64,000 nt of DNA from assembly GCA_018658105.1 (NCBI GenBank), contig JABHVW010000004.1, positions 124,001 to 188,000 on the forward strand, read 5' to 3'. The stretch is from Candidatus Peregrinibacteria bacterium. Its GTDB lineage: Bacteria; Patescibacteriota; Gracilibacteria; UBA1369; 2-02-FULL-48-14. The notes under the pieces are model-generated. The model saw only the letters and a list, made by a program, of their open reading frames with translations. It searched no databases and was not told the DNA's origin. Positions 1 through 64,000 of the stretch are shown here, piece by piece. The stretch's first letter is position 1, and each line of letters begins with the position of its first letter. Both the position numbers and the translations under genes were made by a program.

Positions 1-219
1 GTCACTAAAAATCACTTGCCTATTCCCATCATATACATCCACTGCACCTGAAATAAAAGCTTCACCATCAACATAACCACAAGGATTATAAGTTTCAAAC
101 ACCCCTTCATCAGGGCTGTCTGCCATTGAAGTAGGACCAACAAAAAGAAGGCATAAAAGCCCAAATACTAAGCTGGATGGGAGAATAGAGCTAATATAGC
201 TAGATGCAAAAGTTTTCAT
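1..219 (-). CDS. Secreted protein of unknown function, N-terminal part only
   Basis: The reading frame is open from an ATG at 219 to the window edge (73 codons), so only the N-terminus is visible. It starts with a hydrophilic segment (MKTFASSYISS), then a hydrophobic core (LVFGLLCLLFVG), and a likely signal-peptidase I site after TSMA, which is a typical Sec signal peptide. The exported part begins DSPDEGVFETYNPCGYVDG. No domain is recognisable in this short stretch. It lies downstream of topA on the same strand, about 50 nt away. The start is the only in-frame ATG before the signal sequence. That the product is exported is well supported; its function is unknown. Confidence 0.6.
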   Translation of the reverse strand, partial: MKTFASSYISSILPSSLVFGLLCLLFVGPTSMADSPDEGVFETYNPCGYVDGEAFISGAVDVYDGNRQVIFSD

Positions 220-268
220 AGATGTGTTAACGTGGTGGAACCTGTTTTTACAGGCCTCAACAGTTTAA

Positions 269-2554
269 CTATTTTTTCTTCCTTCTCCAAGGCTTCTTTG
301 CCGGCGCCTCAGCAATAATCTTCAAACAGTCCTCTACCTTCAGCTTTTCAGGCTTCAAATCCTTTGGGATTTTGTAGTTTTTCTTCCCCTGTTTTATATA
401 CGGACCATATGGCCCCTTCAAAATTAAAATATCTTCCTTTTCAAAAACAGCAATTCGCGCCTTTGTTTTTTCAGTTTTCCCAGCCTTTACAACTGCCTTC
501 GCCCTATCCAACTTAATCGTATAAGGATCATCCTCCTTCATGGAATAATAAACTTTTCCAACTTTCACATACGGACCAAAACGCCCAACATTTACAGAGA
601 TCTCTTCCCCATCACTAGTTTCACCAAGAATTCTCGGCAAAGTAAATAGGTGCAAAGCATCTTTCAAAGTCACATCCGTTCGCGCCATACCCTCAGGCAA
701 AGATGCAAACTTCGGCTTCTCCTCATCCTCTTTTGTTCCCAACTGAACATATGTTCCAAAACGCCCAATACGAACACTAATCGGCTTCTTCGTTTTCGGA
801 TCCACCCCAAGCTCAATCACTTGCGAAGCATCCTCCCTCGAAACATTTTTTTCTTTATTCAATACCAATTTATGAAAAGGAGTATAAAACTCTTCAACCT
901 CCTCTTGCCACTTCTCCTTGCCATCTTCAACTTCATCAAGCATTTCCTCCATTCGAACCGTAAATTTATAATCCACAACTTTCGGGAAGTGCTCCTCCAA
1001 GAATTCAGTAACAACAAATCCCATATCCGTTGGCTTCAAAGCCGAGCCATCTTTTTCAACATAACCACGAGTTTGAACAGTATGGATTGTTGGCGCATAA
1101 GTTGACGGTCTTCCAATTCCTTCCGCCTCCAAAGTTTTCACAAGAGTCGCCTCAGTGTATCGCCCAGGCGGCTTAGTAAAATGCTGCAAAGGCTCAATCT
1201 TTTTAAGATGAGGTTTTTCCCCCTCAACAAGTTCAGGCAAAATCTTCTCTTTATCATCTTCTTCATCTTTTTTCGTATCGCGCCCCTCCAAATAAACTTT
1301 CATAAAACCAGCAAACTTAATCGTTTGCCCAGTCGCCCTAAAAGTATAATCTTCAGCCTCAATGTTCACTCCGACTTTATTCATTACCGCGTGTGACATC
1401 TGAGAAGCCATCGTCCTTTTCCAAATCAAACCATAAAGTTTAAGCGCGTCTTTTTCTAAATATTTTTCTATAGAATCTGGCACACGAGAAAGATCAGTCG
1501 GCCGAATCGCCTCATGAGCTTCTTGTGCATTTTTCCTCCCCTTAAATATTCGCGGCTCAGAAATTCCATATTCCTTCCCATACAAATCAGCAATTACCTT
1601 TTGCGACTGCTTCAAAGCCAGCGGCGACAAAGTCACGGAATCAGTACGCATATAAGTAATTAAACCTTCATGCCCACCATCAATTTCAATACCTTCATAT
1701 AATTTTTGCGCAAGTACCATCGTCTTCTTCACAGAAAATCCAAACTTTCGCGCAGCATCTTGTTGCAATGTAGATGTCGTAAATGGCGGCGCCGGATTTC
1801 TCTTCGCCTCTTTTTTTTCAACCGAAGTCACTTCATATTTCGCGCCTTTCAATGCCTTAAGAATTTTATCCACTTCCTTTTCACTAGTCGGCTTAATCGC
1901 CTTCCCCTTATGTTTCGTCAATTTCGCATCGAATTTATCTTTGCCTTTTTCTGGAGTGAACTCTCCCGTCACAGACCAATATTCTTCAGGAACAAAAGCC
2001 ATAATTTCACGTTCGCGCACAACAACCAATCGAACAGCCACACTTTGAACACGTCCAGCCGAAAGACCATATTTAATTTTTTTCCACAAAAGTGGCGACA
2101 GCTCATATCCCACAAGTCTATCCAAAATCCTACGAGCTTGCTGTGCATTCACCCGTTTCATATCAATAATACCTGGCTTTTTAATTGCCTCCTCAATTCC
2201 CAACTTTGTCATTTCCGTAAACACAATTCTTTTCAACTTCGCCCCATTCTTCAAACCCAAGGCCTCTTTTAAATGCCAGCCAATCGCCTCACCTTCTCGA
2301 TCTCCATCAGTCGCGATCCAAACTACTGTACTTGCTCCAACTTCTTTTTTTAAACCTTTAATGACTTTTTCCTTTCCCTCAGAAACAGCATAGCTCGGCT
2401 TAAAATTATTATCGATTTCAATCCCCATTTTAGATTTCGGCAAATCACGAACATGGCCCATAGAAGCCATTACTTTGTAACCCGCACCCAAATACTTGGA
2501 AACAGCTTTAATTTTTCCGGGCGACTCAACTATTACAAGATTTTTAGATGCCAT
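269..2554 (-). CDS. topA: DNA topoisomerase I
   Basis: Type IA topoisomerase (761 aa) that relaxes negative supercoils through a transient 5'-phosphotyrosine. The TOPRIM domain starts at once (NLVIVESPGKIKAVSKYLG) and continues to the acidic DGDREGEAIGWHL motif. The catalytic tyrosine is Y301 in GLITYMRTDS. From about residue 580 to 750 there are three glycine-rich C-terminal repeats (GRFGTYVQLG, GRFGPYVKVG, GPYGPYIKQG), the repeat type seen in many bacterial TopA proteins. No four-cysteine zinc fingers are visible, unlike E. coli TopA. The C-terminus is strongly basic (KKPWRRKKK). The promoter lies just upstream, back to back with the HU promoter. Identification is secure. Confidence 0.97.
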   Translation of the reverse strand: MASKNLVIVESPGKIKAVSKYLGAGYKVMASMGHVRDLPKSKMGIEIDNNFKPSYAVSEGKEKVIKGLKKEVGASTVVWIATDGDREGEAIGWHLKEALGLKNGAKLKRIVFTEMTKLGIEEAIKKPGIIDMKRVNAQQARRILDRLVGYELSPLLWKKIKYGLSAGRVQSVAVRLVVVREREIMAFVPEEYWSVTGEFTPEKGKDKFDAKLTKHKGKAIKPTSEKEVDKILKALKGAKYEVTSVEKKEAKRNPAPPFTTSTLQQDAARKFGFSVKKTMVLAQKLYEGIEIDGGHEGLITYMRTDSVTLSPLALKQSQKVIADLYGKEYGISEPRIFKGRKNAQEAHEAIRPTDLSRVPDSIEKYLEKDALKLYGLIWKRTMASQMSHAVMNKVGVNIEAEDYTFRATGQTIKFAGFMKVYLEGRDTKKDEEDDKEKILPELVEGEKPHLKKIEPLQHFTKPPGRYTEATLVKTLEAEGIGRPSTYAPTIHTVQTRGYVEKDGSALKPTDMGFVVTEFLEEHFPKVVDYKFTVRMEEMLDEVEDGKEKWQEEVEEFYTPFHKLVLNKEKNVSREDASQVIELGVDPKTKKPISVRIGRFGTYVQLGTKEDEEKPKFASLPEGMARTDVTLKDALHLFTLPRILGETSDGEEISVNVGRFGPYVKVGKVYYSMKEDDPYTIKLDRAKAVVKAGKTEKTKARIAVFEKEDILILKGPYGPYIKQGKKNYKIPKDLKPEKLKVEDCLKIIAEAPAKKPWRRKKK

Positions 2555-2574
2555 ACATTTAGGTAATTTGTCCT

Positions 2575-2604
2575 ACCATAAAAAGTTCGGGCATCGCTTG
2601 TCAA
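2575..2604 (-). promoter_or_regulatory. topA promoter
   Basis: On the minus strand a consensus -35 TTGACA (2599-2604) is followed after 18 bp by TATGGT (2575-2580). Predicted +1 is near 2568, giving a leader of about 14 nt before the topA ATG. No Shine-Dalgarno sequence is visible. Confidence 0.55.
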
Positions 2605-2696
2605 TAAAGAAATTAAAAAAGGCATTATATAGAGCTCTTATAGATAACCCAGAACAGTTTTAGCCGAGCCAGGCAAGACCTTTCCATTGATTTTAC

Positions 2697-2724
2697 TTGT
2701 TCAAACGTCGGCTAGCCCTATAAT
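2697..2724 (+). promoter_or_regulatory. HU gene promoter
   Basis: TTGTTC (2697-2702), 16-bp spacer, perfect TATAAT (2719-2724). Predicted +1 is about 2731, so the leader before the HU ATG at 2755 is about 24 nt. The leader has no purine-rich ribosome-binding site. Confidence 0.7.
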
Positions 2725-2754
2725 GGGGCTCGATTATCCACTAACCCTCTCGCC

Positions 2755-3030
2755 ATGACTAAAAGCGATTTAATCACAGCTGCAGCTGCTGCCGCTGGGA
2801 TCACAAAGAAGGACGCTACAGCTGCTCTAGAAGCAGTACTTGGAGCTATTACTTCAGAACTCGCAAAAGGGAAAAACGTTACCATCACTGGTTTCGGTAC
2901 TTTCCGTGTTTCTCACCGTGCAGCTCGCACAGGTGTAAATCCTAGAAACCCAAGTCAAAAAATCAAGATTCCTGCAATGACTCTTCCTGCTTTCAAAGCT
3001 GGTAAGTCTTTGAAGGAAGCAGTTCGCTAG
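2755..3030 (+). CDS. hup: HU-family DNA-binding protein
   Basis: A 91-aa histone-like protein that binds and bends DNA as a dimer in the nucleoid. The family pattern is intact: an N-terminal helical dimerisation part (MTKSDLITAAAAAAGITKKD), the signature GFGTFRVSHRAARTGVNPRN around residues 46-65 leading into the DNA-clasping arms, and the closing PAFKAGKSLKEAVR. Length is the usual 90-95 aa. It has its own promoter and its own rho-independent terminator, so it is monocistronic. Its codon choice favours GCT/GCA and CGT, as expected for a highly expressed gene. Confidence 0.96.
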   Translation: MTKSDLITAAAAAAGITKKDATAALEAVLGAITSELAKGKNVTITGFGTFRVSHRAARTGVNPRNPSQKIKIPAMTLPAFKAGKSLKEAVR

Positions 3031-3051
3031 TCGAACCCGATTTTTCAAGAC

Positions 3052-3081
3052 AAAAGACCCGCCCTAAACCGTGGGTCTTTT
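3052..3081 (+). terminator. Rho-independent terminator of the HU gene
   Basis: A perfect 9-bp inverted repeat AAAAGACCC (3052-3060) / GGGTCTTTT (3073-3081) with a 12-nt loop, followed by a T-rich tail. It separates HU from pheS and shows that in-frame GTG codons in this stretch cannot be the start of pheS. Confidence 0.85.
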
Positions 3082-3116
3082 ATTTTTAGCCTCACCTAGC
3101 GCATCTAAAGCTTATC

Positions 3117-3125
3117 TGCTAGAAT
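3117..3125 (+). promoter_or_regulatory. Extended -10 promoter of pheST
   Basis: An extended -10 element, TG (3117-3118) plus TAGAAT (3120-3125), with no clear -35. Predicted +1 is about 3132, so the leader is about 11 nt. This places the pheS start at the ATG at 3143. Confidence 0.5.
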
Positions 3126-3142
3126 TCGCGCAACTAAAAAGC

Positions 3143-4183
3143 ATGGACGATAAACTTAAAAAACTTGAGTCAGCAGCGCTAAAAGCTTTGAAAGAAGCTT
3201 CTTCACCTGACGAGCTAAAAAACCTAGAAAAAAAGTTTCTGGGCAAAAGTGGTGAAATCACAGGCATACTTAAAGGTCTCGCCTCTCTTTCTATTGAAGA
3301 GAAAAAAAGTATTGGTAAAGCGGCTAACGATCTCAAAAAGACGCTTGCTGCAAAATTCAAAAACTGCTGCAATAAAATCGAAATGGAACACCTGAACAAA
3401 ACCCTAGAAAGTGATGAAATCGACCTTAGCGCTCCTGGTAGAAAACATCACATTGGGCATATTCACCCAATCGCCCAAACTCAAGAAGAAGTTGAACGAA
3501 TTTTCGGACAAATGGGCTTCACAGTAATCGATGGCCCCGAAGTTGAAAGCGAATATTACAATTTTGAAGGGCTAAACATTCCTGCGCATCACCCTGCGCG
3601 CGACATGCAAGACACATTTTTTATAGACAAAGCCGCAGACAAAAAAGAAGGTCGCCTGGTTTTAAGAACGCACACTTCTCCAAACCAAGTTCGCACAATG
3701 GAAAAATACGGAGCACCACTCCGCATTATTGTTCCTGGCCGCACCTTCCGTAACGAAGCAACCGACGCATCACACGAGCACACTTTCGACCAAGTCGAAG
3801 GCCTAATGATCGACGAAAATATTTCAATCAGTCACTTAAAAGGTGTTATGCAAGAATTCTTAAGCCGACTTTTCGACAAAGAAATGAAAGTAAGGTTCAG
3901 ACCCGGCTACTTCCCTTTTGTGGAGCCAGGAATCGAACTAGATATGTCTTGTATTTTCTGCGAAAGCAAAGGCTGCAAAGTTTGTAAAAAAACTGGCTGG
4001 ATCGAATTTATGGGCTGCGGAATGGTTCACCCCAACGTACTCAAAGCCGGTGGTATCGACTCAGAAAAATATCAAGGATGGGCATTTGGCTTCGGCCTCA
4101 CCCGCCTTGTAATGATGCGCTACGGCATCAACGACATTCGTCATTTAACAGGTGGCGACTTAAGAATTTTAAATCAATTTTAA
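3143..4183 (+). CDS. pheS: Phenylalanine-tRNA ligase alpha subunit
   Basis: Catalytic alpha subunit (346 aa) of the alpha2-beta2 phenylalanyl-tRNA synthetase. A coiled-coil arm (about residues 1-90) is followed by the class II core: motif 2 appears as GRTFRNEATDASHEHTFDQ and motif 3 near the C-terminus as GWAFGFGLTRLVMMRYGI. A CxxCx4CxxC cluster (CIFCESKGCKVC) precedes WIEFMGCGMVHP, as in Bacillus-type PheS. The ATG at 3143 was preferred over an upstream in-frame GTG because that GTG lies inside the HU terminator. The stop overlaps the pheT ATG (TAATG), implying translational coupling. Confidence 0.96.
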   Translation: MDDKLKKLESAALKALKEASSPDELKNLEKKFLGKSGEITGILKGLASLSIEEKKSIGKAANDLKKTLAAKFKNCCNKIEMEHLNKTLESDEIDLSAPGRKHHIGHIHPIAQTQEEVERIFGQMGFTVIDGPEVESEYYNFEGLNIPAHHPARDMQDTFFIDKAADKKEGRLVLRTHTSPNQVRTMEKYGAPLRIIVPGRTFRNEATDASHEHTFDQVEGLMIDENISISHLKGVMQEFLSRLFDKEMKVRFRPGYFPFVEPGIELDMSCIFCESKGCKVCKKTGWIEFMGCGMVHPNVLKAGGIDSEKYQGWAFGFGLTRLVMMRYGINDIRHLTGGDLRILNQF

Positions 4184-6615
4184 TGTACATCTCCCTAGAC
4201 TGGCTCTCAGATTTCACCAAATTACCTAAGCTAACGGCTCAGGAAATTGGCGAAAAAATCACTTTGCACACCGCTGAAGTAGAAGGTGTCGAAGATCTCG
4301 AAAGCAAATATGCCAACATGGTGATTGGACGAATTGTAGAATTGAAAAAACACCCAGACGCAGACAGGCTAAACCTCACAATGGTAGACATTGGCGAATC
4401 TAAACCTGTTCAAATAGTATGTGGAGGTCAAAATCTGCAAGTAGACATGCTGGTGCCAATTGGGCTGCCAGGTGCAAAAGTAGACGTGCACGGCTCAGGT
4501 GATATTTTTGAACTCGCTAAAGTAAAAATTCGCGGCGCAGAAAGCCACGGCATGATTTGTGCAGGCGAAGAAATTTGGATGGAACCAGATAACGAACCGA
4601 ACAGTAAAAAAGATGTGAAGATTAAAGATCTTTCACACTTAAATGAAAAGCCCGGAACACCTCTTGCAAAAGCGCTCGGGAAATCCGGCTCAATTATTGA
4701 TATAGACAACAAATCGCTCACCCACCGCCCAGACTTATGGAATCACTACGGCTTCGCTCGTGAGTGCTCAACAATTTTCAAACAAGAGCTAAAGCCATAC
4801 GAGCCAAAAGCAGCAAAACCAGATTCGACAGAAGCAAAACCAAAAGCAACAATCAAAGACGACAAAGTTTGTCCTCAATTTTCAATGGCTATTATGACTG
4901 GCATCGAAATTGCAGAATCTCCACAGTGGATGAAATCTCGCCTCGAAGCCGCTGGAATGAACCCGCACAACAACATTGTCGACATCACTAATTATGTAAT
5001 GCTCGAACTCGGACAGCCTATGCATGCCTACGACCGCAAAGTTGTCGGCTCAGACGAACTAATAATTCGCACGGCAAAAGATGGTGAAATTCTCGTAACC
5101 CTAGACGAAAGCGAATACAAACTAAATAAAGAAGATCCGATAGTATGTGACAAAAAAAATGAGCCTCTTGGAATTGCCGGAATTAAAGGTGGATTAAAAT
5201 CTGGAATTACAGATGAAACCACAGAAATTATTGTTGAAGCAGCAAACTGGGATCCAATTATTGTTCGCAAATGCAGCACCAGAATTGGCCTAAGAACAGA
5301 TGCCTCACAGCGTTTCGAAAAAGGCCTCGACCCAAGCATGACAGAAACTGCAGTTAATCGAGCGATCGAACTAATAAAAGAACTTTCACCAAACGCAAAA
5401 CTAATTAGCAAAGTTGAAACATTCGGAAAATGGAAGCCAGGCAAAAAAACTATCAAAGTTAGCCCAGAAAAAATCTGCAAAAAAATCGGTGTAGAAATAA
5501 GTGAAAAAGAAATGACTCGCATATTAAAATCTCTCGAGTTCGGCGTGAAAAAATCTGGCAAACAACTAGAAGTTGATGTGCCCTCACATCGAGCAACCGG
5601 AGATGTAGACATCCCCGACGACATCGTTGAAGAAATCGCAAGAATTCATGGCTACGACCAAGTGCCAGCTCTTGTGCCAAGCTTCCCTATCAATTTGCCT
5701 GTAAAAAATGAGGAGCGTTTTCATAAACACGACGCCCGCAGAATTTTGGCGCACAACCTAGGTTTCACCGAAGATTTCAATTACTCATTTTACGGTGAAG
5801 ACAGGCTTGAAGCCTGTGGCCTCGACGAAACAAAACACCTGAAAATTCTAAATTATCTTTCCGAAGATCAAACTCACATGCGAACCAGCATGACTCCAAA
5901 TTTACTTGCAAGCATCGCAAAAAATGCTCGTGAATTCGAACACATTAAACTATTTGAAATCGGCCGAACATATGAAGAAAATGGCGCATACATGCCAGAT
6001 GAAAAGAAAGTTCTCGCCGCTGCAATTAGTAGCAAAAGCAAAGACGAAATCTTTTACGAAATCAAAGGTGCATTAGAAGCATTTTTACAAAACTTCCAAA
6101 CCGGAAACTACAAATTAGTGCCATCGAAAGATGCCCCATCATATGCTCATCCAAAAAAATGCATGACCATATTGTCCCGCGGCAAGCAAATCGGCCACGT
6201 TTTCGCAGTTCACCCTGGAGTGCTCAAGCACTTCGACATTGCCCATCAAGTTGGAATGTTCGAACTACACTTCAACGCTCTTGTTGAGCACGGCCGCAAC
6301 ACAGTGAAATTCGAGGAACCGTCAAAATTCCCTGCAATGAACCTAGATGTATCCGTATTAATGGAAGAAGAAAAAACTGTCGCAGCAATTGAAAGTGCAA
6401 TTCGAAAAACAGATAAAGAAAAATCAATCCAAAACATTGAGCTCTTCGACATATATAGAGGAAAGGAAATCCCCGAAAATCAAAAAGCTATGGCCTTCAC
6501 AATTCAGTTAAGACACAAAGATCGAACCCTAACAGATAAAGAATTTCAAGAAACTCAAGAGGCGATCTTCCTTGCACTTGAGAAATTAGGTGGTAAAATC
6601 CGTGGGAGAAACTAA
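4183..6615 (+). CDS. pheT: Phenylalanine-tRNA ligase beta subunit
   Basis: Beta subunit (810 aa) of PheRS. The domain order is standard: an N-terminal segment MYISLDWLSDFTKLP, an EMAP-like tRNA-binding OB fold (about 40-150, with KKHPDADRLNLTMVDIG), the B3/B4 editing domain that hydrolyses mischarged Tyr-tRNA, the B5 domain, the catalytic-like core (DIVEEIARIHGYDQVP) and a C-terminal FDX-ACB domain (from about 715; KFPAMNLDVSVLMEEE) that binds the tRNA anticodon. The start is the ATG inside the pheS stop (TAATG at 4181-4185). Longer in-frame extensions would run deep into pheS and lack homologous sequence. The PBP gene follows after 14 nt. Confidence 0.96.
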   Translation: MYISLDWLSDFTKLPKLTAQEIGEKITLHTAEVEGVEDLESKYANMVIGRIVELKKHPDADRLNLTMVDIGESKPVQIVCGGQNLQVDMLVPIGLPGAKVDVHGSGDIFELAKVKIRGAESHGMICAGEEIWMEPDNEPNSKKDVKIKDLSHLNEKPGTPLAKALGKSGSIIDIDNKSLTHRPDLWNHYGFARECSTIFKQELKPYEPKAAKPDSTEAKPKATIKDDKVCPQFSMAIMTGIEIAESPQWMKSRLEAAGMNPHNNIVDITNYVMLELGQPMHAYDRKVVGSDELIIRTAKDGEILVTLDESEYKLNKEDPIVCDKKNEPLGIAGIKGGLKSGITDETTEIIVEAANWDPIIVRKCSTRIGLRTDASQRFEKGLDPSMTETAVNRAIELIKELSPNAKLISKVETFGKWKPGKKTIKVSPEKICKKIGVEISEKEMTRILKSLEFGVKKSGKQLEVDVPSHRATGDVDIPDDIVEEIARIHGYDQVPALVPSFPINLPVKNEERFHKHDARRILAHNLGFTEDFNYSFYGEDRLEACGLDETKHLKILNYLSEDQTHMRTSMTPNLLASIAKNAREFEHIKLFEIGRTYEENGAYMPDEKKVLAAAISSKSKDEIFYEIKGALEAFLQNFQTGNYKLVPSKDAPSYAHPKKCMTILSRGKQIGHVFAVHPGVLKHFDIAHQVGMFELHFNALVEHGRNTVKFEEPSKFPAMNLDVSVLMEEEKTVAAIESAIRKTDKEKSIQNIELFDIYRGKEIPENQKAMAFTIQLRHKDRTLTDKEFQETQEAIFLALEKLGGKIRGRN

Positions 6616-6629
6616 CCTTAACAACAGAT

Positions 6630-9413
6630 ATGAAAAATTGGACTAAAAAGAAGATCTCTAAGGCTTGGCGTAAACTAAAACCAAAGCCGCACATGTCCAA
6701 AAAGAAAAAGGCCTTTTTGCACCTATTAAGGTTAGCAATCACGGGAGCCCTAGTGCTTACAGCCTGCATGTTTATTTATGTAGTCTACCTTCTTTTCACT
6801 TTGCCAAATCCTTCAGAACTTCGCGACTTAAATCTCACAGAATCAACACTCATTATGGATCGCGAAGGAAACCTTCTTTACGCAATTCACGGTGAAGAAA
6901 ACCGAAAAGCCCTAGACGACATTCAAGACATATCCCCTTGGTTAATTGACGCAACCGTCGCAATCGAAGATGACAAATTCTACAAACACATTGGTATCGA
7001 CCTCCCGGGTCTTTTTAAAGCCTTCCTTTCAGAAATCGGCATCGGCTCACCTCGTGGCGGATCAACAATCACACAGCAGTTTGTAAAAAACACATTCCTA
7101 AGCTCAGAAAGAACCTACACTCGTAAACTTCAAGAAATCGTTCTCTCTTTGAGCGTTGAACTTCGATTCAACAAAGAAGAAATCATGCTCATGTACCTAA
7201 ACGCAATTCCATACGGAAGCAATGCATACGGTATTGAACTTGCTGCAGAGCGCTACTTCGAAAAAGAAGCTTCCGAGTTAACTCTCAGCGAATCGGCAAT
7301 TTTGGCTTCAATCCCAAAAGCCCCAACTCGCTACTCTCCATACGGGAATTACAGATACACAACTCTACATTTCGACCTTAATGAAGAAACTCTTGGCGAC
7401 AGAAAAATCACAGGAGAAGGCGATTTAGAATACGAAGAGTGGACACGTGGTTTGATTGGAAAAGAGTTCACCATGCCAGATGGCAGCACCTTCTACATTA
7501 AAGGCCGCAGCGAGCTAGTACTAGACAGAATGGAAGAGCTCAAACTCATTTCTAGCGCACAAAAAGAAGAAGCGGTAAGTGAAGTGAAAGAAATCGCATT
7601 CACACCATATATTGAAACAATTAAAGCACCACACTTTGTACTTTGGGTTAAACAAATGCTCGAAGAAAAATACGGTGTTGCTGTAGTTGAACAAGGTGGA
7701 TTGAAAGTATACACAACGATTGACCCCGACTATCAAAAAGCTTCTGAAGATGCAATTCATGAAAGATGGCAACACAATGTAGACAACTACAATGCAGACA
7801 ACGCAGCGATGGTATCTATCCACCCTCAAACAGGACAAATCCTCTCAATGGTAGGTTCCTCAAGTTATTACGACACAGAAGACATTCAAGTTGTAGACGG
7901 CCAAGTAAACATGATCACGAGCACAAGACAGCCAGGCTCATCATTTAAACCTTTCGTTTACGCCCTTGCCTTCCTAAACCAATATTCACCAGCAACTGTA
8001 CTTTACGACGTTGCAACAGACTTCGGATACAACTACAAACCAGCCAATTACGATGGCCAGTTTATGGGGCCATTAAGTATGCGTCGCGCACTCGCACAAT
8101 CACGAAATATCCCAGCGGTTAAAGCATATTTCTTAGCTGGACTAGAAGAAGCCCTCGTGCCTTTCGTAAAAGAATTCGGAATGGAGTCTGTACGTGAAGA
8201 GGCGAATTACGGGTCATCAATGGCTCTGGGAACCGCAGACATCACAGCTCTCGAGCTAGCCGAAGCCTACACAGTATTCGCAAATGGCGGCTACAAAGTT
8301 GAGCCAACTCCAATCTTAAAAATTGAAAATGCAAACGGTGAAGTTCTCGAACAATGGGAGGAACGAAACGTAATTAAAGACAATGTATTAGATGAACAAG
8401 TTGCATTCTTAATAAACGACATTCTTTCAGACCCAAGTGTTGGCCTAGGCCCAAGCGTAAGAATAGACAGCCTAGACAACGCCGCAAAAACCGGAACCTC
8501 CACAAACCCCGACGGCAAAGCCACAAACGCATGGCTCGCTGCATACACCCCAAACCTTGTAACAATTACTTGGGCGGGTAACGCACGAAACAATGCCATG
8601 AGCGCAAGCGCTGGTGGATACAACACCGCAGCTCCAATTTGGAAGAGCTTTATGACAAATATTCTAGATCGCATTGAGCCAACTAACTGGAAACGCCCAG
8701 AAGAAATTGTAGAAAAAGCAGTTAGCACAGCCAGTGGCCAAATCCCTTCAGACAGCACTCCATCTGACATGATTGCAACCGAAGTTTTTGCCAGTTTTGC
8801 AGTACCGACTGGCCTAGATAATTCATTTGTAACTTTAATGATCGAGACAATTACAAACAGGCTCGCTACCGAACATTCCCCTGCCGACGCAGTTGAAGAA
8901 AAAAGCTTCCGCATACACGTTTCAGTTCTCGCCGATGTTTGGACAAAGTGGCAAGATGCAATAAATATTTGGGCTGAAGAAAACGATGAGGGGCAACCAC
9001 CAACTGAAGACGCAAGTAGCATTCACAATGAACGCAATGCCAGCCGACTTCCTGAAATCGCAATTGTAGACCCTTTGAGCCTTACTTCTTACGACAAAGA
9101 CACAAAGCTAATCGACGTAGAAATCGAGATTCTCGAACAAGGTAATGGGGTAAATCATGTGAAATTCCTACTTGATGGCGATCAACAATTCGAAGCGAAA
9201 AACTCACCATTCACAGGGAAAATTCGCATACCAACTAGCGCTCAAGATGGCGACATCCTAGAAATCGAAGCTAAAGGTGTAGACGTTTACGGATACTCAT
9301 CAAGCAGCAAAATCCAGATTCGAATTGGCGAAGCTAAAAGCAAAAAAGACCCAGAGCCAGAACCAGAGATAGATGAACCCGAAGATGCTGTACTAGAAGA
9401 CGACGAAAGCTAA
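6630..9413 (+). CDS. Class A penicillin-binding protein (bifunctional glycosyltransferase/transpeptidase)
   Basis: A 927-aa membrane-anchored peptidoglycan synthase. A basic cytoplasmic tail (1-29) precedes one membrane segment (about 30-57). The GT51 domain has the catalytic glutamate E113 in VAIEDDKFYKHIG and the GGSTITQQFVKN motif (143-154). The transpeptidase has SxxK with nucleophile S437 (PGSSFKP), an SRN motif (SRNIPAVK) and KTGTS at 620-624. After the transpeptidase comes an unassigned region, then a beta-rich module (about 810-900, ending SSSKIQIRIG) resembling bacterial Ig-like folds, and a very acidic tail (DPEPEPEIDEPED). It is probably co-transcribed with pheST. Its stop overlaps the convergent methyltransferase gene by 4 nt. 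Confidence 0.95.
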   Translation: MKNWTKKKISKAWRKLKPKPHMSKKKKAFLHLLRLAITGALVLTACMFIYVVYLLFTLPNPSELRDLNLTESTLIMDREGNLLYAIHGEENRKALDDIQDISPWLIDATVAIEDDKFYKHIGIDLPGLFKAFLSEIGIGSPRGGSTITQQFVKNTFLSSERTYTRKLQEIVLSLSVELRFNKEEIMLMYLNAIPYGSNAYGIELAAERYFEKEASELTLSESAILASIPKAPTRYSPYGNYRYTTLHFDLNEETLGDRKITGEGDLEYEEWTRGLIGKEFTMPDGSTFYIKGRSELVLDRMEELKLISSAQKEEAVSEVKEIAFTPYIETIKAPHFVLWVKQMLEEKYGVAVVEQGGLKVYTTIDPDYQKASEDAIHERWQHNVDNYNADNAAMVSIHPQTGQILSMVGSSSYYDTEDIQVVDGQVNMITSTRQPGSSFKPFVYALAFLNQYSPATVLYDVATDFGYNYKPANYDGQFMGPLSMRRALAQSRNIPAVKAYFLAGLEEALVPFVKEFGMESVREEANYGSSMALGTADITALELAEAYTVFANGGYKVEPTPILKIENANGEVLEQWEERNVIKDNVLDEQVAFLINDILSDPSVGLGPSVRIDSLDNAAKTGTSTNPDGKATNAWLAAYTPNLVTITWAGNARNNAMSASAGGYNTAAPIWKSFMTNILDRIEPTNWKRPEEIVEKAVSTASGQIPSDSTPSDMIATEVFASFAVPTGLDNSFVTLMIETITNRLATEHSPADAVEEKSFRIHVSVLADVWTKWQDAINIWAEENDEGQPPTEDASSIHNERNASRLPEIAIVDPLSLTSYDKDTKLIDVEIEILEQGNGVNHVKFLLDGDQQFEAKNSPFTGKIRIPTSAQDGDILEIEAKGVDVYGYSSSSKIQIRIGEAKSKKDPEPEPEIDEPEDAVLEDDES

Positions 9414-9982
9414 ACTACCCTAGCGATCAATAGCCCATCTCCCACTGGAATTTCAACCACTTTCAAGTTGCTGTTTTCATGAATCCCATCAACAAAAGCC
9501 CCCATATCGCCAGACCTGTGGCTAATCACATTATCAACAATAACCAAACCACCCGATTTCATTCTGGGGAAAACTGCATCAAAAAAATCTTCATGCTCTT
9601 TTTTTGTCGCATCAAAAAATGCCAAATCAATTTCTTCCGGAAACGAAAGTTCATCAAAAACTTCTGGTGCATGCCCTTTAACCGACTCAATCATATGATC
9701 CAACCCAGCCTCTTTAAAGTTTTCCTGCGCTCTGCCATAACGCTCCGCATGTGACTCAATTGTCCAAAGTTTCCCACCTCCATTAGCTTCTAAAGCCGCC
9801 GCAAGCCAAATACCGCTATAGCCGACTGAAGTGCCAATTTCCAAAATATTTTTCGGCTCAACCACCCGCGCAAGCCAATAAAGCATACGACCAGTTTTCG
9901 AACCAACAATCCAAACAGAGTCCTCTTCATTTTCACGTTCAATTCTATTCAGAATGTTCTCGTGCGTATTTGATAATTTCAT
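9410..9982 (-). CDS. SAM-dependent O-methyltransferase (caffeoyl-CoA/catechol type)
   Basis: About 190 aa, of the small class I O-methyltransferase family (PF01596). The SAM-binding motif I is NILEIGTSVGYSGIWLA; a second acidic motif (TIESHAERYGRAQENF), the metal-site region LAFFDATKKEH and GGLVIVDNVI follow in family order. The natural substrate cannot be read from the sequence. Three in-frame Met codons (about 10015, 9991 and 9982) are possible; the last fits the family length and reduces overlap with the glutaredoxin gene, but still leaves 38 nt of overlap. It is last in the minus-strand group ligase-rdgB-glutaredoxin-methyltransferase, and convergent with the PBP gene. Confidence 0.85.
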   Translation of the reverse strand: MKLSNTHENILNRIERENEEDSVWIVGSKTGRMLYWLARVVEPKNILEIGTSVGYSGIWLAAALEANGGGKLWTIESHAERYGRAQENFKEAGLDHMIESVKGHAPEVFDELSFPEEIDLAFFDATKKEHEDFFDAVFPRMKSGGLVIVDNVISHRSGDMGAFVDGIHENSNLKVVEIPVGDGLLIARVV

Positions 9983-10181
9983 CAGATTCATACATTTGAA
10001 CGTTATTAGCCTCATCTACCAAAAATGGGACTTGTTGTTTACCTCCTAAATTCACAAGCTCGTCGCTTCCCGGGGTACCACGAGTAGCATCAATTTCTTC
10101 AAATTCAACACCCATCTCAGAAAATGAAGATCTCACTTTCTCGCAATATGGACAACTTGGGTAAGTATATAATTTATACAT
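9945..10181 (-). CDS. Glutaredoxin
   Basis: A 78-aa thioredoxin-fold protein with the dithiol active site CPYC (residues 10-13, in YPSCPYCEKVRSSF), the cis-proline segment QQVPFLVD and a C-terminal helix DEIIKYAREH. It reduces disulfides or mixed disulfides with a thiol cofactor such as glutathione. A GCS2-like ligase gene elsewhere in the window is the only hint of low-molecular-weight thiol synthesis. The start lies in the junction AATGTATAA, so the gene overlaps the end of rdgB by 8 nt and is probably translated by coupling. Confidence 0.9.
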   Translation of the reverse strand: MYKLYTYPSCPYCEKVRSSFSEMGVEFEEIDATRGTPGSDELVNLGGKQQVPFLVDEANNVQMYESDEIIKYAREHSE

Positions 10182-10767
10182 TTTGAAGGTAGTTAATTAA
10201 TTTATGGAAAGCCTTTCCTCTATGGCTAATTTTATTCTTCTCCTCGTCAGGCAAAGCCGAATACACCTTATCATAGCCCAAAGGCCTAAATACACTAGAA
10301 AGCGGTATACCAGGCACTATATCTGTTTCTTGTTTAGCCGAAATATCACCCGGATTTTCCCCCACAAAAAGCTCTTCCAGATCCTCCGTCACATAAGCAA
10401 TTGCACAAACAAATTTGCCGGATCTACAATCCTCCCCATTCATTCTCTCCATAAAATGAGTCAGCCATTCTTCATCATTCGCATCTGCTCCCGCTCCAAA
10501 GCGCCTCGTCTTCACCCCCAACTCATCCTTTAAAGCTTCAACAAAAAGACCACTATCATCTGCAACCACAGGCATTTTCTTTTCAAGATGATTGTAAAAA
10601 AACCTCGCCTTCCCCAATGCATTTTCCTCAAAAGTCTTCCCCGTCTCTTCGAAGTCATTTGTGATCCCCATCTCTTCAGGAGAATGAACATTCAAACCCA
10701 ATGGCCCAAGCAATTTCTTAATTTCATTCAGTTTGCCCGGATTGCGTGTTCCCACCAAAATATCCAT
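10174..10767 (-). CDS. rdgB: dITP/XTP pyrophosphatase (Ham1/RdgB)
   Basis: About 197 aa. It hydrolyses non-canonical purine triphosphates (dITP, XTP) to monophosphates, cleaning the nucleotide pool. The N-terminal nucleotide-binding motif is GTRNPGKLNEIKKLL and the metal-binding motif VADDSGLFVEAL, both at family positions. The C-terminal ISHRGKAFHKLINYL matches the family end SHRGKA. Two adjacent ATGs exist (10770 and 10767); the second gives the usual start MDILVGTRN. It overlaps the 3' end of the upstream ligase-like gene by about 44 nt and the start of the glutaredoxin gene by 8 nt. Confidence 0.92.
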   Translation of the reverse strand: MDILVGTRNPGKLNEIKKLLGPLGLNVHSPEEMGITNDFEETGKTFEENALGKARFFYNHLEKKMPVVADDSGLFVEALKDELGVKTRRFGAGADANDEEWLTHFMERMNGEDCRSGKFVCAIAYVTEDLEELFVGENPGDISAKQETDIVPGIPLSSVFRPLGYDKVYSALPDEEKNKISHRGKAFHKLINYLQNV

Positions 10768-12406
10768 CATAGGTTTCATCGTAAGTTTCAGTAGTTAAAT
10801 TTGTACCATAGCGCTCATTAAATTTCTGCATTTCAAGTTCCCAGACTTCCAAAAACTTGTTGTATTCGTCTTTAACATCCTCCCCTAAATATTCATAAAT
10901 TCTCTGCACAGCCTCAGGATTTTCACTCACAACCGCCTGATGAGCATTCACCGAAAGTAACTCCGTAAATTCATTTGCCCAAATCAAAGCCTCGTCAGCC
11001 CCATCTCCCACAAGCAAATCGAGCAAATAATATTTCCCTGAATTATATTGATCCATAGCCAACAAATCCTCCACCGCAGCCACATCCAAATCTCCATCGA
11101 TATAATCCTCACTCAAATTCTCAAAAACTTCCGGGTGAAAAGTTTCTCCTGCAGTTTTAAAAGGCGCATTAGAAATAGAATTCCACATCACATAGCCATG
11201 TAAAACGCTCACCACAAACAAAGCCAAACCAACGGTCGCAAAAAAATGATTAGAACCTTTAACATTTTTCTTTGGCAGTCCATTCAGAAGAATACCCAAT
11301 CCCGCAAAAAACAGAGCCCCTATCAAAGTAAAATTCAAATGATAATCAATTAAGTTATGCCCAAAAAGTGCAAGCACCGCTAAAAATAAAATTGTTTTCC
11401 CCTCAGAGTTCAAAGTAAAAAAAGCGCGACCAAAAGCAAACGCTATAAAACCCAAAAAGAATAGCGCAGCAAATGAGCCACTCTCAGCAAACAATTTCAA
11501 AAACACATTATGTGGATGATCAGACAGTGCAAGAAGATCATTCTGATACTCCGGATAAAAATGTTGAAAACCCCCGGGCCCAACGCCAAGCCACAAATTA
11601 TCTACTCCCATTTCAACAGCACCAGCCCAAAAGTCCAAACGCTCTTCCACCGAACTTTGGCTCGGAACATCTTCAAATACAATCCTTTCCTGCAAATCAA
11701 TCTGCTGAGGGTTCAACTGGTTCACAAGAAAAGTTGCAAGAACACTCAAAAACAAAATGCCAACTGGCTTCCAACTCCGCTTCAAATTAAAATTCCTCCA
11801 ATAATAAATCGCAAAAGCAAACAATGCTGTCATCAAAAACACAAGTAATGCAGCCCTTGATGCCGTGAGCCAAAATGCCGTTAAATTAATGAAAAGCGCA
11901 AGGCTCCACCACTTATTTGACCGAGAAATATAATAATTAATCGGCAAAGAAAACAAAAGTAAACTCGCCATTGCATTCGGATAAATACTGTACGTAAAGT
12001 CACCCAAAAAAGCCCCCGCTAAACGTTCACTCGGGCCCAAAAGCAAATCTCCAAAACCAATAATCGAAAACAACACCGCCAAAGCAACAAACCCTTTCAT
12101 CATCCTATCCAAATTCAAATTTTTCCAATTCAACGCCAGCAAAAACACAAGTAAGCCCGTCGCAAAAGTCGAAAGCTCATGGAAACCGAAAGGATGTTGC
12201 GAAGTGAAAAAGCTCGGCACAAAACTCAAAACAAAAAGCCCAAGCACCCAATAAATTGGATGCCACAAAATCTTTCCACCACGAAAAACAAAATACATGG
12301 CTAAGCTCGAAACCAACACGCTATAAACCAAATGGCTCTGTAAATCGAGCATGTAACTCTTTGTAAGAATCAAAACCGCTGCAGCAAGAAAAAAGACCTT
12401 GTTCAT
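10724..12406 (-). CDS. O-antigen ligase/polymerase family membrane protein (Wzy_C)
   Basis: A 560-aa polytopic membrane protein, with roughly ten to twelve hydrophobic segments over residues 1-420. The O-antigen-ligase signature loop is present: LGVGPGGFQHFYPEYQ followed by SDHPHNVFLKLFAESG, with the histidine pair and glutamate typical of WaaL/Wzy_C (PF04932). This family transfers or polymerises undecaprenyl-linked glycans on the outer face of the cytoplasmic membrane. After the membrane part there is a soluble region of about 130 residues with no recognised domain. It may act on a cell-surface polysaccharide, perhaps with the GT4 enzyme and the flippase elsewhere in this window (inference). 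The ATG coincides with the predicted transcript start. Confidence 0.82.
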   Translation of the reverse strand: MNKVFFLAAAVLILTKSYMLDLQSHLVYSVLVSSLAMYFVFRGGKILWHPIYWVLGLFVLSFVPSFFTSQHPFGFHELSTFATGLLVFLLALNWKNLNLDRMMKGFVALAVLFSIIGFGDLLLGPSERLAGAFLGDFTYSIYPNAMASLLLFSLPINYYISRSNKWWSLALFINLTAFWLTASRAALLVFLMTALFAFAIYYWRNFNLKRSWKPVGILFLSVLATFLVNQLNPQQIDLQERIVFEDVPSQSSVEERLDFWAGAVEMGVDNLWLGVGPGGFQHFYPEYQNDLLALSDHPHNVFLKLFAESGSFAALFFLGFIAFAFGRAFFTLNSEGKTILFLAVLALFGHNLIDYHLNFTLIGALFFAGLGILLNGLPKKNVKGSNHFFATVGLALFVVSVLHGYVMWNSISNAPFKTAGETFHPEVFENLSEDYIDGDLDVAAVEDLLAMDQYNSGKYYLLDLLVGDGADEALIWANEFTELLSVNAHQAVVSENPEAVQRIYEYLGEDVKDEYNKFLEVWELEMQKFNERYGTNLTTETYDETYDGYFGGNTQSGQTE

Positions 12407-12412
12407 GGGCTA

Positions 12413-12441
12413 AGTCTACCTTAATCAGATGCTTTATGCTA
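12413..12441 (-). promoter_or_regulatory. Promoter of the ligase-rdgB-grx-methyltransferase group, leaderless
   Basis: Minus-strand -10 TAGACT (12413-12418), with a weak -35 TTAGCA 18 bp upstream (12437-12442). Predicted +1 is 12406, which is the A of the start codon. Confidence 0.55.
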
Positions 12442-12467
12442 AGCTGCCCGCGAATTAACCAGATAAT

Positions 12468-13028
12468 ATGTACTCAGTAAAACAAATCAAACCAGGCGTT
12501 GCTCTTCTTTGGAACGGCGAACCTTTCGTAGTTACAAAATCAGTTTTCTCTAAGCAAGCTCGCCAAGGAGGAAACAACAAAGTAACAATGCGTAACTTAA
12601 AAACTGGCTCAAACGTGCAACACACTTTCAGCGGAAACGACAAAGCCGAACCAGCAGACCTTGCAAAAGGCAAATGCCAGTATCTTTACGACGACGGCAC
12701 AAAATGCCATTTCATGAACAACGAAACTTACGACCAATTCGAAATTGGCGATGAATTAATCGGCGACAAAAAACAATTCTTGATTGAGGGAAGCGACGTA
12801 AGCGTACAGTTTTTCGAAGACCAGCCAATCGGCGTTGAACTACCCCCAAAAGTTGAATTAACCGTGTTAGAAACTCCCCCAGGAGTGAAAGGCGACACAG
12901 CACAAGGAGGTGGCAGCAAACCTGCAAAACTAGAAGGAGGCGCAACAATCCAAGTCCCTCTCTTCATAAATGAAGGCGACAAAATCCGTGTAAACACAGA
13001 CGAAGGATCTTACGTTGAACGAGTTTAA
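12468..13028 (+). CDS. efp: Translation elongation factor P
   Basis: A 186-aa, three-domain beta-barrel factor that relieves ribosome stalling at polyproline stretches. The KOW-like N-domain (MYSVKQIKPGVALLWNGEPF), the OB domain and the C-terminal GDKIRVNTDEGSYVERV signature are intact. The tip of the domain I loop reads SKQARQGGNNKV: the tip position carries Arg32 rather than the lysine found in EpmA-type EF-P. Counting places it exactly where EarP-type factors carry their rhamnosylated arginine. No modification enzyme is encoded nearby. It is monocistronic and divergent from the ligase-like gene, with a weak -10 (TATGCT, 12435-12440) and no Shine-Dalgarno. Confidence 0.95.
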   Translation: MYSVKQIKPGVALLWNGEPFVVTKSVFSKQARQGGNNKVTMRNLKTGSNVQHTFSGNDKAEPADLAKGKCQYLYDDGTKCHFMNNETYDQFEIGDELIGDKKQFLIEGSDVSVQFFEDQPIGVELPPKVELTVLETPPGVKGDTAQGGGSKPAKLEGGATIQVPLFINEGDKIRVNTDEGSYVERV

Positions 13029-13104
13029 ACATCTAAAGAAATTCAAAACATCAGCTCAACCATTTTTAAGGTGCCTATACCCAGAAAATAGAAGCTTCAG
13101 CAGG

Positions 13105-13132
13105 TTGACAAAAGGTAAAAATCCGCTATAGT
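13105..13132 (+). promoter_or_regulatory. Helicase gene promoter
   Basis: Perfect -35 TTGACA (13105-13110), 16-bp spacer, TATAGT (13127-13132). Predicted +1 is 13139, giving a 13-nt leader before the ATG at 13152. An in-frame GTG at 13131 lies inside the -10 element and can be excluded as a start. Confidence 0.8.
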
Positions 13133-13151
13133 GCGCCCTTTAACACTTCCT

Positions 13152-15725
13152 ATGTCAGAAGTTGAGCCTTATATAGTAGATCATGAAGATCCACGCTTAA
13201 ATCAAGATAACCCTTCAGCAGAAAGCTCCACAGACGCCGTTGTACAGTCTTCAGCTGTTACAAGGAGAACCGCTCGAATTGCGGCAGGAGTAAGCGCGAT
13301 TGAAGAGCTCTTTCCCACAATCAGGCTTAGCCAATTTAATGCTCTCACAAAATTTCGCGATTTCATATCAAGCGGTCAAACTAGAGGGCACTTTAGAATG
13401 CCCACCGGTGCTGGGAAAACGGTCTTATTTGGACTCATCGTCAAGCTTCTCAAAGAAAAAACCTTAATCTTAGTTCCAAACATAAATCTACTCACGGCCA
13501 CTCGAAATGAATTAGTCGATACATTGGGAATGTCTGCAGAAGAAATTGGTCTAGTTGGTGGCGGCTCAAATGAAAACGGCAAAAATATAACGGTTATGAC
13601 CTATCAAAGCTTCTTAACACGAGGCGCTCCAGAAGGTGTAACTACCGTTATTTTCGATGAAGTACATCGTAGCCTTGGAGCACAAACAAGAGAAGCAGTC
13701 GATCAAGTATTAGATGGAGGAATAGAAGTCGAGGAAGAGATCACAGAGGGAGAGGAAGCTGCAGAAATAGAGGCTCTAGAGAGATTAGAAAGTATGGACA
13801 TTCTAAGCATCGGCTTTACTGCAACCACACAATTATCCACAAAAAATGTAACTGAAATTCATGGCCCAGAAATCGACAATGTTTCTTACTCAGATTTAAT
13901 AAGTGCAGGAATATTAAAATCTGTTGAAGTGCACCCGGTTACTGCTGAAATGGATAGTGAAGAAGAAAAGGGTCAAATGACTAAAGAAAAAGAAGATCGA
14001 ATTCTTATGGCCTCAAAAATTTATGACAGTACCTTAATTGAATTTAGAACCTTCTTCGACAGCTTCACCGAACATCCAATTAGAACAATAGCTTTTTGTC
14101 ATTCACTTGCTGCATGTGATCTTTTCCAGGAAAAAGCTCGTGAAGCAGGTTTTCGAACAACAATTGTCACAGGGCATCAAGGAGACCTTCAATCCGCTGA
14201 GCAACAAATGCTAGATGGTGAAATCGATATAATCATAACCGTAGATAAATTAAAGGAGGGTTGGAACTTCCGCCCACTAAATACAGTGCTTTGGCTTCGA
14301 TCAACCGGCAGCCCAGGACCTCTAATCCAAGGAGCTGGCCGTGCAATGCGCGCATACCTACTAGAAAAAGTCATGCATCTTTTCGAAGCAGAATGGAGGC
14401 TTTCTTACAGGCCCACTAAAGGCCCCCCAAAAGGAGAAAAAGGGGCTCCAACGGGTGAAGGGACTTCAAATAGACCTCGCATTTCCAGAAAAGCAATGAC
14501 CTTTGCTCAAGCCCTTTTAGCAATGGGCGAAAGCCTTAGAGGAGTACTTGCGAATGATGTACTGCCTCACCACATTATATACATAGATTTAGATGAATTC
14601 GGATTAGGCACCTCTGAAAAATACGGGGAAGTGTGTGGTTTAAATGCATATGCCCCAAGCTTAGACATGAGCCCACACGCATTTAAAGGCGTAGTTGCTG
14701 CAGCAAAAATAAATCCATGTGAAGGCATCTTAGGCCGAAGACCTCCACACACTGCAATAGATCTATACTCAAAATCTGACATTGATAAAGTCTTCGAAGG
14801 AATAGTCCGATTCGGCGAACACAAATACAAAGAAGTTGATGGCCATGGCCTTTGCGGAGGGCTATTTGCATATTCCAGATCAGTTAGATTAGCAGTTTCA
14901 ACAGTCGAAAAACTGGTTGAAGAAAAAAAGGTAGAACCAATCAAAAACTTTGTCGGCCTAAGCCACTCCAACTACTTCACCCTATATCGCAAAGAAGATC
15001 TAGATCGGATTTACAATGAATCTATATACAGCAATGCAATTGAGCTAGAAAACGGGCGAAAAGACACAGAAGAGCTAGGAGTTGTTATTGGCTTAGCCTC
15101 CTTCGCTAATGCAAAAGGCCTTAGTTACGGCGTTGCTAAGAGCCTGGTTCAAAGGTTAAATGTTATAGCTATAAAAGGGCGAGCAGGGAAAAATATATCT
15201 CAATATATTGACATATATTTACTGACAGACTTAGAAAGAATGATGAATTCAATTGACCAACTAAGCGATGAAGGCTGGGGGGATTCAGCACTCGGACATG
15301 AAGTCTGCGCCCTAAATAGTTACGCAGATCACCGTAAAAAAACAAATTCACTTGTTAATCACTCAACAATAAAAAACCATTTAAGAAAGGCAAGCATAAC
15401 TCCAATTCCAGGGAGGCTAGGAAAATACAAAAAAAAATACGTTGAGATCTATGACAAAAGACTCGTAGACCAAATCATAGAAGATGCATTCTCTTTTACA
15501 AGCCACGAACTCGATGCAAATGGCTGCGTAGACATCCCTGGCATAGGCATGGCATGTCTAGTATGCCCTGAATACGCCGCAGACGCCCCAGTAAGCACAG
15601 CCACTATAAACAGACGAATTACTCACCATAATATCCAGCCAATCCCTGGTCACAGAGCAAAACGCGGCAGAGTCTATGTTCCCTTCCTTTATTTGAAATC
15701 TACAATAGACGCGCTTTGGAAATAG
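13152..15725 (+). CDS. SF2 DEAD/DEAH helicase with five tandem C-terminal modules
   Basis: 857 aa. The N-terminal ~460 residues form a superfamily 2 helicase: Walker A in RMPTGAGKTVLFGLI, Walker B in TVIFDEVHRSLG, motif III in SIGFTATT, and motif VI in IQGAGRAMRAY. This layout resembles the ResIII/DEAD enzymes of restriction and DNA-repair systems. From about residue 490 to the end there are five copies of a module of 60-70 residues that I do not recognise (separate entry). There is no nuclease or methyltransferase partner next door, so a restriction role is not supported. The convergent UPF0489 gene overlaps the last 26 nt. Helicase activity is confident; the biological role is unknown. Confidence 0.85.
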   Translation: MSEVEPYIVDHEDPRLNQDNPSAESSTDAVVQSSAVTRRTARIAAGVSAIEELFPTIRLSQFNALTKFRDFISSGQTRGHFRMPTGAGKTVLFGLIVKLLKEKTLILVPNINLLTATRNELVDTLGMSAEEIGLVGGGSNENGKNITVMTYQSFLTRGAPEGVTTVIFDEVHRSLGAQTREAVDQVLDGGIEVEEEITEGEEAAEIEALERLESMDILSIGFTATTQLSTKNVTEIHGPEIDNVSYSDLISAGILKSVEVHPVTAEMDSEEEKGQMTKEKEDRILMASKIYDSTLIEFRTFFDSFTEHPIRTIAFCHSLAACDLFQEKAREAGFRTTIVTGHQGDLQSAEQQMLDGEIDIIITVDKLKEGWNFRPLNTVLWLRSTGSPGPLIQGAGRAMRAYLLEKVMHLFEAEWRLSYRPTKGPPKGEKGAPTGEGTSNRPRISRKAMTFAQALLAMGESLRGVLANDVLPHHIIYIDLDEFGLGTSEKYGEVCGLNAYAPSLDMSPHAFKGVVAAAKINPCEGILGRRPPHTAIDLYSKSDIDKVFEGIVRFGEHKYKEVDGHGLCGGLFAYSRSVRLAVSTVEKLVEEKKVEPIKNFVGLSHSNYFTLYRKEDLDRIYNESIYSNAIELENGRKDTEELGVVIGLASFANAKGLSYGVAKSLVQRLNVIAIKGRAGKNISQYIDIYLLTDLERMMNSIDQLSDEGWGDSALGHEVCALNSYADHRKKTNSLVNHSTIKNHLRKASITPIPGRLGKYKKKYVEIYDKRLVDQIIEDAFSFTSHELDANGCVDIPGIGMACLVCPEYAADAPVSTATINRRITHHNIQPIPGHRAKRGRVYVPFLYLKSTIDALWK
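14619..15722 (+). repeat. Five tandem protein modules in the helicase C-terminal half
   Basis: Module starts are near residues 490, 564, 643, 716 and 791 of the helicase. Each copy has a Gly/Cys-rich opening (VCGLNAYA, LCGGLFAYS, VVIGLASFA, VCALNSYA, CLVCPEYA), a helix with Ser/Thr and Val, then 'I-x-P/A-I-x-G' and a basic stretch (INPCEGILGRR, VEPIKNFVGLS, VIAIKGRAGK, ITPIPGRLGK, IQPIPGHRAK), a Tyr/aromatic strand and a closing helix containing D/L (DIDKVFEG, DLDRIYNES, DLERMMNS, LVDQIIED). The pattern suggests a winged-helix-like nucleic-acid-binding unit (inference). The repeats are diverged at DNA level. Confidence 0.7.
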
Positions 15726-16374
15726 CAAGCTCTTGATCAATAAAAAAGGGGCTTGTTGCTATTGTCACAAATTTTGCTGATTTCAAAGCTTCATGCAAAA
15801 AATCGCACACCCGATCAAAATCAATGTAAGACATTTCTGGCGCAAAAAAATCCAAATCTAAATTCAAAATATCGCAGCTCACCTCCGAAACCAAATCCGC
15901 CTCCCCTGTCACCATTTGCACCTCACCAATCAAACCCTCATCAATAGCCGGCCTTATATAATTGCCGACATTGCAAACCTCATTTGTAAAACGAAAAACA
16001 TCCTCCAAATCTAATTTTTCGGGAGCCTCCCTCATATCTTTATGCTGATCCACATGCAATAATTTCGCGCCCCTTTCAATCAAACCCTGCTCCAAAGCCT
16101 CCGCCCAAAAATACAAAGCGTGATTGTGATTGTCCACAACAACACAAGGAACCCCACGCAATTCACACTTAATAAAATTCCTCAAACCCTTGCAAGACTG
16201 CAAAACACCATGCTCATCCACATCCTCAAAAACCACTTCATCACCAAGCTCCACATCGCTCAAAGACCCATCAATCACAGACGGAACATAAAGCCGCCGC
16301 GGCTCATCGCGCTGCTCCCAAGCAAATGCGTTGTTACCTCGATTTCCCTCTAAATAAAAAGCTTTATTATACAT
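15700..16374 (-). CDS. UPF0489 family protein (arginase-like fold)
   Basis: 224 aa. Acidic/histidine motifs in order: VVVDNHNHALYFW, LLHVDQHKDMRE and DILNLDLDFFAPEM. This is the UPF0489 pattern, a family related to arginase-type metal hydrolases; some members act on arginine residues in peptides. The D-x-H and D-x-D-x-D motifs suggest a binuclear metal site (inference). The ATG at 16374 lies in the junction GATGTATAA, overlapping the end of the ArfB-like gene by 8 nt, so the two are probably coupled. It is convergent with the helicase (26-nt overlap). The substrate is unknown, and its linkage to a ribosome-rescue factor and cell-wall ligase may be incidental. Confidence 0.65.
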   Translation of the reverse strand: MYNKAFYLEGNRGNNAFAWEQRDEPRRLYVPSVIDGSLSDVELGDEVVFEDVDEHGVLQSCKGLRNFIKCELRGVPCVVVDNHNHALYFWAEALEQGLIERGAKLLHVDQHKDMREAPEKLDLEDVFRFTNEVCNVGNYIRPAIDEGLIGEVQMVTGEADLVSEVSCDILNLDLDFFAPEMSYIDFDRVCDFLHEALKSAKFVTIATSPFFIDQELAISKARLL

Positions 16375-16780
16375 CGCGATCAACTCTAACCTTAGACCGG
16401 CTGGACTTCAAGCCCCCTCGCCGACTCTTTTCATCCATCATTTTGGCCTTCGCCCTCTTTGATCGTCGCTTCTTCTGCTTACGAACTTTAAAAGCTTTTT
16501 GCGCCGCCTCACTCTTTTTCCCCAAAACCTTTTCTTCAATTTTATTTATCAAAAGCTTATACGCCGACTTCCTATTCCCCCACCTCTCTCTGTGTTTTTG
16601 CACCTTTACATCAATGCCCGTCGGCAAATGCTTCAGCCACACACAACTCGCCGTTTTATTGATTTTCTGTCCACCAGCTCCACCCCCACGGATAAATTTC
16701 TCCTCAAAATCCTGCGGCTCAATTTTAAGCTTAGCAGCTTTTTGCAATATATCCGGCGCAAGTTCAACTGGAAATTCCAT
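16367..16780 (-). CDS. arfB: ArfB-like stand-alone peptidyl-tRNA hydrolase (GGQ release-factor domain)
   Basis: 137 aa, containing only the catalytic domain of class I release factors. The GGQ motif is in FIRGGGAGGQKINKTASCVW; the C-terminal part is very basic (KVRKQKKRRSKRAKAKMM, then RRGGLKSSRSK), like the tail of ArfB/YaeJ that occupies the empty mRNA channel of stalled ribosomes. There is no codon-recognition domain, so it should release peptides from non-stop ribosomes without codon dependence. PrfH- or mtRF-R-type homologues are alternatives. It sits 4 nt after the Ddl fusion, and about 2.5 kb from tmRNA, the other rescue system. Confidence 0.85.
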   Translation of the reverse strand: MEFPVELAPDILQKAAKLKIEPQDFEEKFIRGGGAGGQKINKTASCVWLKHLPTGIDVKVQKHRERWGNRKSAYKLLINKIEEKVLGKKSEAAQKAFKVRKQKKRRSKRAKAKMMDEKSRRGGLKSSRSKVRVDRDV

Positions 16781-16784
16781 GCCC

Positions 16785-19154
16785 TCAGTATCCCTTATTC
16801 TCTATCAACTTTTCAAGGAATTCCGTCGGGGCCATCGGCACATCCTCAGCCAATGCCTGATGATAAATCACCGTAGACGGCGTCAACCCAGGCGTAGAAT
16901 TGGCTTCAATCACAATGATTTCGCCGCTCGCCAAGTTCGCAAAAGCATCAATTCTCGCATAGCCCTCTATCCCTAATTTCTCCGCGGTGAGCCTTATTCC
17001 TTCACGAATTTTCGCAACAATCGCAGGTTTAACATGTTGAGCAGGCGGCGGCGTTAAATTCACACCAGTCCCACCCTGAAACTTTTCCTCAACCGTCAAA
17101 ACCTCACCTTCAGCAACCGTCAAACTCGGATTCATCGCATGCAAAACCCCATCCTTCTCCAAAATCCCAACCGTCACTTCAATCCAGCCACTCACATCTT
17201 TCCATTTCAAATTATTCCCCGTAACTCGCACCTTATCCGTCTCAATAAAAGTCTCAAAAATCATTTCAGAAATCGGCTCAATCGGCATGTCTACAATTGC
17301 CTTCTGATTTGTAAAAGTCCCAGAAGGAATAAAAGGAACAACATCCAATGCAAATCGCACATATTTCTTCAAATCCCCAGCAGTATACAAGCGCACAATT
17401 CCAGACGAACAACCTTCATCCCTCGGCTTCACAATCAAAGATTTACTTCCCAGCTCCTCCGTCATTTCCGCCCAAAGATCATCCAGATTCAAACTAGTCA
17501 AAGCCGTCAAAGACCACGCCACCTTCGGCGCACTCCTAACCCCTCGATCCTCCAAAGATGCAATCACCTCCCCAGTCTCATATTTATCCATACAAATTCT
17601 CGAAGCCTCTTCACCCGAACCATTAAATTTCACCCCTTCATCCGTCAACATTTTTTGCAAAGTTCCATTCTCACCTATTCCACCATGCAAGCCAATAAAC
17701 ACAAATTCAGACTCAGAAATAAATTTGTCTAAAGTCATTTTTTTCGGCAGAAAGAAAGGCTCGCTAGCCTCCCCCTCATCAAGCATCAAACGCAACCGAA
17801 CCTTCTCTTCCAAAAATTGCAAACGCGCCTCATCTTCTTCAGCAGACTCACAATTCTCAAGAATTTCTTCCACCGTATGGTTCAAAGTCAAAGCATATGG
17901 AAGCTCCCAAACATTGTCATCCAAATCCAAAAGATAGGGCTTCGGCTCATATTTTTCAGATCGTTTTAGCTTCAACCAAACATTCGTCCCACTCATTAAT
18001 GAAACCTGCCTTTCAGAAGTTTTCCCTCCAAACAAAACCTTCACAGCCTTCTTCCCTTCAATTTCATCAAGCGCTAACTCCGGCATTTCAATGCCATTTC
18101 TTATACAAGAATTCTTCACGATATAACGCAGCAAGTCTCTATGACTCATCCCAATTCTTGATCCCTGCTGAAACAAAAAGCTGTTCTGCTCCATTCCACT
18201 AATTGGATTAAAATCCGAAAACCAAACATTGCCATCCGGCATTAGCCAGCCGTCAAAACGTGCAAAATCTCTCATGCCAAGCGCCGTGAACAATTGCTCA
18301 GCCTTAACTTGGATTCTCTCGATTGTTTCATTATCAAAACGCGGCGGACAATGATAACGTACATAATTACTCGGCAAATATTTTCGCCTAAAATCAAAAA
18401 CTTGATGCTCAGAATAATCCATTTCCATTTCCGTTGGCAAAACCGCCACAGGCATATCAAATTTATTTTGCAAAACAATTACAGTAAATTCTATACCCTC
18501 ACAAAAGGGCTCAATCACAACTCGAGTATCCATCCTTTTCGAAAACAGAAGCTCGACTTTTTCTAAAGCCTCCTTCTCCGTTGAAACAGAAAAAACCCCA
18601 AAGCTAGACCCCCCACTCGCCGGCTTCACAATTGCCCGCTTAACTTTATGCTCCTTAAAAAATGCATCAATAATTTTCTTATGATCATCGTGATAAATTT
18701 TCAAAACAGCAGAAGGGAGCGTAAAAAAACCTTTCTCTCTAATAAATTCATTCGCATCATATTTATCAGAACAAAGGCTACAAGCATCCGGCGGAGAGCC
18801 CAAATAAGGCAGCCCATACTTTTCTAAAATTCTTTGAATACCCCCATCTTCTCCAAAAGTTCCATGCATTGCAGGGAAAGCCAAATCACAAGATTTCAAC
18901 AATTTCTTCAATCCAGTTTCGCTCAACTTCTTCGCAGTTTCAGCAAGTTTAAAATCAAAATCCGAAGGCGTATTTGAATAAAGTTGCGACCTCGAAATAG
19001 AATATGCCTGCCTTTTATGATCAAAATAAACCGGCACAATTTCTATGCCATCCCCGTCCAAATGATCCAAAACACTCCTCGCCGAATTAAGTGAGATACC
19101 TCTCTCAAGAGATGGGCCCCCACAAATTAACGCGATTTTCAAAGTTTTTTGCAA
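16785..19154 (-). CDS. ddl: Tandem D-alanine-D-alanine ligase fusion
   Basis: 789 aa containing two complete ATP-grasp ligase units. Copy 1 (about 1-360) starts IALICGGPSLERGISLNSAR, has a lid region KPASGGSSFGV and metal-site residues SDFNPISGM. Copy 2 (about 370-789) starts VKVLFGGKTSERQVSLMSG, has KPRDEGCSSGIV and the canonical VIEANSTPGLTPST. Ddl joins two D-Ala for peptidoglycan stem peptides and is normally a ~310-360 aa homodimer, so this is a covalent pseudo-dimer. Copy 1 departs more from the family at the metal/substrate site. The start is TTG at 19154; no upstream ATG fits. The gene heads ddl-arfB-UPF0489. Confidence 0.88.
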   Translation of the reverse strand: MQKTLKIALICGGPSLERGISLNSARSVLDHLDGDGIEIVPVYFDHKRQAYSISRSQLYSNTPSDFDFKLAETAKKLSETGLKKLLKSCDLAFPAMHGTFGEDGGIQRILEKYGLPYLGSPPDACSLCSDKYDANEFIREKGFFTLPSAVLKIYHDDHKKIIDAFFKEHKVKRAIVKPASGGSSFGVFSVSTEKEALEKVELLFSKRMDTRVVIEPFCEGIEFTVIVLQNKFDMPVAVLPTEMEMDYSEHQVFDFRRKYLPSNYVRYHCPPRFDNETIERIQVKAEQLFTALGMRDFARFDGWLMPDGNVWFSDFNPISGMEQNSFLFQQGSRIGMSHRDLLRYIVKNSCIRNGIEMPELALDEIEGKKAVKVLFGGKTSERQVSLMSGTNVWLKLKRSEKYEPKPYLLDLDDNVWELPYALTLNHTVEEILENCESAEEDEARLQFLEEKVRLRLMLDEGEASEPFFLPKKMTLDKFISESEFVFIGLHGGIGENGTLQKMLTDEGVKFNGSGEEASRICMDKYETGEVIASLEDRGVRSAPKVAWSLTALTSLNLDDLWAEMTEELGSKSLIVKPRDEGCSSGIVRLYTAGDLKKYVRFALDVVPFIPSGTFTNQKAIVDMPIEPISEMIFETFIETDKVRVTGNNLKWKDVSGWIEVTVGILEKDGVLHAMNPSLTVAEGEVLTVEEKFQGGTGVNLTPPPAQHVKPAIVAKIREGIRLTAEKLGIEGYARIDAFANLASGEIIVIEANSTPGLTPSTVIYHQALAEDVPMAPTEFLEKLIENKGY

Positions 19155-19179
19155 ATTTTTTTAAAAGGAATACAACCTG

Positions 19180-19208
19180 TTAATAACAGCCACAGGCCAT
19201 AAAGTCAA
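19180..19208 (-). promoter_or_regulatory. Promoter of the Ddl fusion operon
   Basis: Minus strand TTGACT (19203-19208), 17-bp spacer, TATTAA (19180-19185). Predicted +1 is about 19173, giving a ~19-nt leader before the TTG start. Confidence 0.5.
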
Positions 19209-19320
19209 TCTTTCTCTCCTATTTCTTGCAGCGAACCCGCCCTTCGGAGCTTCAACTCCCTCAGCTTCTACGCAGATATCACAAAACCGCTGGCACACGG
19301 CCACCGTCTTTCTGAATCTC

Positions 19321-19763
19321 TGGTGGAGATGGCGGGAGTCGAACCCGCGTCCAAAAAGGAAGCCATTACCTTCTACATTCATAGTCAACTCTGATTACTT
19401 ACGCATCATAGAGAGTTAACAAAAACAATACGCAAGTGTCTTCAAAACTTCGGTCACCAGCCAGAACACAAGTCGCTGGATTCCTACACCTCAAAATATA
19501 TCATCTCAATAGACCTCTGAGGCCTCAGCCTATGAGACGGGTTCGCGCAAATTGGCGAACATCACTTCAACTAAACTCGAGCGTAAGCAAGAGCAGGCGT
19601 AGCTGTAAGTCCTTCCAAAGAAAGAGCAGCAACTAGCTTTTGTTGAAGCTTAGTAAGTGGTTTAGCACTTAAATTTGCCTAGACGGATTAATGGTGGGAC
19701 TAGACAACCACCAGAATGCGAGTAAGGAACTTCGAATCTTTCTGTCGAAACCTGTACATCCCC
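19321..19763 (-). ncRNA. ssrA: Transfer-messenger RNA (tmRNA)
   Basis: About 443 nt. The 5' end reads GGGGATGTACAGGTTTCGAC and the 3' end GGGTTCGACTCCCGCCATC followed by TCCACCA. The 5' GGGGATG pairs with 3' CATCTCC to close the tRNA-like acceptor stem, and the T-arm and encoded CCA are evident. Between them lie G+C-rich segments fitting pseudoknots (for example the region around 19540, where GGTTCGCGC faces GCGAAC-type complements). tmRNA acts with SmpB to free stalled ribosomes and tag the nascent peptide for degradation. It is transcribed from its own promoter upstream at 19785-19812. smpB is not in this window. Confidence 0.93.
19571..19666 (-). other. Candidate tmRNA tag reading frame
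   Basis: Within the tmRNA, an open frame starting at a GCT (19666) and ending at TAG (19571-19573) encodes 31 residues starting AKPLTKLQQK and ending ATPALAYARV. Alanine is the usual first tag residue. The length and the non-LAA-like end are atypical, so the resume codon may lie further downstream in the same frame. This is my best reading, not a certainty. Confidence 0.35.
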
Positions 19764-19784
19764 ATGCTTTCAAAGAGCCGTCAA

Positions 19785-19812
19785 ATTGTAGCACAAATTG
19801 GCCAAAAGTCAA
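19785..19812 (-). promoter_or_regulatory. tmRNA promoter
   Basis: Minus strand TTGACT (19807-19812), 16-bp spacer, extended -10 TGCTACAAT (TACAAT at 19785-19790). Predicted +1 is 19778, about 15 nt upstream of the mature tmRNA 5' end, consistent with RNase P trimming. Confidence 0.7.
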
Positions 19813-19841
19813 TCATCGCCCTTCTGTAAACCCCCTTTTTA

Positions 19842-19850
19842 TGGTATAAT
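19842..19850 (+). promoter_or_regulatory. Extended -10 promoter of the 19872 gene pair
   Basis: TG (19842-19843) plus perfect TATAAT (19845-19850); predicted +1 about 19857, leader about 15 nt to the ATG at 19872. It runs divergently from the tmRNA promoter. Confidence 0.6.
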
Positions 19851-19871
19851 AAACAGATAAAATTGCGTATT

Positions 19872-20210
19872 ATGCCTGAATCACAACTAGACATCGTTTT
19901 GAGGTTAATCAAAGATTCTGCTCTGCTTAAAGAGGAGAAAAAGCCCGTATTCATTGAGCATGCAAAAACTCTCAACGAAGACGACCTAAAAAAGGTGCAA
20001 ACACACCTTGAATCTGAGGGCGATCTAATTCTGAATGCATTCGAAAAAGGCATAGCCGGATCTATCGAATTAGACCCCATCAGCCCTGCCCTACTCGAGA
20101 TCGGAAACGTTTTCAAAAAAGCAAAACGCATGATTTCAAAAGGTAAAGAAAAAGACAGTCGCAATAATGAAAATCCAGACGAAATTCTAACCGAATTAAA
20201 TGAGCAATGA
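19872..20210 (+). CDS. Small helical protein of unknown function
   Basis: 112 aa, start ATG at 19872 (an in-frame TTG three codons earlier is less likely given the promoter position). It is predicted to be mostly helical and charged: MPESQLDIVLRLIKDSALL, then EDDLKKVQTHLESEGDL, and a basic, Asn-rich end (KGKEKDSRNNENPDE). No family is recognised, and there is no signal peptide or membrane segment. The stop (TGA) lies 11 nt inside the next gene, so the two are almost certainly translated in sequence and probably act together. The use of TGA as a real stop also argues against the altered code of related lineages. Confidence 0.7.
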   Translation: MPESQLDIVLRLIKDSALLKEEKKPVFIEHAKTLNEDDLKKVQTHLESEGDLILNAFEKGIAGSIELDPISPALLEIGNVFKKAKRMISKGKEKDSRNNENPDEILTELNEQ

Positions 20211-22035
20211 GTCTCCACATAATCACTCTCGCTTAAAAGAAGGCCTTCAAAAAATAAAAGAAAAGGCCGGTAGTTTTAAAGAGAAAGTAGAAACCCTAAA
20301 AACGCCTGAAGGACGCGAAGCTTTTGTAAAAGAACATACCGATGACCTTAAATCCCTGCTCGACCAAGCTAGAGAAATTGGTGCCACCGGCGGCGAAGAA
20401 GCCCGAAAAGCAATTAGCCTGGCCTTAAAAGAGCTCCTCAAATATGTTGGTGAAATTATTCATGCCGACTTAATCAGCGAAGAGTTCGACATTGGTCTAA
20501 CCCAACTTCTAGACGAACTCAGTGGCCGCCCAAAAATTAGCAAAGAAGATTTCCTAAAAACCTTGAAAGAAAACCCCGAAGGAATTTCAGAACTTCTTGG
20601 ATTGAAAAAGTTGAGCCCCGAACAAAATTATCGGATCGCCCAAGTAACAACAATGGGAACTTTGCTCGAAACCATTATTCACGAGCTAGAAGCTGGCGGA
20701 AAAACCTGGACCATGGCCGCAGCAAGAAGGCTAGCTCCTGGCGCTTCAAAAACACTCGCGACAAACTTCAAGAGTCAATTGAAACATCTTCGTGGCGCTG
20801 CAATTAACAGGTTAATTTCCGATCCAGACGCAAGCCTAAAAGATGTCGCCCCAGGCCTTATGAACTTTTTTGCCAACCCAGGAAGCGACACCTTAAACCC
20901 CTTTTCTCATGTTCTTAGCCCTGTAAATTTTGGCGAGATTAAAACCGATGACGACCTTAATCGCGTACAAAGTGAAGCAGTTGAAGCCCTCCGAAATTTG
21001 AGAGCCGTAGACAAAGCTGAAGATGCAGCAATGTTGGTGCTTCGGGAAGAAATAGACAAAGCCAAAGAGGAAACGCTCAGCCCTTACGACAAAGAGCGAA
21101 TAGTTCTTAGACATTATCAAAATATTCTTACAAACCACAACTACTACGAAAAATTTATGGCCGATGCAGCAGAATACGGTGTAACAGGAAACGAGGCCGC
21201 AAAATATATTTATGGCGTCGCTGAGCTTGAGGCTCAAAGAGAAATCGACCAACTCGCTGCATACAATATTGACCCCGCCACTTTAGACCCCAGCATTCGC
21301 CCCTTATTCAACCAATACAGCGACATGCTTGGTTTGAATTACACAGATCTTGCAGATGAAACAAACCAATGGCTAACCGAAGAACTTCTAATAAACGGAG
21401 CCGTATTATTGGCAACCGTGGGAACGGGTAGTCTAGCAAGTGCCGCAGGTCGTGCAGCAATAGCCGCAGGTGAAGTCGCTCTCGCCGCACAGACAGGTGC
21501 CGAAGGTTTAGCAACTGGCGTAAGGCTCAGCACTGCTGCAATCCGAGCAATGGAAGCTTCTGCAACCCTTTCAAAATATCTACCAAAATCAATTCGCGCC
21601 GTTCAAGGATTACAAAAGCTCTCAACTACGCCCGCAGCAAAAATGCTTGTCACCTCAACTGTAGATAAATTTTATGAGGAAAATGTCCGCATGTTCAGAA
21701 ACACCGAAGAGTTTTCACAAGTACTGGCCGCCGCCCCAAACTGGGTTCCCGGAATATTAATAAACATCGTGTCAGCAAAAGGTGCAGATAAAATTCTTGG
21801 CCTAAAAATGGCACAAACCACTTCCCGCGTAGCTCTAGATCGCTTCGCAGGTAGAATCGGAAATATTGCAGTAAGACAGATTGCCCGTGAAATAATTACA
21901 AAACAACCAGCTGAAGTAAGCCTGAAATACCTTCTCGCTGCCGTTCAAAACGGAGCCACCGATGCGACTATGGAAGAATTTACCGAAGAATTCGGCGATT
22001 CAGCCTATGAACTCTACTTGAGCTCTCCAGCATAA
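20200..22035 (+). CDS. Large alpha-helical protein of unknown function
   Basis: 611 aa, not recognised. The N-terminal 60 residues are charged and coiled-coil-like (LKEGLQKIKEKAGSFKEKVE). The middle is helical and acidic. Around residues 400-450 there is an alanine/glycine-rich hydrophobic stretch (LLINGAVLLATVGTGSLASA, then AAIAAGEVALAAQTGAE) that could be one or two membrane-associated helices or a buried helical bundle. The C-terminal region contains MEEFTEEFGDSAYELYL. There is no signal peptide. It overlaps the upstream 112-aa gene by 11 nt, forming a two-gene unit. Start ATG at 20200 follows directly from that overlap. Confidence 0.7.
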   Translation: MSNESPHNHSRLKEGLQKIKEKAGSFKEKVETLKTPEGREAFVKEHTDDLKSLLDQAREIGATGGEEARKAISLALKELLKYVGEIIHADLISEEFDIGLTQLLDELSGRPKISKEDFLKTLKENPEGISELLGLKKLSPEQNYRIAQVTTMGTLLETIIHELEAGGKTWTMAAARRLAPGASKTLATNFKSQLKHLRGAAINRLISDPDASLKDVAPGLMNFFANPGSDTLNPFSHVLSPVNFGEIKTDDDLNRVQSEAVEALRNLRAVDKAEDAAMLVLREEIDKAKEETLSPYDKERIVLRHYQNILTNHNYYEKFMADAAEYGVTGNEAAKYIYGVAELEAQREIDQLAAYNIDPATLDPSIRPLFNQYSDMLGLNYTDLADETNQWLTEELLINGAVLLATVGTGSLASAAGRAAIAAGEVALAAQTGAEGLATGVRLSTAAIRAMEASATLSKYLPKSIRAVQGLQKLSTTPAAKMLVTSTVDKFYEENVRMFRNTEEFSQVLAAAPNWVPGILINIVSAKGADKILGLKMAQTTSRVALDRFAGRIGNIAVRQIAREIITKQPAEVSLKYLLAAVQNGATDATMEEFTEEFGDSAYELYLSSPA

Positions 22036-22098
22036 AAGACCCCTCAACCTATTGACAAATCAGGCTTTTTGTTGTAAAAATGTGCCATAATATATAGT

Positions 22099-23997
22099 AT
22101 GGCTAATTCAGACTCACAACTCGAGTTATTTCCTCACAATGACCAACGGGACAATTCCGCAAAGGGTGAGGTAGATCGTGTGCTTTTTGCTGAAATTGCA
22201 GGTTGGGCTGGATATTATCGTGACCAAGTCAACGACACTCTTGAAGATCGATCAAATGAAAATTTAGAAGCCTTTCTCACTGCACGCCTAGAAGATTTAA
22301 AAAACATGGACCCCTTAGTCGGCCTGATGCTCGAATTAGAAGATGCTGATCCCGAGGCCGAACCAGTTTCCGTTGGAAGCTATCGCCTCAGTAAACCAAA
22401 AATTAAATGGCTTAACGACACTGCCTTGGGCCCCAAGGAAACAAATGCACTTCTAAGACGATTCCAAATTGCAATTAATGCAGTTTTCGTTGGAGATATT
22501 AAGTTTTTGAATATCTACTTCAAAGGTGGAAGATTTGTGGGAGACGTACGCCTCAAAGAATTTGATGGTAGTGAGACAACCACGATCAGTATCGAAGCAA
22601 CAAATGAAGCAGTTCGTAGATTCTATCTTACTGCCATACGGACACTGGAGGGCCTAGAAGGCGATGAATGTACGGCCGGTAAATTAACAGCATTAAGGAA
22701 CGCACTAAATGATGATCAAGCCAGCCTCAAAGAGCCCGCTGAACTTTCTTACGGAATAAGCGATCTAGAAGAACACACTCCCGAAGCTGGATACATGGCT
22801 CTTATGGAGGCCGAACAAGCTGCAAACATAAATAAGTTGCGTCGTGAATCTCAACACGGTCCCGAGAGAGACAACCTCCAAGAATATTCAGATCTTCACC
22901 TCTTTAGTGATCTAGCAAGGGCGCAAAGAACCCTTCAAAAAGATATGATTGTAGATGGTAAGATTCGTCCAAACTGGACTAAGTTTTACTATCTTGATGA
23001 CAAGGGTTATGTCCGCATGCAAGCAGCCGCATTAGTTGCATATCGAAAATTCAGCGGTGATTATTCAACACTTTCAGACCGAAACGCAGAGAAATTTACT
23101 TATTTTGGTAAATATTACGATGCAATAAATGTAATCGATGTAATCAAAGTTCCGTATACAGATGCATATGAAAAGCGCGTTGAAAAAGTCGTCGGCTTAA
23201 TTAAAAAAATTCAAGACTGTCTAAATGAAGCGCCAACAAAAGGGTTCGTAACCATGAGCGAATCTCAGGCTCTAAAAACTGCGCGGCAAAAACACCTACT
23301 TACCCTTATTGGCCAGGCTATCGCCGAACTAGAAGTAGACATGAAAGATCAAGGCCAAGGCCTAACTAAAACAAAAGCCGCATTCATAAAAGCCTTATGT
23401 GCCGGTGGCGCAAAAGCAATCACATTTGCAGACATTTGTGGTTTCGGCGCAATAAATACTCAAGAAATGGAAGCTGATGTAATAGAAATTTTCGAAGAAC
23501 TAGGCTTAAACTTCGCAGAAATGAAAAGTGCTGCCAACGACGAATGGGCAGACCACGTCGAAAGCCAAATTGCATCCGCCGACCCAATCAAGCTTAAGGA
23601 GCTCAGAAAAAAAATGTGTGATGAGGGGTCAGAATTCATAAGAGGAACCGAAATCGATTTAGATAAAAAATTAAACAGCGGCGATGGCTGCTCAGACGCA
23701 TCCGGTGGCGACGAATTAAATCGTGTAGACAAAATTGACGATCTTGAAAAAGCAGCTGATGCATTTGCAGACAGAGCACGAGCAATAATCGATGAAGATA
23801 AATTACCTGTAAGAATAGCAACGGTATTCACTGATCTAGATTTCAGCAAAGGGCCAGTTGAAACTATGCGTGCAAAAATAATTCAATTAATCAGTTTCAT
23901 AAAATGGGGAGAAGATATGCATTCGAACCTAAAAGCTGCCAACAATTCAGACTATAACGACTCAATTCGAACTAAAAGAGAAAAGATGGTTGCGTAA
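22099..23997 (+). CDS. Acidic soluble protein of unknown function
   Basis: 632 aa, acidic, with no signal peptide, no membrane segment and no motif that I recognise. It begins MANSDSQLELFPHNDQRDNS. Helix-rich segments alternate with short beta stretches (FVGDIKFLNIYFKGGRFVGD). A consensus -35 TTGACA (22052-22057) lies upstream; 17 bp later is a weak TAAAAA (leader ~12 nt), while an extended -10 TG-C-CATAAT (22083-22091) would make the mRNA nearly leaderless, so the promoter is ambiguous. A half-site TATAGTAT (22093-22100) overlaps the start codon and matches half of the operator seen at 46402-46429. It is probably monocistronic. Confidence 0.65.
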   Translation: MANSDSQLELFPHNDQRDNSAKGEVDRVLFAEIAGWAGYYRDQVNDTLEDRSNENLEAFLTARLEDLKNMDPLVGLMLELEDADPEAEPVSVGSYRLSKPKIKWLNDTALGPKETNALLRRFQIAINAVFVGDIKFLNIYFKGGRFVGDVRLKEFDGSETTTISIEATNEAVRRFYLTAIRTLEGLEGDECTAGKLTALRNALNDDQASLKEPAELSYGISDLEEHTPEAGYMALMEAEQAANINKLRRESQHGPERDNLQEYSDLHLFSDLARAQRTLQKDMIVDGKIRPNWTKFYYLDDKGYVRMQAAALVAYRKFSGDYSTLSDRNAEKFTYFGKYYDAINVIDVIKVPYTDAYEKRVEKVVGLIKKIQDCLNEAPTKGFVTMSESQALKTARQKHLLTLIGQAIAELEVDMKDQGQGLTKTKAAFIKALCAGGAKAITFADICGFGAINTQEMEADVIEIFEELGLNFAEMKSAANDEWADHVESQIASADPIKLKELRKKMCDEGSEFIRGTEIDLDKKLNSGDGCSDASGGDELNRVDKIDDLEKAADAFADRARAIIDEDKLPVRIATVFTDLDFSKGPVETMRAKIIQLISFIKWGEDMHSNLKAANNSDYNDSIRTKREKMVA

Positions 23998-24042
23998 AGA
24001 GCATCAGCTTTACCCCCTTGTAAAGTAAGTAGTAGAATAATC

Positions 24043-24063
24043 ATATCTAACCAAATTAGATAT
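24043..24063 (+). promoter_or_regulatory. Inverted repeat covering a start codon
   Basis: A perfect 8-bp inverted repeat ATATCTAA (24043-24050) / TTAGATAT (24056-24063) with a 5-nt loop. The last two bases are the AT of the next gene's ATG. A candidate promoter (TTTACC 24009-24014, 18 bp, TAGAAT 24033-24038) would start the RNA at about 24045, putting this hairpin at the extreme 5' end. Confidence 0.55.
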
Positions 24064-24241
24064 GCCCCCAGAAGCTCCAGACCCACAATCTGGCCCACAA
24101 ACATTAGCCGCAGAACTTGAGGCAATAGGTGTTTGGACAGACGAAAACGATCGAACATTACATGCAATGCGAGAGCCTCGCCGTAACGCAGTTCTTGCAA
24201 TGCTTGAAAAGCCCCATTCTCCACAAGAAGAAGCTTCTTAA
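24062..24241 (+). CDS. Small 59-residue protein of unknown function
   Basis: 59 aa, starting MPPEAPDPQSGPQTLAAELE and continuing with a charged helix (DRTLHAMREPRRNAVLAMLE) and an acidic end QEEAS. It is not recognised. In favour of a real gene are the promoter-like sequences upstream, a start placed at a hairpin, and the way it fills the gap before mfd, ending in a 4-nt convergent overlap like other gene ends here. It could equally be a short regulatory or moron-like gene. Confidence is limited by length. Confidence 0.5.
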   Translation: MPPEAPDPQSGPQTLAAELEAIGVWTDENDRTLHAMREPRRNAVLAMLEKPHSPQEEAS

Positions 24242-27200
24242 CTCTTCACCTCTGCTCCCGGTAAATTCTTTGCCTTCTTCCCTAGCTTCACTAGGCACTT
24301 TTTCAGTTCCTCAACCCAGTTCACACCCAAATCTTTAAATGAAATCTTTAGCTTCGTCCCGGAAATCACCCACTTCTCATTGTACTGCAAAAGAGACATA
24401 ATATTTTCCGGCTTAACAATATCAGACATGTGTAAAACAATTTGTCTGTCATCTTGCGAATGAACATTCTCCGCTTTAACATTTATTACTCCCGCATATT
24501 TCGCATGCATTTTTATCTCCAAAACTCTAAATAAATTACTCACCTCTTCTGGCATCTTTCCGTAATCCTCAATCAAATCTGACTTAAGCTCTAACAAATA
24601 ATCACTAGTGTCTGCCGCAGAAAGTTTTTGGTAAACAGAAATCTTCTCTTTGGAACTAACAATATATTCATCTGGAATATAAGCCGGCAGAGGAATTTCA
24701 ATTGTAACTTCCGGCAAAGTACCATCTTGTTTAACCTTCCTTCCTTTCTTAAGATCATTAACCGCTTGATTCAACATACGAATAAAGTGGCTCACACCCA
24801 CAACATTAATCGCTCCGGATTGATTCGCTCCCAAAATATCTCCAGCCCCACGAATTTCCAAATCTTTCATCGCAATCTGAAATCCAGCGCCCAGTTCACT
24901 CGCCTCAACAATCGCGCGCAAACGCTTCTTCGCATCGAGTGGCAAACGCTTCATGTGATACAAAAAATATGAATACGCCTGCTTTCTACTTCGCCCAACA
25001 CGTCCACGTAACTGATACAACTGCGCCAAGCCAAATTTCTCAGCCTGATTAACAATCAAAGTATTCGCGTTCGAAAGATCGATTCCGTTCTCGATAATTG
25101 TTGAACTCACAAGTACATCAAACTCAGCATTTTTAAATGCCAATATGCGCCGCTCTAACTCCTCGGGTTTTAATTTCCCATGCGTCACAACAATTCTTGC
25201 TTTCGGCAGCAGAGACCGAAGCTTTTCGGCCATATCTTCAATTGTCTGGACACGGTTGTGTAAGAAATAAATTTGTCCACCTCTCTCCATTTCTTTTTCA
25301 ATTACTGTTTTAATTAAGCCCAAAGAAAATCTTCGTACCTCTGTAACAATCGGCAAACGCCCCGGTGGAGGCGTAGTAATCGTCGTAATATCGCGAAGCC
25401 CATGCAAACTAATATTCAAAGTTCTCGGGATCGGCGTCGCAGTCAAAGTCAAAATATCAACTTCATTTCTCAAACTTTTCACCTTCTCTTTTTGCTTAAC
25501 CCCAAAACGCTGCTCTTCATCAATCACCAAAAGTCCCAAATCTTTAAATTTAATATCCGGCTGAAGCAAACGGTGAGTTCCAATCACCACATCAAGCTCA
25601 CCTCTTGCCAATTTTTCCAAAATTTTCCTCTGCTCTGCCGGCGACCTAAACCTGCTAAGCATATCAACTCGCACATTGAAATCACCCATTCTCTTAACAA
25701 AAGTTTTATAATGCTGATCCACCAAAATTGTAATCGGTGCCAAAACTGCAACTTGTTTACCATCTTGAACAGCCTTGAAAGCGGCACGCATTGCAACTTC
25801 TGTCTTACCAAATCCAACATCTCCACAAACCAATCGATCCATTGTGCGTTTCTTTTCCATGTCTCTCTTTACATCTAAAATCGCTCGCAACTGCCCAGGC
25901 GTTTCATCATATTCAAATGCCTCTTCAAACTTCTTCATGATTGTGCCGTCTCCAGAATATGCAAAACCCTTAGCACTTTCACGCTCGGCATAAAGCTGCA
26001 GAAGTTCTTGTGCAATTTTCTCTGTCTCTTTTTTCACTCTACTCTGAACCGTGTTCCATTCTGCACTTCCCAAACGAGTAAGTTTCGGCATTCTGTCACC
26101 AGAACCCACAAACTTCGAAACCTTATCAGCCTGATCAATCGGAACAAAAAGTTTATCATTTTCGGCATATCCAATTTTCAAATATTCACGAGTAACCTCA
26201 CCAATCGTTCTCTTCTCCAATCCATAAAATTCACCAACACCGTGTGCGCTGTGAACAACAAAATCACCAGCCTTCAAGCCCGTCAAAAAGTCCAAATAGA
26301 CTCTCTCTTGTTTAATTTGCCTCTTCTCTGTTTCTCCAAGGCCAGAAACATTTCTGTCACTCATTACCATTAACTTCAAGTTCGGATTCTGAAAGGCCTC
26401 CGGGAAAATATCGTCATTCTCTAATTTAAAAATCACGACTTGACGCGTCGAAACGTCCTTCCCACTTTCCCATTCCTGATACTTAATATTTTTGTCGTCA
26501 AAAAATCCTGTGTAATGTTCAGGATGCTTTGTGAATAAAAATACCGTCCACTCATTTGTCATTTTCTCGCGCAAATCTGAAACCATATCCATAGGATTGT
26601 GGTATTTCAAAACAGATAAATAATGCAAATGATGGTGATAAGGAGTCTCCTCCATAAAAGACCTAAACTCTAAATATCTAGATTCCGGGTCGCGACCTTT
26701 CATCTTTTCTTCAAAATCACCTGCATCACAATCAGGAAACTCAACCTCGTCATCTAAAACCAACGAACCTCTCTTGAAATACGAAAGTAAATAGGTATTC
26801 CAATTATTAATCTTTATAGGAAAAAGCTCCACGCTATCTATCTCTTTAAGATCTTTTTTATGAAGCTGATCAAAAATGAAAATCTTCTCAATCTCTTCAA
26901 AACCCAAATCCATTCTTACCGGAAAGTCGCTATTAACAGGCCACAAAGTAAGCTGATCACCATGCCTGAAATATTGCCCCTTCTCAACATAAGGATCCAT
27001 AGAAACCTCGTAACCCATTTCAATCAGTTCTTCAAAAAACTCAACTGATTCAATCTCATCACCACATTTAATCAATTTTTTCTTGTCATTAATCTCTGTA
27101 AGACTTGGGTAAGGCTGAAATAAATCTTTATAATGAATCAAAAAGAAGCTTGGCCTGCTCTCGTCAGTAATCAAAGAAAGCATTTCCATAACCCTAACCT

Positions 27201-27504
27201 TGTTTCGCCTATCAATTTTTCTGTCTTTTATCGGATTGTCTTCCAGCTCAAAATCGTGAACATGCGTATCGCCCCAAAGTGAAATCGCACGATTAGCATT
27301 TTCCTTATGCTGCTTATCACTGCAAACCCAAAGAACATTATTAAGATCCTTTGTTTCCCGCATTAAGTCAGCGATCAAGAAAGCCTTGGAGGAATAATTA
27401 CCTCCTCCAGAAATTGATGAGTAGCCTTGTTGATCAAATTGCTCCACCACCCTCAAATTCTGTCCATGAGGGAAAAGCGTGATCAGATGTTTACAATCTT
27501 TCAC
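24238..27504 (-). CDS. mfd: Transcription-repair coupling factor Mfd
   Basis: 1088 aa. It displaces RNA polymerase stalled at lesions and recruits UvrA. The N-terminal UvrB-like region (to about 390) is followed by the CarD-like RNAP-interaction domain (LKAGDFVVHSAHGVGEFYG), then the RecG-like translocase: Walker A VCGDVGFGKTEVAMRA, Walker B LLVIDEEQRFGV, TATPIPRTLN, and QLRGRVGRSRKQAYSYFLY. The C-terminal TRCF domain is present. Slightly shorter than the 1150-aa E. coli protein. The start is GTG at 27504, one nucleotide from the predicted transcript start (-10 TACGAT at 27512-27517). It follows dnaN with a 25-nt gap. Confidence 0.96.
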   Translation of the reverse strand: MKDCKHLITLFPHGQNLRVVEQFDQQGYSSISGGGNYSSKAFLIADLMRETKDLNNVLWVCSDKQHKENANRAISLWGDTHVHDFELEDNPIKDRKIDRRNKVRVMEMLSLITDESRPSFFLIHYKDLFQPYPSLTEINDKKKLIKCGDEIESVEFFEELIEMGYEVSMDPYVEKGQYFRHGDQLTLWPVNSDFPVRMDLGFEEIEKIFIFDQLHKKDLKEIDSVELFPIKINNWNTYLLSYFKRGSLVLDDEVEFPDCDAGDFEEKMKGRDPESRYLEFRSFMEETPYHHHLHYLSVLKYHNPMDMVSDLREKMTNEWTVFLFTKHPEHYTGFFDDKNIKYQEWESGKDVSTRQVVIFKLENDDIFPEAFQNPNLKLMVMSDRNVSGLGETEKRQIKQERVYLDFLTGLKAGDFVVHSAHGVGEFYGLEKRTIGEVTREYLKIGYAENDKLFVPIDQADKVSKFVGSGDRMPKLTRLGSAEWNTVQSRVKKETEKIAQELLQLYAERESAKGFAYSGDGTIMKKFEEAFEYDETPGQLRAILDVKRDMEKKRTMDRLVCGDVGFGKTEVAMRAAFKAVQDGKQVAVLAPITILVDQHYKTFVKRMGDFNVRVDMLSRFRSPAEQRKILEKLARGELDVVIGTHRLLQPDIKFKDLGLLVIDEEQRFGVKQKEKVKSLRNEVDILTLTATPIPRTLNISLHGLRDITTITTPPPGRLPIVTEVRRFSLGLIKTVIEKEMERGGQIYFLHNRVQTIEDMAEKLRSLLPKARIVVTHGKLKPEELERRILAFKNAEFDVLVSSTIIENGIDLSNANTLIVNQAEKFGLAQLYQLRGRVGRSRKQAYSYFLYHMKRLPLDAKKRLRAIVEASELGAGFQIAMKDLEIRGAGDILGANQSGAINVVGVSHFIRMLNQAVNDLKKGRKVKQDGTLPEVTIEIPLPAYIPDEYIVSSKEKISVYQKLSAADTSDYLLELKSDLIEDYGKMPEEVSNLFRVLEIKMHAKYAGVINVKAENVHSQDDRQIVLHMSDIVKPENIMSLLQYNEKWVISGTKLKISFKDLGVNWVEELKKCLVKLGKKAKNLPGAEVKS

Positions 27505-27529
27505 TAAATTTATCGTATTAATTCGGTTC

Positions 27530-28633
27530 TTAAACTTTGAGCGGCATGATTATATATTGATACCCGCTACCTTGAACCGGCGTCACTTTAACAGGGGAAA
27601 GTTTATCATTCAAGCCCAAATACACCTGATCATCATCTATGCGAGAAAGCACATCTAAAAGGTATTGAACATTAAGTGCCGCCTCTTGTGCATCACCTTT
27701 GGAATCAATAATTAATTCGCTACTTCCTTGCCCAACTTGAGTCTCATCACTTGATAAGCCAAGCTTAGGGCCATCAACTTTCAAACGAACATTATTACTG
27801 CTATCTCGAACAATAACTGAAAGCTTCTTCAAGGCAAGTACGAAGTCTGCTCTAGAAACTTTCGTTTCAGTCTTACAACTTTCAGGTAAAACCTTCTCAT
27901 AAGGAGGAAAGTTTAGATCAATAAGTCTAGACATAAGTTCCAAACTTCCAATCTTAAATAAGATTTGCCCTTTAGTAACATAAACATCAATCTCGTTAGC
28001 CATAGTGCTAGAAAGCGCTTTCGCAAGTTCATGAGCAGTTTTAGATGGGACAATAAATGAAAGATCAAGTTCCAAGTCTTTCTCCAATTTCACACTTCTT
28101 TCCGCCAATCTGTAACTATCAGTTGCAACTAATTTCATCTCCTTACCTTTAATAGACCAATATAAACCTGTTAAAACTGGTCTAGAAATATTTGTAGATG
28201 CAGCAAATGCAACTTGTTCAATCGCTGTCGCCAAATGTTCCGTAGGTAAAACAAAATGATTAGGCTTATCTAGTTTCGGCAAAGAAGGAAACTCTTCAGA
28301 ACTAATACCCTTCATTTTCGTATCTGAACCTGTCGATCGAATATCTAAAGTATTCCCAGAAATAACCATTAACTGAACATCTGCATCGTTAATAAGTGGA
28401 ATATAACTGCTCAAAGCTTTCGCGGGCACTGTCAAAGTTCCTTCATTTTCAACATCCGCATCAATTGATGCGCTAATTGCAATTTCTAAATTTGTTGCAG
28501 ACAAATGAAGCTTCTTCCCTTCTGCTCTTAATAAAATATTATTTAAAACTGGAAGTGTGTTATTTGAACTAACTGCTCGGTTTACCGTTGAAAGTGCTTG
28601 AGCTAAATCACTCTGTGAACATTTTAATTTCAT
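27530..28633 (-). CDS. dnaN: DNA polymerase III beta subunit (sliding clamp)
   Basis: 367 aa, the normal clamp length, made of three similar domains. Typical features are the N-terminal MKLKCSQSDLAQALSTVNRA, SSEEFPSLP in the linker region, and the C-terminal VQGSGYQYIIMPLKV, which forms part of the client-binding pocket (P-x-R/K type end). It encircles DNA and tethers the replicative polymerase, also serving mismatch and repair proteins. It lies upstream of mfd on the same strand and directly downstream of an AT-rich iteron region that could be an origin. dnaA is not adjacent. Confidence 0.96.
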   Translation of the reverse strand: MKLKCSQSDLAQALSTVNRAVSSNNTLPVLNNILLRAEGKKLHLSATNLEIAISASIDADVENEGTLTVPAKALSSYIPLINDADVQLMVISGNTLDIRSTGSDTKMKGISSEEFPSLPKLDKPNHFVLPTEHLATAIEQVAFAASTNISRPVLTGLYWSIKGKEMKLVATDSYRLAERSVKLEKDLELDLSFIVPSKTAHELAKALSSTMANEIDVYVTKGQILFKIGSLELMSRLIDLNFPPYEKVLPESCKTETKVSRADFVLALKKLSVIVRDSSNNVRLKVDGPKLGLSSDETQVGQGSSELIIDSKGDAQEAALNVQYLLDVLSRIDDDQVYLGLNDKLSPVKVTPVQGSGYQYIIMPLKV

Positions 28634-29106
28634 CTGATTCTTTTGTTAATGGCTAAGAAATCACAATATTTGTGTATATGGATAATTGCAAAATCTTTTA
28701 CACATGTCTATATGAATAATAATAATAAATCAAAATTTAATAAAATCAGTAGTTATATTAGTAAGCTATTGTCAAAAAGAAACAAAAGTAGTCAATTAGC
28801 ATTTGAAAAGCAGCTTATCACCGTAAATATAAATAGTTATCAACAGGGTGATGTGCAAAACTTTAACCTGTTAGAGTAAAAAATTGTGCAAAACCCGTTC
28901 AAAACATATAGACACGGTGCAAAAGCTGTGGACATCCACCCAAATTCCCATAGAACTTGTCCACTCACACACAAAACTCAAGCATTTTGCCAAGCACTAT
29001 TGAACATAACTACCAAAAGCCTGTTCAAAACTTTAACAACACTTTTGAACAAGATTCCTATTTATGCACAAAAAGTTTTGAACAATCTATGTGCAAAAGT
29101 TTCCAA
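28634..29106 (+). other. AT-rich intergenic region with short repeats, candidate origin of replication
   Basis: About 450 bp without a convincing gene, next to dnaN. The first ~210 bp are very AT-rich. The second half carries repeated 9-mers: TGTGCAAAA at 28852, 28885 and 29090 (GGTGCAAAA at 28916), and GTTCAAAAC at 28897 and 29023 with its reverse complement GTTTTGAAC at 29075 and CTTTTGAAC at 29042. A near-consensus DnaA box TTATCAACA lies at 28837-28845; two weaker ones are TGTGGACAT (28927-28935, reverse) and TTGTCCACT (28957-28965). This arrangement fits an oriC-type unwinding region plus boxes, though it might only be a control region. Confidence 0.5.
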
Positions 29107-29467
29107 GCCACATTTCTTGTATTGAAGACCGACGTTTAAGCATGCCAGCCAATACCTCCTCATCAATTTCCCCACGGAATCCCAGTTTTCTTAAATCCTC
29201 AATATTATAACCAGCCCAAAATAATTTAGTCCAAGCAGACAGGTGAAAATGTTCAGCATGCGGCCCCCCAATCTCACGAACTGCATCAAGTCCGCTCGCT
29301 CGACTAAAGCCCTTCATACAAGTTAAAGCCTGTCGAGCTGAAGCACCCACCCTGTGCATAACAACAAAAGGCGCTTTAGCATGACCGGCACACGCCACAA
29401 AAACAGGTCTAAGTTCACCAGTGCCCTCAAACCCCTCCCGCAAACGTTTAATTCTAATACTTTCCAT
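29087..29467 (-). CDS. Hypothetical protein
   Basis: 126 aa from the ATG at 29467, starting MESIRIKRLREGFEGTGELR. It is basic with several Cys/His residues (VFVACAGHAKAPFVVMHRVG, then GGPHAEHFHLSAWTKLFWAG), which might bind a metal but form no motif that I know. The C-terminal part is a charged helix. The start was chosen because a perfect TATAAT is placed so that transcription begins one base before this ATG; longer in-frame alternatives would lie upstream of the transcript. The 3' end reaches into the iteron-rich region next to dnaN. Confidence 0.6.
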   Translation of the reverse strand: MESIRIKRLREGFEGTGELRPVFVACAGHAKAPFVVMHRVGASARQALTCMKGFSRASGLDAVREIGGPHAEHFHLSAWTKLFWAGYNIEDLRKLGFRGEIDEEVLAGMLKRRSSIQEMWLGNFCT

Positions 29468-29474
29468 AGCAAAA

Positions 29475-29502
29475 ATTATAAGACAGCAAAATGTCACAAC
29501 AA
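29475..29502 (-). promoter_or_regulatory. Leaderless promoter of the 29467 gene
   Basis: Minus strand TTGTTG (29497-29502), 16-bp spacer, perfect TATAAT (29475-29480). Predicted +1 29468, so only one nucleotide precedes the ATG. Confidence 0.65.
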
Positions 29503-29512
29503 GCCTTATGCG

Positions 29513-31405
29513 TCAAGCACGTATAACTTTCGTTGCGACGAGCGGCCGCCTATCTAGCCTCTTCAAAATCAGGCCAGAAACAGCACTACGCACGTAGTTT
29601 TCATAGTCATGCGCCCTTGCCCTCGGATCGCGCGTATGCAGCTTCGCTACAGACTCTTTTATGCGAGCTTCAATATCTTTCATTATGCCATCATTTTCCT
29701 TTTGATAAACAAAGCCATGAGTTGTAATCGAAGGCCTTCCAATCAAACGCCCTTTATTCATTTTAAAGGCAATATTAACAATTCCATTCTGACTCATAGA
29801 CTCACGCTCCAGCTGAACTTTTGAACCAAGATCACCCTGGCCAAGCCCATCAATCACAACATAACGCACGCCAATATCCTCATGCTTAAAGCTAACTTTC
29901 CCCTTTCGAAGTTCAATAATATTCCCATTGTCCATCATGTGCACATTTTTTTCAGGAATTCTAACTTTCGGCCCAAGATCACCATGAGCACGACGCATAT
30001 AAAAATTCCCATGAACCGGCACCAAATGATCTGGCTTAATCAGCGCCATCATCATCTTAAGATCTTCCTGGCAACCATGCCCAGAAGTATGAACATCCAT
30101 AATTCGATTATGCACGATTTTCGCACCGAGCCGCGCAAGACTATCAATCAAAAAGGCAACAGATTTCTCGTTACCAATAATCGGTGAAGCAGAAATCACA
30201 ACAGTATCGCCAGGCTTAATCTGAACTTGTCTATGTGAATTTGTCGCCATCCGCGAAAGCGCAGCCATCGGCTCACCCTGACTTCCAGTAGTAAGAATCA
30301 AAACTTGCTTGTCCGGATAATCATTAACTACTTTTATATCTTTAATAATTCCTTTAGGCGGTTTCAAAAAGCCAAGTTCTTGAGCAATTTTCGCATTACG
30401 AATCATACTTCCCCCAGAAAGAAAAACCTTCCGATTCTCCGCATGAGCAAAATCAATGATCTGTTGAACACGCCCAATCAAAGACGCAAAACACGCAATA
30501 ACAATCCTGCCCTCAACACCAGCAATACTTTTACGCAAACTCTCCCCCACCACACGCTCAGAAAGAGTATGGCCAGGCTTCGTCGCATTCGTACTGTCAG
30601 AAAACATCATATGAATTCCACGCTTTCCAATCTCAGCCATCTTACCCATATCACACTCAATTCCATCCGCCGGAGTAAAATCAAATTTGAAATCACCAGT
30701 ATGAACAACATTTCCTTCTGGAGATCGAATCGCCATCCCCAAAGAATCAGGAATTGAATGATTCACTCTAAAGAAATCCACCTTCAACTTCCCAAACTGA
30801 TAAACCTCTTTATTGTTTACTTCTTTCAGAGTCGATTGCTTCAAAAGCTTATGCTCTCCCAAAATTCTCTTAACAAAACCAAGCGCCAGTTTGCTTCCGT
30901 AAATTGTAGGAAAGCCAAGGTCAGCCATAACAAAAGGCAGAGCCCCAATATGATCCAAATGCCCATGAGTAATCAAAATTCCACGAATCCGATTTTTCCT
31001 CTGAACTAAATATTGAATATCTGGAATCACATAATCCACGCCAAGCATTTCATCTTCAGGAAACTGAAATCCCATATCGATCACCACAATATCTTTTTCA
31101 TACTCAACAATCATGGCATTTTTCCCCACCTCTTCAAGCCCACCAATCGGAATAATCCTCATGACATTTTCATGAGTCGGCACCGGCTTACGCACCTTAT
31201 GCTGCTTTGTTGAATGATGTTTCGCAGCAGTTTTTTTCGCCGAACCATTTCGCTTCTTTTTATGCCCAGAATGATTCTTCGAATGTGAACCCTTGGGTGA
31301 AGCCTTATGTGCAGGCTTCGCTGCTGGTTTTGGCGAAGAAGGCTTCTTAGGATCCGAACCAACGGCGCCCTTAAGCCAACTAGATAGTTTGTCAATTTTT
31401 TTCAT
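29513..31405 (-). CDS. rnj: Ribonuclease J
   Basis: 630 aa from the ATG at 31405. A metallo-beta-lactamase/beta-CASP ribonuclease with 5'-3' exo- and endonuclease activity in mRNA decay and rRNA maturation. The zinc motif is GILITHGHLDHIGALPF; further motifs include VHTGDFKFDF, FSDSTNA, the beta-CASP segment and PVHGNFYMRRAHG. The first ~75 residues are an unusual low-complexity extension rich in Lys, His, Ser and Ala (KPAHKASPKGSHSKNHSGHK), absent from B. subtilis RNase J1. A GTG five codons upstream is an alternative start. RNase Y is also present in the window, giving a Gram-positive-type decay machinery. Confidence 0.95.
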   Translation of the reverse strand: MKKIDKLSSWLKGAVGSDPKKPSSPKPAAKPAHKASPKGSHSKNHSGHKKKRNGSAKKTAAKHHSTKQHKVRKPVPTHENVMRIIPIGGLEEVGKNAMIVEYEKDIVVIDMGFQFPEDEMLGVDYVIPDIQYLVQRKNRIRGILITHGHLDHIGALPFVMADLGFPTIYGSKLALGFVKRILGEHKLLKQSTLKEVNNKEVYQFGKLKVDFFRVNHSIPDSLGMAIRSPEGNVVHTGDFKFDFTPADGIECDMGKMAEIGKRGIHMMFSDSTNATKPGHTLSERVVGESLRKSIAGVEGRIVIACFASLIGRVQQIIDFAHAENRKVFLSGGSMIRNAKIAQELGFLKPPKGIIKDIKVVNDYPDKQVLILTTGSQGEPMAALSRMATNSHRQVQIKPGDTVVISASPIIGNEKSVAFLIDSLARLGAKIVHNRIMDVHTSGHGCQEDLKMMMALIKPDHLVPVHGNFYMRRAHGDLGPKVRIPEKNVHMMDNGNIIELRKGKVSFKHEDIGVRYVVIDGLGQGDLGSKVQLERESMSQNGIVNIAFKMNKGRLIGRPSITTHGFVYQKENDGIMKDIEARIKESVAKLHTRDPRARAHDYENYVRSAVSGLILKRLDRRPLVATKVIRA

Positions 31406-31465
31406 ATTTTCTTGTAACACAATAAATTTTCGTCTTCCCTCGAAATTTTTCTAACAAAGCATACC

Positions 31466-31627
31466 TTACTTCCCTTCACCTGTCGAATCACCAACCTCAG
31501 CTGCTTTCTTTGCAAGTTCAGCCGCCGCCTTCCTCTTAGCAAAAATCCTCTTAAGCTCAGTAGGGTCAGCATCTACAGGAATACCACCGTCGGAGACAAA
31601 TCCAGTTGCTGTTTCACGAAATCTCAT
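31466..31627 (-). CDS. Small 53-residue protein of unknown function
   Basis: 53 aa: MRFRETATGFVSDGGIPVDA, then a basic helix (ELKRIFAKRKAAAELAKKAA) and an acidic/Gly-rich end. It is not recognised. It fills the gap between RNase J and murD and is divergent from murD. A TAAAAT (-10, 31634-31639) is positioned so that the predicted transcript begins exactly at its ATG, the same arrangement as murD on the other strand, which supports it being a real gene. Confidence 0.55.
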   Translation of the reverse strand: MRFRETATGFVSDGGIPVDADPTELKRIFAKRKAAAELAKKAAEVGDSTGEGK

Positions 31628-31643
31628 AATATAATTTTAAAGG

Positions 31644-31672
31644 TTCACACTGTACGCCAAAACTGCAATAAT
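31644..31672 (+). promoter_or_regulatory. Leaderless murD promoter
   Basis: TTCACA (31644-31649), 17-bp spacer, extended -10 TGCAATAAT (AATAAT 31667-31672). Predicted +1 is 31679, the A of the murD ATG. A back-to-back -10 for the 53-aa gene (31634-31639, minus strand) lies within 5 bp of this -35. Confidence 0.7.
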
Positions 31673-31678
31673 GCAAGC

Positions 31679-32866
31679 ATGAGCGAAAAAACAGCAATTC
31701 TCGGTTACGGCACAGAGGGGCAGGCAATGCAAAAATACCTCGATGGTGCTGCAACAGTTCTCGACGAAAAAGATGACCCAAATGCATTCGCAGATTTAAG
31801 CGCTTACGAAATTGTATACCGCTCCCCCGGAGTGCCACTTGCAAAAATCGACCACCCAAATATTAGCAGCGTAACAAAGTTCTTTTTTGAAAAATGCCCC
31901 TGCCCAATCATCGGCATCACCGGCACCAAGGGCAAAGGCACCACAAGCACATTAATTTACGAAATGCTTAAAGCAGCCGGCCGCGACGTATATCTCGGTG
32001 GAAACATCGGCGAGCCACCAGTAAACTTTTTAGGCCAACTCAATCCGGAATCGATTGTCATTCTAGAATTATCGAGCTTTCAACTTGAAGACCTCACGCA
32101 AAGCCCTCACATAGCAGTGGTGCTAAATGTGACGAGCGAGCACTTAGATGTTCACCCAAATACCGAAGCATACCGCGAAGCAAAACAGCCCATCGTCAAA
32201 TTTCAGTCAGAATCAGACCACGCATTTATAAGCGATGATTACGAAGGCAGCCGCGCCTTCGCTCCGCTCGGCGCTGGCCAAAAACACCTATTCCATGCCC
32301 ACGACGGGAGCGCTCCGCTTCCCGTTCCCCGCGAACAAATCGGCCTGCGCGGCGACCACAATTTAGAAAATATTACCCCGGCCGTCCTCGTCGCACGCCA
32401 CCTAGAAATTCCCGAAGACACCATCGCAAAAGTTCTAACAGAATTTAAAGGTCTGCCAAATCGCCTAGAACCAACAGGCGAAATCAATGGGGTTCAATAC
32501 TTCAACGATTCATTTTCTACAACGCCTGAAACCAGCATCGCCGCCGCCCGAGCCTTCACCGAACCGCTCTATCTAATCGCCGGCGGCTCAGAAAAAAACA
32601 GCGACTTCACCGAATGGGGCCAAGTCATGTCAAACCTGCCCCACCTCAAAAAAGTGCTACTCATCGGCCTCACAGCGCCGAAGCTCGGCGCCCTCCTTCC
32701 TCCAGAAAAAGTAGAAATGGCCGAAACCCTCGAAGCCGCCATCGAGTACACAAAACAAAACGCCCAGCCCGGCGACGTAGTAGTCATGTCCCCCGCCTGC
32801 GCCAGCTTCGACCAATTTAAAAACTACAAAGCCCGTGGCCAACGCTTCCGCGATCTAACATTCTAA
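31679..32866 (+). CDS. murD: UDP-N-acetylmuramoylalanine-D-glutamate ligase
   Basis: 395 aa. It adds D-Glu to UDP-MurNAc-L-Ala in the cytoplasm. The Mur ATP site is IIGITGTKGKGTTSTLIYEML; other family signatures are LELSSFQLEDL, NVTSEHLDVHP, and GLPNRLEPTGEINGVQYFND followed by GGSEKNSDF. The enzyme is about 50 residues shorter than usual because the N-terminal UDP-binding domain is compact (AILGYGTEGQAMQKYL). It is transcribed from a leaderless promoter. Its 3' end overlaps the convergent GCS2-like gene by 4 nt. Confidence 0.93.
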   Translation: MSEKTAILGYGTEGQAMQKYLDGAATVLDEKDDPNAFADLSAYEIVYRSPGVPLAKIDHPNISSVTKFFFEKCPCPIIGITGTKGKGTTSTLIYEMLKAAGRDVYLGGNIGEPPVNFLGQLNPESIVILELSSFQLEDLTQSPHIAVVLNVTSEHLDVHPNTEAYREAKQPIVKFQSESDHAFISDDYEGSRAFAPLGAGQKHLFHAHDGSAPLPVPREQIGLRGDHNLENITPAVLVARHLEIPEDTIAKVLTEFKGLPNRLEPTGEINGVQYFNDSFSTTPETSIAAARAFTEPLYLIAGGSEKNSDFTEWGQVMSNLPHLKKVLLIGLTAPKLGALLPPEKVEMAETLEAAIEYTKQNAQPGDVVVMSPACASFDQFKNYKARGQRFRDLTF

Positions 32867-33849
32867 GCCGCCGCCCGCCTAAGGCCTAATGTCTCGTGCC
32901 AATGCGCAGTAACCGGCTTCACAAGCCTTTCCATATCCTCTGCATTGTCAGCAAGGCAGTCTGTGTGCCGAGATTCAACCACCCAAAGTCCACCCTTCCC
33001 GCGCTTACTCTTCACCCAAAATCCATGCTCATTTTTAGATTTGGCACCTTTATGCCATCTGTTATGCTCCGGTCTATATTTATGCAACCAATTTTTCATT
33101 GCCTGTACTGAGTGAGTAATACGACCTGGAATCGAATGCGCCAGCATCCATTTTTGCATATCTATAACCGTCTCAAAATGCGGAGGCATGAAAGCTTCCT
33201 CCGGTGTAAAGCCCGCAGCTTGAAAACGCTTCGCTTTCACCGTTGGCAATAGTGCCCACAAATGCTCTTCCCTGGTCATATCCATATGACTTTTCATATC
33301 TGTATTCATTCCATGAAATTTGGCACGCACCTCTGCCGTATAAGAGTTCATCAACTGTAACATAATTTCAAGGGCCTGCTCATCACTCGCCCCCTCAAAC
33401 ATTCTCGAATCATTCACTTGCAAAACCGCAATTGCTGTTGAATACAAAAGGCCAGGATTCGTGCGCCCCCAGTCTTTTATCAGAGCATGAGATCTATGAT
33501 CCGGATCCGTACTCGCCGCCATAAATTCAAAAGACTTCTGCACCACAGGCTGAAACACATATCGCAAACCACGTGGCTCCAAAATCTCATTCACCATGCC
33601 ATGCAAATCCATAACTTCAGCCACAGCAGCATCTTCATCTTTATGGACGCCGGTTTTCACCTCCAAATGGATTGAAGCCTCTTCGCCATCCACATTGTCC
33701 ATCTCAGTTTTATATTTCCTCTTCACCTCATTCATCACCCACTCCACAGCAGGCAAACCATCGATTTCCTCGACAGCTTCCTGCGAGTCGACTTTCAAAA
33801 TGAATCCTTCAGCCTCAATCCCGACTCCATATTTTCTTTCTAAAACCAT
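32863..33849 (-). CDS. GCS2-like carboxylate-amine ligase (glutamate-cysteine ligase superfamily)
   Basis: 328 aa. The N-terminal GVGIEAEGFILKVD and EASIHLEVKTGVHKDEDAAV resemble the nucleotide/metal-binding strands of GCS2/YbdK-type ligases, which form gamma-glutamyl or similar amide bonds with ATP. A later segment (STAIAVLQVNDSRMFEG) sits where the family has its 'H-h-H' substrate strand, but with Val/Gln in place of His. The C-terminal part is basic and aromatic (NWLHKYRPEHNRWHKGAKS). I infer an ATP-dependent ligase of this fold; the substrate is unknown and other assignments are possible. Expression appears to be controlled by the phenylalanine-codon attenuator upstream. Confidence 0.45.
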   Translation of the reverse strand: MVLERKYGVGIEAEGFILKVDSQEAVEEIDGLPAVEWVMNEVKRKYKTEMDNVDGEEASIHLEVKTGVHKDEDAAVAEVMDLHGMVNEILEPRGLRYVFQPVVQKSFEFMAASTDPDHRSHALIKDWGRTNPGLLYSTAIAVLQVNDSRMFEGASDEQALEIMLQLMNSYTAEVRAKFHGMNTDMKSHMDMTREEHLWALLPTVKAKRFQAAGFTPEEAFMPPHFETVIDMQKWMLAHSIPGRITHSVQAMKNWLHKYRPEHNRWHKGAKSKNEHGFWVKSKRGKGGLWVVESRHTDCLADNAEDMERLVKPVTAHWHETLGLRRAAA

Positions 33850-33868
33850 GTTAATTCAAATTAAAAAA

Positions 33869-33889
33869 CTCGCTGTGTATATCAGCGAG
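33869..33889 (-). terminator. Attenuator terminator upstream of the GCS2-like gene
   Basis: On the minus strand, CTCGCTG (33883-33889) and CAGCGAG (33869-33875) form a perfect 7-bp stem with a 7-nt loop, followed at once by six T's. It is an intrinsic terminator located between the leader peptide and the ATG at 33849, so it must be bypassed for the gene to be expressed. Confidence 0.8.
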
Positions 33890-33926
33890 GAGGTGTAAAA
33901 GTAGACATTCAGCACCTAGCCCCGCT
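33884..33926 (-). promoter_or_regulatory. Antiterminator pairing of the attenuator
   Basis: The RNA segment AGCGGGG (33926 down to 33920, the last sense codons of the leader peptide) can pair with CCUCGCU (33890 down to 33884): seven pairs including one G-U. The second segment is the 5' arm of the terminator, so the two structures exclude each other. Confidence 0.65.
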
Positions 33927-33975
33927 TGGCAGCGAAGAAGAAAAATTCAGTGTTAAAAAAGAATGTCTGTTTCAT
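33916..33975 (-). CDS. Phe-rich leader peptide of a transcription attenuator
   Basis: A 19-residue reading frame, MKQTFFFNTEFFFFAAKRG, ending in TAG (33916-33918). Seven of 19 codons are Phe (codons 5-7 and 11-14). Shortage of charged tRNA-Phe should stall the ribosome upstream of the segment AGCGGGG (codons 17-19), leaving it free to form the antiterminator; normal translation to the stop would mask it and let the terminator fold. The composition and layout parallel pheL and the pheST leader of enteric bacteria. A promoter places the transcript start one base before the ATG. The regulated gene is not an obvious Phe-metabolism gene. Confidence 0.75.
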   Translation of the reverse strand: MKQTFFFNTEFFFFAAKRG

Positions 33976-33982
33976 TGGCTCG

Positions 33983-34011
33983 ATCCTACCTCCACATTTT
34001 GATTTGGTCAA
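33983..34011 (-). promoter_or_regulatory. Promoter of the attenuated GCS2-like operon
   Basis: Minus strand TTGACC (34006-34011), 17-bp spacer, TAGGAT (33983-33988). Predicted +1 is 33976, one nucleotide upstream of the leader-peptide ATG. Confidence 0.7.
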
Positions 34012-34015
34012 GCCC

Positions 34016-34043
34016 TTTACAAAGCTCAGCAATGTGCAATAAT
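34016..34043 (+). promoter_or_regulatory. Promoter of the 34064 gene
   Basis: TTTACA (34016-34021), 16-bp spacer, extended -10 TGCAATAAT (AATAAT 34038-34043). Predicted +1 34050, leader 14 nt. It diverges from the attenuator promoter. Confidence 0.6.
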
Positions 34044-34063
34044 AGCCTCTTTCACAAGCACAA

Positions 34064-34756
34064 ATGGAAGCTTCTCAACACGGACTTGAAATCGATGAAT
34101 TTAACCTGGTCAACGAGATAATTCGGATCTGCGACAACCTTGCTCCCGATATCGACAAAGCTTCTTTATCAGAGAAAGCAGATGAAATTATAACAGCAGA
34201 TCCAAGCATAGGCAGCAGACCTGACCTAATAGGCAAGTTGCAAAGAATGATAGACCAAGTTCGAGTATCAGTAAGGGCGGCTGTAGAGGCGGCCAACTCT
34301 GCCCTAAAAGCAATTGACCCCGCAGCTCCACCAAAAGAAGGGTTTTTAGGCACCATTCACTCAGAAAGAAGCGAATCATTAGGCGTAACAAGAAATGAAG
34401 ACGGTCTTAGGGTTGGACGTTATGTAAAGCACGGAATATCCAGTAACTTTGCTGGAATAAAATTAACCTATATTTCTCCAGAAGTTCAGCGATGGGACCT
34501 AGGTGGCGTCGAAACAATTGCCCCACGAGCATTTCTTCAAGAAGAGGAGTTCCTTGTAGGGGGTGTCATAGTCATAGAAGGTGAGGCAGAAAAACTCATG
34601 CCATTTCTTGAGTGGAAGGTCACAGTTTTCCATTACAATCGCACGGATTTTTCTCATTCAAGAAGAGGGCATTCTGTCAGTGCAACTCTTGAGGGCATTG
34701 TATTTGAAGCCGAAGTCATCAACTCAGTCAGCGCCCCAGATGAATCTTCCTCATAA
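34064..34756 (+). CDS. Hypothetical protein
   Basis: 230 aa, not recognised. Residues 1-95 are helical and acidic (LVNEIIRICDNLAPDIDKAS), residues 105-225 mostly beta with alternating hydrophobics (GRYVKHGISSNFAGIKLTYI, FLVGGVIVIEGEAEKLMPF, SVSATLEGIVFEAEVINSV), suggesting a helical N-domain plus a beta-sandwich or barrel. There is no signal peptide or membrane segment. It ends in a Ser-rich tail and overlaps the convergent flippase gene by 29 nt. It has its own promoter, divergent from the attenuator. Confidence 0.6.
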   Translation: MEASQHGLEIDEFNLVNEIIRICDNLAPDIDKASLSEKADEIITADPSIGSRPDLIGKLQRMIDQVRVSVRAAVEAANSALKAIDPAAPPKEGFLGTIHSERSESLGVTRNEDGLRVGRYVKHGISSNFAGIKLTYISPEVQRWDLGGVETIAPRAFLQEEEFLVGGVIVIEGEAEKLMPFLEWKVTVFHYNRTDFSHSRRGHSVSATLEGIVFEAEVINSVSAPDESSS

Positions 34757-36224
34757 ACTCTTCAGGCACAGCCTTCAGTAAAAGCAGAACCGCTCCATAA
34801 ACTGCCGCACCAATCCCCGCAAGCAAGAACACATTAAAGTTCTGCAAGTTCATAAAATTGTAAGTCGGCTCAGTAAGCTTCCACACCGTCAGCCCCATCG
34901 CCGCCGTCGCCACCACCGTTTTGCAAAAAGCCAGCCAGTCGAGTTTGTAATCAATCCATTTTCGCGCAATTAGCCAAGCCATCAGCAAGATGTAAATCTC
35001 AGTAATAATACTAGTCACCGCCGCTCCACGAAATCCCCACTCAGGAATCACATAAAAGTTCGCAGCAATATTGAAAACCGCCGCCGTCCCGTTAATCCAA
35101 AGTAAATGCGATTGTTTATTCACCGCCACAAGTGAATAGGTAAACAGAGAGTTTAAATATGCAAAGAACATTGCAAAAACTAAAATCTGCAAGGCTATAT
35201 CAGAGCCATAAAATCCTTCATCAAGTCGGCTCAAAAACTCCGGCTGAGTTATCAGAAAAATCAAAGGGTAAGCAATCAAATACACCCCAACCGCCATCGG
35301 CATTCCCAGCATAAATAGAAAATCGAAAGACAAACGAATCATCCTAGAAACCCTCTTGCTCCCCTCTTCCACATGCCGCGAAAGCACAGGCAAAACGCTA
35401 TTCATAAAATAAATCGGCACCACAGAAAGTATCTCCATCATGCGCACCGCCGGCGAATAAATCGCAACCTCACTCGGCCCCTTCATAAAGAGGAGCATAA
35501 GCGAATCGATTCTAAAGTAGACAATATTTAAGATCAGAGCCGTTCCATATGGCAGCGCCGTCACAGAGATTTCCTTCCAATATCCCCAGTTAAATTGCGG
35601 CCAAATCTTCGCATATTTCCGGGCAAAAAACAGGCTAAACAAAAAGGCGAAAATATTCCCAAACACACCAGCCCATATCAATTGATAAAAGGCATCAGAT
35701 CCTGGGTCTCCAGCATAAAAGAAATAAATCGTCGCCAACATCCAGCTCAAAGAAATAAACTTTCCTCCAACCAGCCCCATAGTTGCATATTGCATCTTAA
35801 GCTCAACCTGCAAAACACTGCTCACCGTCCCATGCATAATCACAAAGAAAACCGCAATCGACGCAATCATAACCCCCGTCGGAATATAGGTTCCAGTAAA
35901 TTTCCCGATCAAAGCCGCAGAAATAACAGCCGCGCTCATCGTCGTAAATGCCAGAAGCATTCGCATTCCCAAAATATTACTCACAATAAAGCTCCGATCT
36001 CGCTTGCCCTTCCCCATTTCTCGCACCGCAATCGTAAACAAACCAAGATCCGCCGCAATCCCAAAGAAGGCCAAAAACTCATAAATACTCGCATACATCC
36101 CATATTCCTCAACACTCAAAAAGCTCGTAATAATCTTCAAGATAACCACACTCGCCGCAGCCATCATCGCTCGCCCAGCAACCTGAACGGCAGTATTCCC
36201 CAAAATTTTCTTAGCTGTAGACAT
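34728..36224 (-). CDS. Polysaccharide flippase (MOP/Wzx-type membrane protein)
   Basis: 498 aa with about 12-14 membrane helices. The N-terminal MSTAKKILGNTAVQVAGRAM and LSVEEYGMYASIYEFLAFFG are typical of oligosaccharide-lipid flippases (PF01943/PF13440), as is the later GFRGAAVTSIITEIYILLMA with the polysaccharide-synthesis C-terminal region. It should move undecaprenyl-linked glycans across the membrane for surface polysaccharide assembly. The ATG at 36224 was chosen over an earlier in-frame codon because the predicted transcript starts one base before it. A MurJ-type role is less likely from the sequence. Confidence 0.85.
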   Translation of the reverse strand: MSTAKKILGNTAVQVAGRAMMAAASVVILKIITSFLSVEEYGMYASIYEFLAFFGIAADLGLFTIAVREMGKGKRDRSFIVSNILGMRMLLAFTTMSAAVISAALIGKFTGTYIPTGVMIASIAVFFVIMHGTVSSVLQVELKMQYATMGLVGGKFISLSWMLATIYFFYAGDPGSDAFYQLIWAGVFGNIFAFLFSLFFARKYAKIWPQFNWGYWKEISVTALPYGTALILNIVYFRIDSLMLLFMKGPSEVAIYSPAVRMMEILSVVPIYFMNSVLPVLSRHVEEGSKRVSRMIRLSFDFLFMLGMPMAVGVYLIAYPLIFLITQPEFLSRLDEGFYGSDIALQILVFAMFFAYLNSLFTYSLVAVNKQSHLLWINGTAAVFNIAANFYVIPEWGFRGAAVTSIITEIYILLMAWLIARKWIDYKLDWLAFCKTVVATAAMGLTVWKLTEPTYNFMNLQNFNVFLLAGIGAAVYGAVLLLLKAVPEEFMRKIHLGR

Positions 36225-36231
36225 CCAGCAG

Positions 36232-36260
36232 AGTATAGCCAAAGCCCCCTGCTAAAACAA
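36232..36260 (-). promoter_or_regulatory. Leaderless promoter of the flippase gene
   Basis: Minus strand TTGTTT (36255-36260), 17-bp spacer, TATACT (36232-36237). Predicted +1 36225, one nucleotide before the ATG. Confidence 0.7.
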
Positions 36261-36267
36261 TGGTCTG

Positions 36268-36513
36268 CTAATTAAGGTTTTTGTAAGTACCTTCGTTTCG
36301 TTTAGCAATTCTCACAAGCTCCATTTTGGATTTACTGATCTTAAAAATCAGTCTATATCTCCCCAACCTCGCCCTGTATAAATCTTTCTCTCCAGATAAC
36401 TTCCTAAGCCCAGGAACTTTTTTGTGATCCATTTGCACCTTCTCCATTAAAAGTAAAAACGCATTCAACTCTTTTTTATTTAATTTCTGTAAAAATTTCT
36501 CAATTTTATCCAT
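36268..36513 (-). CDS. RelE/ParE-type toxin
   Basis: 81 aa with the RelE-superfamily pattern: MDKIEKFLQKLNKKELNAFL helices, then a basic beta-sheet core (GLRKLSGEKDLYRARLGRYRLIFKI) and an end strand with LVRIAKRNEGTYKN. RelE-type enzymes cleave mRNA on ribosomes; ParE relatives act on gyrase, and these cannot be separated here. The start ATG lies 8 nt inside the antitoxin gene, the usual toxin-antitoxin coupling. It is the second gene of the pair, driven by the autoregulated promoter at 36781-36809. Confidence 0.82.
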   Translation of the reverse strand: MDKIEKFLQKLNKKELNAFLLLMEKVQMDHKKVPGLRKLSGEKDLYRARLGRYRLIFKISKSKMELVRIAKRNEGTYKNLN

Positions 36514-36751
36514 TCTTCACTTTCTTAAGCAGTTTAATCATCTCATCTAAAGGGACGCCATTCCCACTGTTATCTCGATCAGCATCAAAAATCACATCTT
36601 CACTGCCAATCTCCTCGATCAACACAGGTTTAATAACAAGCATATCTGCATCAAACTTCATAACAAAATTATTTGTAGCAAATTGATTTCGCCATTCACT
36701 CGGCAAGGTTATTTGACCCTTGGTAGTTGTTTTAGTGACTTTTGTCGCCAT
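36506..36751 (-). CDS. AbrB/SpoVT-type antitoxin
   Basis: 81 aa. The N-terminal swapped-hairpin DNA-binding domain is evident: KVTKTTTKGQITLPSEWRNQ, then FVMKFDADMLVIKPV. The C-terminal acidic/hydrophobic part (VPLDEMIKLLKKVKNG) should wrap the toxin. It heads the operon, followed by the RelE-like toxin with an 8-nt overlap. Pairing of an AbrB-type antitoxin with a RelE-type toxin is known but less common than with MazF or VapC. A perfect 7-bp inverted repeat overlapping the promoter is the probable operator. Confidence 0.85.
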   Translation of the reverse strand: MATKVTKTTTKGQITLPSEWRNQFATNNFVMKFDADMLVIKPVLIEEIGSEDVIFDADRDNSGNGVPLDEMIKLLKKVKNG

Positions 36752-36768
36752 AGGTAGGAAAGTAAGAA

Positions 36769-36809
36769 AGTATTACAATAATACTAGCATAAGATGAGCT
36801 TAATATCAA
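36769..36809 (-). promoter_or_regulatory. Promoter and operator of the AbrB/RelE-type operon
   Basis: Minus strand TTGATA (36804-36809), 17-bp spacer, extended -10 TGCTAGTAT (TAGTAT at 36781-36786). A perfect inverted repeat AGTATTA-N3-TAATACT (36769-36785) overlaps the -10 and start site, fitting autorepression by the antitoxin. Confidence 0.72.
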
Positions 36810-36854
36810 CATACGCCGGTACACTACCAAAAGTCCTGAATTATTCCTGAATCC

Positions 36855-37847
36855 TTAATACTTCCTCACCCTTCCCCTCTCAATCTCCCACTGGCCAATT
36901 TTCTTTGAGCCACCACGCAAAACCCCCTCTTCCCGATATTTATCAATCGCCTTCCGCGTTTTCTTAGTCTGCTCCACAAAATAATGGGCCAGCTTTTTCT
37001 TACGACCATCACGCGCCTGCCCAATCGCATTGCAATAAGACTTATGATTTCCAGTGAAAAATATTACCGGCATATATCCCGACTGCAGTAAAAACGCATT
37101 CAAAAGCAAGCGCCCTACACGTCCATTTCCATCTGCAAATGGGTGAATCTTCTCAAATCGATAATGAAACTCAAGCGCTATCTGCGGAGCATACATCTTC
37201 CGCCGATTTTCGTTGAACCACTTCATCAGCGCAGAAAGCTCAGGCCTCACATTCTCCCACAAAGTCGTTTCTTGATTGCTCACCACATTGTTCTCCAATT
37301 TGAACTTCCCCGCATTTACATCTAGCCCATCAAACAAAAGCTCATGCACCCGTTTGACCGATTTCATATTCCATTTCATTTCTCGTGAAAACGAAAAATT
37401 CAGCGCCTTAAAAGAGTTCGCCGCCTCAATTTCCAGAGGAGTACGTGGCTTTTTCTTCCCCGTCACATAGCCCTCCAAATGATCCTTCGTCAAGCGCGAG
37501 CCCTCCGACTGATTCGAATTCAGCAAAAAAAGCACAGCAAAAAGATCCCGAAACTGCTTAAGCTCCTTTTCAAAAAGTTCATGATGCATCGATTTATACC
37601 AGAAATGAGATTTCTCAATATCCACAGTTTTCTTCGGCAAGAAATACTTTTTCACATTCGCATGCAAATTCGCATTGTAGATCAGCCCAATGTCATTGAA
37701 ATAAACAGGAATTTTCTCCTGAATATCCTTAGGAATCTCCTTCCCCAAATACTTATCAAACAAAGCCACTCTCTTCCCCACTCTCAGCATAAACTGAAAA
37801 TGATAATAGCCCTGCCCTTTAATAATTTTCTTGCGTATGTACTGCAT
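36855..37847 (-). CDS. Fic-domain protein (probable AMPylase)
   Basis: 330 aa. The Fic catalytic motif is exact: HPFADGNGRVGRLLLNAF (canonical HPFxxGNGRxxR). Upstream, NSNQSEGSRLT matches the inhibitory-helix motif (S/T)xxxE(G/N) with its glutamate, so this is a self-inhibited class II-type Fic protein. The N-terminal ~100 residues include basic strands and a helical region. Fic enzymes transfer AMP or other nucleotide parts to target hydroxyls; the target is unknown. It lies next to the toxin-antitoxin pair but has its own extended -10 (TGCTAGACT) immediately before the ATG, so it is not simply part of that operon. Confidence 0.88.
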   Translation of the reverse strand: MQYIRKKIIKGQGYYHFQFMLRVGKRVALFDKYLGKEIPKDIQEKIPVYFNDIGLIYNANLHANVKKYFLPKKTVDIEKSHFWYKSMHHELFEKELKQFRDLFAVLFLLNSNQSEGSRLTKDHLEGYVTGKKKPRTPLEIEAANSFKALNFSFSREMKWNMKSVKRVHELLFDGLDVNAGKFKLENNVVSNQETTLWENVRPELSALMKWFNENRRKMYAPQIALEFHYRFEKIHPFADGNGRVGRLLLNAFLLQSGYMPVIFFTGNHKSYCNAIGQARDGRKKKLAHYFVEQTKKTRKAIDKYREEGVLRGGSKKIGQWEIERGRVRKY

Positions 37848-37936
37848 ATTTTAGTCTAGCAATGTCGCAATTTTACCACGCAATCACAAAAAAATCCAGC
37901 CCCTAACCTGCAAAGTTAGTCTTGCATTAGCGTTTG

Positions 37937-37966
37937 TTTACGCCCCGGCCTAAACTCTGCTAAACT
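37937..37966 (+). promoter_or_regulatory. Leaderless prfB promoter
   Basis: Weak -35 TTTACG (37937-37942), 18-bp spacer, extended -10 TGCTAAACT (TAAACT 37961-37966). Predicted +1 37973, the A of the prfB ATG. Confidence 0.6.
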
Positions 37967-37972
37967 CCCCAC

Positions 37973-39070
37973 ATGCAAGAAATTAAAGAAAAGCTCACTC
38001 TCCTAAGCGAAGAAGCCAAAAAATCAATCGAGTCTTTAGACCTGCCGAGCAAAAAAGAAAAGCTCACAGAGCTCGAAGGTCAAATGTCGGCGGAGGGTTT
38101 TTGGGATGATCAAAGTCACGCGCAAAAAATCTCTCGCGATGCCGGCCACTTAAGAAACACAATCGATGCTTGGGAAAAGCTTCAAAAAGATGTGCAAGAT
38201 CTAATCGAACTCACCGAAATGATAGACCCCGCAACCGATGCAGACAGCTTCGCCCAGTTGCAAAAAGATGTAGACCTGGCCGAAAAGCAGCACGACAAAC
38301 TCAACATTGAACTTTACATGTCGGGCCCTCACGATAGCTCCGAAGCAGTCATCACTTTCCATGCTGGAACAGGTGGCACAGACGCGTCAGATTTTGCAGA
38401 AATGCTCATGCGCATGTATCTAAGATTTTGCGAAAAACGCGAATGGAAAACAGAACAAATCAGCCTTTCACCCGGCTCAGAAGCCGGCATAAAAAGCGCA
38501 AGTTTCAAGGTGCAAGGCCCTTTCGCTTATGGATACTTAAAGCACGAAAACGGCGTTCATCGCCTAGTTCGCCTTTCGCCGTTCAACTCCGGCGGCACCC
38601 GCGAAACATCCTTCGCAATGGTTGAAATTGTGCCAGAAGTTGAAGAGTCCGCGCTCGAAATTAAAGACGAAGATATCAAATGGGACGTATTCCGCGCCGG
38701 CGGCGCAGGTGGCCAATCAGTCAACACTGCAGATTCCGCAGTGCGCCTAACCCACAAATCCAGCGGCCTAGTTGTAACCTGCCAAAACGAACGTAGCCAA
38801 TTGCAAAACAAGCAAAGCGCAATGAAAACATTGAAGGCAAAACTCATCGCCCTTCAAGAAAAACACCACCTCGAAACAGTGGCCGAAATCCGCGGCGAAC
38901 ACACCCAACATTCTTGGGGCAACCAAATTCGCTCCTATGTTTTGCACCCCTACCAGATGGTAAAAGACCACCGAACCAATTACGAAAGCAATCAGGTCGA
39001 AAAAGTCCTAAGCGGCGACCTTGACGAATTCATCGAAGCAAGCTTGCGGCAAAATCCCGGCAAAAAATAA
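37973..39070 (+). CDS. prfB: Peptide chain release factor 2
   Basis: 365 aa. It recognises UAA/UGA and triggers peptide release. The RF2 tripeptide SPF is present (RLVRLSPFNSGGTRETSFA) and the catalytic GGQ is in RAGGAGGQSVNTADSAVR. The N-terminal helical domain runs straight through the position where many bacteria have an in-frame UGA and +1 frameshift (LDLPSKKEKLTELEGQM); here the frame is uninterrupted, so there is no autoregulatory frameshift. The presence of RF2 supports UGA as a stop in this organism. The stop is 1 nt away from the convergent small gene at 39072. Confidence 0.96.
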   Translation: MQEIKEKLTLLSEEAKKSIESLDLPSKKEKLTELEGQMSAEGFWDDQSHAQKISRDAGHLRNTIDAWEKLQKDVQDLIELTEMIDPATDADSFAQLQKDVDLAEKQHDKLNIELYMSGPHDSSEAVITFHAGTGGTDASDFAEMLMRMYLRFCEKREWKTEQISLSPGSEAGIKSASFKVQGPFAYGYLKHENGVHRLVRLSPFNSGGTRETSFAMVEIVPEVEESALEIKDEDIKWDVFRAGGAGGQSVNTADSAVRLTHKSSGLVVTCQNERSQLQNKQSAMKTLKAKLIALQEKHHLETVAEIRGEHTQHSWGNQIRSYVLHPYQMVKDHRTNYESNQVEKVLSGDLDEFIEASLRQNPGKK

Positions 39071-39071
39071 T

Positions 39072-39269
39072 CTATTCAGTCTTAGAGCGTAATTTCAACC
39101 GAGTCTTCTTCAGGGTGTCAGCTAGAGCCCGATCCTCTTCTTCCATTTCAAGGATAGCTTTGCCAAAACCCCCCAATAAATCTGGAGCGCCATAGTCGCT
39201 ATCAAACCCAGGGCTTTGAAGCCCATCTTCATTCCATACTCTCCACTCATCAAGTCCATTCGATCCCAT
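39072..39269 (-). CDS. Small hypothetical protein
   Basis: 65 aa: MGSNGLDEWRVWNEDGLQSP, then Gly/Asp-rich and an acidic-to-basic helix (LEMEEEDRALADTLKKTRLK). It is not recognised. It fits exactly between prfB (convergent, 1 nt away) and the next minus-strand gene. A consensus TTGACA with a weak -10 (CATTGT, 18-bp spacer) lies about 60 nt upstream. Real but uncertain. Confidence 0.45.
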   Translation of the reverse strand: MGSNGLDEWRVWNEDGLQSPGFDSDYGAPDLLGGFGKAILEMEEEDRALADTLKKTRLKLRSKTE

Positions 39270-39361
39270 AAAGTTCAGAAATTAGTAATCCCAAAGATGC
39301 GGCTCTCCACAAACAATGCGCCAGTCACCCCCTCATTGTCAAGTTTGCGGCCAGTTCACAG

Positions 39362-39802
39362 CTACCATTTCTCTTTTGAAACCTCCACCCCCTTCCATCT
39401 CAAAACATCAGCAACTGCACTCCCTTGTTCAATTAGGGGGCTAATATCATCATAAACATCTGGCGGAACATATAAGGAGGGTAAGGCCCCATACAAAGCT
39501 TGAATTCGAGACTTAAGGTCAGCAAGTAAAGCTTCAAGATCACCAACTTCCATATCTACCAAATTTGTAGCACGACCATTCTTATCATAATGGATGAATT
39601 GAGGACCAGCAAAATCAGATGGACAGTCCAGTTCACCAGGCTCTATACCCGCAACATTCAACAGTTGATATCTGCTACCCACAAGGTCTCCAGGTGCCAT
39701 GCCAGCAGGAACAATCTTATCGCCCCCCGCTCTAGCAGGCGCTCTATCAGGGTTAGGTTCACCGCCTCCCCCTAGCAAATCAAATTTTGGTTTATCTGGC
39801 AT
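39362..39802 (-). CDS. Hypothetical protein
   Basis: 146 aa, acidic, starting MPDKPKFDLLGGGGEPNPDR. Pro/Gly-rich for the first ~60 residues, then a compact helical segment (MEVGDLEALLADLKSRIQAL) and a tail with PPDVYDDISPLIEQGSAVAD. No family, signal peptide or membrane segment. It begins 4 nt after the upstream basic protein gene and shares its promoter, so the acidic and basic products may interact (inference). Confidence 0.6.
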   Translation of the reverse strand: MPDKPKFDLLGGGGEPNPDRAPARAGGDKIVPAGMAPGDLVGSRYQLLNVAGIEPGELDCPSDFAGPQFIHYDKNGRATNLVDMEVGDLEALLADLKSRIQALYGALPSLYVPPDVYDDISPLIEQGSAVADVLRWKGVEVSKEKW

Positions 39803-39806
39803 ATGT

Positions 39807-40166
39807 TTAATCGTCTAAGGGGGTCATTCTGTGAAGGTTTTCCACAACCTCATATAGCCACCTCTCAAATGGAGGCACAGAGCTTAAGATTTTTTCACGT
39901 TCTGCACGTCGAAAAGCAGCTCTCTTGCGTTTTGCAGCTCTTCTTTCTCGGTCAGTTGGCTCTTGAGCAGGTTCAACTTCTAACATCGCATCCATATCGC
40001 CATCAAGGGTAGCATTAACCCTAGTTGCAATCTCTTCCCTTCCAGGTACTTCTGGAGCAGGAGCTTCTTTTCTTCCAGCAGCAGCCTTTCGCGCAGCTTC
40101 GGCAGCACTTTGTCGCTCACGTTTCCGCCTTCTAGCAGCTTTACTGGGGGCTTTTCTTTTAGCCAT
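39807..40166 (-). CDS. Basic Ala/Arg-rich hypothetical protein
   Basis: 119 aa. The first ~35 residues are extremely basic (MAKRKAPSKAARRRKRERQS, then AAEAARKAAAGRKE), followed by an acidic middle (DGDMDAMLEVEPAQEPTD) and a second basic helix (RERRAAKRKRAAFRRAER). It ends in an aromatic segment (PFERWLYEVVENLHRMTP). Nucleic-acid or ribosome binding is possible but not shown. It is the first gene of a two-gene operon, with a consensus promoter whose -35 overlaps that of the divergent def gene. Confidence 0.6.
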   Translation of the reverse strand: MAKRKAPSKAARRRKRERQSAAEAARKAAAGRKEAPAPEVPGREEIATRVNATLDGDMDAMLEVEPAQEPTDRERRAAKRKRAAFRRAEREKILSSVPPFERWLYEVVENLHRMTPLDD

Positions 40167-40186
40167 ATGTTTAATTAAGGCTCCAC

Positions 40187-40215
40187 ATTAAACCCCATCT
40201 TAAGTCATTTGTCAA
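40187..40215 (-). promoter_or_regulatory. Promoter of the 40166 operon
   Basis: Minus strand perfect TTGACA (40210-40215), 17-bp spacer, TTTAAT (40187-40192). Predicted +1 40180, leader about 14 nt. Its -35 shares five of six bases with the divergent def -35. Confidence 0.7.
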
Positions 40216-40237
40216 ACCGGCTTTTTCCTGGTACAAT
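40209..40237 (+). promoter_or_regulatory. def promoter
   Basis: TTGTCA (40209-40214), 17-bp spacer, extended -10 TGGTACAAT (TACAAT 40232-40237). Predicted +1 40244, leaving a 3-nt leader before the ATG. Confidence 0.75.
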
Positions 40238-40246
40238 CTCGCAGCT

Positions 40247-40753
40247 ATGACATTGAATCTTCAAACAGGAACGGAAAACGAAACACTTCGAACGGTCTCA
40301 AAGCGGGTGCCTAATATCACCGGCGAGCTCAGAAATTTCGCTCTCGACATGATTAAAACAATGGAGACTGAAAAAGGGGTCGGTCTTGCAGCGCCGCAAG
40401 TCGGACGCAATATCCGCATGATAATTTGCAAGCTCAACCCAGAGGGGAAAAACGAAGTAATAGTCCCAATGATTAACCCAGTTATTGTCGATTTTTCAGA
40501 TGAAAAAGAGCTCGGCGAAGAAGGATGCCTAAGCCTGCCAGAAACTTGGGGCAAGGTTGAAAGATCTAAAAATATTCTTTTCAAATTCCAAAATCTCAAA
40601 GGCTCAGAACAAACTCTCGAGCTCGAAGATTTCAACGCTCGCATCGTTCAACACGAAATCGACCACCTAGACGGAATCCTTTTCACAGACAAAGCCATAG
40701 ACATCGAAAAGGGCAAAGCACCTAGCGGCGGAGAAGACGGCCCGCATATTTAG
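40247..40753 (+). CDS. def: Peptide deformylase
   Basis: 168 aa metalloenzyme that removes the formyl group from nascent protein N-termini. All three motifs are present: GVGLAAPQVG (GxGxAAxQ), EEGCLSLPE (EGCLS, metal-ligand Cys) and QHEIDHLDGILF (HExxH). A short polar tail (EKGKAPSGGEDGPHI) follows. Its presence implies formylmethionine initiation. The 3' end overlaps the convergent FemAB-like gene by 32 nt. Confidence 0.96.
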   Translation: MTLNLQTGTENETLRTVSKRVPNITGELRNFALDMIKTMETEKGVGLAAPQVGRNIRMIICKLNPEGKNEVIVPMINPVIVDFSDEKELGEEGCLSLPETWGKVERSKNILFKFQNLKGSEQTLELEDFNARIVQHEIDHLDGILFTDKAIDIEKGKAPSGGEDGPHI

Positions 40754-41732
40754 CCGCCCGAGAAAACCAATACCAAGCAGATTTATAAACAAAAACGCGT
40801 GGCTTATGGTAAGCAATTCGCTCACCACCAAAGCGGGTTTTGAATTGCGTCACTCCGGCTAAAACATGCCCCGAATCACCTTCTGGTGCAACGCCCAAAA
40901 AGTCATAAGTTTTCATCCCATGCGTTTTCGCCTCTTGAATAGCATGCCATTGCATCGCATAAGGAGCCATTTTCTGCCTCTGTTTATTCGAAGATGCGCC
41001 AAAGTAATAAGTCGCAGTATTGCCAAAATAGGTCACCAAAATTCCACCAAGCAAATCGTGGTCATGATGCGCCAAGAAAAGCCTCGCCTTATCGCCAAGT
41101 AATTCAAAAAACTGTTTATAAAAATCCTTTTCATGTAGATGGAATCCATCGCGCTCCGCAGTCTCCTCTAAAATTTCATAAAAATCATCGAGATCATCAA
41201 TGCCTCCCTCTTTCACATAAATGCCCAATTTATGGGCCTGTTTTATGTTGTAGCGGCCCTTCTGTGCCATTTGCTTCCGTATGCCCTCAAGATCGTCTTT
41301 TAGGTCTAGCAGGAGGGTATTTTGCGGCATATAGGATGTTTTCACCGCCCGCCCTTCTAGCGGAAAGTCTGCACCCACAGGCGCTCCCGGCTCAACCCTC
41401 ATAAACACATCTCCTTCTTTTTTCGCCAAATCCCGAGCCGCAACTTCCATAAGTTTCCACGCCTCCTCGCCCTTCTTGCCTCCCGGCAAGAGCGGGCCCC
41501 TCGGGCACCAAAGCCAATGCTTCCCCCAGCGCATATGCTGACGGATCAAAAGCATGCTCGCCACAAGCTTCTCCTCATCAAAAACCCCAAAAGCAAACAT
41601 CGCATCCCTCCCCGGAATACTAGTCTGCAAAACTCCCCACGAAAAAGTCTGCTCAATGCTCCCATGCCTGTGCTTTTTCACAAATTTCTCGAGCACTCCC
41701 TCTTCCTCCGGTTTAATAAATCTAATTTCCAT
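40722..41732 (-). CDS. FemAB/FemX-family peptidyltransferase
   Basis: 336 aa, with tandem GNAT-like folds of the Fem family. Recognisable are the N-terminal EQTFSWGVLQTSIPGRD, the Fem-type AQKGRYNIKQAHKLGIYVKE, and the C-terminal YFGASSNKQRQKMAPYAMQW with YDFLGVAPEGDSGHVLAGVT. Fem enzymes add amino acids from aminoacyl-tRNA to lipid II or its precursors to build interpeptide bridges. Start ATG 41732 coincides with the predicted transcript start; a GTG two codons upstream would precede it. It is located after ftsZ on the same strand with a structured repeat between them. Confidence 0.88.
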   Translation of the reverse strand: MEIRFIKPEEEGVLEKFVKKHRHGSIEQTFSWGVLQTSIPGRDAMFAFGVFDEEKLVASMLLIRQHMRWGKHWLWCPRGPLLPGGKKGEEAWKLMEVAARDLAKKEGDVFMRVEPGAPVGADFPLEGRAVKTSYMPQNTLLLDLKDDLEGIRKQMAQKGRYNIKQAHKLGIYVKEGGIDDLDDFYEILEETAERDGFHLHEKDFYKQFFELLGDKARLFLAHHDHDLLGGILVTYFGNTATYYFGASSNKQRQKMAPYAMQWHAIQEAKTHGMKTYDFLGVAPEGDSGHVLAGVTQFKTRFGGERIAYHKPRVFVYKSAWYWFSRAAKYAGRLLRR

Positions 41733-41738
41733 GCGCAC

Positions 41739-41747
41739 AGTTTAGCA
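41739..41747 (-). promoter_or_regulatory. Leaderless extended -10 promoter of the FemAB gene
   Basis: Minus strand TGCTAAACT (TAAACT 41739-41744), identical to the prfB element, and placed so that +1 is 41732, the A of the ATG. No clear -35. Confidence 0.55.
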
Positions 41748-41789
41748 AATTCCCAGAAGGAATGGGTAGTCTTTCGCCTCCTTCCTCTG

Positions 41790-41861
41790 TTTTTATGTAG
41801 CTGCTGCGCAAGTAAGACTTGGGCTAGCGCCCCGGAGCGCTAAGCAGCAGCTACATAAAAA
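41790..41861. repeat. Three-way-junction repeat, copy A
   Basis: Perfect 18-bp outer inverted repeat (41790-41807 with 41844-41861; inner ends CTGCTGC/GCAGCAG). Inside are two perfect hairpins: CAAGT-AAG-ACTTG (41809-41821) and TAGCGC-CCCGGA-GCGCTA (41825-41842). It lies 1 nt from the ftsZ stop codon. The stem is not followed by a U-run in either direction, so it is not a standard intrinsic terminator. Confidence 0.85.
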
Positions 41862-41862
41862 A

Positions 41863-43110
41863 CTACTTCATGCGCTGCCTAATAAAAGCAGGAATATCAT
41901 ATTCACTCGCATCATCCATTGAAGGCATTTGCGGTGTTCCAGCTTGAGTAGCCGGAGCTTTATCTACATTATTTTTAATCGCAGGCATCGTATTGTTGTT
42001 TGAAACCGCAGGCTTAGGCGCCGCAACCGGCCGACTATGCATTGGTCTAAACTCGCCCAAAGGTCGAGTAATACTTGTTCCACGGCGCTCATCAAATCCA
42101 GTCGCAACCACAGTAATTTTAATTTCTCCAGTGTAAGAATCGTTGATGACACTACCAAAGATAATATTCGCTTCAGGGTCAGCCGCCTCAGTAATAATAC
42201 GAGCCGCTTCATCAACCTCGAACATAGATAGGTCATTTCCACCTGTAATGTTGAATAGAATTCCCTTCGCACCTTGAATATCAAGCTCAAGAAGTGGGCT
42301 TTCAATCGCAGCCTTAGCCGCATCCGCCGCACGATTTTCACCAGTACCGTAACCAATACCCATAAGAGCAGATCCAGCATTTTCCATAATTGTTTTCACA
42401 TCCGCGAAATCGACATTGATCATTCCATGAACTGTAATCAGATCAGAAATACCCTGCACACCCTGACGAAGCACGTCATCCACAACCGTAAAGGCCTCCA
42501 TCAAAGGAGTCTTTTTGTCGATCAAAGATAGAATCTTGTCATTTGGAATCGTAATCAGCGTGTCCACTTTGTTCTTCATGTTCTCTAGCCCTTCTTCAGC
42601 CTGAGTTTTTCGACGGTGACCTTCAAAGCTAAACGGCTTTGTAACTACACCAACTGTCAAAATCCCAAGGTCTCTCGCAATCTCCGCAATTACCGGAGAA
42701 GCACCAGTTCCAGTTCCTCCACCAAGCCCACATGTAATAAACACCATGTCTGCTCCGTCCATTGCTTGCTTCAGTTCTTCAGTAGATTCCTCCGCAGCTT
42801 GTCGCCCCATTTCTGGGTTACTCCCTGCTCCCAGCCCACGAGTCGTTGCCTTTCCAACATTAATCTTAGTAGTTGCCTCACTGTGATAAAGCGCTTGCGC
42901 GTCAGTATTCACACAAATAAAGTCGATGCCTTTAATATTCGTTCGGATCATGCGGTTCAGCGCATTTCCTCCACCTCCACCAACACCAATCACTTTGATG
43001 CGAGCTACAGGGGAAACGTCCGGCTTCACCTCAAGATTTCGGTGTTTAGAGCCAGTCGATGAAAATAGGTTTTTAAGGCTGTCGTCATTTGTATTGTCGT
43101 CTTTAGCCAT
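41863..43110 (-). CDS. ftsZ: Cell division protein FtsZ
   Basis: 415 aa tubulin-like GTPase forming the Z-ring. The N-terminal [20 protein letters not shown], the tubulin signature [18 protein letters not shown] and the T7 loop [11 protein letters not shown] are intact. A variable linker (~330-395, rich in Pro, Ala, Asn) leads to the conserved C-terminal peptide [11 protein letters not shown], which binds FtsA. It follows ftsA after 30 nt; a TATAAC (43120-43125) in that gap could give an independent transcript with a 3-nt leader. Confidence 0.97.
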
Positions 43111-43119
43111 CTTTCAGGG

Positions 43120-43125
43120 GTTATA
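43120..43125 (-). promoter_or_regulatory. Possible internal ftsZ promoter (-10 only)
   Basis: Minus strand TATAAC in the ftsA-ftsZ gap; predicted +1 43113, a 3-nt leader. No convincing -35, so this is tentative. Confidence 0.35.
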
Positions 43126-43140
43126 GGGAAATATTTATTA

Positions 43141-44385
43141 TCATGGGAGTAGTCCACGAAGCCATCCTTTGACTCCTTGGGCCATCTTGTCGAGAGAAAG
43201 ACCTTTGAGGTCTAGCTTGAGGCCATAGCCTTCGCCTTGAAAGCGAGAGCCCCAAATCACAAGTCCAATCACCGTCGCATATGCCGGATCTTCAATTTTG
43301 TCTACTACTCCTTCGTAATTTGTAGGGAATCCAATTTGCACAGGCAGATTCAAAATCTCCCTAGCAACATCCAAAACACCAGGCATTTTCACCGCAGCGC
43401 CAGTAAGAATCGCCCCCGCAGGAAGCATTCCATCTCGCTGCACCTTCGCAAGTTCATCTTTCACCATCAAGAAAATCTCGTGATACCTCGCCTGCACAAT
43501 CTCAGCCAACTGCTTTTTAGAAACAGTCTGCGTATCAATCTTAGAAAGCAAAGACAGGTCAATTGTCTCTCTGTCATGCACATCTTCTGGAATACAAGTT
43601 CCGTATTCAATCTTAATTTTTTCAGCAGTATCAATCGAAGTTCTCATTCCAATCGCAATATCGTTAGTCACATTTTCACCTCCAACCGGCAGCGCCGCAG
43701 AGTGTAAAACCGTTCCTTCTTCAAACACAGCCACATTCGTTCCGCCACACCCCACATCAATCACAACCACGCCCAGCTCTTTCTGCCTCTTAGTCAAAAC
43801 CGATTCAGCCGCAGCCAAACCACTCGGAATAATGTCGTTGATGTCTACACCCGCTTGATGCACACATTTCTCAATGTTCTTAACCGCAGGAACAAGCCCC
43901 GTAACAAGATGCGCTAGCACCTCAAGGCGAATCCCCGTCATCCCCACCGGATATTTAATTCCACTTTGCTCATCAACCGTAAATCCTTTTGGAATAATTC
44001 TTAAAATTCTTCTATTGCTCGGGATTGAAACAGCCTGCGCCGCCTCAAGAACCCTATCAATGTCATCTTCAATGATTTCATTTCCGCTATGCGAAATTGC
44101 AATCACTCCCTTGCTGTCTTGCGAAGAGATATGATCGCCTCCAATCCCAAGGAAAACATGGTGAACAGGCTCCCCTGCCATTCTTTCGGCATCTTCAAGC
44201 GCAGCAGAAATATTTGTAACTGCTTCTTCAACGTCAATCACGTTACCTTTTCGTAGACCGCCAGAGGGTGAAACACCAACCCCAAGTATGTTTGGGATAG
44301 TGCTGTTCTCTTGCATCACAGCTACGACTGTGCGGATTTTGGAGTTACCAATATCCAGACCGGCAATTACTTTATGTTTAGCCAT
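43141..44385 (-). CDS. ftsA: Cell division protein FtsA
   Basis: 414 aa actin-like ATPase that tethers FtsZ to the membrane. VIAGLDIGNSKIRTVVAV is the phosphate-1 motif; the SHS2 domain (about 85-165) is present, followed by VVVIDVGCGGTNVAVFEEG (phosphate-2) and GAILTGAAVKMPGVLDVA (adenosine). The C-terminal GVKGWLRGLLP is the short amphipathic membrane-binding helix. It stands before ftsZ in the classic order. Its promoter gives an almost leaderless mRNA. Confidence 0.96.
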   Translation of the reverse strand: MAKHKVIAGLDIGNSKIRTVVAVMQENSTIPNILGVGVSPSGGLRKGNVIDVEEAVTNISAALEDAERMAGEPVHHVFLGIGGDHISSQDSKGVIAISHSGNEIIEDDIDRVLEAAQAVSIPSNRRILRIIPKGFTVDEQSGIKYPVGMTGIRLEVLAHLVTGLVPAVKNIEKCVHQAGVDINDIIPSGLAAAESVLTKRQKELGVVVIDVGCGGTNVAVFEEGTVLHSAALPVGGENVTNDIAIGMRTSIDTAEKIKIEYGTCIPEDVHDRETIDLSLLSKIDTQTVSKKQLAEIVQARYHEIFLMVKDELAKVQRDGMLPAGAILTGAAVKMPGVLDVAREILNLPVQIGFPTNYEGVVDKIEDPAYATVIGLVIWGSRFQGEGYGLKLDLKGLSLDKMAQGVKGWLRGLLP

Positions 44386-44393
44386 ATGAGCTG

Positions 44394-44422
44394 ACTCTAC
44401 CCAAAGCCGCCAAGTGAATCAA
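44394..44422 (-). promoter_or_regulatory. ftsA promoter
   Basis: Minus strand TTGATT (44417-44422), 17-bp spacer, TAGAGT (44394-44399). Predicted +1 44387, a 2-nt leader. The start context CTCATATGG is shared with the gene at 49680-50072. Confidence 0.7.
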
Positions 44423-44536
44423 GCTCTTTGCAGGTAAAAAGGTCATACATAAGCCCCAAAACGAAGGCCTGAACAATTTTTTGACTCAGCAAAAGCCCCT
44501 GTAATAAGCCTGTTTTCCACCCCTATTTCAAACCTG

Positions 44537-44563
44537 TTTTTTTGGCTTGCAAAAGCCAAAAAA
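44537..44563. terminator. Bidirectional intrinsic terminator
   Basis: Inverted repeat TTTTTTGGCTT (44538-44548) / AAGCCAAAAAA (44553-44563) with a 4-nt loop. On either strand the stem ends in a T-run. It should end transcription of the minus-strand gene at 44655-46400 before ftsA. The rest of the 269-bp gap (44386-44654) holds the ftsA promoter and nothing else that I can identify. Confidence 0.8.
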
Positions 44564-44654
44564 TGTGCGCAAGCAAACTCTGACTTCAAAGGCCCCTGAA
44601 CAACTAATATAAGTCGACAGCTAGTGCGAACAATAAAGTTGCACGTGTGATCTG

Positions 44655-46400
44655 TTAGCGCCCGAGCTGCCTTCCTCTGAGTCCACGACTACGTTTCCTA
44701 AGTGCTCTATGTTTTGATTTCTTCTTTCTATTCTCAGCTTTGCGCCTTCTATCTGCATTCTTTTGAGGCATGGTTTTCTTTTTGGAGAGCTTTTCTTCTA
44801 TTCTCAGCAGCACCTTCTCAGTTGCTAGTTTTGTTTTCCTGTTTTCTTCAGTCATCGCCTCAAGTTCTTGTGCATTTCTCAATTTCCTCTGTGCTGCCTT
44901 CCTGGCCTGTCGTATTTGTTGATGATTTAGCTCTAGGGCTTCCGTCCTTGGTCGTGGGGTGCCCTTCTGCTTTTTTCTCCTTGGCGGATAATTTTTTATA
45001 GGCTTTTCCGTCTTATGAATTTTCTTCTCCATTCTTCTGCCCTTCTCATCGCTTATCCTTGCCGCCCTTCTTATCCGCTTCCGCCTGCTACCTGACCTTA
45101 GGCGGTCATAGGTTTGCCTTGCATCACATATCGCACTGAAAACAGCGGCATCAATTGAAAAAGCCTTTGTAAGGCGCTTCCCTAGCTTGCCAATGCCAGG
45201 CCTTTTGTCCTGCAAAAGTGCAGTCAGCTTCTCACGCCCTTCAGAGTCTCCATCAAAGTCATCGTCTTCTGCAACAATTTTAGCGCATCTAACTAAAAGG
45301 TCTGTATCGGAATTAAGAACGCCAAGTGTCCACCTGGCAGCACCCATAATCTCATTAAGATCGTCATCAGAATAAGATAGCAGCACTCCTCGATTCTTCG
45401 TATTCTTCTTTTTTTTGCCTCTTGCATTCTTTTCTTCCTGAGGCTCATACTTTGTCTCAACAACTCTAAGCTGGCCAACATCATTGCCATCTTCATTGAT
45501 AATATCGATTGTACCATCTGGGCTCATTCTTCCATTAAATTTATATCCACTCTGCTGTAATGCTAGTTGAAGCAAATTCAAAAATTTCGTTTCATTTTGA
45601 TGTTTAACCATGATAGGTGTGGTGCTTGAAGGGTAATCAGGGTGTAGCTGATTAAGTAGTTCTTCAGATAAACCAGGAAATGTCTGATCCACTTCACCTA
45701 GGAGCTGGATCAGCGCTTTTGGTCTATTGAGAAGGAATAAGAGCTCTCTTGCCCTGGCCACGGCAACTTGAAGGGTTCTATTTCTTTCAATGCCATAAGC
45801 TTTTGTGTCAGAGGATTTAGAATCACGTCTTGGAGCTAAAATATCACCAAATCCCCTCCCTAATTGCAAGGCTTTTGATTGCTGCCTAAGCGTACTTGCC
45901 AGTTGAGGTTTGCCTCTATGAATTGTTGTAAATGTATTTGCGGTGCTCACATGGCCAGACTTATCTGTATGCTGTAAGTCTCTAGTACCCCTAACGTGGT
46001 CAATAGCCAGATCTTCATTTTCCGAAAGGCGCTTTTCAAGTTTGGCAATTCTTGCCTCCACTCGTGCTGCAAAAGCCCTGAGCTTCCCATTCATTCTAGG
46101 TTTTCGTGCATATCTCCAGTGAGTTCGAGCCCCTGCATTGTATTCGGCCATCTGTGCTCTCAATTCAGCAGCGAACACCGCCCTTGCTTCTTCTAACTCT
46201 CTAGAGATTTCACATAGATTGCCAATGGCGTCTTCTGATTCATCAGTAAGGGCCGCTTCGTATTCGGCAGGAAGCTTATGATCGCCATCAAAATGGTCAA
46301 CCAGGTTAAAGCCCCCCTCTGTCACCTCCCCTGGCAAATCACACTCTTCATCCCAATTAGGTCCCATTTCCAAGTCATCCGATAAACGAAGCCCTTCCAT
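44655..46400 (-). CDS. Hypothetical protein with acidic N-terminus and very basic C-terminal tail
   Basis: 581 aa, not recognised. Residues 1-70 are acidic (LEMGPNWDEECDLPGEV), the middle is mixed helix (HWRYARKPRMNGKLRAF) with a short beta-rich part around 270-310 (YKFNGRMSPDGTIDIINEDG, then VGQLRVVETKYEP) that vaguely recalls a nuclease-like fold, although no catalytic motif can be claimed. The last ~150 residues are extremely Lys/Arg-rich (KKKTMPQKNADRRRKAENRK), suggesting nucleic-acid binding. There is no signal peptide. It has a consensus promoter overlapped by an inverted repeat that matches the operator of the RHH/MazF pair 1.2 kb away. Confidence 0.65.
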   Translation of the reverse strand: MEGLRLSDDLEMGPNWDEECDLPGEVTEGGFNLVDHFDGDHKLPAEYEAALTDESEDAIGNLCEISRELEEARAVFAAELRAQMAEYNAGARTHWRYARKPRMNGKLRAFAARVEARIAKLEKRLSENEDLAIDHVRGTRDLQHTDKSGHVSTANTFTTIHRGKPQLASTLRQQSKALQLGRGFGDILAPRRDSKSSDTKAYGIERNRTLQVAVARARELLFLLNRPKALIQLLGEVDQTFPGLSEELLNQLHPDYPSSTTPIMVKHQNETKFLNLLQLALQQSGYKFNGRMSPDGTIDIINEDGNDVGQLRVVETKYEPQEEKNARGKKKKNTKNRGVLLSYSDDDLNEIMGAARWTLGVLNSDTDLLVRCAKIVAEDDDFDGDSEGREKLTALLQDKRPGIGKLGKRLTKAFSIDAAVFSAICDARQTYDRLRSGSRRKRIRRAARISDEKGRRMEKKIHKTEKPIKNYPPRRKKQKGTPRPRTEALELNHQQIRQARKAAQRKLRNAQELEAMTEENRKTKLATEKVLLRIEEKLSKKKTMPQKNADRRRKAENRKKKSKHRALRKRSRGLRGRQLGR

Positions 46401-46401
46401 A

Positions 46402-46450
46402 TATAGTATTTTAAGGTCCTCATACTATAGCGCAAAAAATTATTTGTCAA
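46402..46450 (-). promoter_or_regulatory. Promoter and operator of the 46400 gene
   Basis: Minus strand perfect TTGACA (46445-46450), 17-bp spacer, TAGTAT (46422-46427); predicted +1 46415, leader 15 nt. A perfect 8-bp inverted repeat TATAGTAT (46402-46409) / ATACTATA (46422-46429) with a 12-bp spacer covers the -10 and the leader. Confidence 0.75.
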
Positions 46451-46482
46451 AACTTACTCCTCTTCTCCCCAGTCAGTTAGCT

Positions 46483-46519
46483 CAAGCGCCCTGGAGCGCC
46501 TTTGGTAATCAGGCTTACC
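46483..46519. repeat. Partial copy (C) of the three-way-junction repeat
   Basis: Contains 17 nt identical to the second inner hairpin of copy B (CAAGCGCCCTGGAGCGC, 46483-46499), in the same orientation and 75 bp away, followed by a small hairpin GGTAA-TCAGGC-TTACC (46504-46519). The first hairpin and outer stem are missing. Confidence 0.6.
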
Positions 46520-46520
46520 T

Positions 46521-46598
46521 GTTTGTTTTAGTGGTGGCTGCGCAAGTAAGACTTGGGCAAGCGCCCTGGAGCGCTAAGCCGCCACCACTAAAACAAAC
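46521..46598. repeat. Three-way-junction repeat, copy B
   Basis: Perfect 18-bp outer stem (46521-46538 with 46581-46598; inner ends GTGGTGGC/GCCACCAC) whose sequence is unrelated to that of copy A. The 36-nt interior, bearing hairpins CAAGT-AAG-ACTTG and AGCGC-CCTGGA-GCGCT, differs from copy A at only two positions. The right arm contains the stop codon of the exonuclease gene. Confidence 0.85.
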
Positions 46599-47514
46599 TT
46601 ATCCATTGCTCCTCCACCCTCTTCTGCTCCCATTCTTTGCTCAGGGCTTCCACCCTTCTCATTGGAGTTCGCATCCGAAGTTCATCAAATAATGCTCTCA
46701 CAGCATCGATGTCAAAATCATCGACAGCGCAATCCTCAATCTTAAAGCCAAGATCCCCGTCCTCTGTCAAAATAGTTGCCACCTTTTTGCTAAGTCGAGC
46801 AGAGTCTTCATGTTCACGAAGAAGTTCACGAATCCGCTCCGGCTTCACTTCCTCCAATCTCTCGTACAAAGCGTCCAAATTCCCAAACTCCTCCAATAAG
46901 CGAGCAGCACCCTTCGCACCAATCCCCGGCACACCCGGAATATTATCGCTCGAATCTCCGCGCAAGCCCTTATAGTCGGTCACCTGCTCCGGCCAAACTC
47001 CCAGCTTCTCTTTCACCGCATCTCGATCATATCGCTTCACCTTGCTGTAGCCGCTAATCGGCGTAACAACATATGTATCTTGCCTCACCAGCTGCAGCGC
47101 ATCTTGATCGCTAGTAATAATCAAAGTCTGAATATCTTTATGCTCATCCTCAAGTTCTTTCGCAACTATCCCCAAAAAATCATCCGCCTCAAGCCCAGCT
47201 TTCTCAAAAATCGGCACAGAAAGCGCCTTAAGAACCTGCCGCACAATCGGAAACTGTGTGATTAAATCATCATCGGTCTTAGCCCTAGTGCCCTTGTAAT
47301 CCGCCATTTCAGCATGTCTGAAGGTCGGCCCCCTCATATCAAAAGCCGTCGCAATATAGTCCGGCTGCTCCACCTCCAAAATCCCAAGAAGAATCCCAGT
47401 AAAGCCATAAACCGCATTCGTCAGCTGCCCGCTCGGCGCCTTCAGCGTCTTCGGCAAGGCGTGATAAGCCCTATGAATAATGGCATTCGCGTCAATAAGT
47501 ACAAACTTTTTCAT
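46588..47514 (-). CDS. 5'-3' exonuclease (PolA N-terminal/FEN-like), stand-alone
   Basis: 308 aa, equivalent to the N-terminal domain of DNA polymerase I. Metal-binding motifs: LIDANAIIHRAYHALP, GLEADDFLGIVA, ITSDQDALQLV; the helix-hairpin-helix is GLRGDSSDNIPGVPGIGAKG. It should remove RNA primers and flaps during Okazaki-fragment maturation. No polymerase domain is attached. The last codons and stop lie in the right arm of structured repeat B, so the repeat may have supplied the C-terminus (QWISLF). Promoter: extended -10 (TATAGT 47522-47527) giving a 1-nt leader. Confidence 0.92.
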   Translation of the reverse strand: MKKFVLIDANAIIHRAYHALPKTLKAPSGQLTNAVYGFTGILLGILEVEQPDYIATAFDMRGPTFRHAEMADYKGTRAKTDDDLITQFPIVRQVLKALSVPIFEKAGLEADDFLGIVAKELEDEHKDIQTLIITSDQDALQLVRQDTYVVTPISGYSKVKRYDRDAVKEKLGVWPEQVTDYKGLRGDSSDNIPGVPGIGAKGAARLLEEFGNLDALYERLEEVKPERIRELLREHEDSARLSKKVATILTEDGDLGFKIEDCAVDDFDIDAVRALFDELRMRTPMRRVEALSKEWEQKRVEEQWISLF

Positions 47515-47521
47515 CCAGCCG

Positions 47522-47530
47522 ACTATATCA
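47522..47530 (-). promoter_or_regulatory. Leaderless extended -10 promoter of the exonuclease gene
   Basis: Minus strand TGATATAGT (TG, one base, then TATAGT 47522-47527). Predicted +1 47515, one nucleotide before the ATG. The -35 is weak. Confidence 0.5.
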
Positions 47531-47592
47531 CAAAGTTCTAGCCAGAATCTATTCAGCTATTTTTCAGGACTTCCTTTTCAAATACCTTTATA

Positions 47593-47649
47593 TTGATTTC
47601 GAGTGCACAAAGGGTATGATTAAATAGTATTACTTATTCATCATACTAT
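47593..47649 (+). promoter_or_regulatory. Promoter and operator of the RHH/MazF operon
   Basis: TTGATT (47593-47598), 16-bp spacer, TATGAT (47615-47620); predicted +1 about 47627. A perfect inverted repeat ATAGTAT (47624-47630) / ATACTAT (47643-47649) with a 12-bp spacer covers the start site and reaches into the ATG. Confidence 0.75.
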
Positions 47650-47875
47650 GAAGGCAAAAGCAAAGCGTAGAATTTCTATCACAATTATTCCTCAACTAGA
47701 CGATGCAATGATTCAAATCTCCAAAGAAAACGGCATCAGCAAAAGCTCTATAATGGAGCAAGCCATAGCGAGCTTCTTAAAAGCAAAGCTAGTAAAAGAC
47801 GCAAAGGCACTATCCAAAATGAAATTCGACGATCTACCCACAGAAGATGAATGGCTAACAATTCAAAATGATTAA
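47648..47875 (+). CDS. Ribbon-helix-helix antitoxin
   Basis: 75 aa. A short basic N-terminus and beta strand (KRRISITIIPQLDDAMIQIS) are followed by two helices (ENGISKSSIMEQAIASFLKA), the RHH DNA-binding pattern of MazE/CopG-type antitoxins. The acidic C-terminus (DDLPTEDEWLTIQND) should bind the toxin. It overlaps the toxin gene by 8 nt (ATGATTAA). It probably binds the inverted repeat over its own promoter, and possibly the matching site before the 46400 gene. Confidence 0.83.
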   Translation: MKAKAKRRISITIIPQLDDAMIQISKENGISKSSIMEQAIASFLKAKLVKDAKALSKMKFDDLPTEDEWLTIQND

Positions 47876-48200
47876 ACAGGGAGATATTTTTTTCGCAAAT
47901 CTAAACCCGACAAAGGGGCACGAGCAATCAGGAATGCGCCCAGTTATAGTTTTGCAAAACAGCATTCTAAACAAACACCTAAATACAGTCATAATTGCTC
48001 CAATAACTGGCAATTTGCAGGCAAAGAATTTCATGCTTACCTTCTTCTTGCCAAAAGGCATTTCAAAATTACCCAAAGACAGTGTGGCCCTCCTCTTCCA
48101 AATGAGGTGCATAGATAAGGCTCGCCTTCAGAAGAAATGCGGAAAAATTCCAGAAGCCTCTCTAGGCAAGATGAAAAGAAAATTAAGCAGATTATTTTAG
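47868..48200 (+). CDS. MazF/PemK-type endoribonuclease toxin
   Basis: 110 aa. Family hallmarks: KQGDIFFANLNPTKGHEQSG (the G-D-I-x-x-x-x-L-x-P-x-x-G-x-E motif), RPVIVLQN, VIIAPIT and the late DSVALLFQMRCIDKARLQKK. MazF toxins cleave single-stranded mRNA at short motifs, stopping growth until the antitoxin is restored. It is the second gene of the pair with an 8-nt overlap. The catalytic Arg (GMRP) and Thr/Ser region appear intact, so it should be active. Confidence 0.9.
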   Translation: MIKQGDIFFANLNPTKGHEQSGMRPVIVLQNSILNKHLNTVIIAPITGNLQAKNFMLTFFLPKGISKLPKDSVALLFQMRCIDKARLQKKCGKIPEASLGKMKRKLSRLF

Positions 48201-48250
48201 GGTATTTGCTCAGCACTAACTGCAGACTTTTTCATGGAGCGCACCAGCTA

Positions 48251-48278
48251 TTGACTTTTCTCAACTTTATGCTACAGT
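48251..48278 (+). promoter_or_regulatory. Promoter of the 48307 gene
   Basis: TTGACT (48251-48256), 16-bp spacer, extended -10 TGCTACAGT (TACAGT 48273-48278); predicted +1 48285, leader 22 nt. Confidence 0.65.
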
Positions 48279-48306
48279 TCAGGTCTACACTCATAAAAAT
48301 AATTAA

Positions 48307-49095
48307 ATGTCAGAATTAACAAGACGTGATAATCAAGATCTAATGCCACAACTTACTTTGGAGAAAGGAGGTCACTTTCCTGATCGAATAGATGAACTTA
48401 GAGACTCATTTATGGGTGCCATAGCCACCTCTCGGGGTGAAGCATTTTTACAAATAGCAGAAAAATTAGAAGCACTAAGTATACAATATCCTAGTTTTGA
48501 CAGTAGCAAAGGGGATCAATTGTTAAAAGAAGATTTATGCCAAGCGGCAAGAAAGCTTGCTCTCGAAGCAATCAGCAATGGTGAAGAATTAGATTCAGCT
48601 GTAATTTCAGAATTTGTAGAGTATGGTTTTCGCAGCCTCTTAAGGAGGAATATTGCAGATAGTAAGATCAGATGGCCATTCAGATTGGTCCATGACTCCT
48701 ACCATGCCTCAGTCAGACGGCTTAGTGAGGTAAATCCAAGAGAGGATACACTGAATTTATATAAGTCATACTTGTTGGTTAAATTTATTAGGGAGCTCGG
48801 CCTATCTTACCTAGACACTTCTGACCCGGATTCAAATGCATTACAGTCCGGAATGGAGCTTGTATATAGAGCAAGGGCAATTTCCGAGGTGCTCGTTACA
48901 ATGGCGCATAGGCTCAAAACAGCAATGTCTGTAAGAAGTACTCTTAAAAAGGCCCCACAAATACCCGGCCTCATGGAGGCAGTAGGTAGAATCGCAGATT
49001 TAGCAGAGCAAAGCTTCGAAGATGACGAGGTTAGAGTCCAATTGTCAGACGCCGCAGCACAAGCTGATGCAGTTCTCGAGGTAGAACTTTCATAA
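48307..49095 (+). CDS. Hypothetical helical protein
   Basis: 262 aa, not recognised. Almost entirely helical in appearance, with regular charged heptads (EAFLQIAEKLEALSIQYPSF, DLCQAARKLALEAISNGEEL, LYKSYLLVKFIRELGLSYLD) and an acidic end. There is no signal peptide or membrane segment. It stands alone downstream of the MazF-type toxin gene with its own promoter. Confidence 0.6.
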   Translation: MSELTRRDNQDLMPQLTLEKGGHFPDRIDELRDSFMGAIATSRGEAFLQIAEKLEALSIQYPSFDSSKGDQLLKEDLCQAARKLALEAISNGEELDSAVISEFVEYGFRSLLRRNIADSKIRWPFRLVHDSYHASVRRLSEVNPREDTLNLYKSYLLVKFIRELGLSYLDTSDPDSNALQSGMELVYRARAISEVLVTMAHRLKTAMSVRSTLKKAPQIPGLMEAVGRIADLAEQSFEDDEVRVQLSDAAAQADAVLEVELS

Positions 49096-49181
49096 ATTCG
49101 TCAAATTGCCACGTTGCATAACCCCACAACATTCCTTGATCCACGCAAGCATACAGGCTGGAAAGAAATGCTATTTTCAGG

Positions 49182-49187
49182 TATAAT
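49182..49187 (+). promoter_or_regulatory. -10 element of the 49218 gene
   Basis: Perfect TATAAT; predicted +1 49194 and a 24-nt leader. The best -35 candidate is TGGAAA (49159-49164, 17-bp spacer), which is weak. Confidence 0.45.
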
Positions 49188-49217
49188 AATCTAATCGCTT
49201 TATGAACAGCGACACGT

Positions 49218-49679
49218 ATGGCAAAAACAAAAAAACACATAAAAGTTAAGATCCGCATCCCTCATCTAATTATTGATGGGCGCGCCGCTGACCCTAAACT
49301 ACTGGACGAACTTGCACCGGGCCTAAGAGAGCTAGACGCTCGAGTTAGAGTCCTCGGCAAGGGCGCTAAGTCTATCCCCCATGCTTTTTCAGCCGAAGAA
49401 GCGCTGGAGGAAGCCAGTATATGGGTTATTCTCGGCGACGAGCTGCCAAGTGAATTCCCTATGCTCGTGGAGCGAGGAGTCGTTCCTGTAATGCTCAGAG
49501 GTGTTCATCCAGACGCAGAAAACTACAATGCTTCTGCCGAAACTGGAAACGCTTTTCTTTTTCCCAAAGCAAATCACTGGCACATTTACGGAACAATCGT
49601 TCGTGCACTAGAAAACTTCACTTTCTCTTATGATTGGGAAAGTTTAAAAAACCAAGGTAAAGATCTATTAGACGTCTAA
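49218..49679 (+). CDS. Hypothetical protein, alpha/beta
   Basis: 153 aa. A basic start (MAKTKKHIKVKIRIPHLIID) leads into alternating strands and helices: ASIWVILGDELPSEFP, ERGVVPVMLRGVHPDAENYN, FLFPKANHWHIYGTIVRALE. The order looks like the C-terminal half of a Rossmann or GT-B glycosyltransferase domain, with the PVMLRG and F-x-P-K-x-x-x-x-H pieces, but the similarity is only impressionistic. No catalytic motif can be named. It ends immediately at the convergent gene at 49680. Confidence 0.6.
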   Translation: MAKTKKHIKVKIRIPHLIIDGRAADPKLLDELAPGLRELDARVRVLGKGAKSIPHAFSAEEALEEASIWVILGDELPSEFPMLVERGVVPVMLRGVHPDAENYNASAETGNAFLFPKANHWHIYGTIVRALENFTFSYDWESLKNQGKDLLDV

Positions 49680-50072
49680 TTATTCAAGAGAGTCTAAAGC
49701 ACTTCCCCCCGACCCCTCAGATGTTAAGTCCGACACAAGTTGGAAGATTTCGCCTAGATTGATATATTTGATCACATTTAGTCCAAGTGCATTCCCAACA
49801 AATCCAACAATCACAACAGACATCAGTGTTACTAATAATCCAATGATTGAATATCTAATTGTAGAAACGGCCTGTTTGATTTTGTCTTCCTGCCCTCCCG
49901 AAAGAATAAAAGAAATCCCTCCGAAGAAAATAAATACAACGCTCAAAAATCCAGAAATGATAATTGCGTAGGCAATAAGCCGATTAATCACTTCAATAGC
50001 ATCGTAATCTTGGGCTACGTCTAAAACCGATCCTTCTGTAACCGCGCCAATGACAAGCATTCCAAAATCCAT
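49680..50072 (-). CDS. TrbC/VirB2-like two-helix membrane protein
   Basis: 130 aa. An N-terminal helix, then two membrane segments (about 35-53, AYAIIISGFLSVVFIFFGG, and 72-95, SIIGLLVTLMSVVIVGFVGN) separated by a short polar loop with SGGQEDKIKQAVSTIR. This pattern is frequent in Patescibacteria proteins assigned to the TrbC/VirB2 pilin-like family. No other secretion genes are present, so the role is open. A -10 element giving a 2-nt leader overlaps the stop codon of the KH gene. Confidence 0.55.
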   Translation of the reverse strand: MDFGMLVIGAVTEGSVLDVAQDYDAIEVINRLIAYAIIISGFLSVVFIFFGGISFILSGGQEDKIKQAVSTIRYSIIGLLVTLMSVVIVGFVGNALGLNVIKYINLGEIFQLVSDLTSEGSGGSALDSLE

Positions 50073-50080
50073 ATGAGCAG

Positions 50081-50109
50081 ATTCTACACCATTGAACCCT
50101 CTGGCTCAA
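50081..50109 (-). promoter_or_regulatory. Promoter of the TrbC-like gene, inside the KH gene end
   Basis: Minus strand TTGAGC (50104-50109), 17-bp spacer, TAGAAT (50081-50086). The TAG of the -10 is the stop codon of the KH gene. Predicted +1 50074, a 2-nt leader. Confidence 0.65.
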
Positions 50110-50359
50110 TGATTTTTAGGTTATAACGCGCATCGTGTTTCGCCCCCATCATTCTAAGAAGAACTCTAAGCGCCTTCGCTGTCTGCCCGCTCTTTCCAAT
50201 AATTTTCCCCATATCTTCTTTGCTAACCTTCAAAGTGATCAAAACTCCAAGGTCATCAACCGTTTGTTCAACGCTCACATCATCTGGATTGTCTACAATC
50301 GCTTTTACAACAAATTCAATGAAATCTCGAGCCGGTCCTTCGCTAGGGTCTAAAGTCAT
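50084..50359 (-). CDS. khpA: KH-domain RNA-binding protein (KhpA-like)
   Basis: 91 aa, essentially one KH domain with the GxxG loop: MGKIIGKSGQTAKALRVLLR. The N-terminal PARDFIEFVVKAIVDNPDDV and preceding strand match KhpA/YlqC, which pairs with KhpB in sRNA and mRNA binding and influences cell division. The usual order rpsP-khpA is kept: it lies 18 nt downstream of the S16 gene. Confidence 0.9.
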   Translation of the reverse strand: MTLDPSEGPARDFIEFVVKAIVDNPDDVSVEQTVDDLGVLITLKVSKEDMGKIIGKSGQTAKALRVLLRMMGAKHDARYNLKIIEPEGSMV

Positions 50360-50377
50360 TTTGCGTGGGTTAATGAA

Positions 50378-50869
50378 TTATTCAGCTGAAGTTTCCTCTG
50401 GAGTCTCTTCTGGAGCTTCAGATTCTTCTATTGGAGCATCCGCTACAACTACTTCCTTCACTTCCTCCTTAGGAGTTTCCTCAGCAGGAGCCTCTTCTTC
50501 TTTAGGCTCTTCCTTTGGTGCCTCTTCAGCAGAAGCGCTTTCCTCTGCAGGTGCAGCCGCTGGAGCAGCTTCTTCTTCAGTAGGATTTTTCTTAGATCGT
50601 TTTTTTGTACGTGGAGCAATAAAATCATCTAGTCCGTCAACACCATTTGCCTTCAAGAGGCTAGCAACAGTGTCAGATGGTCTAGCGCCAACGCTAATCC
50701 AGTACTCAACTCTATCTTTTTTGAATTCAAATTTCTTTCCTTCTGATGGATTGTAATATCCAACAATTTCTACGAAACGCCCTTTAATAGGGGCAGTTTT
50801 CTCTGCAACTACCAAACGGTAACTGGCTTGTTTTGTCCGTCCACTACGGCTGAGTCTTATTACGAGCAC
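50378..50869 (-). CDS. rpsP: Ribosomal protein bS16 with acidic C-terminal extension
   Basis: 163 aa from a GTG at 50869 (VLVIRLSRSGRTKQASYRLV), the standard S16 start. The core (1-~80) is normal: RFVEIVGYYNPSEGKKFEFK, then PSDTVASLLKANGV. Beyond ~90 a basic patch (RTKKRSKKNPTEE) leads to about 65 residues almost wholly of Glu, Ala, Pro and Ser (EEAPKEEPKEEEAPAEE). Such tails occur on some ribosomal proteins but this one is long. Longer in-frame starts would lie upstream of the candidate -10 (TATTAT) and have no S16 homology. Confidence 0.92.
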   Translation of the reverse strand: MLVIRLSRSGRTKQASYRLVVAEKTAPIKGRFVEIVGYYNPSEGKKFEFKKDRVEYWISVGARPSDTVASLLKANGVDGLDDFIAPRTKKRSKKNPTEEEAAPAAAPAEESASAEEAPKEEPKEEEAPAEETPKEEVKEVVVADAPIEESEAPEETPEETSAE

Positions 50870-50939
50870 GAAAATCAGGTTAATAATATTGCCTACCGAT
50901 TTTAGGGCTAAGCGCAGAATTGTCAAGCAGAAAGCACAA

Positions 50940-51242
50940 TTAAGCCTCCACAAGAGTCCGAATCTCCTTCACCAAATGTCCATCCATATTCAAATTCAGC
51001 TTCATAATTAGGTCGTGCCTGTGCACATAAACCCTTTGCGCATATATGCTGCTCGGCACAGAAATATACAAAGTCCCCCTTTTAAAGAATTTCGGTTTCA
51101 CATGATCTGCCGCATCTTCCCCAATGATTCCCGGCGCCATATTTCTAAATCCTTCACAAATCAAAGCAGCCTGAGTCTCTCGACCCATGTTATAGCGGTT
51201 GATCGCCGCCGGCATCAATTTTTTCAGATCAATAAAAGTCAT
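50940..51242 (-). CDS. DUF721 (DciA-like) protein
   Basis: 100 aa. The pattern FIDLKKLMPAAINRYNMGRE, an aromatic/basic middle (KPKFFKRGTLYISVPSSIYA) and a final helix (LIMKLNLNMDGHLVKEIRTL) fits DUF721. DciA, the studied member, loads or assists the replicative helicase DnaB in bacteria lacking DnaC/DnaI. The C-terminal KH-like fold is the conserved part. The gene follows the GT4 gene with a 4-nt gap. Confidence 0.75.
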   Translation of the reverse strand: MTFIDLKKLMPAAINRYNMGRETQAALICEGFRNMAPGIIGEDAADHVKPKFFKRGTLYISVPSSIYAQRVYVHRHDLIMKLNLNMDGHLVKEIRTLVEA

Positions 51243-51246
51243 AGCT

Positions 51247-52368
51247 TTATTTTAACACTTTTTTGTAAATCGCCAGAGTTTTATCGGCCATCTTCTCCCA
51301 AGAGAACTTACGGCTATGGGTCAATCCACGTTCTCGCAAATCCTTTTGCATCGCCTCATCGAGCCAAACTCGCCTCATTGAATTCGCCATATCTTCAGGG
51401 TCATAAGGGTCAAAAAACATTGCGTTGTCTTCACCACAAATTTCCGGAATACACGAGCTCTTCGAAGCAGCAACAGGAGTGCCACATCGCATAGCCTCAA
51501 GTGGCGGCAAACCAAATCCTTCATACAAAGAAGGGAAAACATATAATTTCGCCGCTTGATAAAGCCCCACCAATTCATCTTCGTCAACTAGCCCCGTAAA
51601 AATCACATCATGCTCTAGCCCTTTCTCTTTAACTGTTCTGCGAACTTCCGGATAATAAGGGTCCTCCTCACCTGTAATTACAAGCTGAGATTCAATTCCC
51701 TCATCCTCCTTCAAAAGGGCAAAAGCACGAATCAAGTTCACCAGATTTTTATGACTCCGCCAAACCCCAGTGTAAAGCATGAAGCTGTGGTTTATGCCAT
51801 ATTTCTTCACAAGTTCAATCAGAGCCTCTTTATCTTCCCTCGGCCCAAAAGTATCCCCCACCCCTTCGTAAACCACTTCGATTTTAGATGGACTCGTATG
51901 AGTGATATCAATCAGATCTTGTTTTGTATTTTGTGAAACCGCAATAATTTCCTTCGCATTTTTAACCGCCGCTCGCAGCACCAAATTATAAGCCTTCCGA
52001 TGAAACCAAGAATTCATCTTCTTCCCCTGATAAAAAGACAGAGTCAGATCATGAATAGTCACAACGCTAGGCCGTCTATAAAAAATCGGCGCATTAAAAT
52101 GGGTAAAATGCATCAAGTCCAGCTTCGCCTTCCTTATAGCAAACAAAAATTTAGTCTGCTCCGCAAAAGAATAATGCCTAGCATTCACCAAAACTTTCTT
52201 AACCCTCTTACTCTTCGGCTCAAAATTGTCGTAACCGCTCCTGTTCATAAAAAGCACATACTCATTTTTTTTGTCCTGCTTTAAAAGGTTGTCAATCAGC
52301 TCATACACATAGCGGCCAATTCCCGTAAAATTTGTACTGTACATCCGTGCATCAATACCTATTCTCAT
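51247..52368 (-). CDS. GT4-family glycosyltransferase
   Basis: 373 aa of the GT-B fold. The N-terminal GIDARMYSTNFTGIGRYVYE (donor/acceptor loop) and the C-terminal signature VFPSLYEGFGLPPLEAMRCG with the E-x7-E pair are characteristic of GT4 retaining mannosyl/glucosyl transferases. YTGVWRSHKNLVNLIRAFAL is the linker-strand region. It has no membrane segment and should act at the cytoplasmic face on nucleotide-sugar donors, likely for surface glycans. Promoter: extended -10 TGCTATAAT (TATAAT 52392-52397), 17-nt leader. Confidence 0.9.
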   Translation of the reverse strand: MRIGIDARMYSTNFTGIGRYVYELIDNLLKQDKKNEYVLFMNRSGYDNFEPKSKRVKKVLVNARHYSFAEQTKFLFAIRKAKLDLMHFTHFNAPIFYRRPSVVTIHDLTLSFYQGKKMNSWFHRKAYNLVLRAAVKNAKEIIAVSQNTKQDLIDITHTSPSKIEVVYEGVGDTFGPREDKEALIELVKKYGINHSFMLYTGVWRSHKNLVNLIRAFALLKEDEGIESQLVITGEEDPYYPEVRRTVKEKGLEHDVIFTGLVDEDELVGLYQAAKLYVFPSLYEGFGLPPLEAMRCGTPVAASKSSCIPEICGEDNAMFFDPYDPEDMANSMRRVWLDEAMQKDLRERGLTHSRKFSWEKMADKTLAIYKKVLK

Positions 52369-52391
52369 AAGATTCTTAAATAAGTGCCGGG

Positions 52392-52400
52392 ATTATAGCA
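52392..52400 (-). promoter_or_regulatory. Extended -10 promoter of the GT4 gene
   Basis: Minus strand TGCTATAAT with perfect TATAAT (52392-52397); predicted +1 52385, leader 17 nt. Confidence 0.6.
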
Positions 52401-52415
52401 CAAGTTTAAAAATGT

Positions 52416-53540
52416 CTACTTTTTCTTTTTGCCGTAATCACCAGCTCTACGTTTTGCTGCAAATTGGCCAAATGTAATCGTTCCATCTTCAGCTGGCGCC
52501 AAATCTTCAGGATCTGGTGTAAAAACATGTCTTTGTAGTTGAGGGTCATTTTTTAAATCATCTGGAATCTCACCTGCAGTATATTCCTTATCCCAGCTAG
52601 GTTTGGCAGGCTTGGACCGCTTTTTCTTTGGAGGTTTTCCCTTCGTAGGTTCTTGCGAAAATCTCAAGGCTAATTCTATCTTTGGAGCTACTGGGTTGCG
52701 AAAGGCTGGCGCAGGCCTAGCCAGAGGTGGCCTTTGGGCAGAAACATGCCGTGGAGCAGTTGGTCTTTTTGGGGTAAATACTCTTGGTGCCGCGCTTTCT
52801 GGCCTGGCAAGCATGAACTGGTTAAAAGCAGGTGGAAATTTTGCCAATCGATTCTTTTGCCATCTCCCCCCTATCAGTTCCACATAGGTTTTTCGAGCTC
52901 TCTCGGCTAATTCAGATGTGTTTTCAGGAGTGCACCACGCAAGAAAGCCCAACGCGGCAATTGTATATGGGTTAACAGTTTTATATTCATATCCATCTCC
53001 AGAGGGCTTATCTCTATATTTATCAGGTGCTTTTTTACCAAGAGTTCGACGCGATACCCTTTCAAGAAGTTCCTCCAGCGTAAAGTCCTTGAGTAGGCAC
53101 TGCCTCAAGGCACCAAAGTTAGCAATATCGTTAGAAGATATTCCGAGGGCAGCTCGTGTAGTGGAGCCAGTAAAGTCTTTCATAGGGCCATCCTTTTCAA
53201 GGCAAGCAAGAATCATAACAAAGACCGAATCAGTCATATCAAGTATTACAGCTCCATCAGGTCTTTTATTAGGATCAAGTATGTCAGTGGCCCATTTTGC
53301 AGCAGTTTCACATTTGCTCTTTGTGGTGGAAATGGCACGTGCAATTTCTGCATTGGTCACTTCCTCACCATTCCAATATGCAAATAGTGCAGTGATTCTA
53401 GTTCTATATGAGAGTGTAGATGGGGTGTCAAATAATAGAGGGCGTTTAGTCGCTTTTGAAACTCCCTCAAGCACACCTTCTTCTACGAAGGGTCTAAGCT
53501 TTTCAATATGCTCGGCTGCATCAATTTTTCTTAAGGTCAT
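52416..53540 (-). CDS. Hypothetical protein with Pro/Arg-rich middle
   Basis: 374 aa, not recognised. The N-terminal half is folded-looking and helical (RITALFAYWNGEEVTNAEIA, DDTDSV-like acidic segments, LRQCLLKDFTLEELLERVSR). Residues ~250-320 are Pro/Arg/Ala-rich and probably disordered (RPTAPRHVSAQRPPLARPAP). The end is charged and basic (KRRAGDYGKKKK). There is no signal peptide. A consensus promoter precedes it. Confidence 0.6.
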   Translation of the reverse strand: MTLRKIDAAEHIEKLRPFVEEGVLEGVSKATKRPLLFDTPSTLSYRTRITALFAYWNGEEVTNAEIARAISTTKSKCETAAKWATDILDPNKRPDGAVILDMTDSVFVMILACLEKDGPMKDFTGSTTRAALGISSNDIANFGALRQCLLKDFTLEELLERVSRRTLGKKAPDKYRDKPSGDGYEYKTVNPYTIAALGFLAWCTPENTSELAERARKTYVELIGGRWQKNRLAKFPPAFNQFMLARPESAAPRVFTPKRPTAPRHVSAQRPPLARPAPAFRNPVAPKIELALRFSQEPTKGKPPKKKRSKPAKPSWDKEYTAGEIPDDLKNDPQLQRHVFTPDPEDLAPAEDGTITFGQFAAKRRAGDYGKKKK

Positions 53541-53561
53541 AGTTTAACTTTGGTAGCCAGC

Positions 53562-53590
53562 ATAATGCCTCTTTTTATGACTTTTGTCAA
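53562..53590 (-). promoter_or_regulatory. Promoter of the 53540 gene
   Basis: Minus strand perfect TTGACA (53585-53590), 17-bp spacer, CATTAT (53562-53567); predicted +1 53555, leader 15 nt. Confidence 0.72.
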
Positions 53591-53607
53591 TCTTCGCAAG
53601 AAACATA

Positions 53608-53636
53608 TTGCATACAGCTCAGTCATTTGCTACAGT
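53608..53636 (+). promoter_or_regulatory. tRNA-Asp promoter
   Basis: TTGCAT (53608-53613), 17-bp spacer, extended -10 TGCTACAGT (TACAGT 53631-53636). Predicted +1 53643, giving a 40-nt 5' leader for RNase P. Confidence 0.6.
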
Positions 53637-53682
53637 TCACCCGCTAAAGCCCCTGCGCAAGCAGTGGTGAGGCAAAAAATGC

Positions 53683-53759
53683 GGAGTAGTAGCTCAGTTG
53701 GTTAGAGCGCCTGCCTGTCACGCAGGAGGTCGCGAGTTCGAGTCTCGTCTATTCCGCCA
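53683..53759 (+). tRNA. tRNA-Asp (GTC)
   Basis: A 77-nt cloverleaf: acceptor GGAGTAG / CTATTCC (one G-U pair), D-arm AGCTCAGTTGGTTAGAGCG, anticodon arm CCTGC-CTGTCAC-GCAGG with anticodon GTC, and T-arm CGAGTTCGAGTCTCG. Discriminator G73 and the CCA end are encoded. Nothing else in the window is a tRNA that I can find. The antisense strand carries the end of a PH-domain gene. Confidence 0.97.
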
Positions 53760-54361
53760 ATAAAATTTTCTTTCATTTCCCCCACCAAGTCCTCTTCGGT
53801 CAATGGTGGATTTGCCATATCTCCCACAAGGACATCATCATTGCGGCTCGGCAAATAAGACTGCTTCACACGGTTAATTTTTTTAAAGCACATATCGGGT
53901 TTCGGAATGCAGTCTATAGTCACAACACTATGCGAACCTGAAAGTACAATCTCAAGCGAGCCATAATCTAAAATATTTTCAACGATCCCATTTTGCTTTT
54001 TATGCACATCTTGAATTCTGCTCAGATCAATTGAGTCGACAGAGTCTCTAAAATAAATCGATTTGTCCACGGTTATAATTCTGTGATTAGTGATTACAAC
54101 CGTTCTTAGGTAGTAGTTGAAAATAATAAAAAACTGTCTATGCATCAAATAATTCACAAGCGCAAACGCACATGCTAAGAACACCGCCGCAGCAGTGTTC
54201 TCTATTCTCACAATAGTCATAAGGGTCGCACCAGTAGCCAGAAGGGCAAAGAGCACAGGAATAATAAAAAGGCTCGGCAAGATTTTAATCCAATGTTTGC
54301 GGAAGCAGCTGAGCGCATACTCATCTTTTAGCTGACCTTTAAAGGTTTTGTCTTCATTCAT
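53702..54361 (-). CDS. PH-domain (bPH2/YdbS-like) membrane protein
   Basis: 219 aa from the ATG at 54361, 2 nt after the upstream gene's stop (a GTG two codons earlier is the alternative). Two membrane helices (about 25-47 and 55-72) are followed by a bacterial PH-like domain (TVVITNHRIITVDKSIYFRD, SIDLSRIQDVHKKQNGIVEN, YGSLEIVLSG). Such proteins occur at Gram-positive membranes without a settled function. The last ~18 codons (DETRTRDLLRDRQAL) are encoded antisense to tRNA-Asp, and the stop is inside the tRNA gene. That tail is a well-known mis-annotation motif, but here the frame really continues into it. Confidence 0.72.
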   Translation of the reverse strand: MNEDKTFKGQLKDEYALSCFRKHWIKILPSLFIIPVLFALLATGATLMTIVRIENTAAAVFLACAFALVNYLMHRQFFIIFNYYLRTVVITNHRIITVDKSIYFRDSVDSIDLSRIQDVHKKQNGIVENILDYGSLEIVLSGSHSVVTIDCIPKPDMCFKKINRVKQSYLPSRNDDVLVGDMANPPLTEEDLVGEMKENFIGGIDETRTRDLLRDRQAL

Positions 54362-54363
54362 TA

Positions 54364-54588
54364 TCACAAGAGGGTAAGTCCAAAAATAATTCCAATACTA
54401 GAGCTGAAAAGCACCATGAAAATATATGAGAATACAAAATATCTAAGCTGAATAAATCTAAACAACATTGTGTGGACAGAAATGTCAAAACTGTATTTGT
54501 TTAGATACCTAAATAATCTCCATAAAGTTAGGGCGCACAAAATTACAGATGAGATACTTAGGATAAGGAGAAAAATAAAAGTTATCAT
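54364..54588 (-). CDS. Small two-helix membrane protein
   Basis: 74 aa: an N-terminal membrane helix (ITFIFLLILSISSVILCALT) and a second one (FVFSYIFMVLFSSSIGIIFG) with a short basic/aromatic middle. It ends TGA and is followed 2 nt later by the PH-domain gene, so the two likely function together at the membrane. No family recognised. Confidence 0.6.
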   Translation of the reverse strand: MITFIFLLILSISSVILCALTLWRLFRYLNKYSFDISVHTMLFRFIQLRYFVFSYIFMVLFSSSIGIIFGLTLL

Positions 54589-54637
54589 AGTATTTGTGCC
54601 AGATAACTAAAGATTATACGCCGTTTTTTCTCACTAG

Positions 54638-55501
54638 TCAAAAAAGCTGTCCCTTAAAATCCGCACTTCTCCAGATAGCACCATCCGGCCCCACTAGCAT
54701 CGCTTCCACAGGTAAATCCACCACAGTTTTTTTAGCCTGCTCATAACCCATTGCAAAAAGTGCAGTTGAATATGCATCTGCAGTCATGCCATCCAAAGCT
54801 TGAGTGTAGACAGTCAACATTTCTCCAGCAGGTTCAAGCTTAAGTGGGTCGACAATATGGTGTCTATTTCGCCACCTCCTTCTTAGCGGGCTAGTGCAGG
54901 CAACAGCAAAGTTGTCCACTCTCACCTGGCCAATCGCCCTGCTAACATCTTTTGGATCCTCAAACACAAGCTTCCAAGTTTCCCCATCCGGCCCCTTTCC
55001 TTTTGCAAAAATATCTCCACCAGCGTCTATCAAAAAGTTGTCAAAACCATCCAAGATTTTCCTCATAAGGTCAATCGCATACCCCTTTCCGAGCCCACCC
55101 AAATCTATCTCGGCAGAAATTAGAACACGTCCTTTAGAAAATTCCATTTCGCCACAGGCTCCAGCATCCCCTTCAGTAAGGGAATAATCAGAGTCATAGC
55201 CCCAGCCCTCAAGAACACTTTTAACGCTAAGGTCAAACGCACCCCCAGTTTGCAAGCCGACTTTTTCAGCAAATTTCAAAAGATAAAAAAGCTCCGGCGA
55301 AACTTGAGTCCACTCTCCCACCCTCTCATTCAAATGAGCCAACACATTTCCAGAAATAAAGCGCGAGTACAATTTTTCAATTCTTTCACATTCTTCAAGG
55401 GCTTCATCAATTTTCAAAAGAGCCAAAGCATCGTCATCATTTACAACTTTAACAGTGACTCGCGAGCCCAAAAGTTCACGGCTTTTCTCTGAGATTTTCA
55501 T
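54638..55501 (-). CDS. apbE: FAD:protein FMN transferase ApbE
   Basis: 287 aa. It cuts FAD and attaches FMN through a phosphoester bond to a Thr/Ser of a target protein. Family motifs: AFDLSVKSVLEGWGY, EIDLGGLGKGYAIDLM, FLIDAGGDIFAKG, HHIVDPLKLEPAG and DGMTADAYSTALFAMG. No signal peptide is present, whereas many ApbE proteins are lipoproteins, so this copy may act in the cytoplasm or need a different anchor. It lies 5 nt after the FMN-binding lipoprotein gene, its probable substrate. Confidence 0.93.
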   Translation of the reverse strand: MKISEKSRELLGSRVTVKVVNDDDALALLKIDEALEECERIEKLYSRFISGNVLAHLNERVGEWTQVSPELFYLLKFAEKVGLQTGGAFDLSVKSVLEGWGYDSDYSLTEGDAGACGEMEFSKGRVLISAEIDLGGLGKGYAIDLMRKILDGFDNFLIDAGGDIFAKGKGPDGETWKLVFEDPKDVSRAIGQVRVDNFAVACTSPLRRRWRNRHHIVDPLKLEPAGEMLTVYTQALDGMTADAYSTALFAMGYEQAKKTVVDLPVEAMLVGPDGAIWRSADFKGQLF

Positions 55502-55506
55502 TCAAA

Positions 55507-56007
55507 CTAGTTAAGAGCTTGAGTTTTAATTGCTGCAACAGCCTCATCAAAAGCAGCACCAGTTAAAGATGAGCCATTTACAGCGCCTACATTGTCAATT
55601 TCATCTAGAGCAACTCCGTTTACAAGGCTTGCAATTCCGTCTGAAAATAATTCTTGGTGTTTAACGCTTACGTCGTTGGCCGAGCCTGTTGTGATAGTTA
55701 CAGCAGTTACGATATCTTCGTTAACTGTAAGGTTAACGGTAACTTCTTCAGGGCCAGCTGGGCTATTGTAGTTACCAACACTTGAATAGCTTCCATCTTT
55801 ATAAGTAGTTGGCTGAGCCTCATCTGCCTCATCAATCTTATCACCTGGCTTGCCGTCTGGCTCAATAATTACATCATCATTTTCATGAGATTCCATTAGC
55901 TCATCCTCTTCCATATCTTCATCCAACTCATCTTTTTCACAGGCAACAAAGAGCAAGCTGCTAAGGACAAATAAAGATAGTAGTACTGTAAAATTGCTTT
56001 TTTTCAT
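55507..56007 (-). CDS. FMN-binding-domain lipoprotein (probable flavinylation target)
   Basis: 166 aa. A lipoprotein signal (LSLFVLSSLLFVAC, Cys at residue 23; the -3 position is Phe, a little unusual) is followed by an acidic linker (~25-65), then an FMN-bind-type domain: YKDGSYSSVGNYNSPAGPEE and VNGSSLTGAAFDEAVAAI. The latter aligns with the NqrC/RnfG flavinylation motif S-G-A-T, here N-G-S-S, so the accepted residue may be Ser. ApbE next door supports covalent FMN. It should sit outside the membrane and carry electrons. Confidence 0.8.
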   Translation of the reverse strand: MKKSNFTVLLSLFVLSSLLFVACEKDELDEDMEEDELMESHENDDVIIEPDGKPGDKIDEADEAQPTTYKDGSYSSVGNYNSPAGPEEVTVNLTVNEDIVTAVTITTGSANDVSVKHQELFSDGIASLVNGVALDEIDNVGAVNGSSLTGAAFDEAVAAIKTQALN

Positions 56008-56052
56008 GGCGTTAAAGTAAAATAGTGTAGAAATACTTTCTCACACCACGAT

Positions 56053-56841
56053 ATGAAACTCAAGTTAGACCCTACAAGAAAATTAGTACTTGCCCTGTCG
56101 GCACTAGTGCTTGGAGCAACAATTTATAATTTTAGTGGGGCCGTGCTTTTACACCTTACGGCAACCATTGGATTCGCCCTCGCCCTCTACTGGTTTTACA
56201 CAAAATTCTCTAGCAAACGAAAAAATATTTGGAACACATTGATTACTGCAGAAATAATTTTTCTAGTTCTTCATTACGGCACAAGTGGCCTCGATTTAAT
56301 CTACCCATTAATCGCAACTTTTATTGCAATCACATGGAAATTTTTCGTTGAATATCGTGGCTCAACAGTCGTAAATCCCGCAGCCGGAAGCATACTTTTA
56401 ATGGCTGCAATCGTCGCATTAATTCCAGGCCTAGATAAGGCATTTGTATCTTGGTGGGGCGCATCTTTTATGGGTTATTTCTCCCTTGTGATTGTAGCTC
56501 TTTGGATGATTTTTGGGGTAGATAAATGGAAAAAATGGCCAGCGGTAATCAGCTTTTTAATTGCACACGCAGCGGTGTTGATTTTCCGAGGTCAAAGCTT
56601 CGACTTTATTTCTTATGTCTTCACAGATTCAACGATATTTTTCTTCGCAACGATAATGCTGGTAGAGCCAATGACTTCCCCATCGAAAAAAAGAGACCAA
56701 ATTTATTTCGGGCTTGTGGCCGCACTTTTCTACAACGTCTTCACTCAATATGGGATTCCATATTACGGGCTATTCGCAATAGTTGCAGCAAATCTGGCCA
56801 ACATATTGTTGAAGCCAAAGCTTAAGAAAAAGAAGAACTAA
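56053..56841 (+). CDS. NqrB/RnfD-family membrane protein
   Basis: 262 aa with about nine membrane helices. RGSTVVNPAAGSILLMA and VEPMTSPSKKRDQIYFGLVA correspond to the NPA and the D/E-P-x-T-S-P segments of the NqrB/RnfD family, which bind flavin and quinone-like groups in Na+/H+-coupled redox pumps. It diverges from the FMN-lipoprotein/ApbE pair across 45 bp, and together they form a small transmembrane electron-transfer module. No other Nqr/Rnf subunit is in the window. Confidence 0.78.
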   Translation: MKLKLDPTRKLVLALSALVLGATIYNFSGAVLLHLTATIGFALALYWFYTKFSSKRKNIWNTLITAEIIFLVLHYGTSGLDLIYPLIATFIAITWKFFVEYRGSTVVNPAAGSILLMAAIVALIPGLDKAFVSWWGASFMGYFSLVIVALWMIFGVDKWKKWPAVISFLIAHAAVLIFRGQSFDFISYVFTDSTIFFFATIMLVEPMTSPSKKRDQIYFGLVAALFYNVFTQYGIPYYGLFAIVAANLANILLKPKLKKKKN

Positions 56842-57246
56842 TTATTTTACAACCCTACCGTTTAGGTAAACTTGAACTTCACTTTGTGTTTGAAGTCTGT
56901 GTGTTAAGCCTTCCACAACTACAGTTTGATCTAGCTCACCATGCTCACGGCTAAGTTTCGCCGCTTCAGTAAATAATGCCAATTTAGCTTCAGCAATCTC
57001 TTCTTTTAAAGCTTGCACACTTTCACGGTGCTCAACATATTCAGCATTTTCTTCAAGTAGCAATTTGATGTATTCGTCTTTCAAATCTTTCGCCTGCTTT
57101 TTCAAATCTTTAATTTGAAGCATCAACTCTTCAAGTTGCATAGGCACGTCGTTCTCTAAATCTTTCTGCATTTTTTTTACCAGTTTGATCTCTTCTTGTT
57201 TTGAAATAAGAGCCTGAATTGCATCTTGGAATGAAGCGGTAGTCAT
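56842..57246 (-). CDS. Coiled-coil hypothetical protein
   Basis: 134 aa from the ATG at 57246. Residues 15-105 are an uninterrupted charged coiled coil (KLVKKMQKDLENDVPMQLEE, LKKQAKDLKDEYIKLLLEEN), ending with a short beta-like part (VVVEGLTHRLQTQSEVQVYL). A longer in-frame ATG at 57339 is possible but would overlap the divergent gene's start. No family assigned; could be a structural or adaptor protein. Confidence 0.55.
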   Translation of the reverse strand: MTTASFQDAIQALISKQEEIKLVKKMQKDLENDVPMQLEELMLQIKDLKKQAKDLKDEYIKLLLEENAEYVEHRESVQALKEEIAEAKLALFTEAAKLSREHGELDQTVVVEGLTHRLQTQSEVQVYLNGRVVK

Positions 57247-57326
57247 TGAATGTGGGTTAAGTTGCGAATAAATTAGCTCATTTCGCGCAGCTTTTCCATA
57301 CAGAAAAATCGCGCTAAGATAAGAAT

Positions 57327-57860
57327 ATGAGTATTGCAACTAAAACAGGAGACAAAGGCCAGACCAGCATTAACATGCAAGAGCGTGCAGCAAAAAACCA
57401 TCCATACATCGAGATTTTCGGTTTATTAGACGAACTAAACGCAAGTATTGGAATGGCGCTCAGCAATGGAGCTGGCGCTCACATTCCCTATCTCTCACAA
57501 ATCCAAAATGATCTTTTTAACATTGGCGCAGAAGTTTCAAACCCTCAAGATTCAAATCTTTTTGCACAGCTTTTGCACAATCTCGAAAGCAATCTTTCAG
57601 AACTCGAGCCAAGCCTCCCCCCTCTCAAAAATTTCATTCTACCAGGAGGCCACCCTTCAGCCGCAGCTACACATTTGGCGCGCACAATTTGCCGCCGAGC
57701 AGAGCGCTTTGTATCAGGTGTAGAAAATCAGCCAGAAGGCCTGCTCCCCTATTTGAACAGACTTTCAGATTTCCTCTTTCTTTCTGCCCGAAAATGTAAC
57801 ATAGCAAACAAAACCGACGAGACAATTTGGAACAAGGAGAGTACAATTAATAATCAATAA
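57327..57860 (+). CDS. pduO: ATP:cob(I)alamin adenosyltransferase (PduO type)
   Basis: 177 aa. It transfers the adenosyl group of ATP to cob(I)alamin to make coenzyme B12. Family motifs: IATKTGDKGQTSI (ATP loop), EIFGLLDELNASIGMAL, and the C-terminal FILPGGHPSAAATHLARTIC with RRAERFVSG and NRLSDFLFLSAR. No cobalamin-biosynthesis gene or B12-dependent mutase is visible in the window, so it probably serves a salvaged cofactor used elsewhere. It heads a group with hpf and the cysteine desulfurase (gaps of 11 and 10 nt). Confidence 0.9.
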   Translation: MSIATKTGDKGQTSINMQERAAKNHPYIEIFGLLDELNASIGMALSNGAGAHIPYLSQIQNDLFNIGAEVSNPQDSNLFAQLLHNLESNLSELEPSLPPLKNFILPGGHPSAAATHLARTICRRAERFVSGVENQPEGLLPYLNRLSDFLFLSARKCNIANKTDETIWNKESTINNQ

Positions 57861-57871
57861 CCCCATTCACT

Positions 57872-58195
57872 ATGCTTGTACATACACATGTCACAAACCT
57901 TACAGCACCGGAGAAAGAACAGTTCGAGTCGTATCTAGAAAAAAAGCTAGATCGCATCAGGGTTTTCATAGAAGCTCACTATCCGGATAAAGACACAGTG
58001 AAGATGGATGTACACATTCAAAAGCATAATAAACACACGGCTTTTGAGTTCGAATATGTTTTGCATTTGCCAAGAGTTCACCAACCACTAGTGACAAGTG
58101 AGACAAAACATACTATAACAGAGCCTATGGATAGCGCGACCGAGAAGATGGAAGGCCGCCTACGTAGACACTTTAAAAAGCTCACAAGAGAATAA
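57872..58195 (+). CDS. hpf: Ribosome hibernation promoting factor (short HPF/RaiA)
   Basis: 107 aa. The alpha/beta fold starts VHTHVTNLTAPEKEQFESYL and includes the typical KLDRIRVFIEAHYPDKDTVK and basic end (EGRLRRHFKKLTRE). It binds the 30S decoding centre in slow growth, blocking translation and protecting ribosomes. Only the N-terminal domain is present (short form), which in other bacteria goes with 100S formation by a separate factor. It is located between pduO and the cysteine desulfurase. Confidence 0.85.
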   Translation: MLVHTHVTNLTAPEKEQFESYLEKKLDRIRVFIEAHYPDKDTVKMDVHIQKHNKHTAFEFEYVLHLPRVHQPLVTSETKHTITEPMDSATEKMEGRLRRHFKKLTRE

Positions 58196-58205
58196 TTAAG
58201 ATAAA

Positions 58206-59324
58206 ATGATTTACCTGGATTATGCGGCGGCCACGCCCATGGACCCTCGAGTTCTCGAGGCAATGCTGCCGTATTTGCAGGATGATTTTGGGAATGCATC
58301 TTCGATTCATCAGTTCGGGCAAAAGTCTCGCAAGGCAATCGACGAAGCTCGTTCAAAGTGCATTGAGCTGCTCGGTGCCTACGGCGCTCACGAAATAATT
58401 TTCACAGGTAGCGGCACAGAATCTTGCAACATGGCAATTATGGGCGCAGCTTTCGCGCGCAAAGAAAAAGGTAATCACATAATTATTTCAGAAATCGAAC
58501 ACCCCGCAGTTCGCGAGGCAGCATATTATTTGCGCGATAATTTCGATTTCGAACTAACAGAAATTGCACCAAATTCCGAAGGCTTAATCAGCACTGCCGA
58601 TATTGAGGCCGCAATTAAAAAGGAAACAATCCTAGTCTCAGTAATTTACGCAAACAACGAAATCGGCACAGTTCAGCCTATTAAAGACATCGCCGCGCTC
58701 GCGCGCGAGCGCGGCGTGCTTTTTCACACAGACGCCTGCCAGGCACCGGGTTACGAAAATATAAATGTGAGCGAATTACAGCCAGACTTAATGACTCTAA
58801 ATGGCAGTAAAATTTACGGACCAAAAGGTATTGGCCTTTTATATATTCGTGAAGGTTTGCAAATCACACCCCACATTCATGGCGGCGGCCAAGAGTTCCG
58901 TATGCGAGGTGGTACAGAAAATACAGCTGCAATTGTTGGCTTTACAAAAGCCCTTGAACTCATTCTCACAGAAAATCACTCAGAAAAAATCGCCAAACTT
59001 CGAGACAAACTTTTAGATGAACTTCTAAAAGTTCCCGGCCTAACCCTAAACGGCTCACGCGAAAACCGCCTGGCAAACAATATAAATGTTCATACTCCAG
59101 GTTTGCTTGGTGAAACACTAGTTATGCGTCTAGACATCGCCGGCCTCGCCGCTTCCAGCGGCTCGGCCTGTGCTTCAGGCAAAACCGATGCATCGCATGT
59201 GCTACTCGCCCTCGGCCAAAGCCCAGAACAGGCGCAACAATCCCTTCGCCTCACCCTCGGCCACAGCACTACAGAAAAAGAAATCACAGAGGCGGTCAGG
59301 ATATTTCAAGGCATATTTGCTTAG
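58206..59324 (+). CDS. iscS: Cysteine desulfurase (NifS/IscS family)
   Basis: 372 aa, fold type I PLP enzyme. IYLDYAAATPMDPRVLEAML is the family start; the PLP region includes GSGTESCNMAIMGAA, HTDACQAPG and the Lys of LNGSKIYGPKGIG; the nucleophilic cysteine is in SSGSACASGKTDASH. It releases sulfur from cysteine for Fe-S clusters and thionucleosides. No isc/suf scaffold gene is adjacent; a tRNA-thiolation partner could be elsewhere. The group pduO-hpf-iscS is probably co-transcribed. Confidence 0.93.
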   Translation: MIYLDYAAATPMDPRVLEAMLPYLQDDFGNASSIHQFGQKSRKAIDEARSKCIELLGAYGAHEIIFTGSGTESCNMAIMGAAFARKEKGNHIIISEIEHPAVREAAYYLRDNFDFELTEIAPNSEGLISTADIEAAIKKETILVSVIYANNEIGTVQPIKDIAALARERGVLFHTDACQAPGYENINVSELQPDLMTLNGSKIYGPKGIGLLYIREGLQITPHIHGGGQEFRMRGGTENTAAIVGFTKALELILTENHSEKIAKLRDKLLDELLKVPGLTLNGSRENRLANNINVHTPGLLGETLVMRLDIAGLAASSGSACASGKTDASHVLLALGQSPEQAQQSLRLTLGHSTTEKEITEAVRIFQGIFA

Positions 59325-59340
59325 CACAAAGCTAATTTAG

Positions 59341-59349
59341 TGCTACAAT
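59341..59349 (+). promoter_or_regulatory. rny promoter
   Basis: Extended -10 TGCTACAAT (TACAAT 59344-59349), with a weak TTAGCA (59321-59326) 17 bp upstream. Predicted +1 59356, a 3-nt leader. Confidence 0.6.
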
Positions 59350-59358
59350 TCCCGCACT

Positions 59359-60918
59359 ATGACTCTGTTTACAATCATATCGATTCTCGCAGCTGCCGGT
59401 CTAGGTGGCGCCGCAGGTTATTTTCTTCCAAGCTCTGGCATAAATATGTCACATGGCGATCAAGAAAAAAACCTTGAAGCCGCACGCTCTGAAGCCGAGC
59501 AAATTAAGCGCGATTCAGAAGAGAAGATCGCACGAATTAATGCTGCAATTAAAGAGGAAGAAGAATCCATGCAAGATAGCATCGGTCAGTTACAGGCTTC
59601 TGTTGAGCAAAAAGAAGATATTTTAAAGCGCAGAGAAAGTCGAAATACAAACTATGCAAATGCGTCAAAAAATCTAGATAAAGAAATTCGCCAAATCTTC
59701 AAAGACAGCGAAGAGTTGCGCAGAAACAGTATTGAGAAATTGGCAAATGCAAGTGGCCTTACAAACGAAAAAGCCCTCGAGATCGCACGCGCAGAATTAA
59801 AAGAAGTAATTACCGAAGATAAAGAAAAACGCTCAGCCGCAGCAGTTGAAGAGTTCGAAGAAGACATTCAACGTCATGCAAAAGCTGTTCTTCAGGTTGT
59901 AGTTCAAAGGCTTGGCGTGCCAAGTTCCGTAGATAAAAACAACACAAGTGTTACGGTGCGCGACGATAAATTTAAAGGCCAACTCATCGGTAGAGGCGGC
60001 ACAAACATCGCATATCTTGAGAGCCTTCTTCCGGTTTCAGTGATTTTCAATCTTGGAGATCCAAAAACAATTCATGTCGGCGGAGTTAATCTTCTGCGTC
60101 GCCACATCGCAAAACGCGCAATTAATAAAATGCAAAAAGTCGTTCGCAAAACGGGTAAAATCACTCACAAGCTTATCGACGAAACTGTTGAAGCTTCAGA
60201 AAAAGAAATTATGGACGAATGTAATCGCAAAGGAAGATGGGCGTTTAAGCAAATGGATATGGATTACAAGGCTGTGCCAGATGAAGTAGTTAATTACGTT
60301 GGCCGACTATATTTCAGAACTAGTTACGGTCAAAATATTATTCACCATTCTCTTGAGATGGCTTTTGCAGCACGCTTAATTGCAGAGCTAATCGGCACAG
60401 ATGTAGAAACAGCCATGCAAGCAGCTTTTTATCACGATCTCGGTAAAGCGATCGACCACGATGTTGGCGGCTCACACGACGATCTTTCGAAAGAAATTTT
60501 AGAAAAACACGGCTTTAGCGAAGGCATAGTTCACGCCGCATTTGTACATCACGACAAAGGCCCTTGCCTGTCCCCTGCCGACTTTATTGTAAAAGCAGTA
60601 GACGCAATTTCTGGCGGACGCCCAGGCGCACGTATGGAATCAGTAACAAACTATTTTGAAAGAATGAAACAGCTTGAAACTTTAGCCAAGTCATTCAAAG
60701 GTGTTAAGAAAGTATTAACCATGTCTGCCGGCCGAGAAGTTCGCGTGCTTGTAGATAAAAATGCAGTATCAGACCAGACCTCAATGCCACTCGCAGAAGA
60801 CATCGCAAAAAAGATATCCGACGAAATGGCTTTTCCTGGTATAATCAAAGTGAATTTAATTCGCCAAACTAAATCAATAGACTATGCGCGAGAAAAAAAA
60901 CAAGTCCGCCATCGATAA
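59359..60918 (+). CDS. rny: Ribonuclease Y
   Basis: 519 aa. An N-terminal membrane anchor (LFTIISILAAAGLGGAAGYF), a long coiled coil (~35-190), a KH domain (LIGRGGTNIAYLESLL) and an HD phosphohydrolase domain with the H-D pair in AFYHDLGKAIDHDVGGSHDD. It cleaves mRNA endonucleolytically to start decay at the membrane. With RNase J it forms the degradosome-like set of many Gram-positive and Patescibacteria organisms. The last 35 nt overlap the next gene. Confidence 0.96.
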   Translation: MTLFTIISILAAAGLGGAAGYFLPSSGINMSHGDQEKNLEAARSEAEQIKRDSEEKIARINAAIKEEEESMQDSIGQLQASVEQKEDILKRRESRNTNYANASKNLDKEIRQIFKDSEELRRNSIEKLANASGLTNEKALEIARAELKEVITEDKEKRSAAAVEEFEEDIQRHAKAVLQVVVQRLGVPSSVDKNNTSVTVRDDKFKGQLIGRGGTNIAYLESLLPVSVIFNLGDPKTIHVGGVNLLRRHIAKRAINKMQKVVRKTGKITHKLIDETVEASEKEIMDECNRKGRWAFKQMDMDYKAVPDEVVNYVGRLYFRTSYGQNIIHHSLEMAFAARLIAELIGTDVETAMQAAFYHDLGKAIDHDVGGSHDDLSKEILEKHGFSEGIVHAAFVHHDKGPCLSPADFIVKAVDAISGGRPGARMESVTNYFERMKQLETLAKSFKGVKKVLTMSAGREVRVLVDKNAVSDQTSMPLAEDIAKKISDEMAFPGIIKVNLIRQTKSIDYAREKKQVRHR

Positions 60919-61231
60919 AGTGATCATGGGGGCCATCATCGGCACCGCAGTTGGTTCAGCAATTGGAGCTTCAATAGCTCCTAAAAAAGGCAAAGACACT
61001 CGCGAAATTTTAAAAGACAAAGCTAAAAATACTGGCTCAGATATTATTGAAGTAAGCAAACTTGGCAAAGAAACTGCGACAGGTTTTTTCAAATTGGCAA
61101 AGCGCATCCTATTTGGAAAGGAAAGAAAGTCACGCAGACTTAATAATGCAAAGCCAAAGATTGAAAAACACATGAAAGAGATTCCTATCGAAATGGACAT
61201 CATTCCTCCTGAACATGTCGATCGCGACTGA
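60884..61231 (+). CDS. YtxH-like small protein
   Basis: 115 aa. A hydrophobic Gly-rich segment near the start (VIMGAIIGTAVGSAIGASIA) followed by basic PKKGKDTREILKDKAKNTG is the YtxH/DUF-type pattern. The C-terminal half is basic, ending with an acidic tail (EMDIIPPEHVDRD). The function of YtxH proteins is not settled (stress-associated in Bacillus). It overlaps the end of rny by 35 nt and ends in TGA. Confidence 0.7.
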   Translation: MREKKNKSAIDKVIMGAIIGTAVGSAIGASIAPKKGKDTREILKDKAKNTGSDIIEVSKLGKETATGFFKLAKRILFGKERKSRRLNNAKPKIEKHMKEIPIEMDIIPPEHVDRD

Positions 61232-61257
61232 GTTCACACTCTACTTAACCCCAGAAA

Positions 61258-62418
61258 ATGTTCTTAGGTGACCTACTAATTTTACTTGTCTTCGTTTGGC
61301 TCAGTAGAAAATTATTCCAATTTCTACACTTGCCAGCCCTTTTCGGTGAGGTATTTGCCGGAGTAATTGCCGGGCCAATTATTTTTGGTTTGGTACAAGA
61401 AACAGAAGCAATTACCGTGCTCGCCGAGCTAGGTATTTTCCTTCTCATGTTTCATTCTGGCCTTGAAGCTGATCCAAAAGACCTTTTCCATTCATCAAAA
61501 AAAGCGCTTCTTGCAGCCTTTGGCGGCATGGCTCTAACCGTGCTCGGCATTTATTTTGTCACAAGATATTTCGGTTACGACATTGAAACCGCGCTATTCA
61601 TGGCGATGACTCTGTCTATAACTGCCGTTGCAATTTCAACCCGCATATTCAAAGACCTAAAAATCAATCACACAAAAGTCGCCCACACAGTTATCGCAGC
61701 CGCAGTAATGATAGAAATTTTAATGTTGATCATATTCTCAGTTTTCATAAATCTGCACGAAACCGGCGCATTCGATCTCAAGGAAGTAGCCATCAGCTTA
61801 GGCAAATTCATAGGTTACTTCGCCGCAGTATTTATTATCGGCCATCATTACTTTAAGTACCTCTACAAAATTTTATATAAAGGCAACAAGGGCTTTATGT
61901 TCTCAATTATTTTGGCCCTCGCCTTCGCAGTGAGCGCCGAACTTATTGGTCTGCATTTTATTATTGGCGCATTCTTAGCCGGTCTATTTTTACATAGTGA
62001 AATCTTCGACGATGAAGTTTTCAACAAGATTGAAGATAGAACCTTCGGCCTAAGTTACAGTTTCTTAGCACCAATTTTCTTCGCAACCCTCGCCTTTCAC
62101 CTCGACTTTACAGCACTTTTCACAATGCCAGCTTTTATTGCAGTAATTATTATCACTGCAATTTTAGGTAAAGTTCTCGGCTCAGGCCTGATGGTTTATT
62201 GGGGTGGAATGAGTAAAAATGAATCAATTGGAGTTGGTCTTGCAATGAATAGCCGTGGCGCTGTCGATCTAATTGTAGCCTCGATTGGGCTTCAAGCTGG
62301 CATTATAAATGTTGAGATATTCTCTGTTTTAGTGCTTGCCTCCTTCGCTTCCACCTTTATCTCAATTGTTGCCATGAGGCCAATTGCGAAAAAGCTGAAA
62401 GCCTTGCAGGTAAAATAA
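61258..62418 (+). CDS. CPA2-family cation/proton antiporter (KefB/NapA-like)
   Basis: 386 aa with about 12 membrane helices. It starts LGDLLILLVFVWLSRKLFQF, and EVFAGVIAGPIIFGLVQE, LGIFLLMFHSGLEADP, and LIGLHFIIGAFLAGLFLHSE match the CPA2 transporter core. The late NSRGAVDLIVASIGLQAGII is the family's signature stretch near the C-terminus. It has no TrkA-N or other cytosolic domain, so it is a simple Na+/H+ or K+/H+ exchanger for pH and ion balance. Specificity cannot be read from the sequence. Confidence 0.88.
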   Translation: MFLGDLLILLVFVWLSRKLFQFLHLPALFGEVFAGVIAGPIIFGLVQETEAITVLAELGIFLLMFHSGLEADPKDLFHSSKKALLAAFGGMALTVLGIYFVTRYFGYDIETALFMAMTLSITAVAISTRIFKDLKINHTKVAHTVIAAAVMIEILMLIIFSVFINLHETGAFDLKEVAISLGKFIGYFAAVFIIGHHYFKYLYKILYKGNKGFMFSIILALAFAVSAELIGLHFIIGAFLAGLFLHSEIFDDEVFNKIEDRTFGLSYSFLAPIFFATLAFHLDFTALFTMPAFIAVIIITAILGKVLGSGLMVYWGGMSKNESIGVGLAMNSRGAVDLIVASIGLQAGIINVEIFSVLVLASFASTFISIVAMRPIAKKLKALQVK

Positions 62419-62420
62419 CC

Positions 62421-62449
62421 TTGATAACAGGTTAAAAAAATGTTCTTAT
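62421..62449 (+). promoter_or_regulatory. Leaderless promoter of the VanW-like gene
   Basis: TTGATA (62421-62426), 17-bp spacer, extended -10 TG-T-TCTTAT (TCTTAT 62444-62449). Predicted +1 is 62456, the A of the ATG. Confidence 0.6.
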
Positions 62450-62455
62450 AACTGC

Positions 62456-64000
62456 ATGAAACGACAACTTAAGGACCTTTTCATAGTCGGCTTTTTTCTC
62501 AGCACTATTGTGCTTGGAATTGTTGGTGCCATATATGGCATTTCAACTTTGTCAGAAGAAACATTTTTAACTCGAGTAAATCTGCCTCAAGGTAAGTTCG
62601 ACGAGTATCAAAGCTTCCAAGAGTTAACAGATTTTATCCTAGAAAAAGAAGAAACATTTTTAAACTCTGAAATAGCTTTCACTTCCGAAAGAGGCGATAT
62701 TACCACCACTTTTAAAGATATGGGAGTGAGCATGGTCGCATATGAATCCCTTCAAGAATTACATTCCTTTATGGAAAGCAGCAGCGCTCTTAAAAAAACA
62801 CAGGCATACATTTTTGGCATTCACATCAAGCTTCCACTCAGTCTCGATGAAGATGGCATTAAGGCGGCATTCACTGAGTCATCAATCGAGCAGGGCAAAA
62901 AGAATGCAACGCTCGCCTACGATTACAGCAGCGGTCTTTTTGTAGATGAAGAACAGATAGGTTACGGAGTTGATACAAGTGAGATAATGAAACAAATTGA
63001 GCTGCATTGGCTTAAAGATTTCACCACCCCAGCAACTGCCAAACTTCCACTTCGCACTGCCGAGCCAGATGTTCGCAACGATGAAATCGCGGCTCTAATT
63101 CCAAAACTTGCAGACATTGTTGAAAGAGAAATTGAATTTATAGATGAAGCTTATGGTCAAACTTGGAGCTTTCATTTGCGCGATCATGCAGCCTGGATTT
63201 TACCTATGCAAGCTGCTGAAACAGGCTTCACAATTCATCCGCAAAACTTCTTTGCATACCTTGGTGAAACCTTCGGGCCCGAGCTAGAAAGTGAGGCGGT
63301 CTCAGCGACAGTAATTGAAAATGAAGATGGCACTTACGACTTTGAAGGCAGCGCACGTTTTGGCCAAGATATTGATGAAGTAAAAATACTCGCCGATTTT
63401 ATGTCTGCAATTCACAACGAAGAGCTAAGCGTAATGCTCGCAGTTAAAGAGATAATGCCAGAAATTACAGTGCCAGATTCCCTCTCTGCAAAAGGTATAA
63501 CAGATCTAGTCGGAGTCGGTTATTCAAGCTTTAGCGGTTCACCATACAACAGAATTTTCAATATAAATGTCGGCATGGATATATTCAATGGAACCATTCT
63601 TGCACCCGGCGAAGAGTTTTCATTCACAACTTTAATGGGCCCAATTGACGGCGCCCACGGTTGGCTGCCCGAGCTAGTTATTCTCGGCGACGAAACAAAA
63701 CCTGAATATGGTGGCGGACTATGCCAGGTTTCTTCCACAATGTTCAGAGCGGCACTTTACAGCGGCCTCGACATTTCAGCCCGAAAAAATCACTCCTACG
63801 CAGTTTCATATTACGCCCGGCCTTTTGGTTACGGCCTTGATGCAACCATCTACGACCCAGCACCAGATTTCAGATTTATCAACGACACGGCGGGTCACTT
63901 AATCATTCAGGGCTACACAGAAGACAGCAATGCATATTTCGTAATGTACGGAAGCAACGACGGCCGCAGCGTGCAAATGGAAGGCCCAATCGCATATAAT
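62456..64000 (+). CDS. VanW-family protein, C-terminus beyond the window
   Basis: 515 codons are visible with no stop. An N-terminal membrane anchor (FIVGFFLSTIVLGIVGAIYG) precedes an extracytoplasmic region in which residues ~45-270 resemble the peptidoglycan-binding-like repeats found before VanW (PF12229). The VanW domain includes GTILAPGEEFSFTTLMGP and YGGGLCQVSSTMFRAAL with its cysteine. VanW proteins lie in glycopeptide-resistance clusters and many Gram-positive genomes; the function is not fully known, but a cell-wall role is accepted. The ATG coincides with the predicted +1. Confidence 0.88.
   Translation, partial: MKRQLKDLFIVGFFLSTIVLGIVGAIYGISTLSEETFLTRVNLPQGKFDEYQSFQELTDFILEKEETFLNSEIAFTSERGDITTTFKDMGVSMVAYESLQELHSFMESSSALKKTQAYIFGIHIKLPLSLDEDGIKAAFTESSIEQGKKNATLAYDYSSGLFVDEEQIGYGVDTSEIMKQIELHWLKDFTTPATAKLPLRTAEPDVRNDEIAALIPKLADIVEREIEFIDEAYGQTWSFHLRDHAAWILPMQAAETGFTIHPQNFFAYLGETFGPELESEAVSATVIENEDGTYDFEGSARFGQDIDEVKILADFMSAIHNEELSVMLAVKEIMPEITVPDSLSAKGITDLVGVGYSSFSGSPYNRIFNINVGMDIFNGTILAPGEEFSFTTLMGPIDGAHGWLPELVILGDETKPEYGGGLCQVSSTMFRAALYSGLDISARKNHSYAVSYYARPFGYGLDATIYDPAPDFRFINDTAGHLIIQGYTEDSNAYFVMYGSNDGRSVQMEGPIAYN

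Follow-up and report, generated by a model that had tools for sequence, protein, structure and literature searches.

The GCS2-like ligase gene on the minus strand of the window is most probably controlled by a classical ribosome-mediated transcription attenuator, which is predicted to respond to charged aromatic tRNA (Phe-tRNA in this case). The window is a 64,000-nucleotide stretch of the genome of an uncultured Candidatus Peregrinibacteria bacterium. We give this reading a probability of about 0.9. RNA and translation data are lacking. What has been demonstrated, by sequence and comparison, is the set of parts, its conservation at five homologous genes (mostly in different letters) and the switch as computed. 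An attenuator of the classic ribosome-mediated type was claimed in the original prediction, and the deciding evidence in support of it is recurrence at homologous genes.

In the proposed mechanism, RNA polymerase would begin at or just 5' of the leader AUG, and a ribosome would load on the leader. When Phe-tRNA is plentiful, the ribosome would reach the UAG and cover AGCGGGG; the CUCGCUG/CAGCGAG terminator could then form, and transcription would end before the gene. When Phe-tRNA is scarce, the ribosome is expected to stall on UUU-UUC-UUC-UUC, leaving AGCGGGG exposed. The exposed strand would pair with the newly made 5' arm of the terminator; with the terminator blocked, the ligase gene would be transcribed. 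The position of the promoter, translation of the leader and the response to starvation in vivo are inferences. The features of the locus are listed in Table 1.

Table 1. Features of the putative attenuator and the gene it precedes (window coordinates)
Feature	Position	Strand	Remark
Promoter-like TTGACC-17-TAGGAT	33983..34011	-	putative sigma-70-type
Leader ORF MKQTFFFNTEFFFFAAKRG, 19 aa, seven Phe codons	33916..33975	-	ATG 33975 to TAG 33916
Main control codons TTT TTC TTC TTC (Phe 11-14)	33934..33945	-	from ribosome-position folding
Antiterminator strand AGCGGGG (region 2)	33920..33926	-	overlaps the leader's last sense codons
Terminator hairpin CTCGCTG-7-CAGCGAG	33869..33889	-	5' arm 33889-33883
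CCTCGCT (region 3), strand common to terminator 5' arm and antiterminator	33884..33890	-	
Terminator U-tract TTTTTT	33863..33868	-	
GCS2/YbdK-like gene, 328 aa	32863..33849	-	ATG 33849, end 32863; putative carboxylate-amine ligase family

The individual parts were predicted largely as they are found. The promoter-like site is present with 9 of 12 consensus matches; shuffled sequence has 0.6 of them per 500 bp. The transcription start is inferred to lie at the leader ATG or 1-2 nt 5' of it (~33976). The Phe-rich 19-residue frame also exists as claimed and begins at its first ATG; a comparably aromatic ATG ORF occurs in 0.7% of shuffles. The claimed pairing of AGCGGGG with the 5' arm of the terminator is a 7-bp duplex of -11.8 kcal/mol, equalled in 0.95% of shuffles. 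The hairpin and six T's ahead of the gene stand, with a minor correction to the position of the stem's own 5' arm (see Table 1). Folding of the 128-nt leader, proposed as a check, is stronger than in 200 of 200 shuffles (z = -2.96). The minimum-energy form contains the terminator and a hairpin in which CUUCGCU masks AGCGGGG, a region 1:2-like element. The attenuator region is single-copy in the genome. A divergent 230-aa ORF adjoins it (34064-34756, plus strand); this has its own promoter-like site at 34016-34043 and no Pfam or NCBIfam match.

Such parts could in principle have come together by chance: a short ORF and an intrinsic terminator of the ordinary kind, neither related to the other nor tied to it by any regulation. 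AT-rich intergenic DNA does produce Phe-rich ORFs and short hairpins at random. Against this, the same leader anatomy is found at four further homologous genes with protein identities of 32-39%. A comparison with relatives had been proposed as a check, with the lack of both Phe codons and alternative stems as refutation; instead, the aromatic-rich leader, terminator and antiterminator are all retained despite differing stem letters. One of the four, L003, is an unlinked paralogue in the same genome (32% identity), with the Tyr-rich leader MNLFSAAYQYYSYLM. The others are in three other genomes: L004 has the leader MNKHGSQNFGFFFFAYFKHRVEA; L005 has the mixed Phe/Tyr leader MQNSNIQKIAQFYFYFFKQMVE ahead of two tandem GCS2-like genes; L006 has MRAQDFFIIHWWCKLHIWKGHFCW. 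An aromatic leader ORF is present at all five loci (aromatic-cluster shuffle P 0.0005-0.18); taken alone, those of L003 and L006 are not significantly aromatic (P 0.05 and 0.18). The leaders and starts of the relatives were chosen after reading the upstream sequence, which introduces some selection into the P values of the individual loci; the control codon of L006 (W12) was set by judgement.

Every locus has a terminator with a T-rich tail, 19-44 nt 5' of the gene ATG (-8.8 to -24.8 kcal/mol), and an antiterminator segment which begins 3-14 nt past the last control codon. Pairing of that segment with the terminator 5' arm ranges from -11.1 to -19.0 kcal/mol across the five, and is matched by 0.25-2.25% of dinucleotide shuffles per locus. 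The stem letters vary between loci; L004 and L005, from the same family, have GGTTGAG in common. A covariance model was left out because the arms have no common letters. A 5 x 5 matrix that pairs every antiterminator arm with every terminator arm ranks the native combination strongest in four of five columns, the exception being L004/L005; the two arms have thus changed together. The gene upstream is divergent in three cases: the window, L003 and L006. The terminator at these three loci can therefore serve the GCS2-like gene only and has no other owner, which speaks against chance assembly.

A scan that did not use homology also bears on chance. It covered the regions upstream of 504 ORFs in 444 kb, about 40% of the 1.12-Mb source genome (97% complete), and required three things together: an ATG leader carrying an amino-acid cluster, a terminator, and pairing of the leader with the terminator. 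It was designed once the pattern was already known. Twelve loci were returned; the window gene ranks first (P 0.020) and its unlinked paralogue second (P 0.027), and the next has P 0.19. When the pairing test is dropped in a looser filter, about two dozen further matches appear, which speaks for chance. With the rank of both paralogues and the recurrence in different letters, chance assembly is very unlikely. The aro-operon region (L026) and the window pheS were within the attenuator scans and are not among the candidates. A second possible aromatic leader, VSFYFFHFWTALKKYF, precedes a 273-aa ORF at L028 (11605-12426, plus strand), with a GTG start and a weak hairpin resembling a terminator; it was outside the pairing test because its start codon is not ATG.

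Of 353 genomes in the class, six contain homologues of the gene; one homologue genome, of the same order, is recorded as Candidatus Peregrinibacteria UBA1369, and another homologue as Candidatus Abawacabacteria. The gene is absent from the five same-family genomes G001-G005, no homologue beyond the source genome is seen in a 380-genome sample of the phylum, and none was found in viral contigs, plasmids or phages.

The switch was computed by folding each leader RNA only as far as the terminator loop, with the 3' arm not yet made and the ribosome-covered part removed. At all five loci, a ribosome on the aromatic cluster or short of it lets the antiterminator form, and one that has moved beyond the cluster does not. 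Once the ribosome has reached the stop codon, four of the five loci leave the terminator 5' arm largely unpaired for footprints of 10-16 nt; residual 5'-arm pairing in L003 reaches 0.38, and the arm in L006 is still half-paired with other sequence. Computed in this way, the switch is ON under starvation, when the ribosome stalls on aromatic codons, and OFF once it is at the stop codon. Full-length equilibrium folding was rejected as a poor test in favour of folding to the terminator loop. The switch is visible at equilibrium in the window, L003 and L006, but the terminator wins at all ribosome positions in L004 and L005; the switch at those two loci must therefore be kinetic.

The original prediction put phenylalanine forward as a possible signal. 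Attenuation stands, but Phe alone does not: the leaders point to aromatic amino acids in general (Phe, Tyr and Trp), a refinement made without RNA or cell data. The leaders from other genomes carry the clusters FGFFFFAYF, FYFYFF and FF..WW, and YQYYSY is also found among the peptides. The same leaders connect the gene to aromatic amino acids after all, contrary to the view that the target has no obvious link to Phe. A leader of this geometry might instead sense a general slowdown of translation, or arrest of the nascent peptide as in antibiotic-type systems, rather than the charging of aromatic tRNA. Any stall within the cluster would trigger it, and the gene is, by inference, not obviously biosynthetic. 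The peptides differ, however (FFFF, YQYYSY, FYFYFF, WW), and are alike only in having aromatics just 5' of the antiterminator. This points to codon-specific stalling rather than a single arrest peptide, and makes the slowdown or arrest reading improbable, though not as remote as chance.

A trans-acting regulator (a small molecule, protein or tRNA, in the manner of a T-box or riboswitch) could also bind the hairpins, the ORF being incidental. Distant relatives of the gene do adjoin TrpR-family regulator genes. However, an Rfam search with the window region and five related loci gave no match at a meaningful score, and the leaders are short and have no conserved aptamer letters. The antiterminator strand also lies just past the control codons at all five loci, which speaks against such a regulator. 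Of the readings considered, this is the least credible, and ribosome-mediated attenuation is preferred.

Leader translation would have to begin without a conventional ribosome binding site. In 444 kb of the source genome (the window plus L020-L038), the positions of TATAAT-like hexamers relative to the ATG show a peak at -15 to -12, and hardly any Shine-Dalgarno-like tetramers occur at -18 to -10. It is therefore likely that leaderless initiation is widespread in this genome. The -10 element of the window begins 13 nt before the leader ATG, within the genome-wide peak, and so fits the leaderless pattern. L004 and L005 have similar promoters with 17-nt spacing and -10 elements at -14 and -12; L006 has a promoter-like TTGCCT-17-TATGAT at -34. 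The start sites are inferred.

Leader-peptide attenuators for Phe (pheA/pheL, pheST/pheM) and Trp (trpL) are well known in Proteobacteria. The window attenuator resembles them in having a short ORF with consecutive control codons, an antiterminator just 3' of these codons, an intrinsic terminator before the gene, and predicted expression under starvation. It differs in its target, which is a GCS2-like ligase and not a biosynthetic enzyme or aminoacyl-tRNA synthetase, and in its host, a member of the candidate phyla radiation (CPR). Leaders of the window type also have no Shine-Dalgarno sequence, no conserved stem letters and no Rfam match. Phenylalanine attenuators and pheST are mentioned in an earlier comparative study, which reports classical attenuators of trp, trpS and leuS in Actinobacteria and found none for Phe or Tyr in that phylum (PMC1262725). 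The actinobacterial systems share the leader peptide, terminator and antiterminator and were found through the same comparative logic; the window differs from them in phylum, amino acids and target. As of 2010, leader-peptide attenuation was said to be known only in Proteobacteria and Actinobacteria; Firmicutes were then added, with histidine leader peptides at hisZ and hisS* of bacilli (PMC2965389). These are likewise leader-peptide attenuators outside the first two phyla, but they respond to His, control genes related to aminoacyl-tRNA synthetases and belong to Firmicutes. A literature search found no report of leader-peptide attenuation from Patescibacteria or the candidate phyla radiation. 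The mechanism is thus classical; what is new is its place, in the candidate phyla radiation, and the type of target.

The gene was described as GCS2-like; profile matches point to this, and the predicted fold of a homologue agrees. PF04107 (GCS2) is found at E <= 1 in five of the seven family members, with a best value of 3.1e-5, and TIGR02050 weakly in six of the seven; the window protein alone has no significant Pfam match under default settings. Its structure model is poor (pLDDT 65), and the L004 homologue was modelled instead (pLDDT 88). The best PDB matches of that model are 1tt4, 1r8g and GshA, at E about 1e-5; it also matches glutamine synthetases. The model supports a glutamate-cysteine-ligase fold, of the glutamine-synthetase superfamily, for the homologue. 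The predicted fold and the motifs E.E, LE and E.R.D, which align with YbdK, are shared with the YbdK/GCS2 family (PF04107, TIGR02050; PDB 1R8G, 1TT4). The window-type proteins differ in having only about 12-14% identity to that family, in being shorter, in their LQVNDS motif, and in that the gene is often followed by a class-I amidotransferase.

The amidotransferase is the next gene in L004, L005 and L006 (by Pfam in the first two, by homology in the third). Those of L004 and L005 also match Peptidase_C26 weakly, and the L005 neighbourhood additionally contains Asparaginase_2. In two genomes which read TGA as Gly, distant relatives adjoin TrpR-family genes (PF01371) and an AstE/AspA or M20 hydrolase. 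Such distant GCS2-like genes lie beside a TrpR-family gene and a hydrolase at L064 (G090) and at L063 (G035; 3418-7037); in G035 the TrpR-family gene sits between two GCS2-like ORFs, a different regulator near related genes. A Fic-domain gene (Pfam match) is divergent from the L003 paralogue (L003 2704-3579), and a second gene, in the window at 36855-37847, is Fic-like by eye (HPFADGNGRVGR).

The source genome has a shikimate gene cluster in L026, as read from its ORFs, with chorismate synthase confirmed by profile. Chorismate synthase is not detectable in four other genomes (G303, G305, G231, G090); the target is therefore probably not de novo biosynthesis. The leaders, the amidotransferase partners and the TrpR-family neighbours of distant relatives together suggest an ATP-dependent carboxylate-amine ligase that would salvage or store aromatics through amide or gamma-glutamyl metabolism. 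This activity is inferred, with low confidence. The occurrence of separate Phe-leader and Tyr-leader paralogues here, against two tandem genes under the mixed leader of L005, suggests paralogue specificity. A broader proposal is speculative and more doubtful than not: that the GCS2-like genes and amidotransferases form an unrecognised aromatic-amino-acid pathway in Gracilibacteria/Peregrinibacteria. It would be a starvation-induced amide or gamma-glutamyl salvage, with paralogues matched to the amino acid of their leader (Phe, Tyr, Phe+Tyr or Trp) and attenuation working without Shine-Dalgarno initiation.

The leaders act as a built-in label. Through them, the role of an enzyme family without an assigned substrate gains a testable clue: aromatic amino acids. 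They also suggest that bacteria with small genomes, three of them without detectable chorismate synthase, sense their supply of aromatic amino acids.
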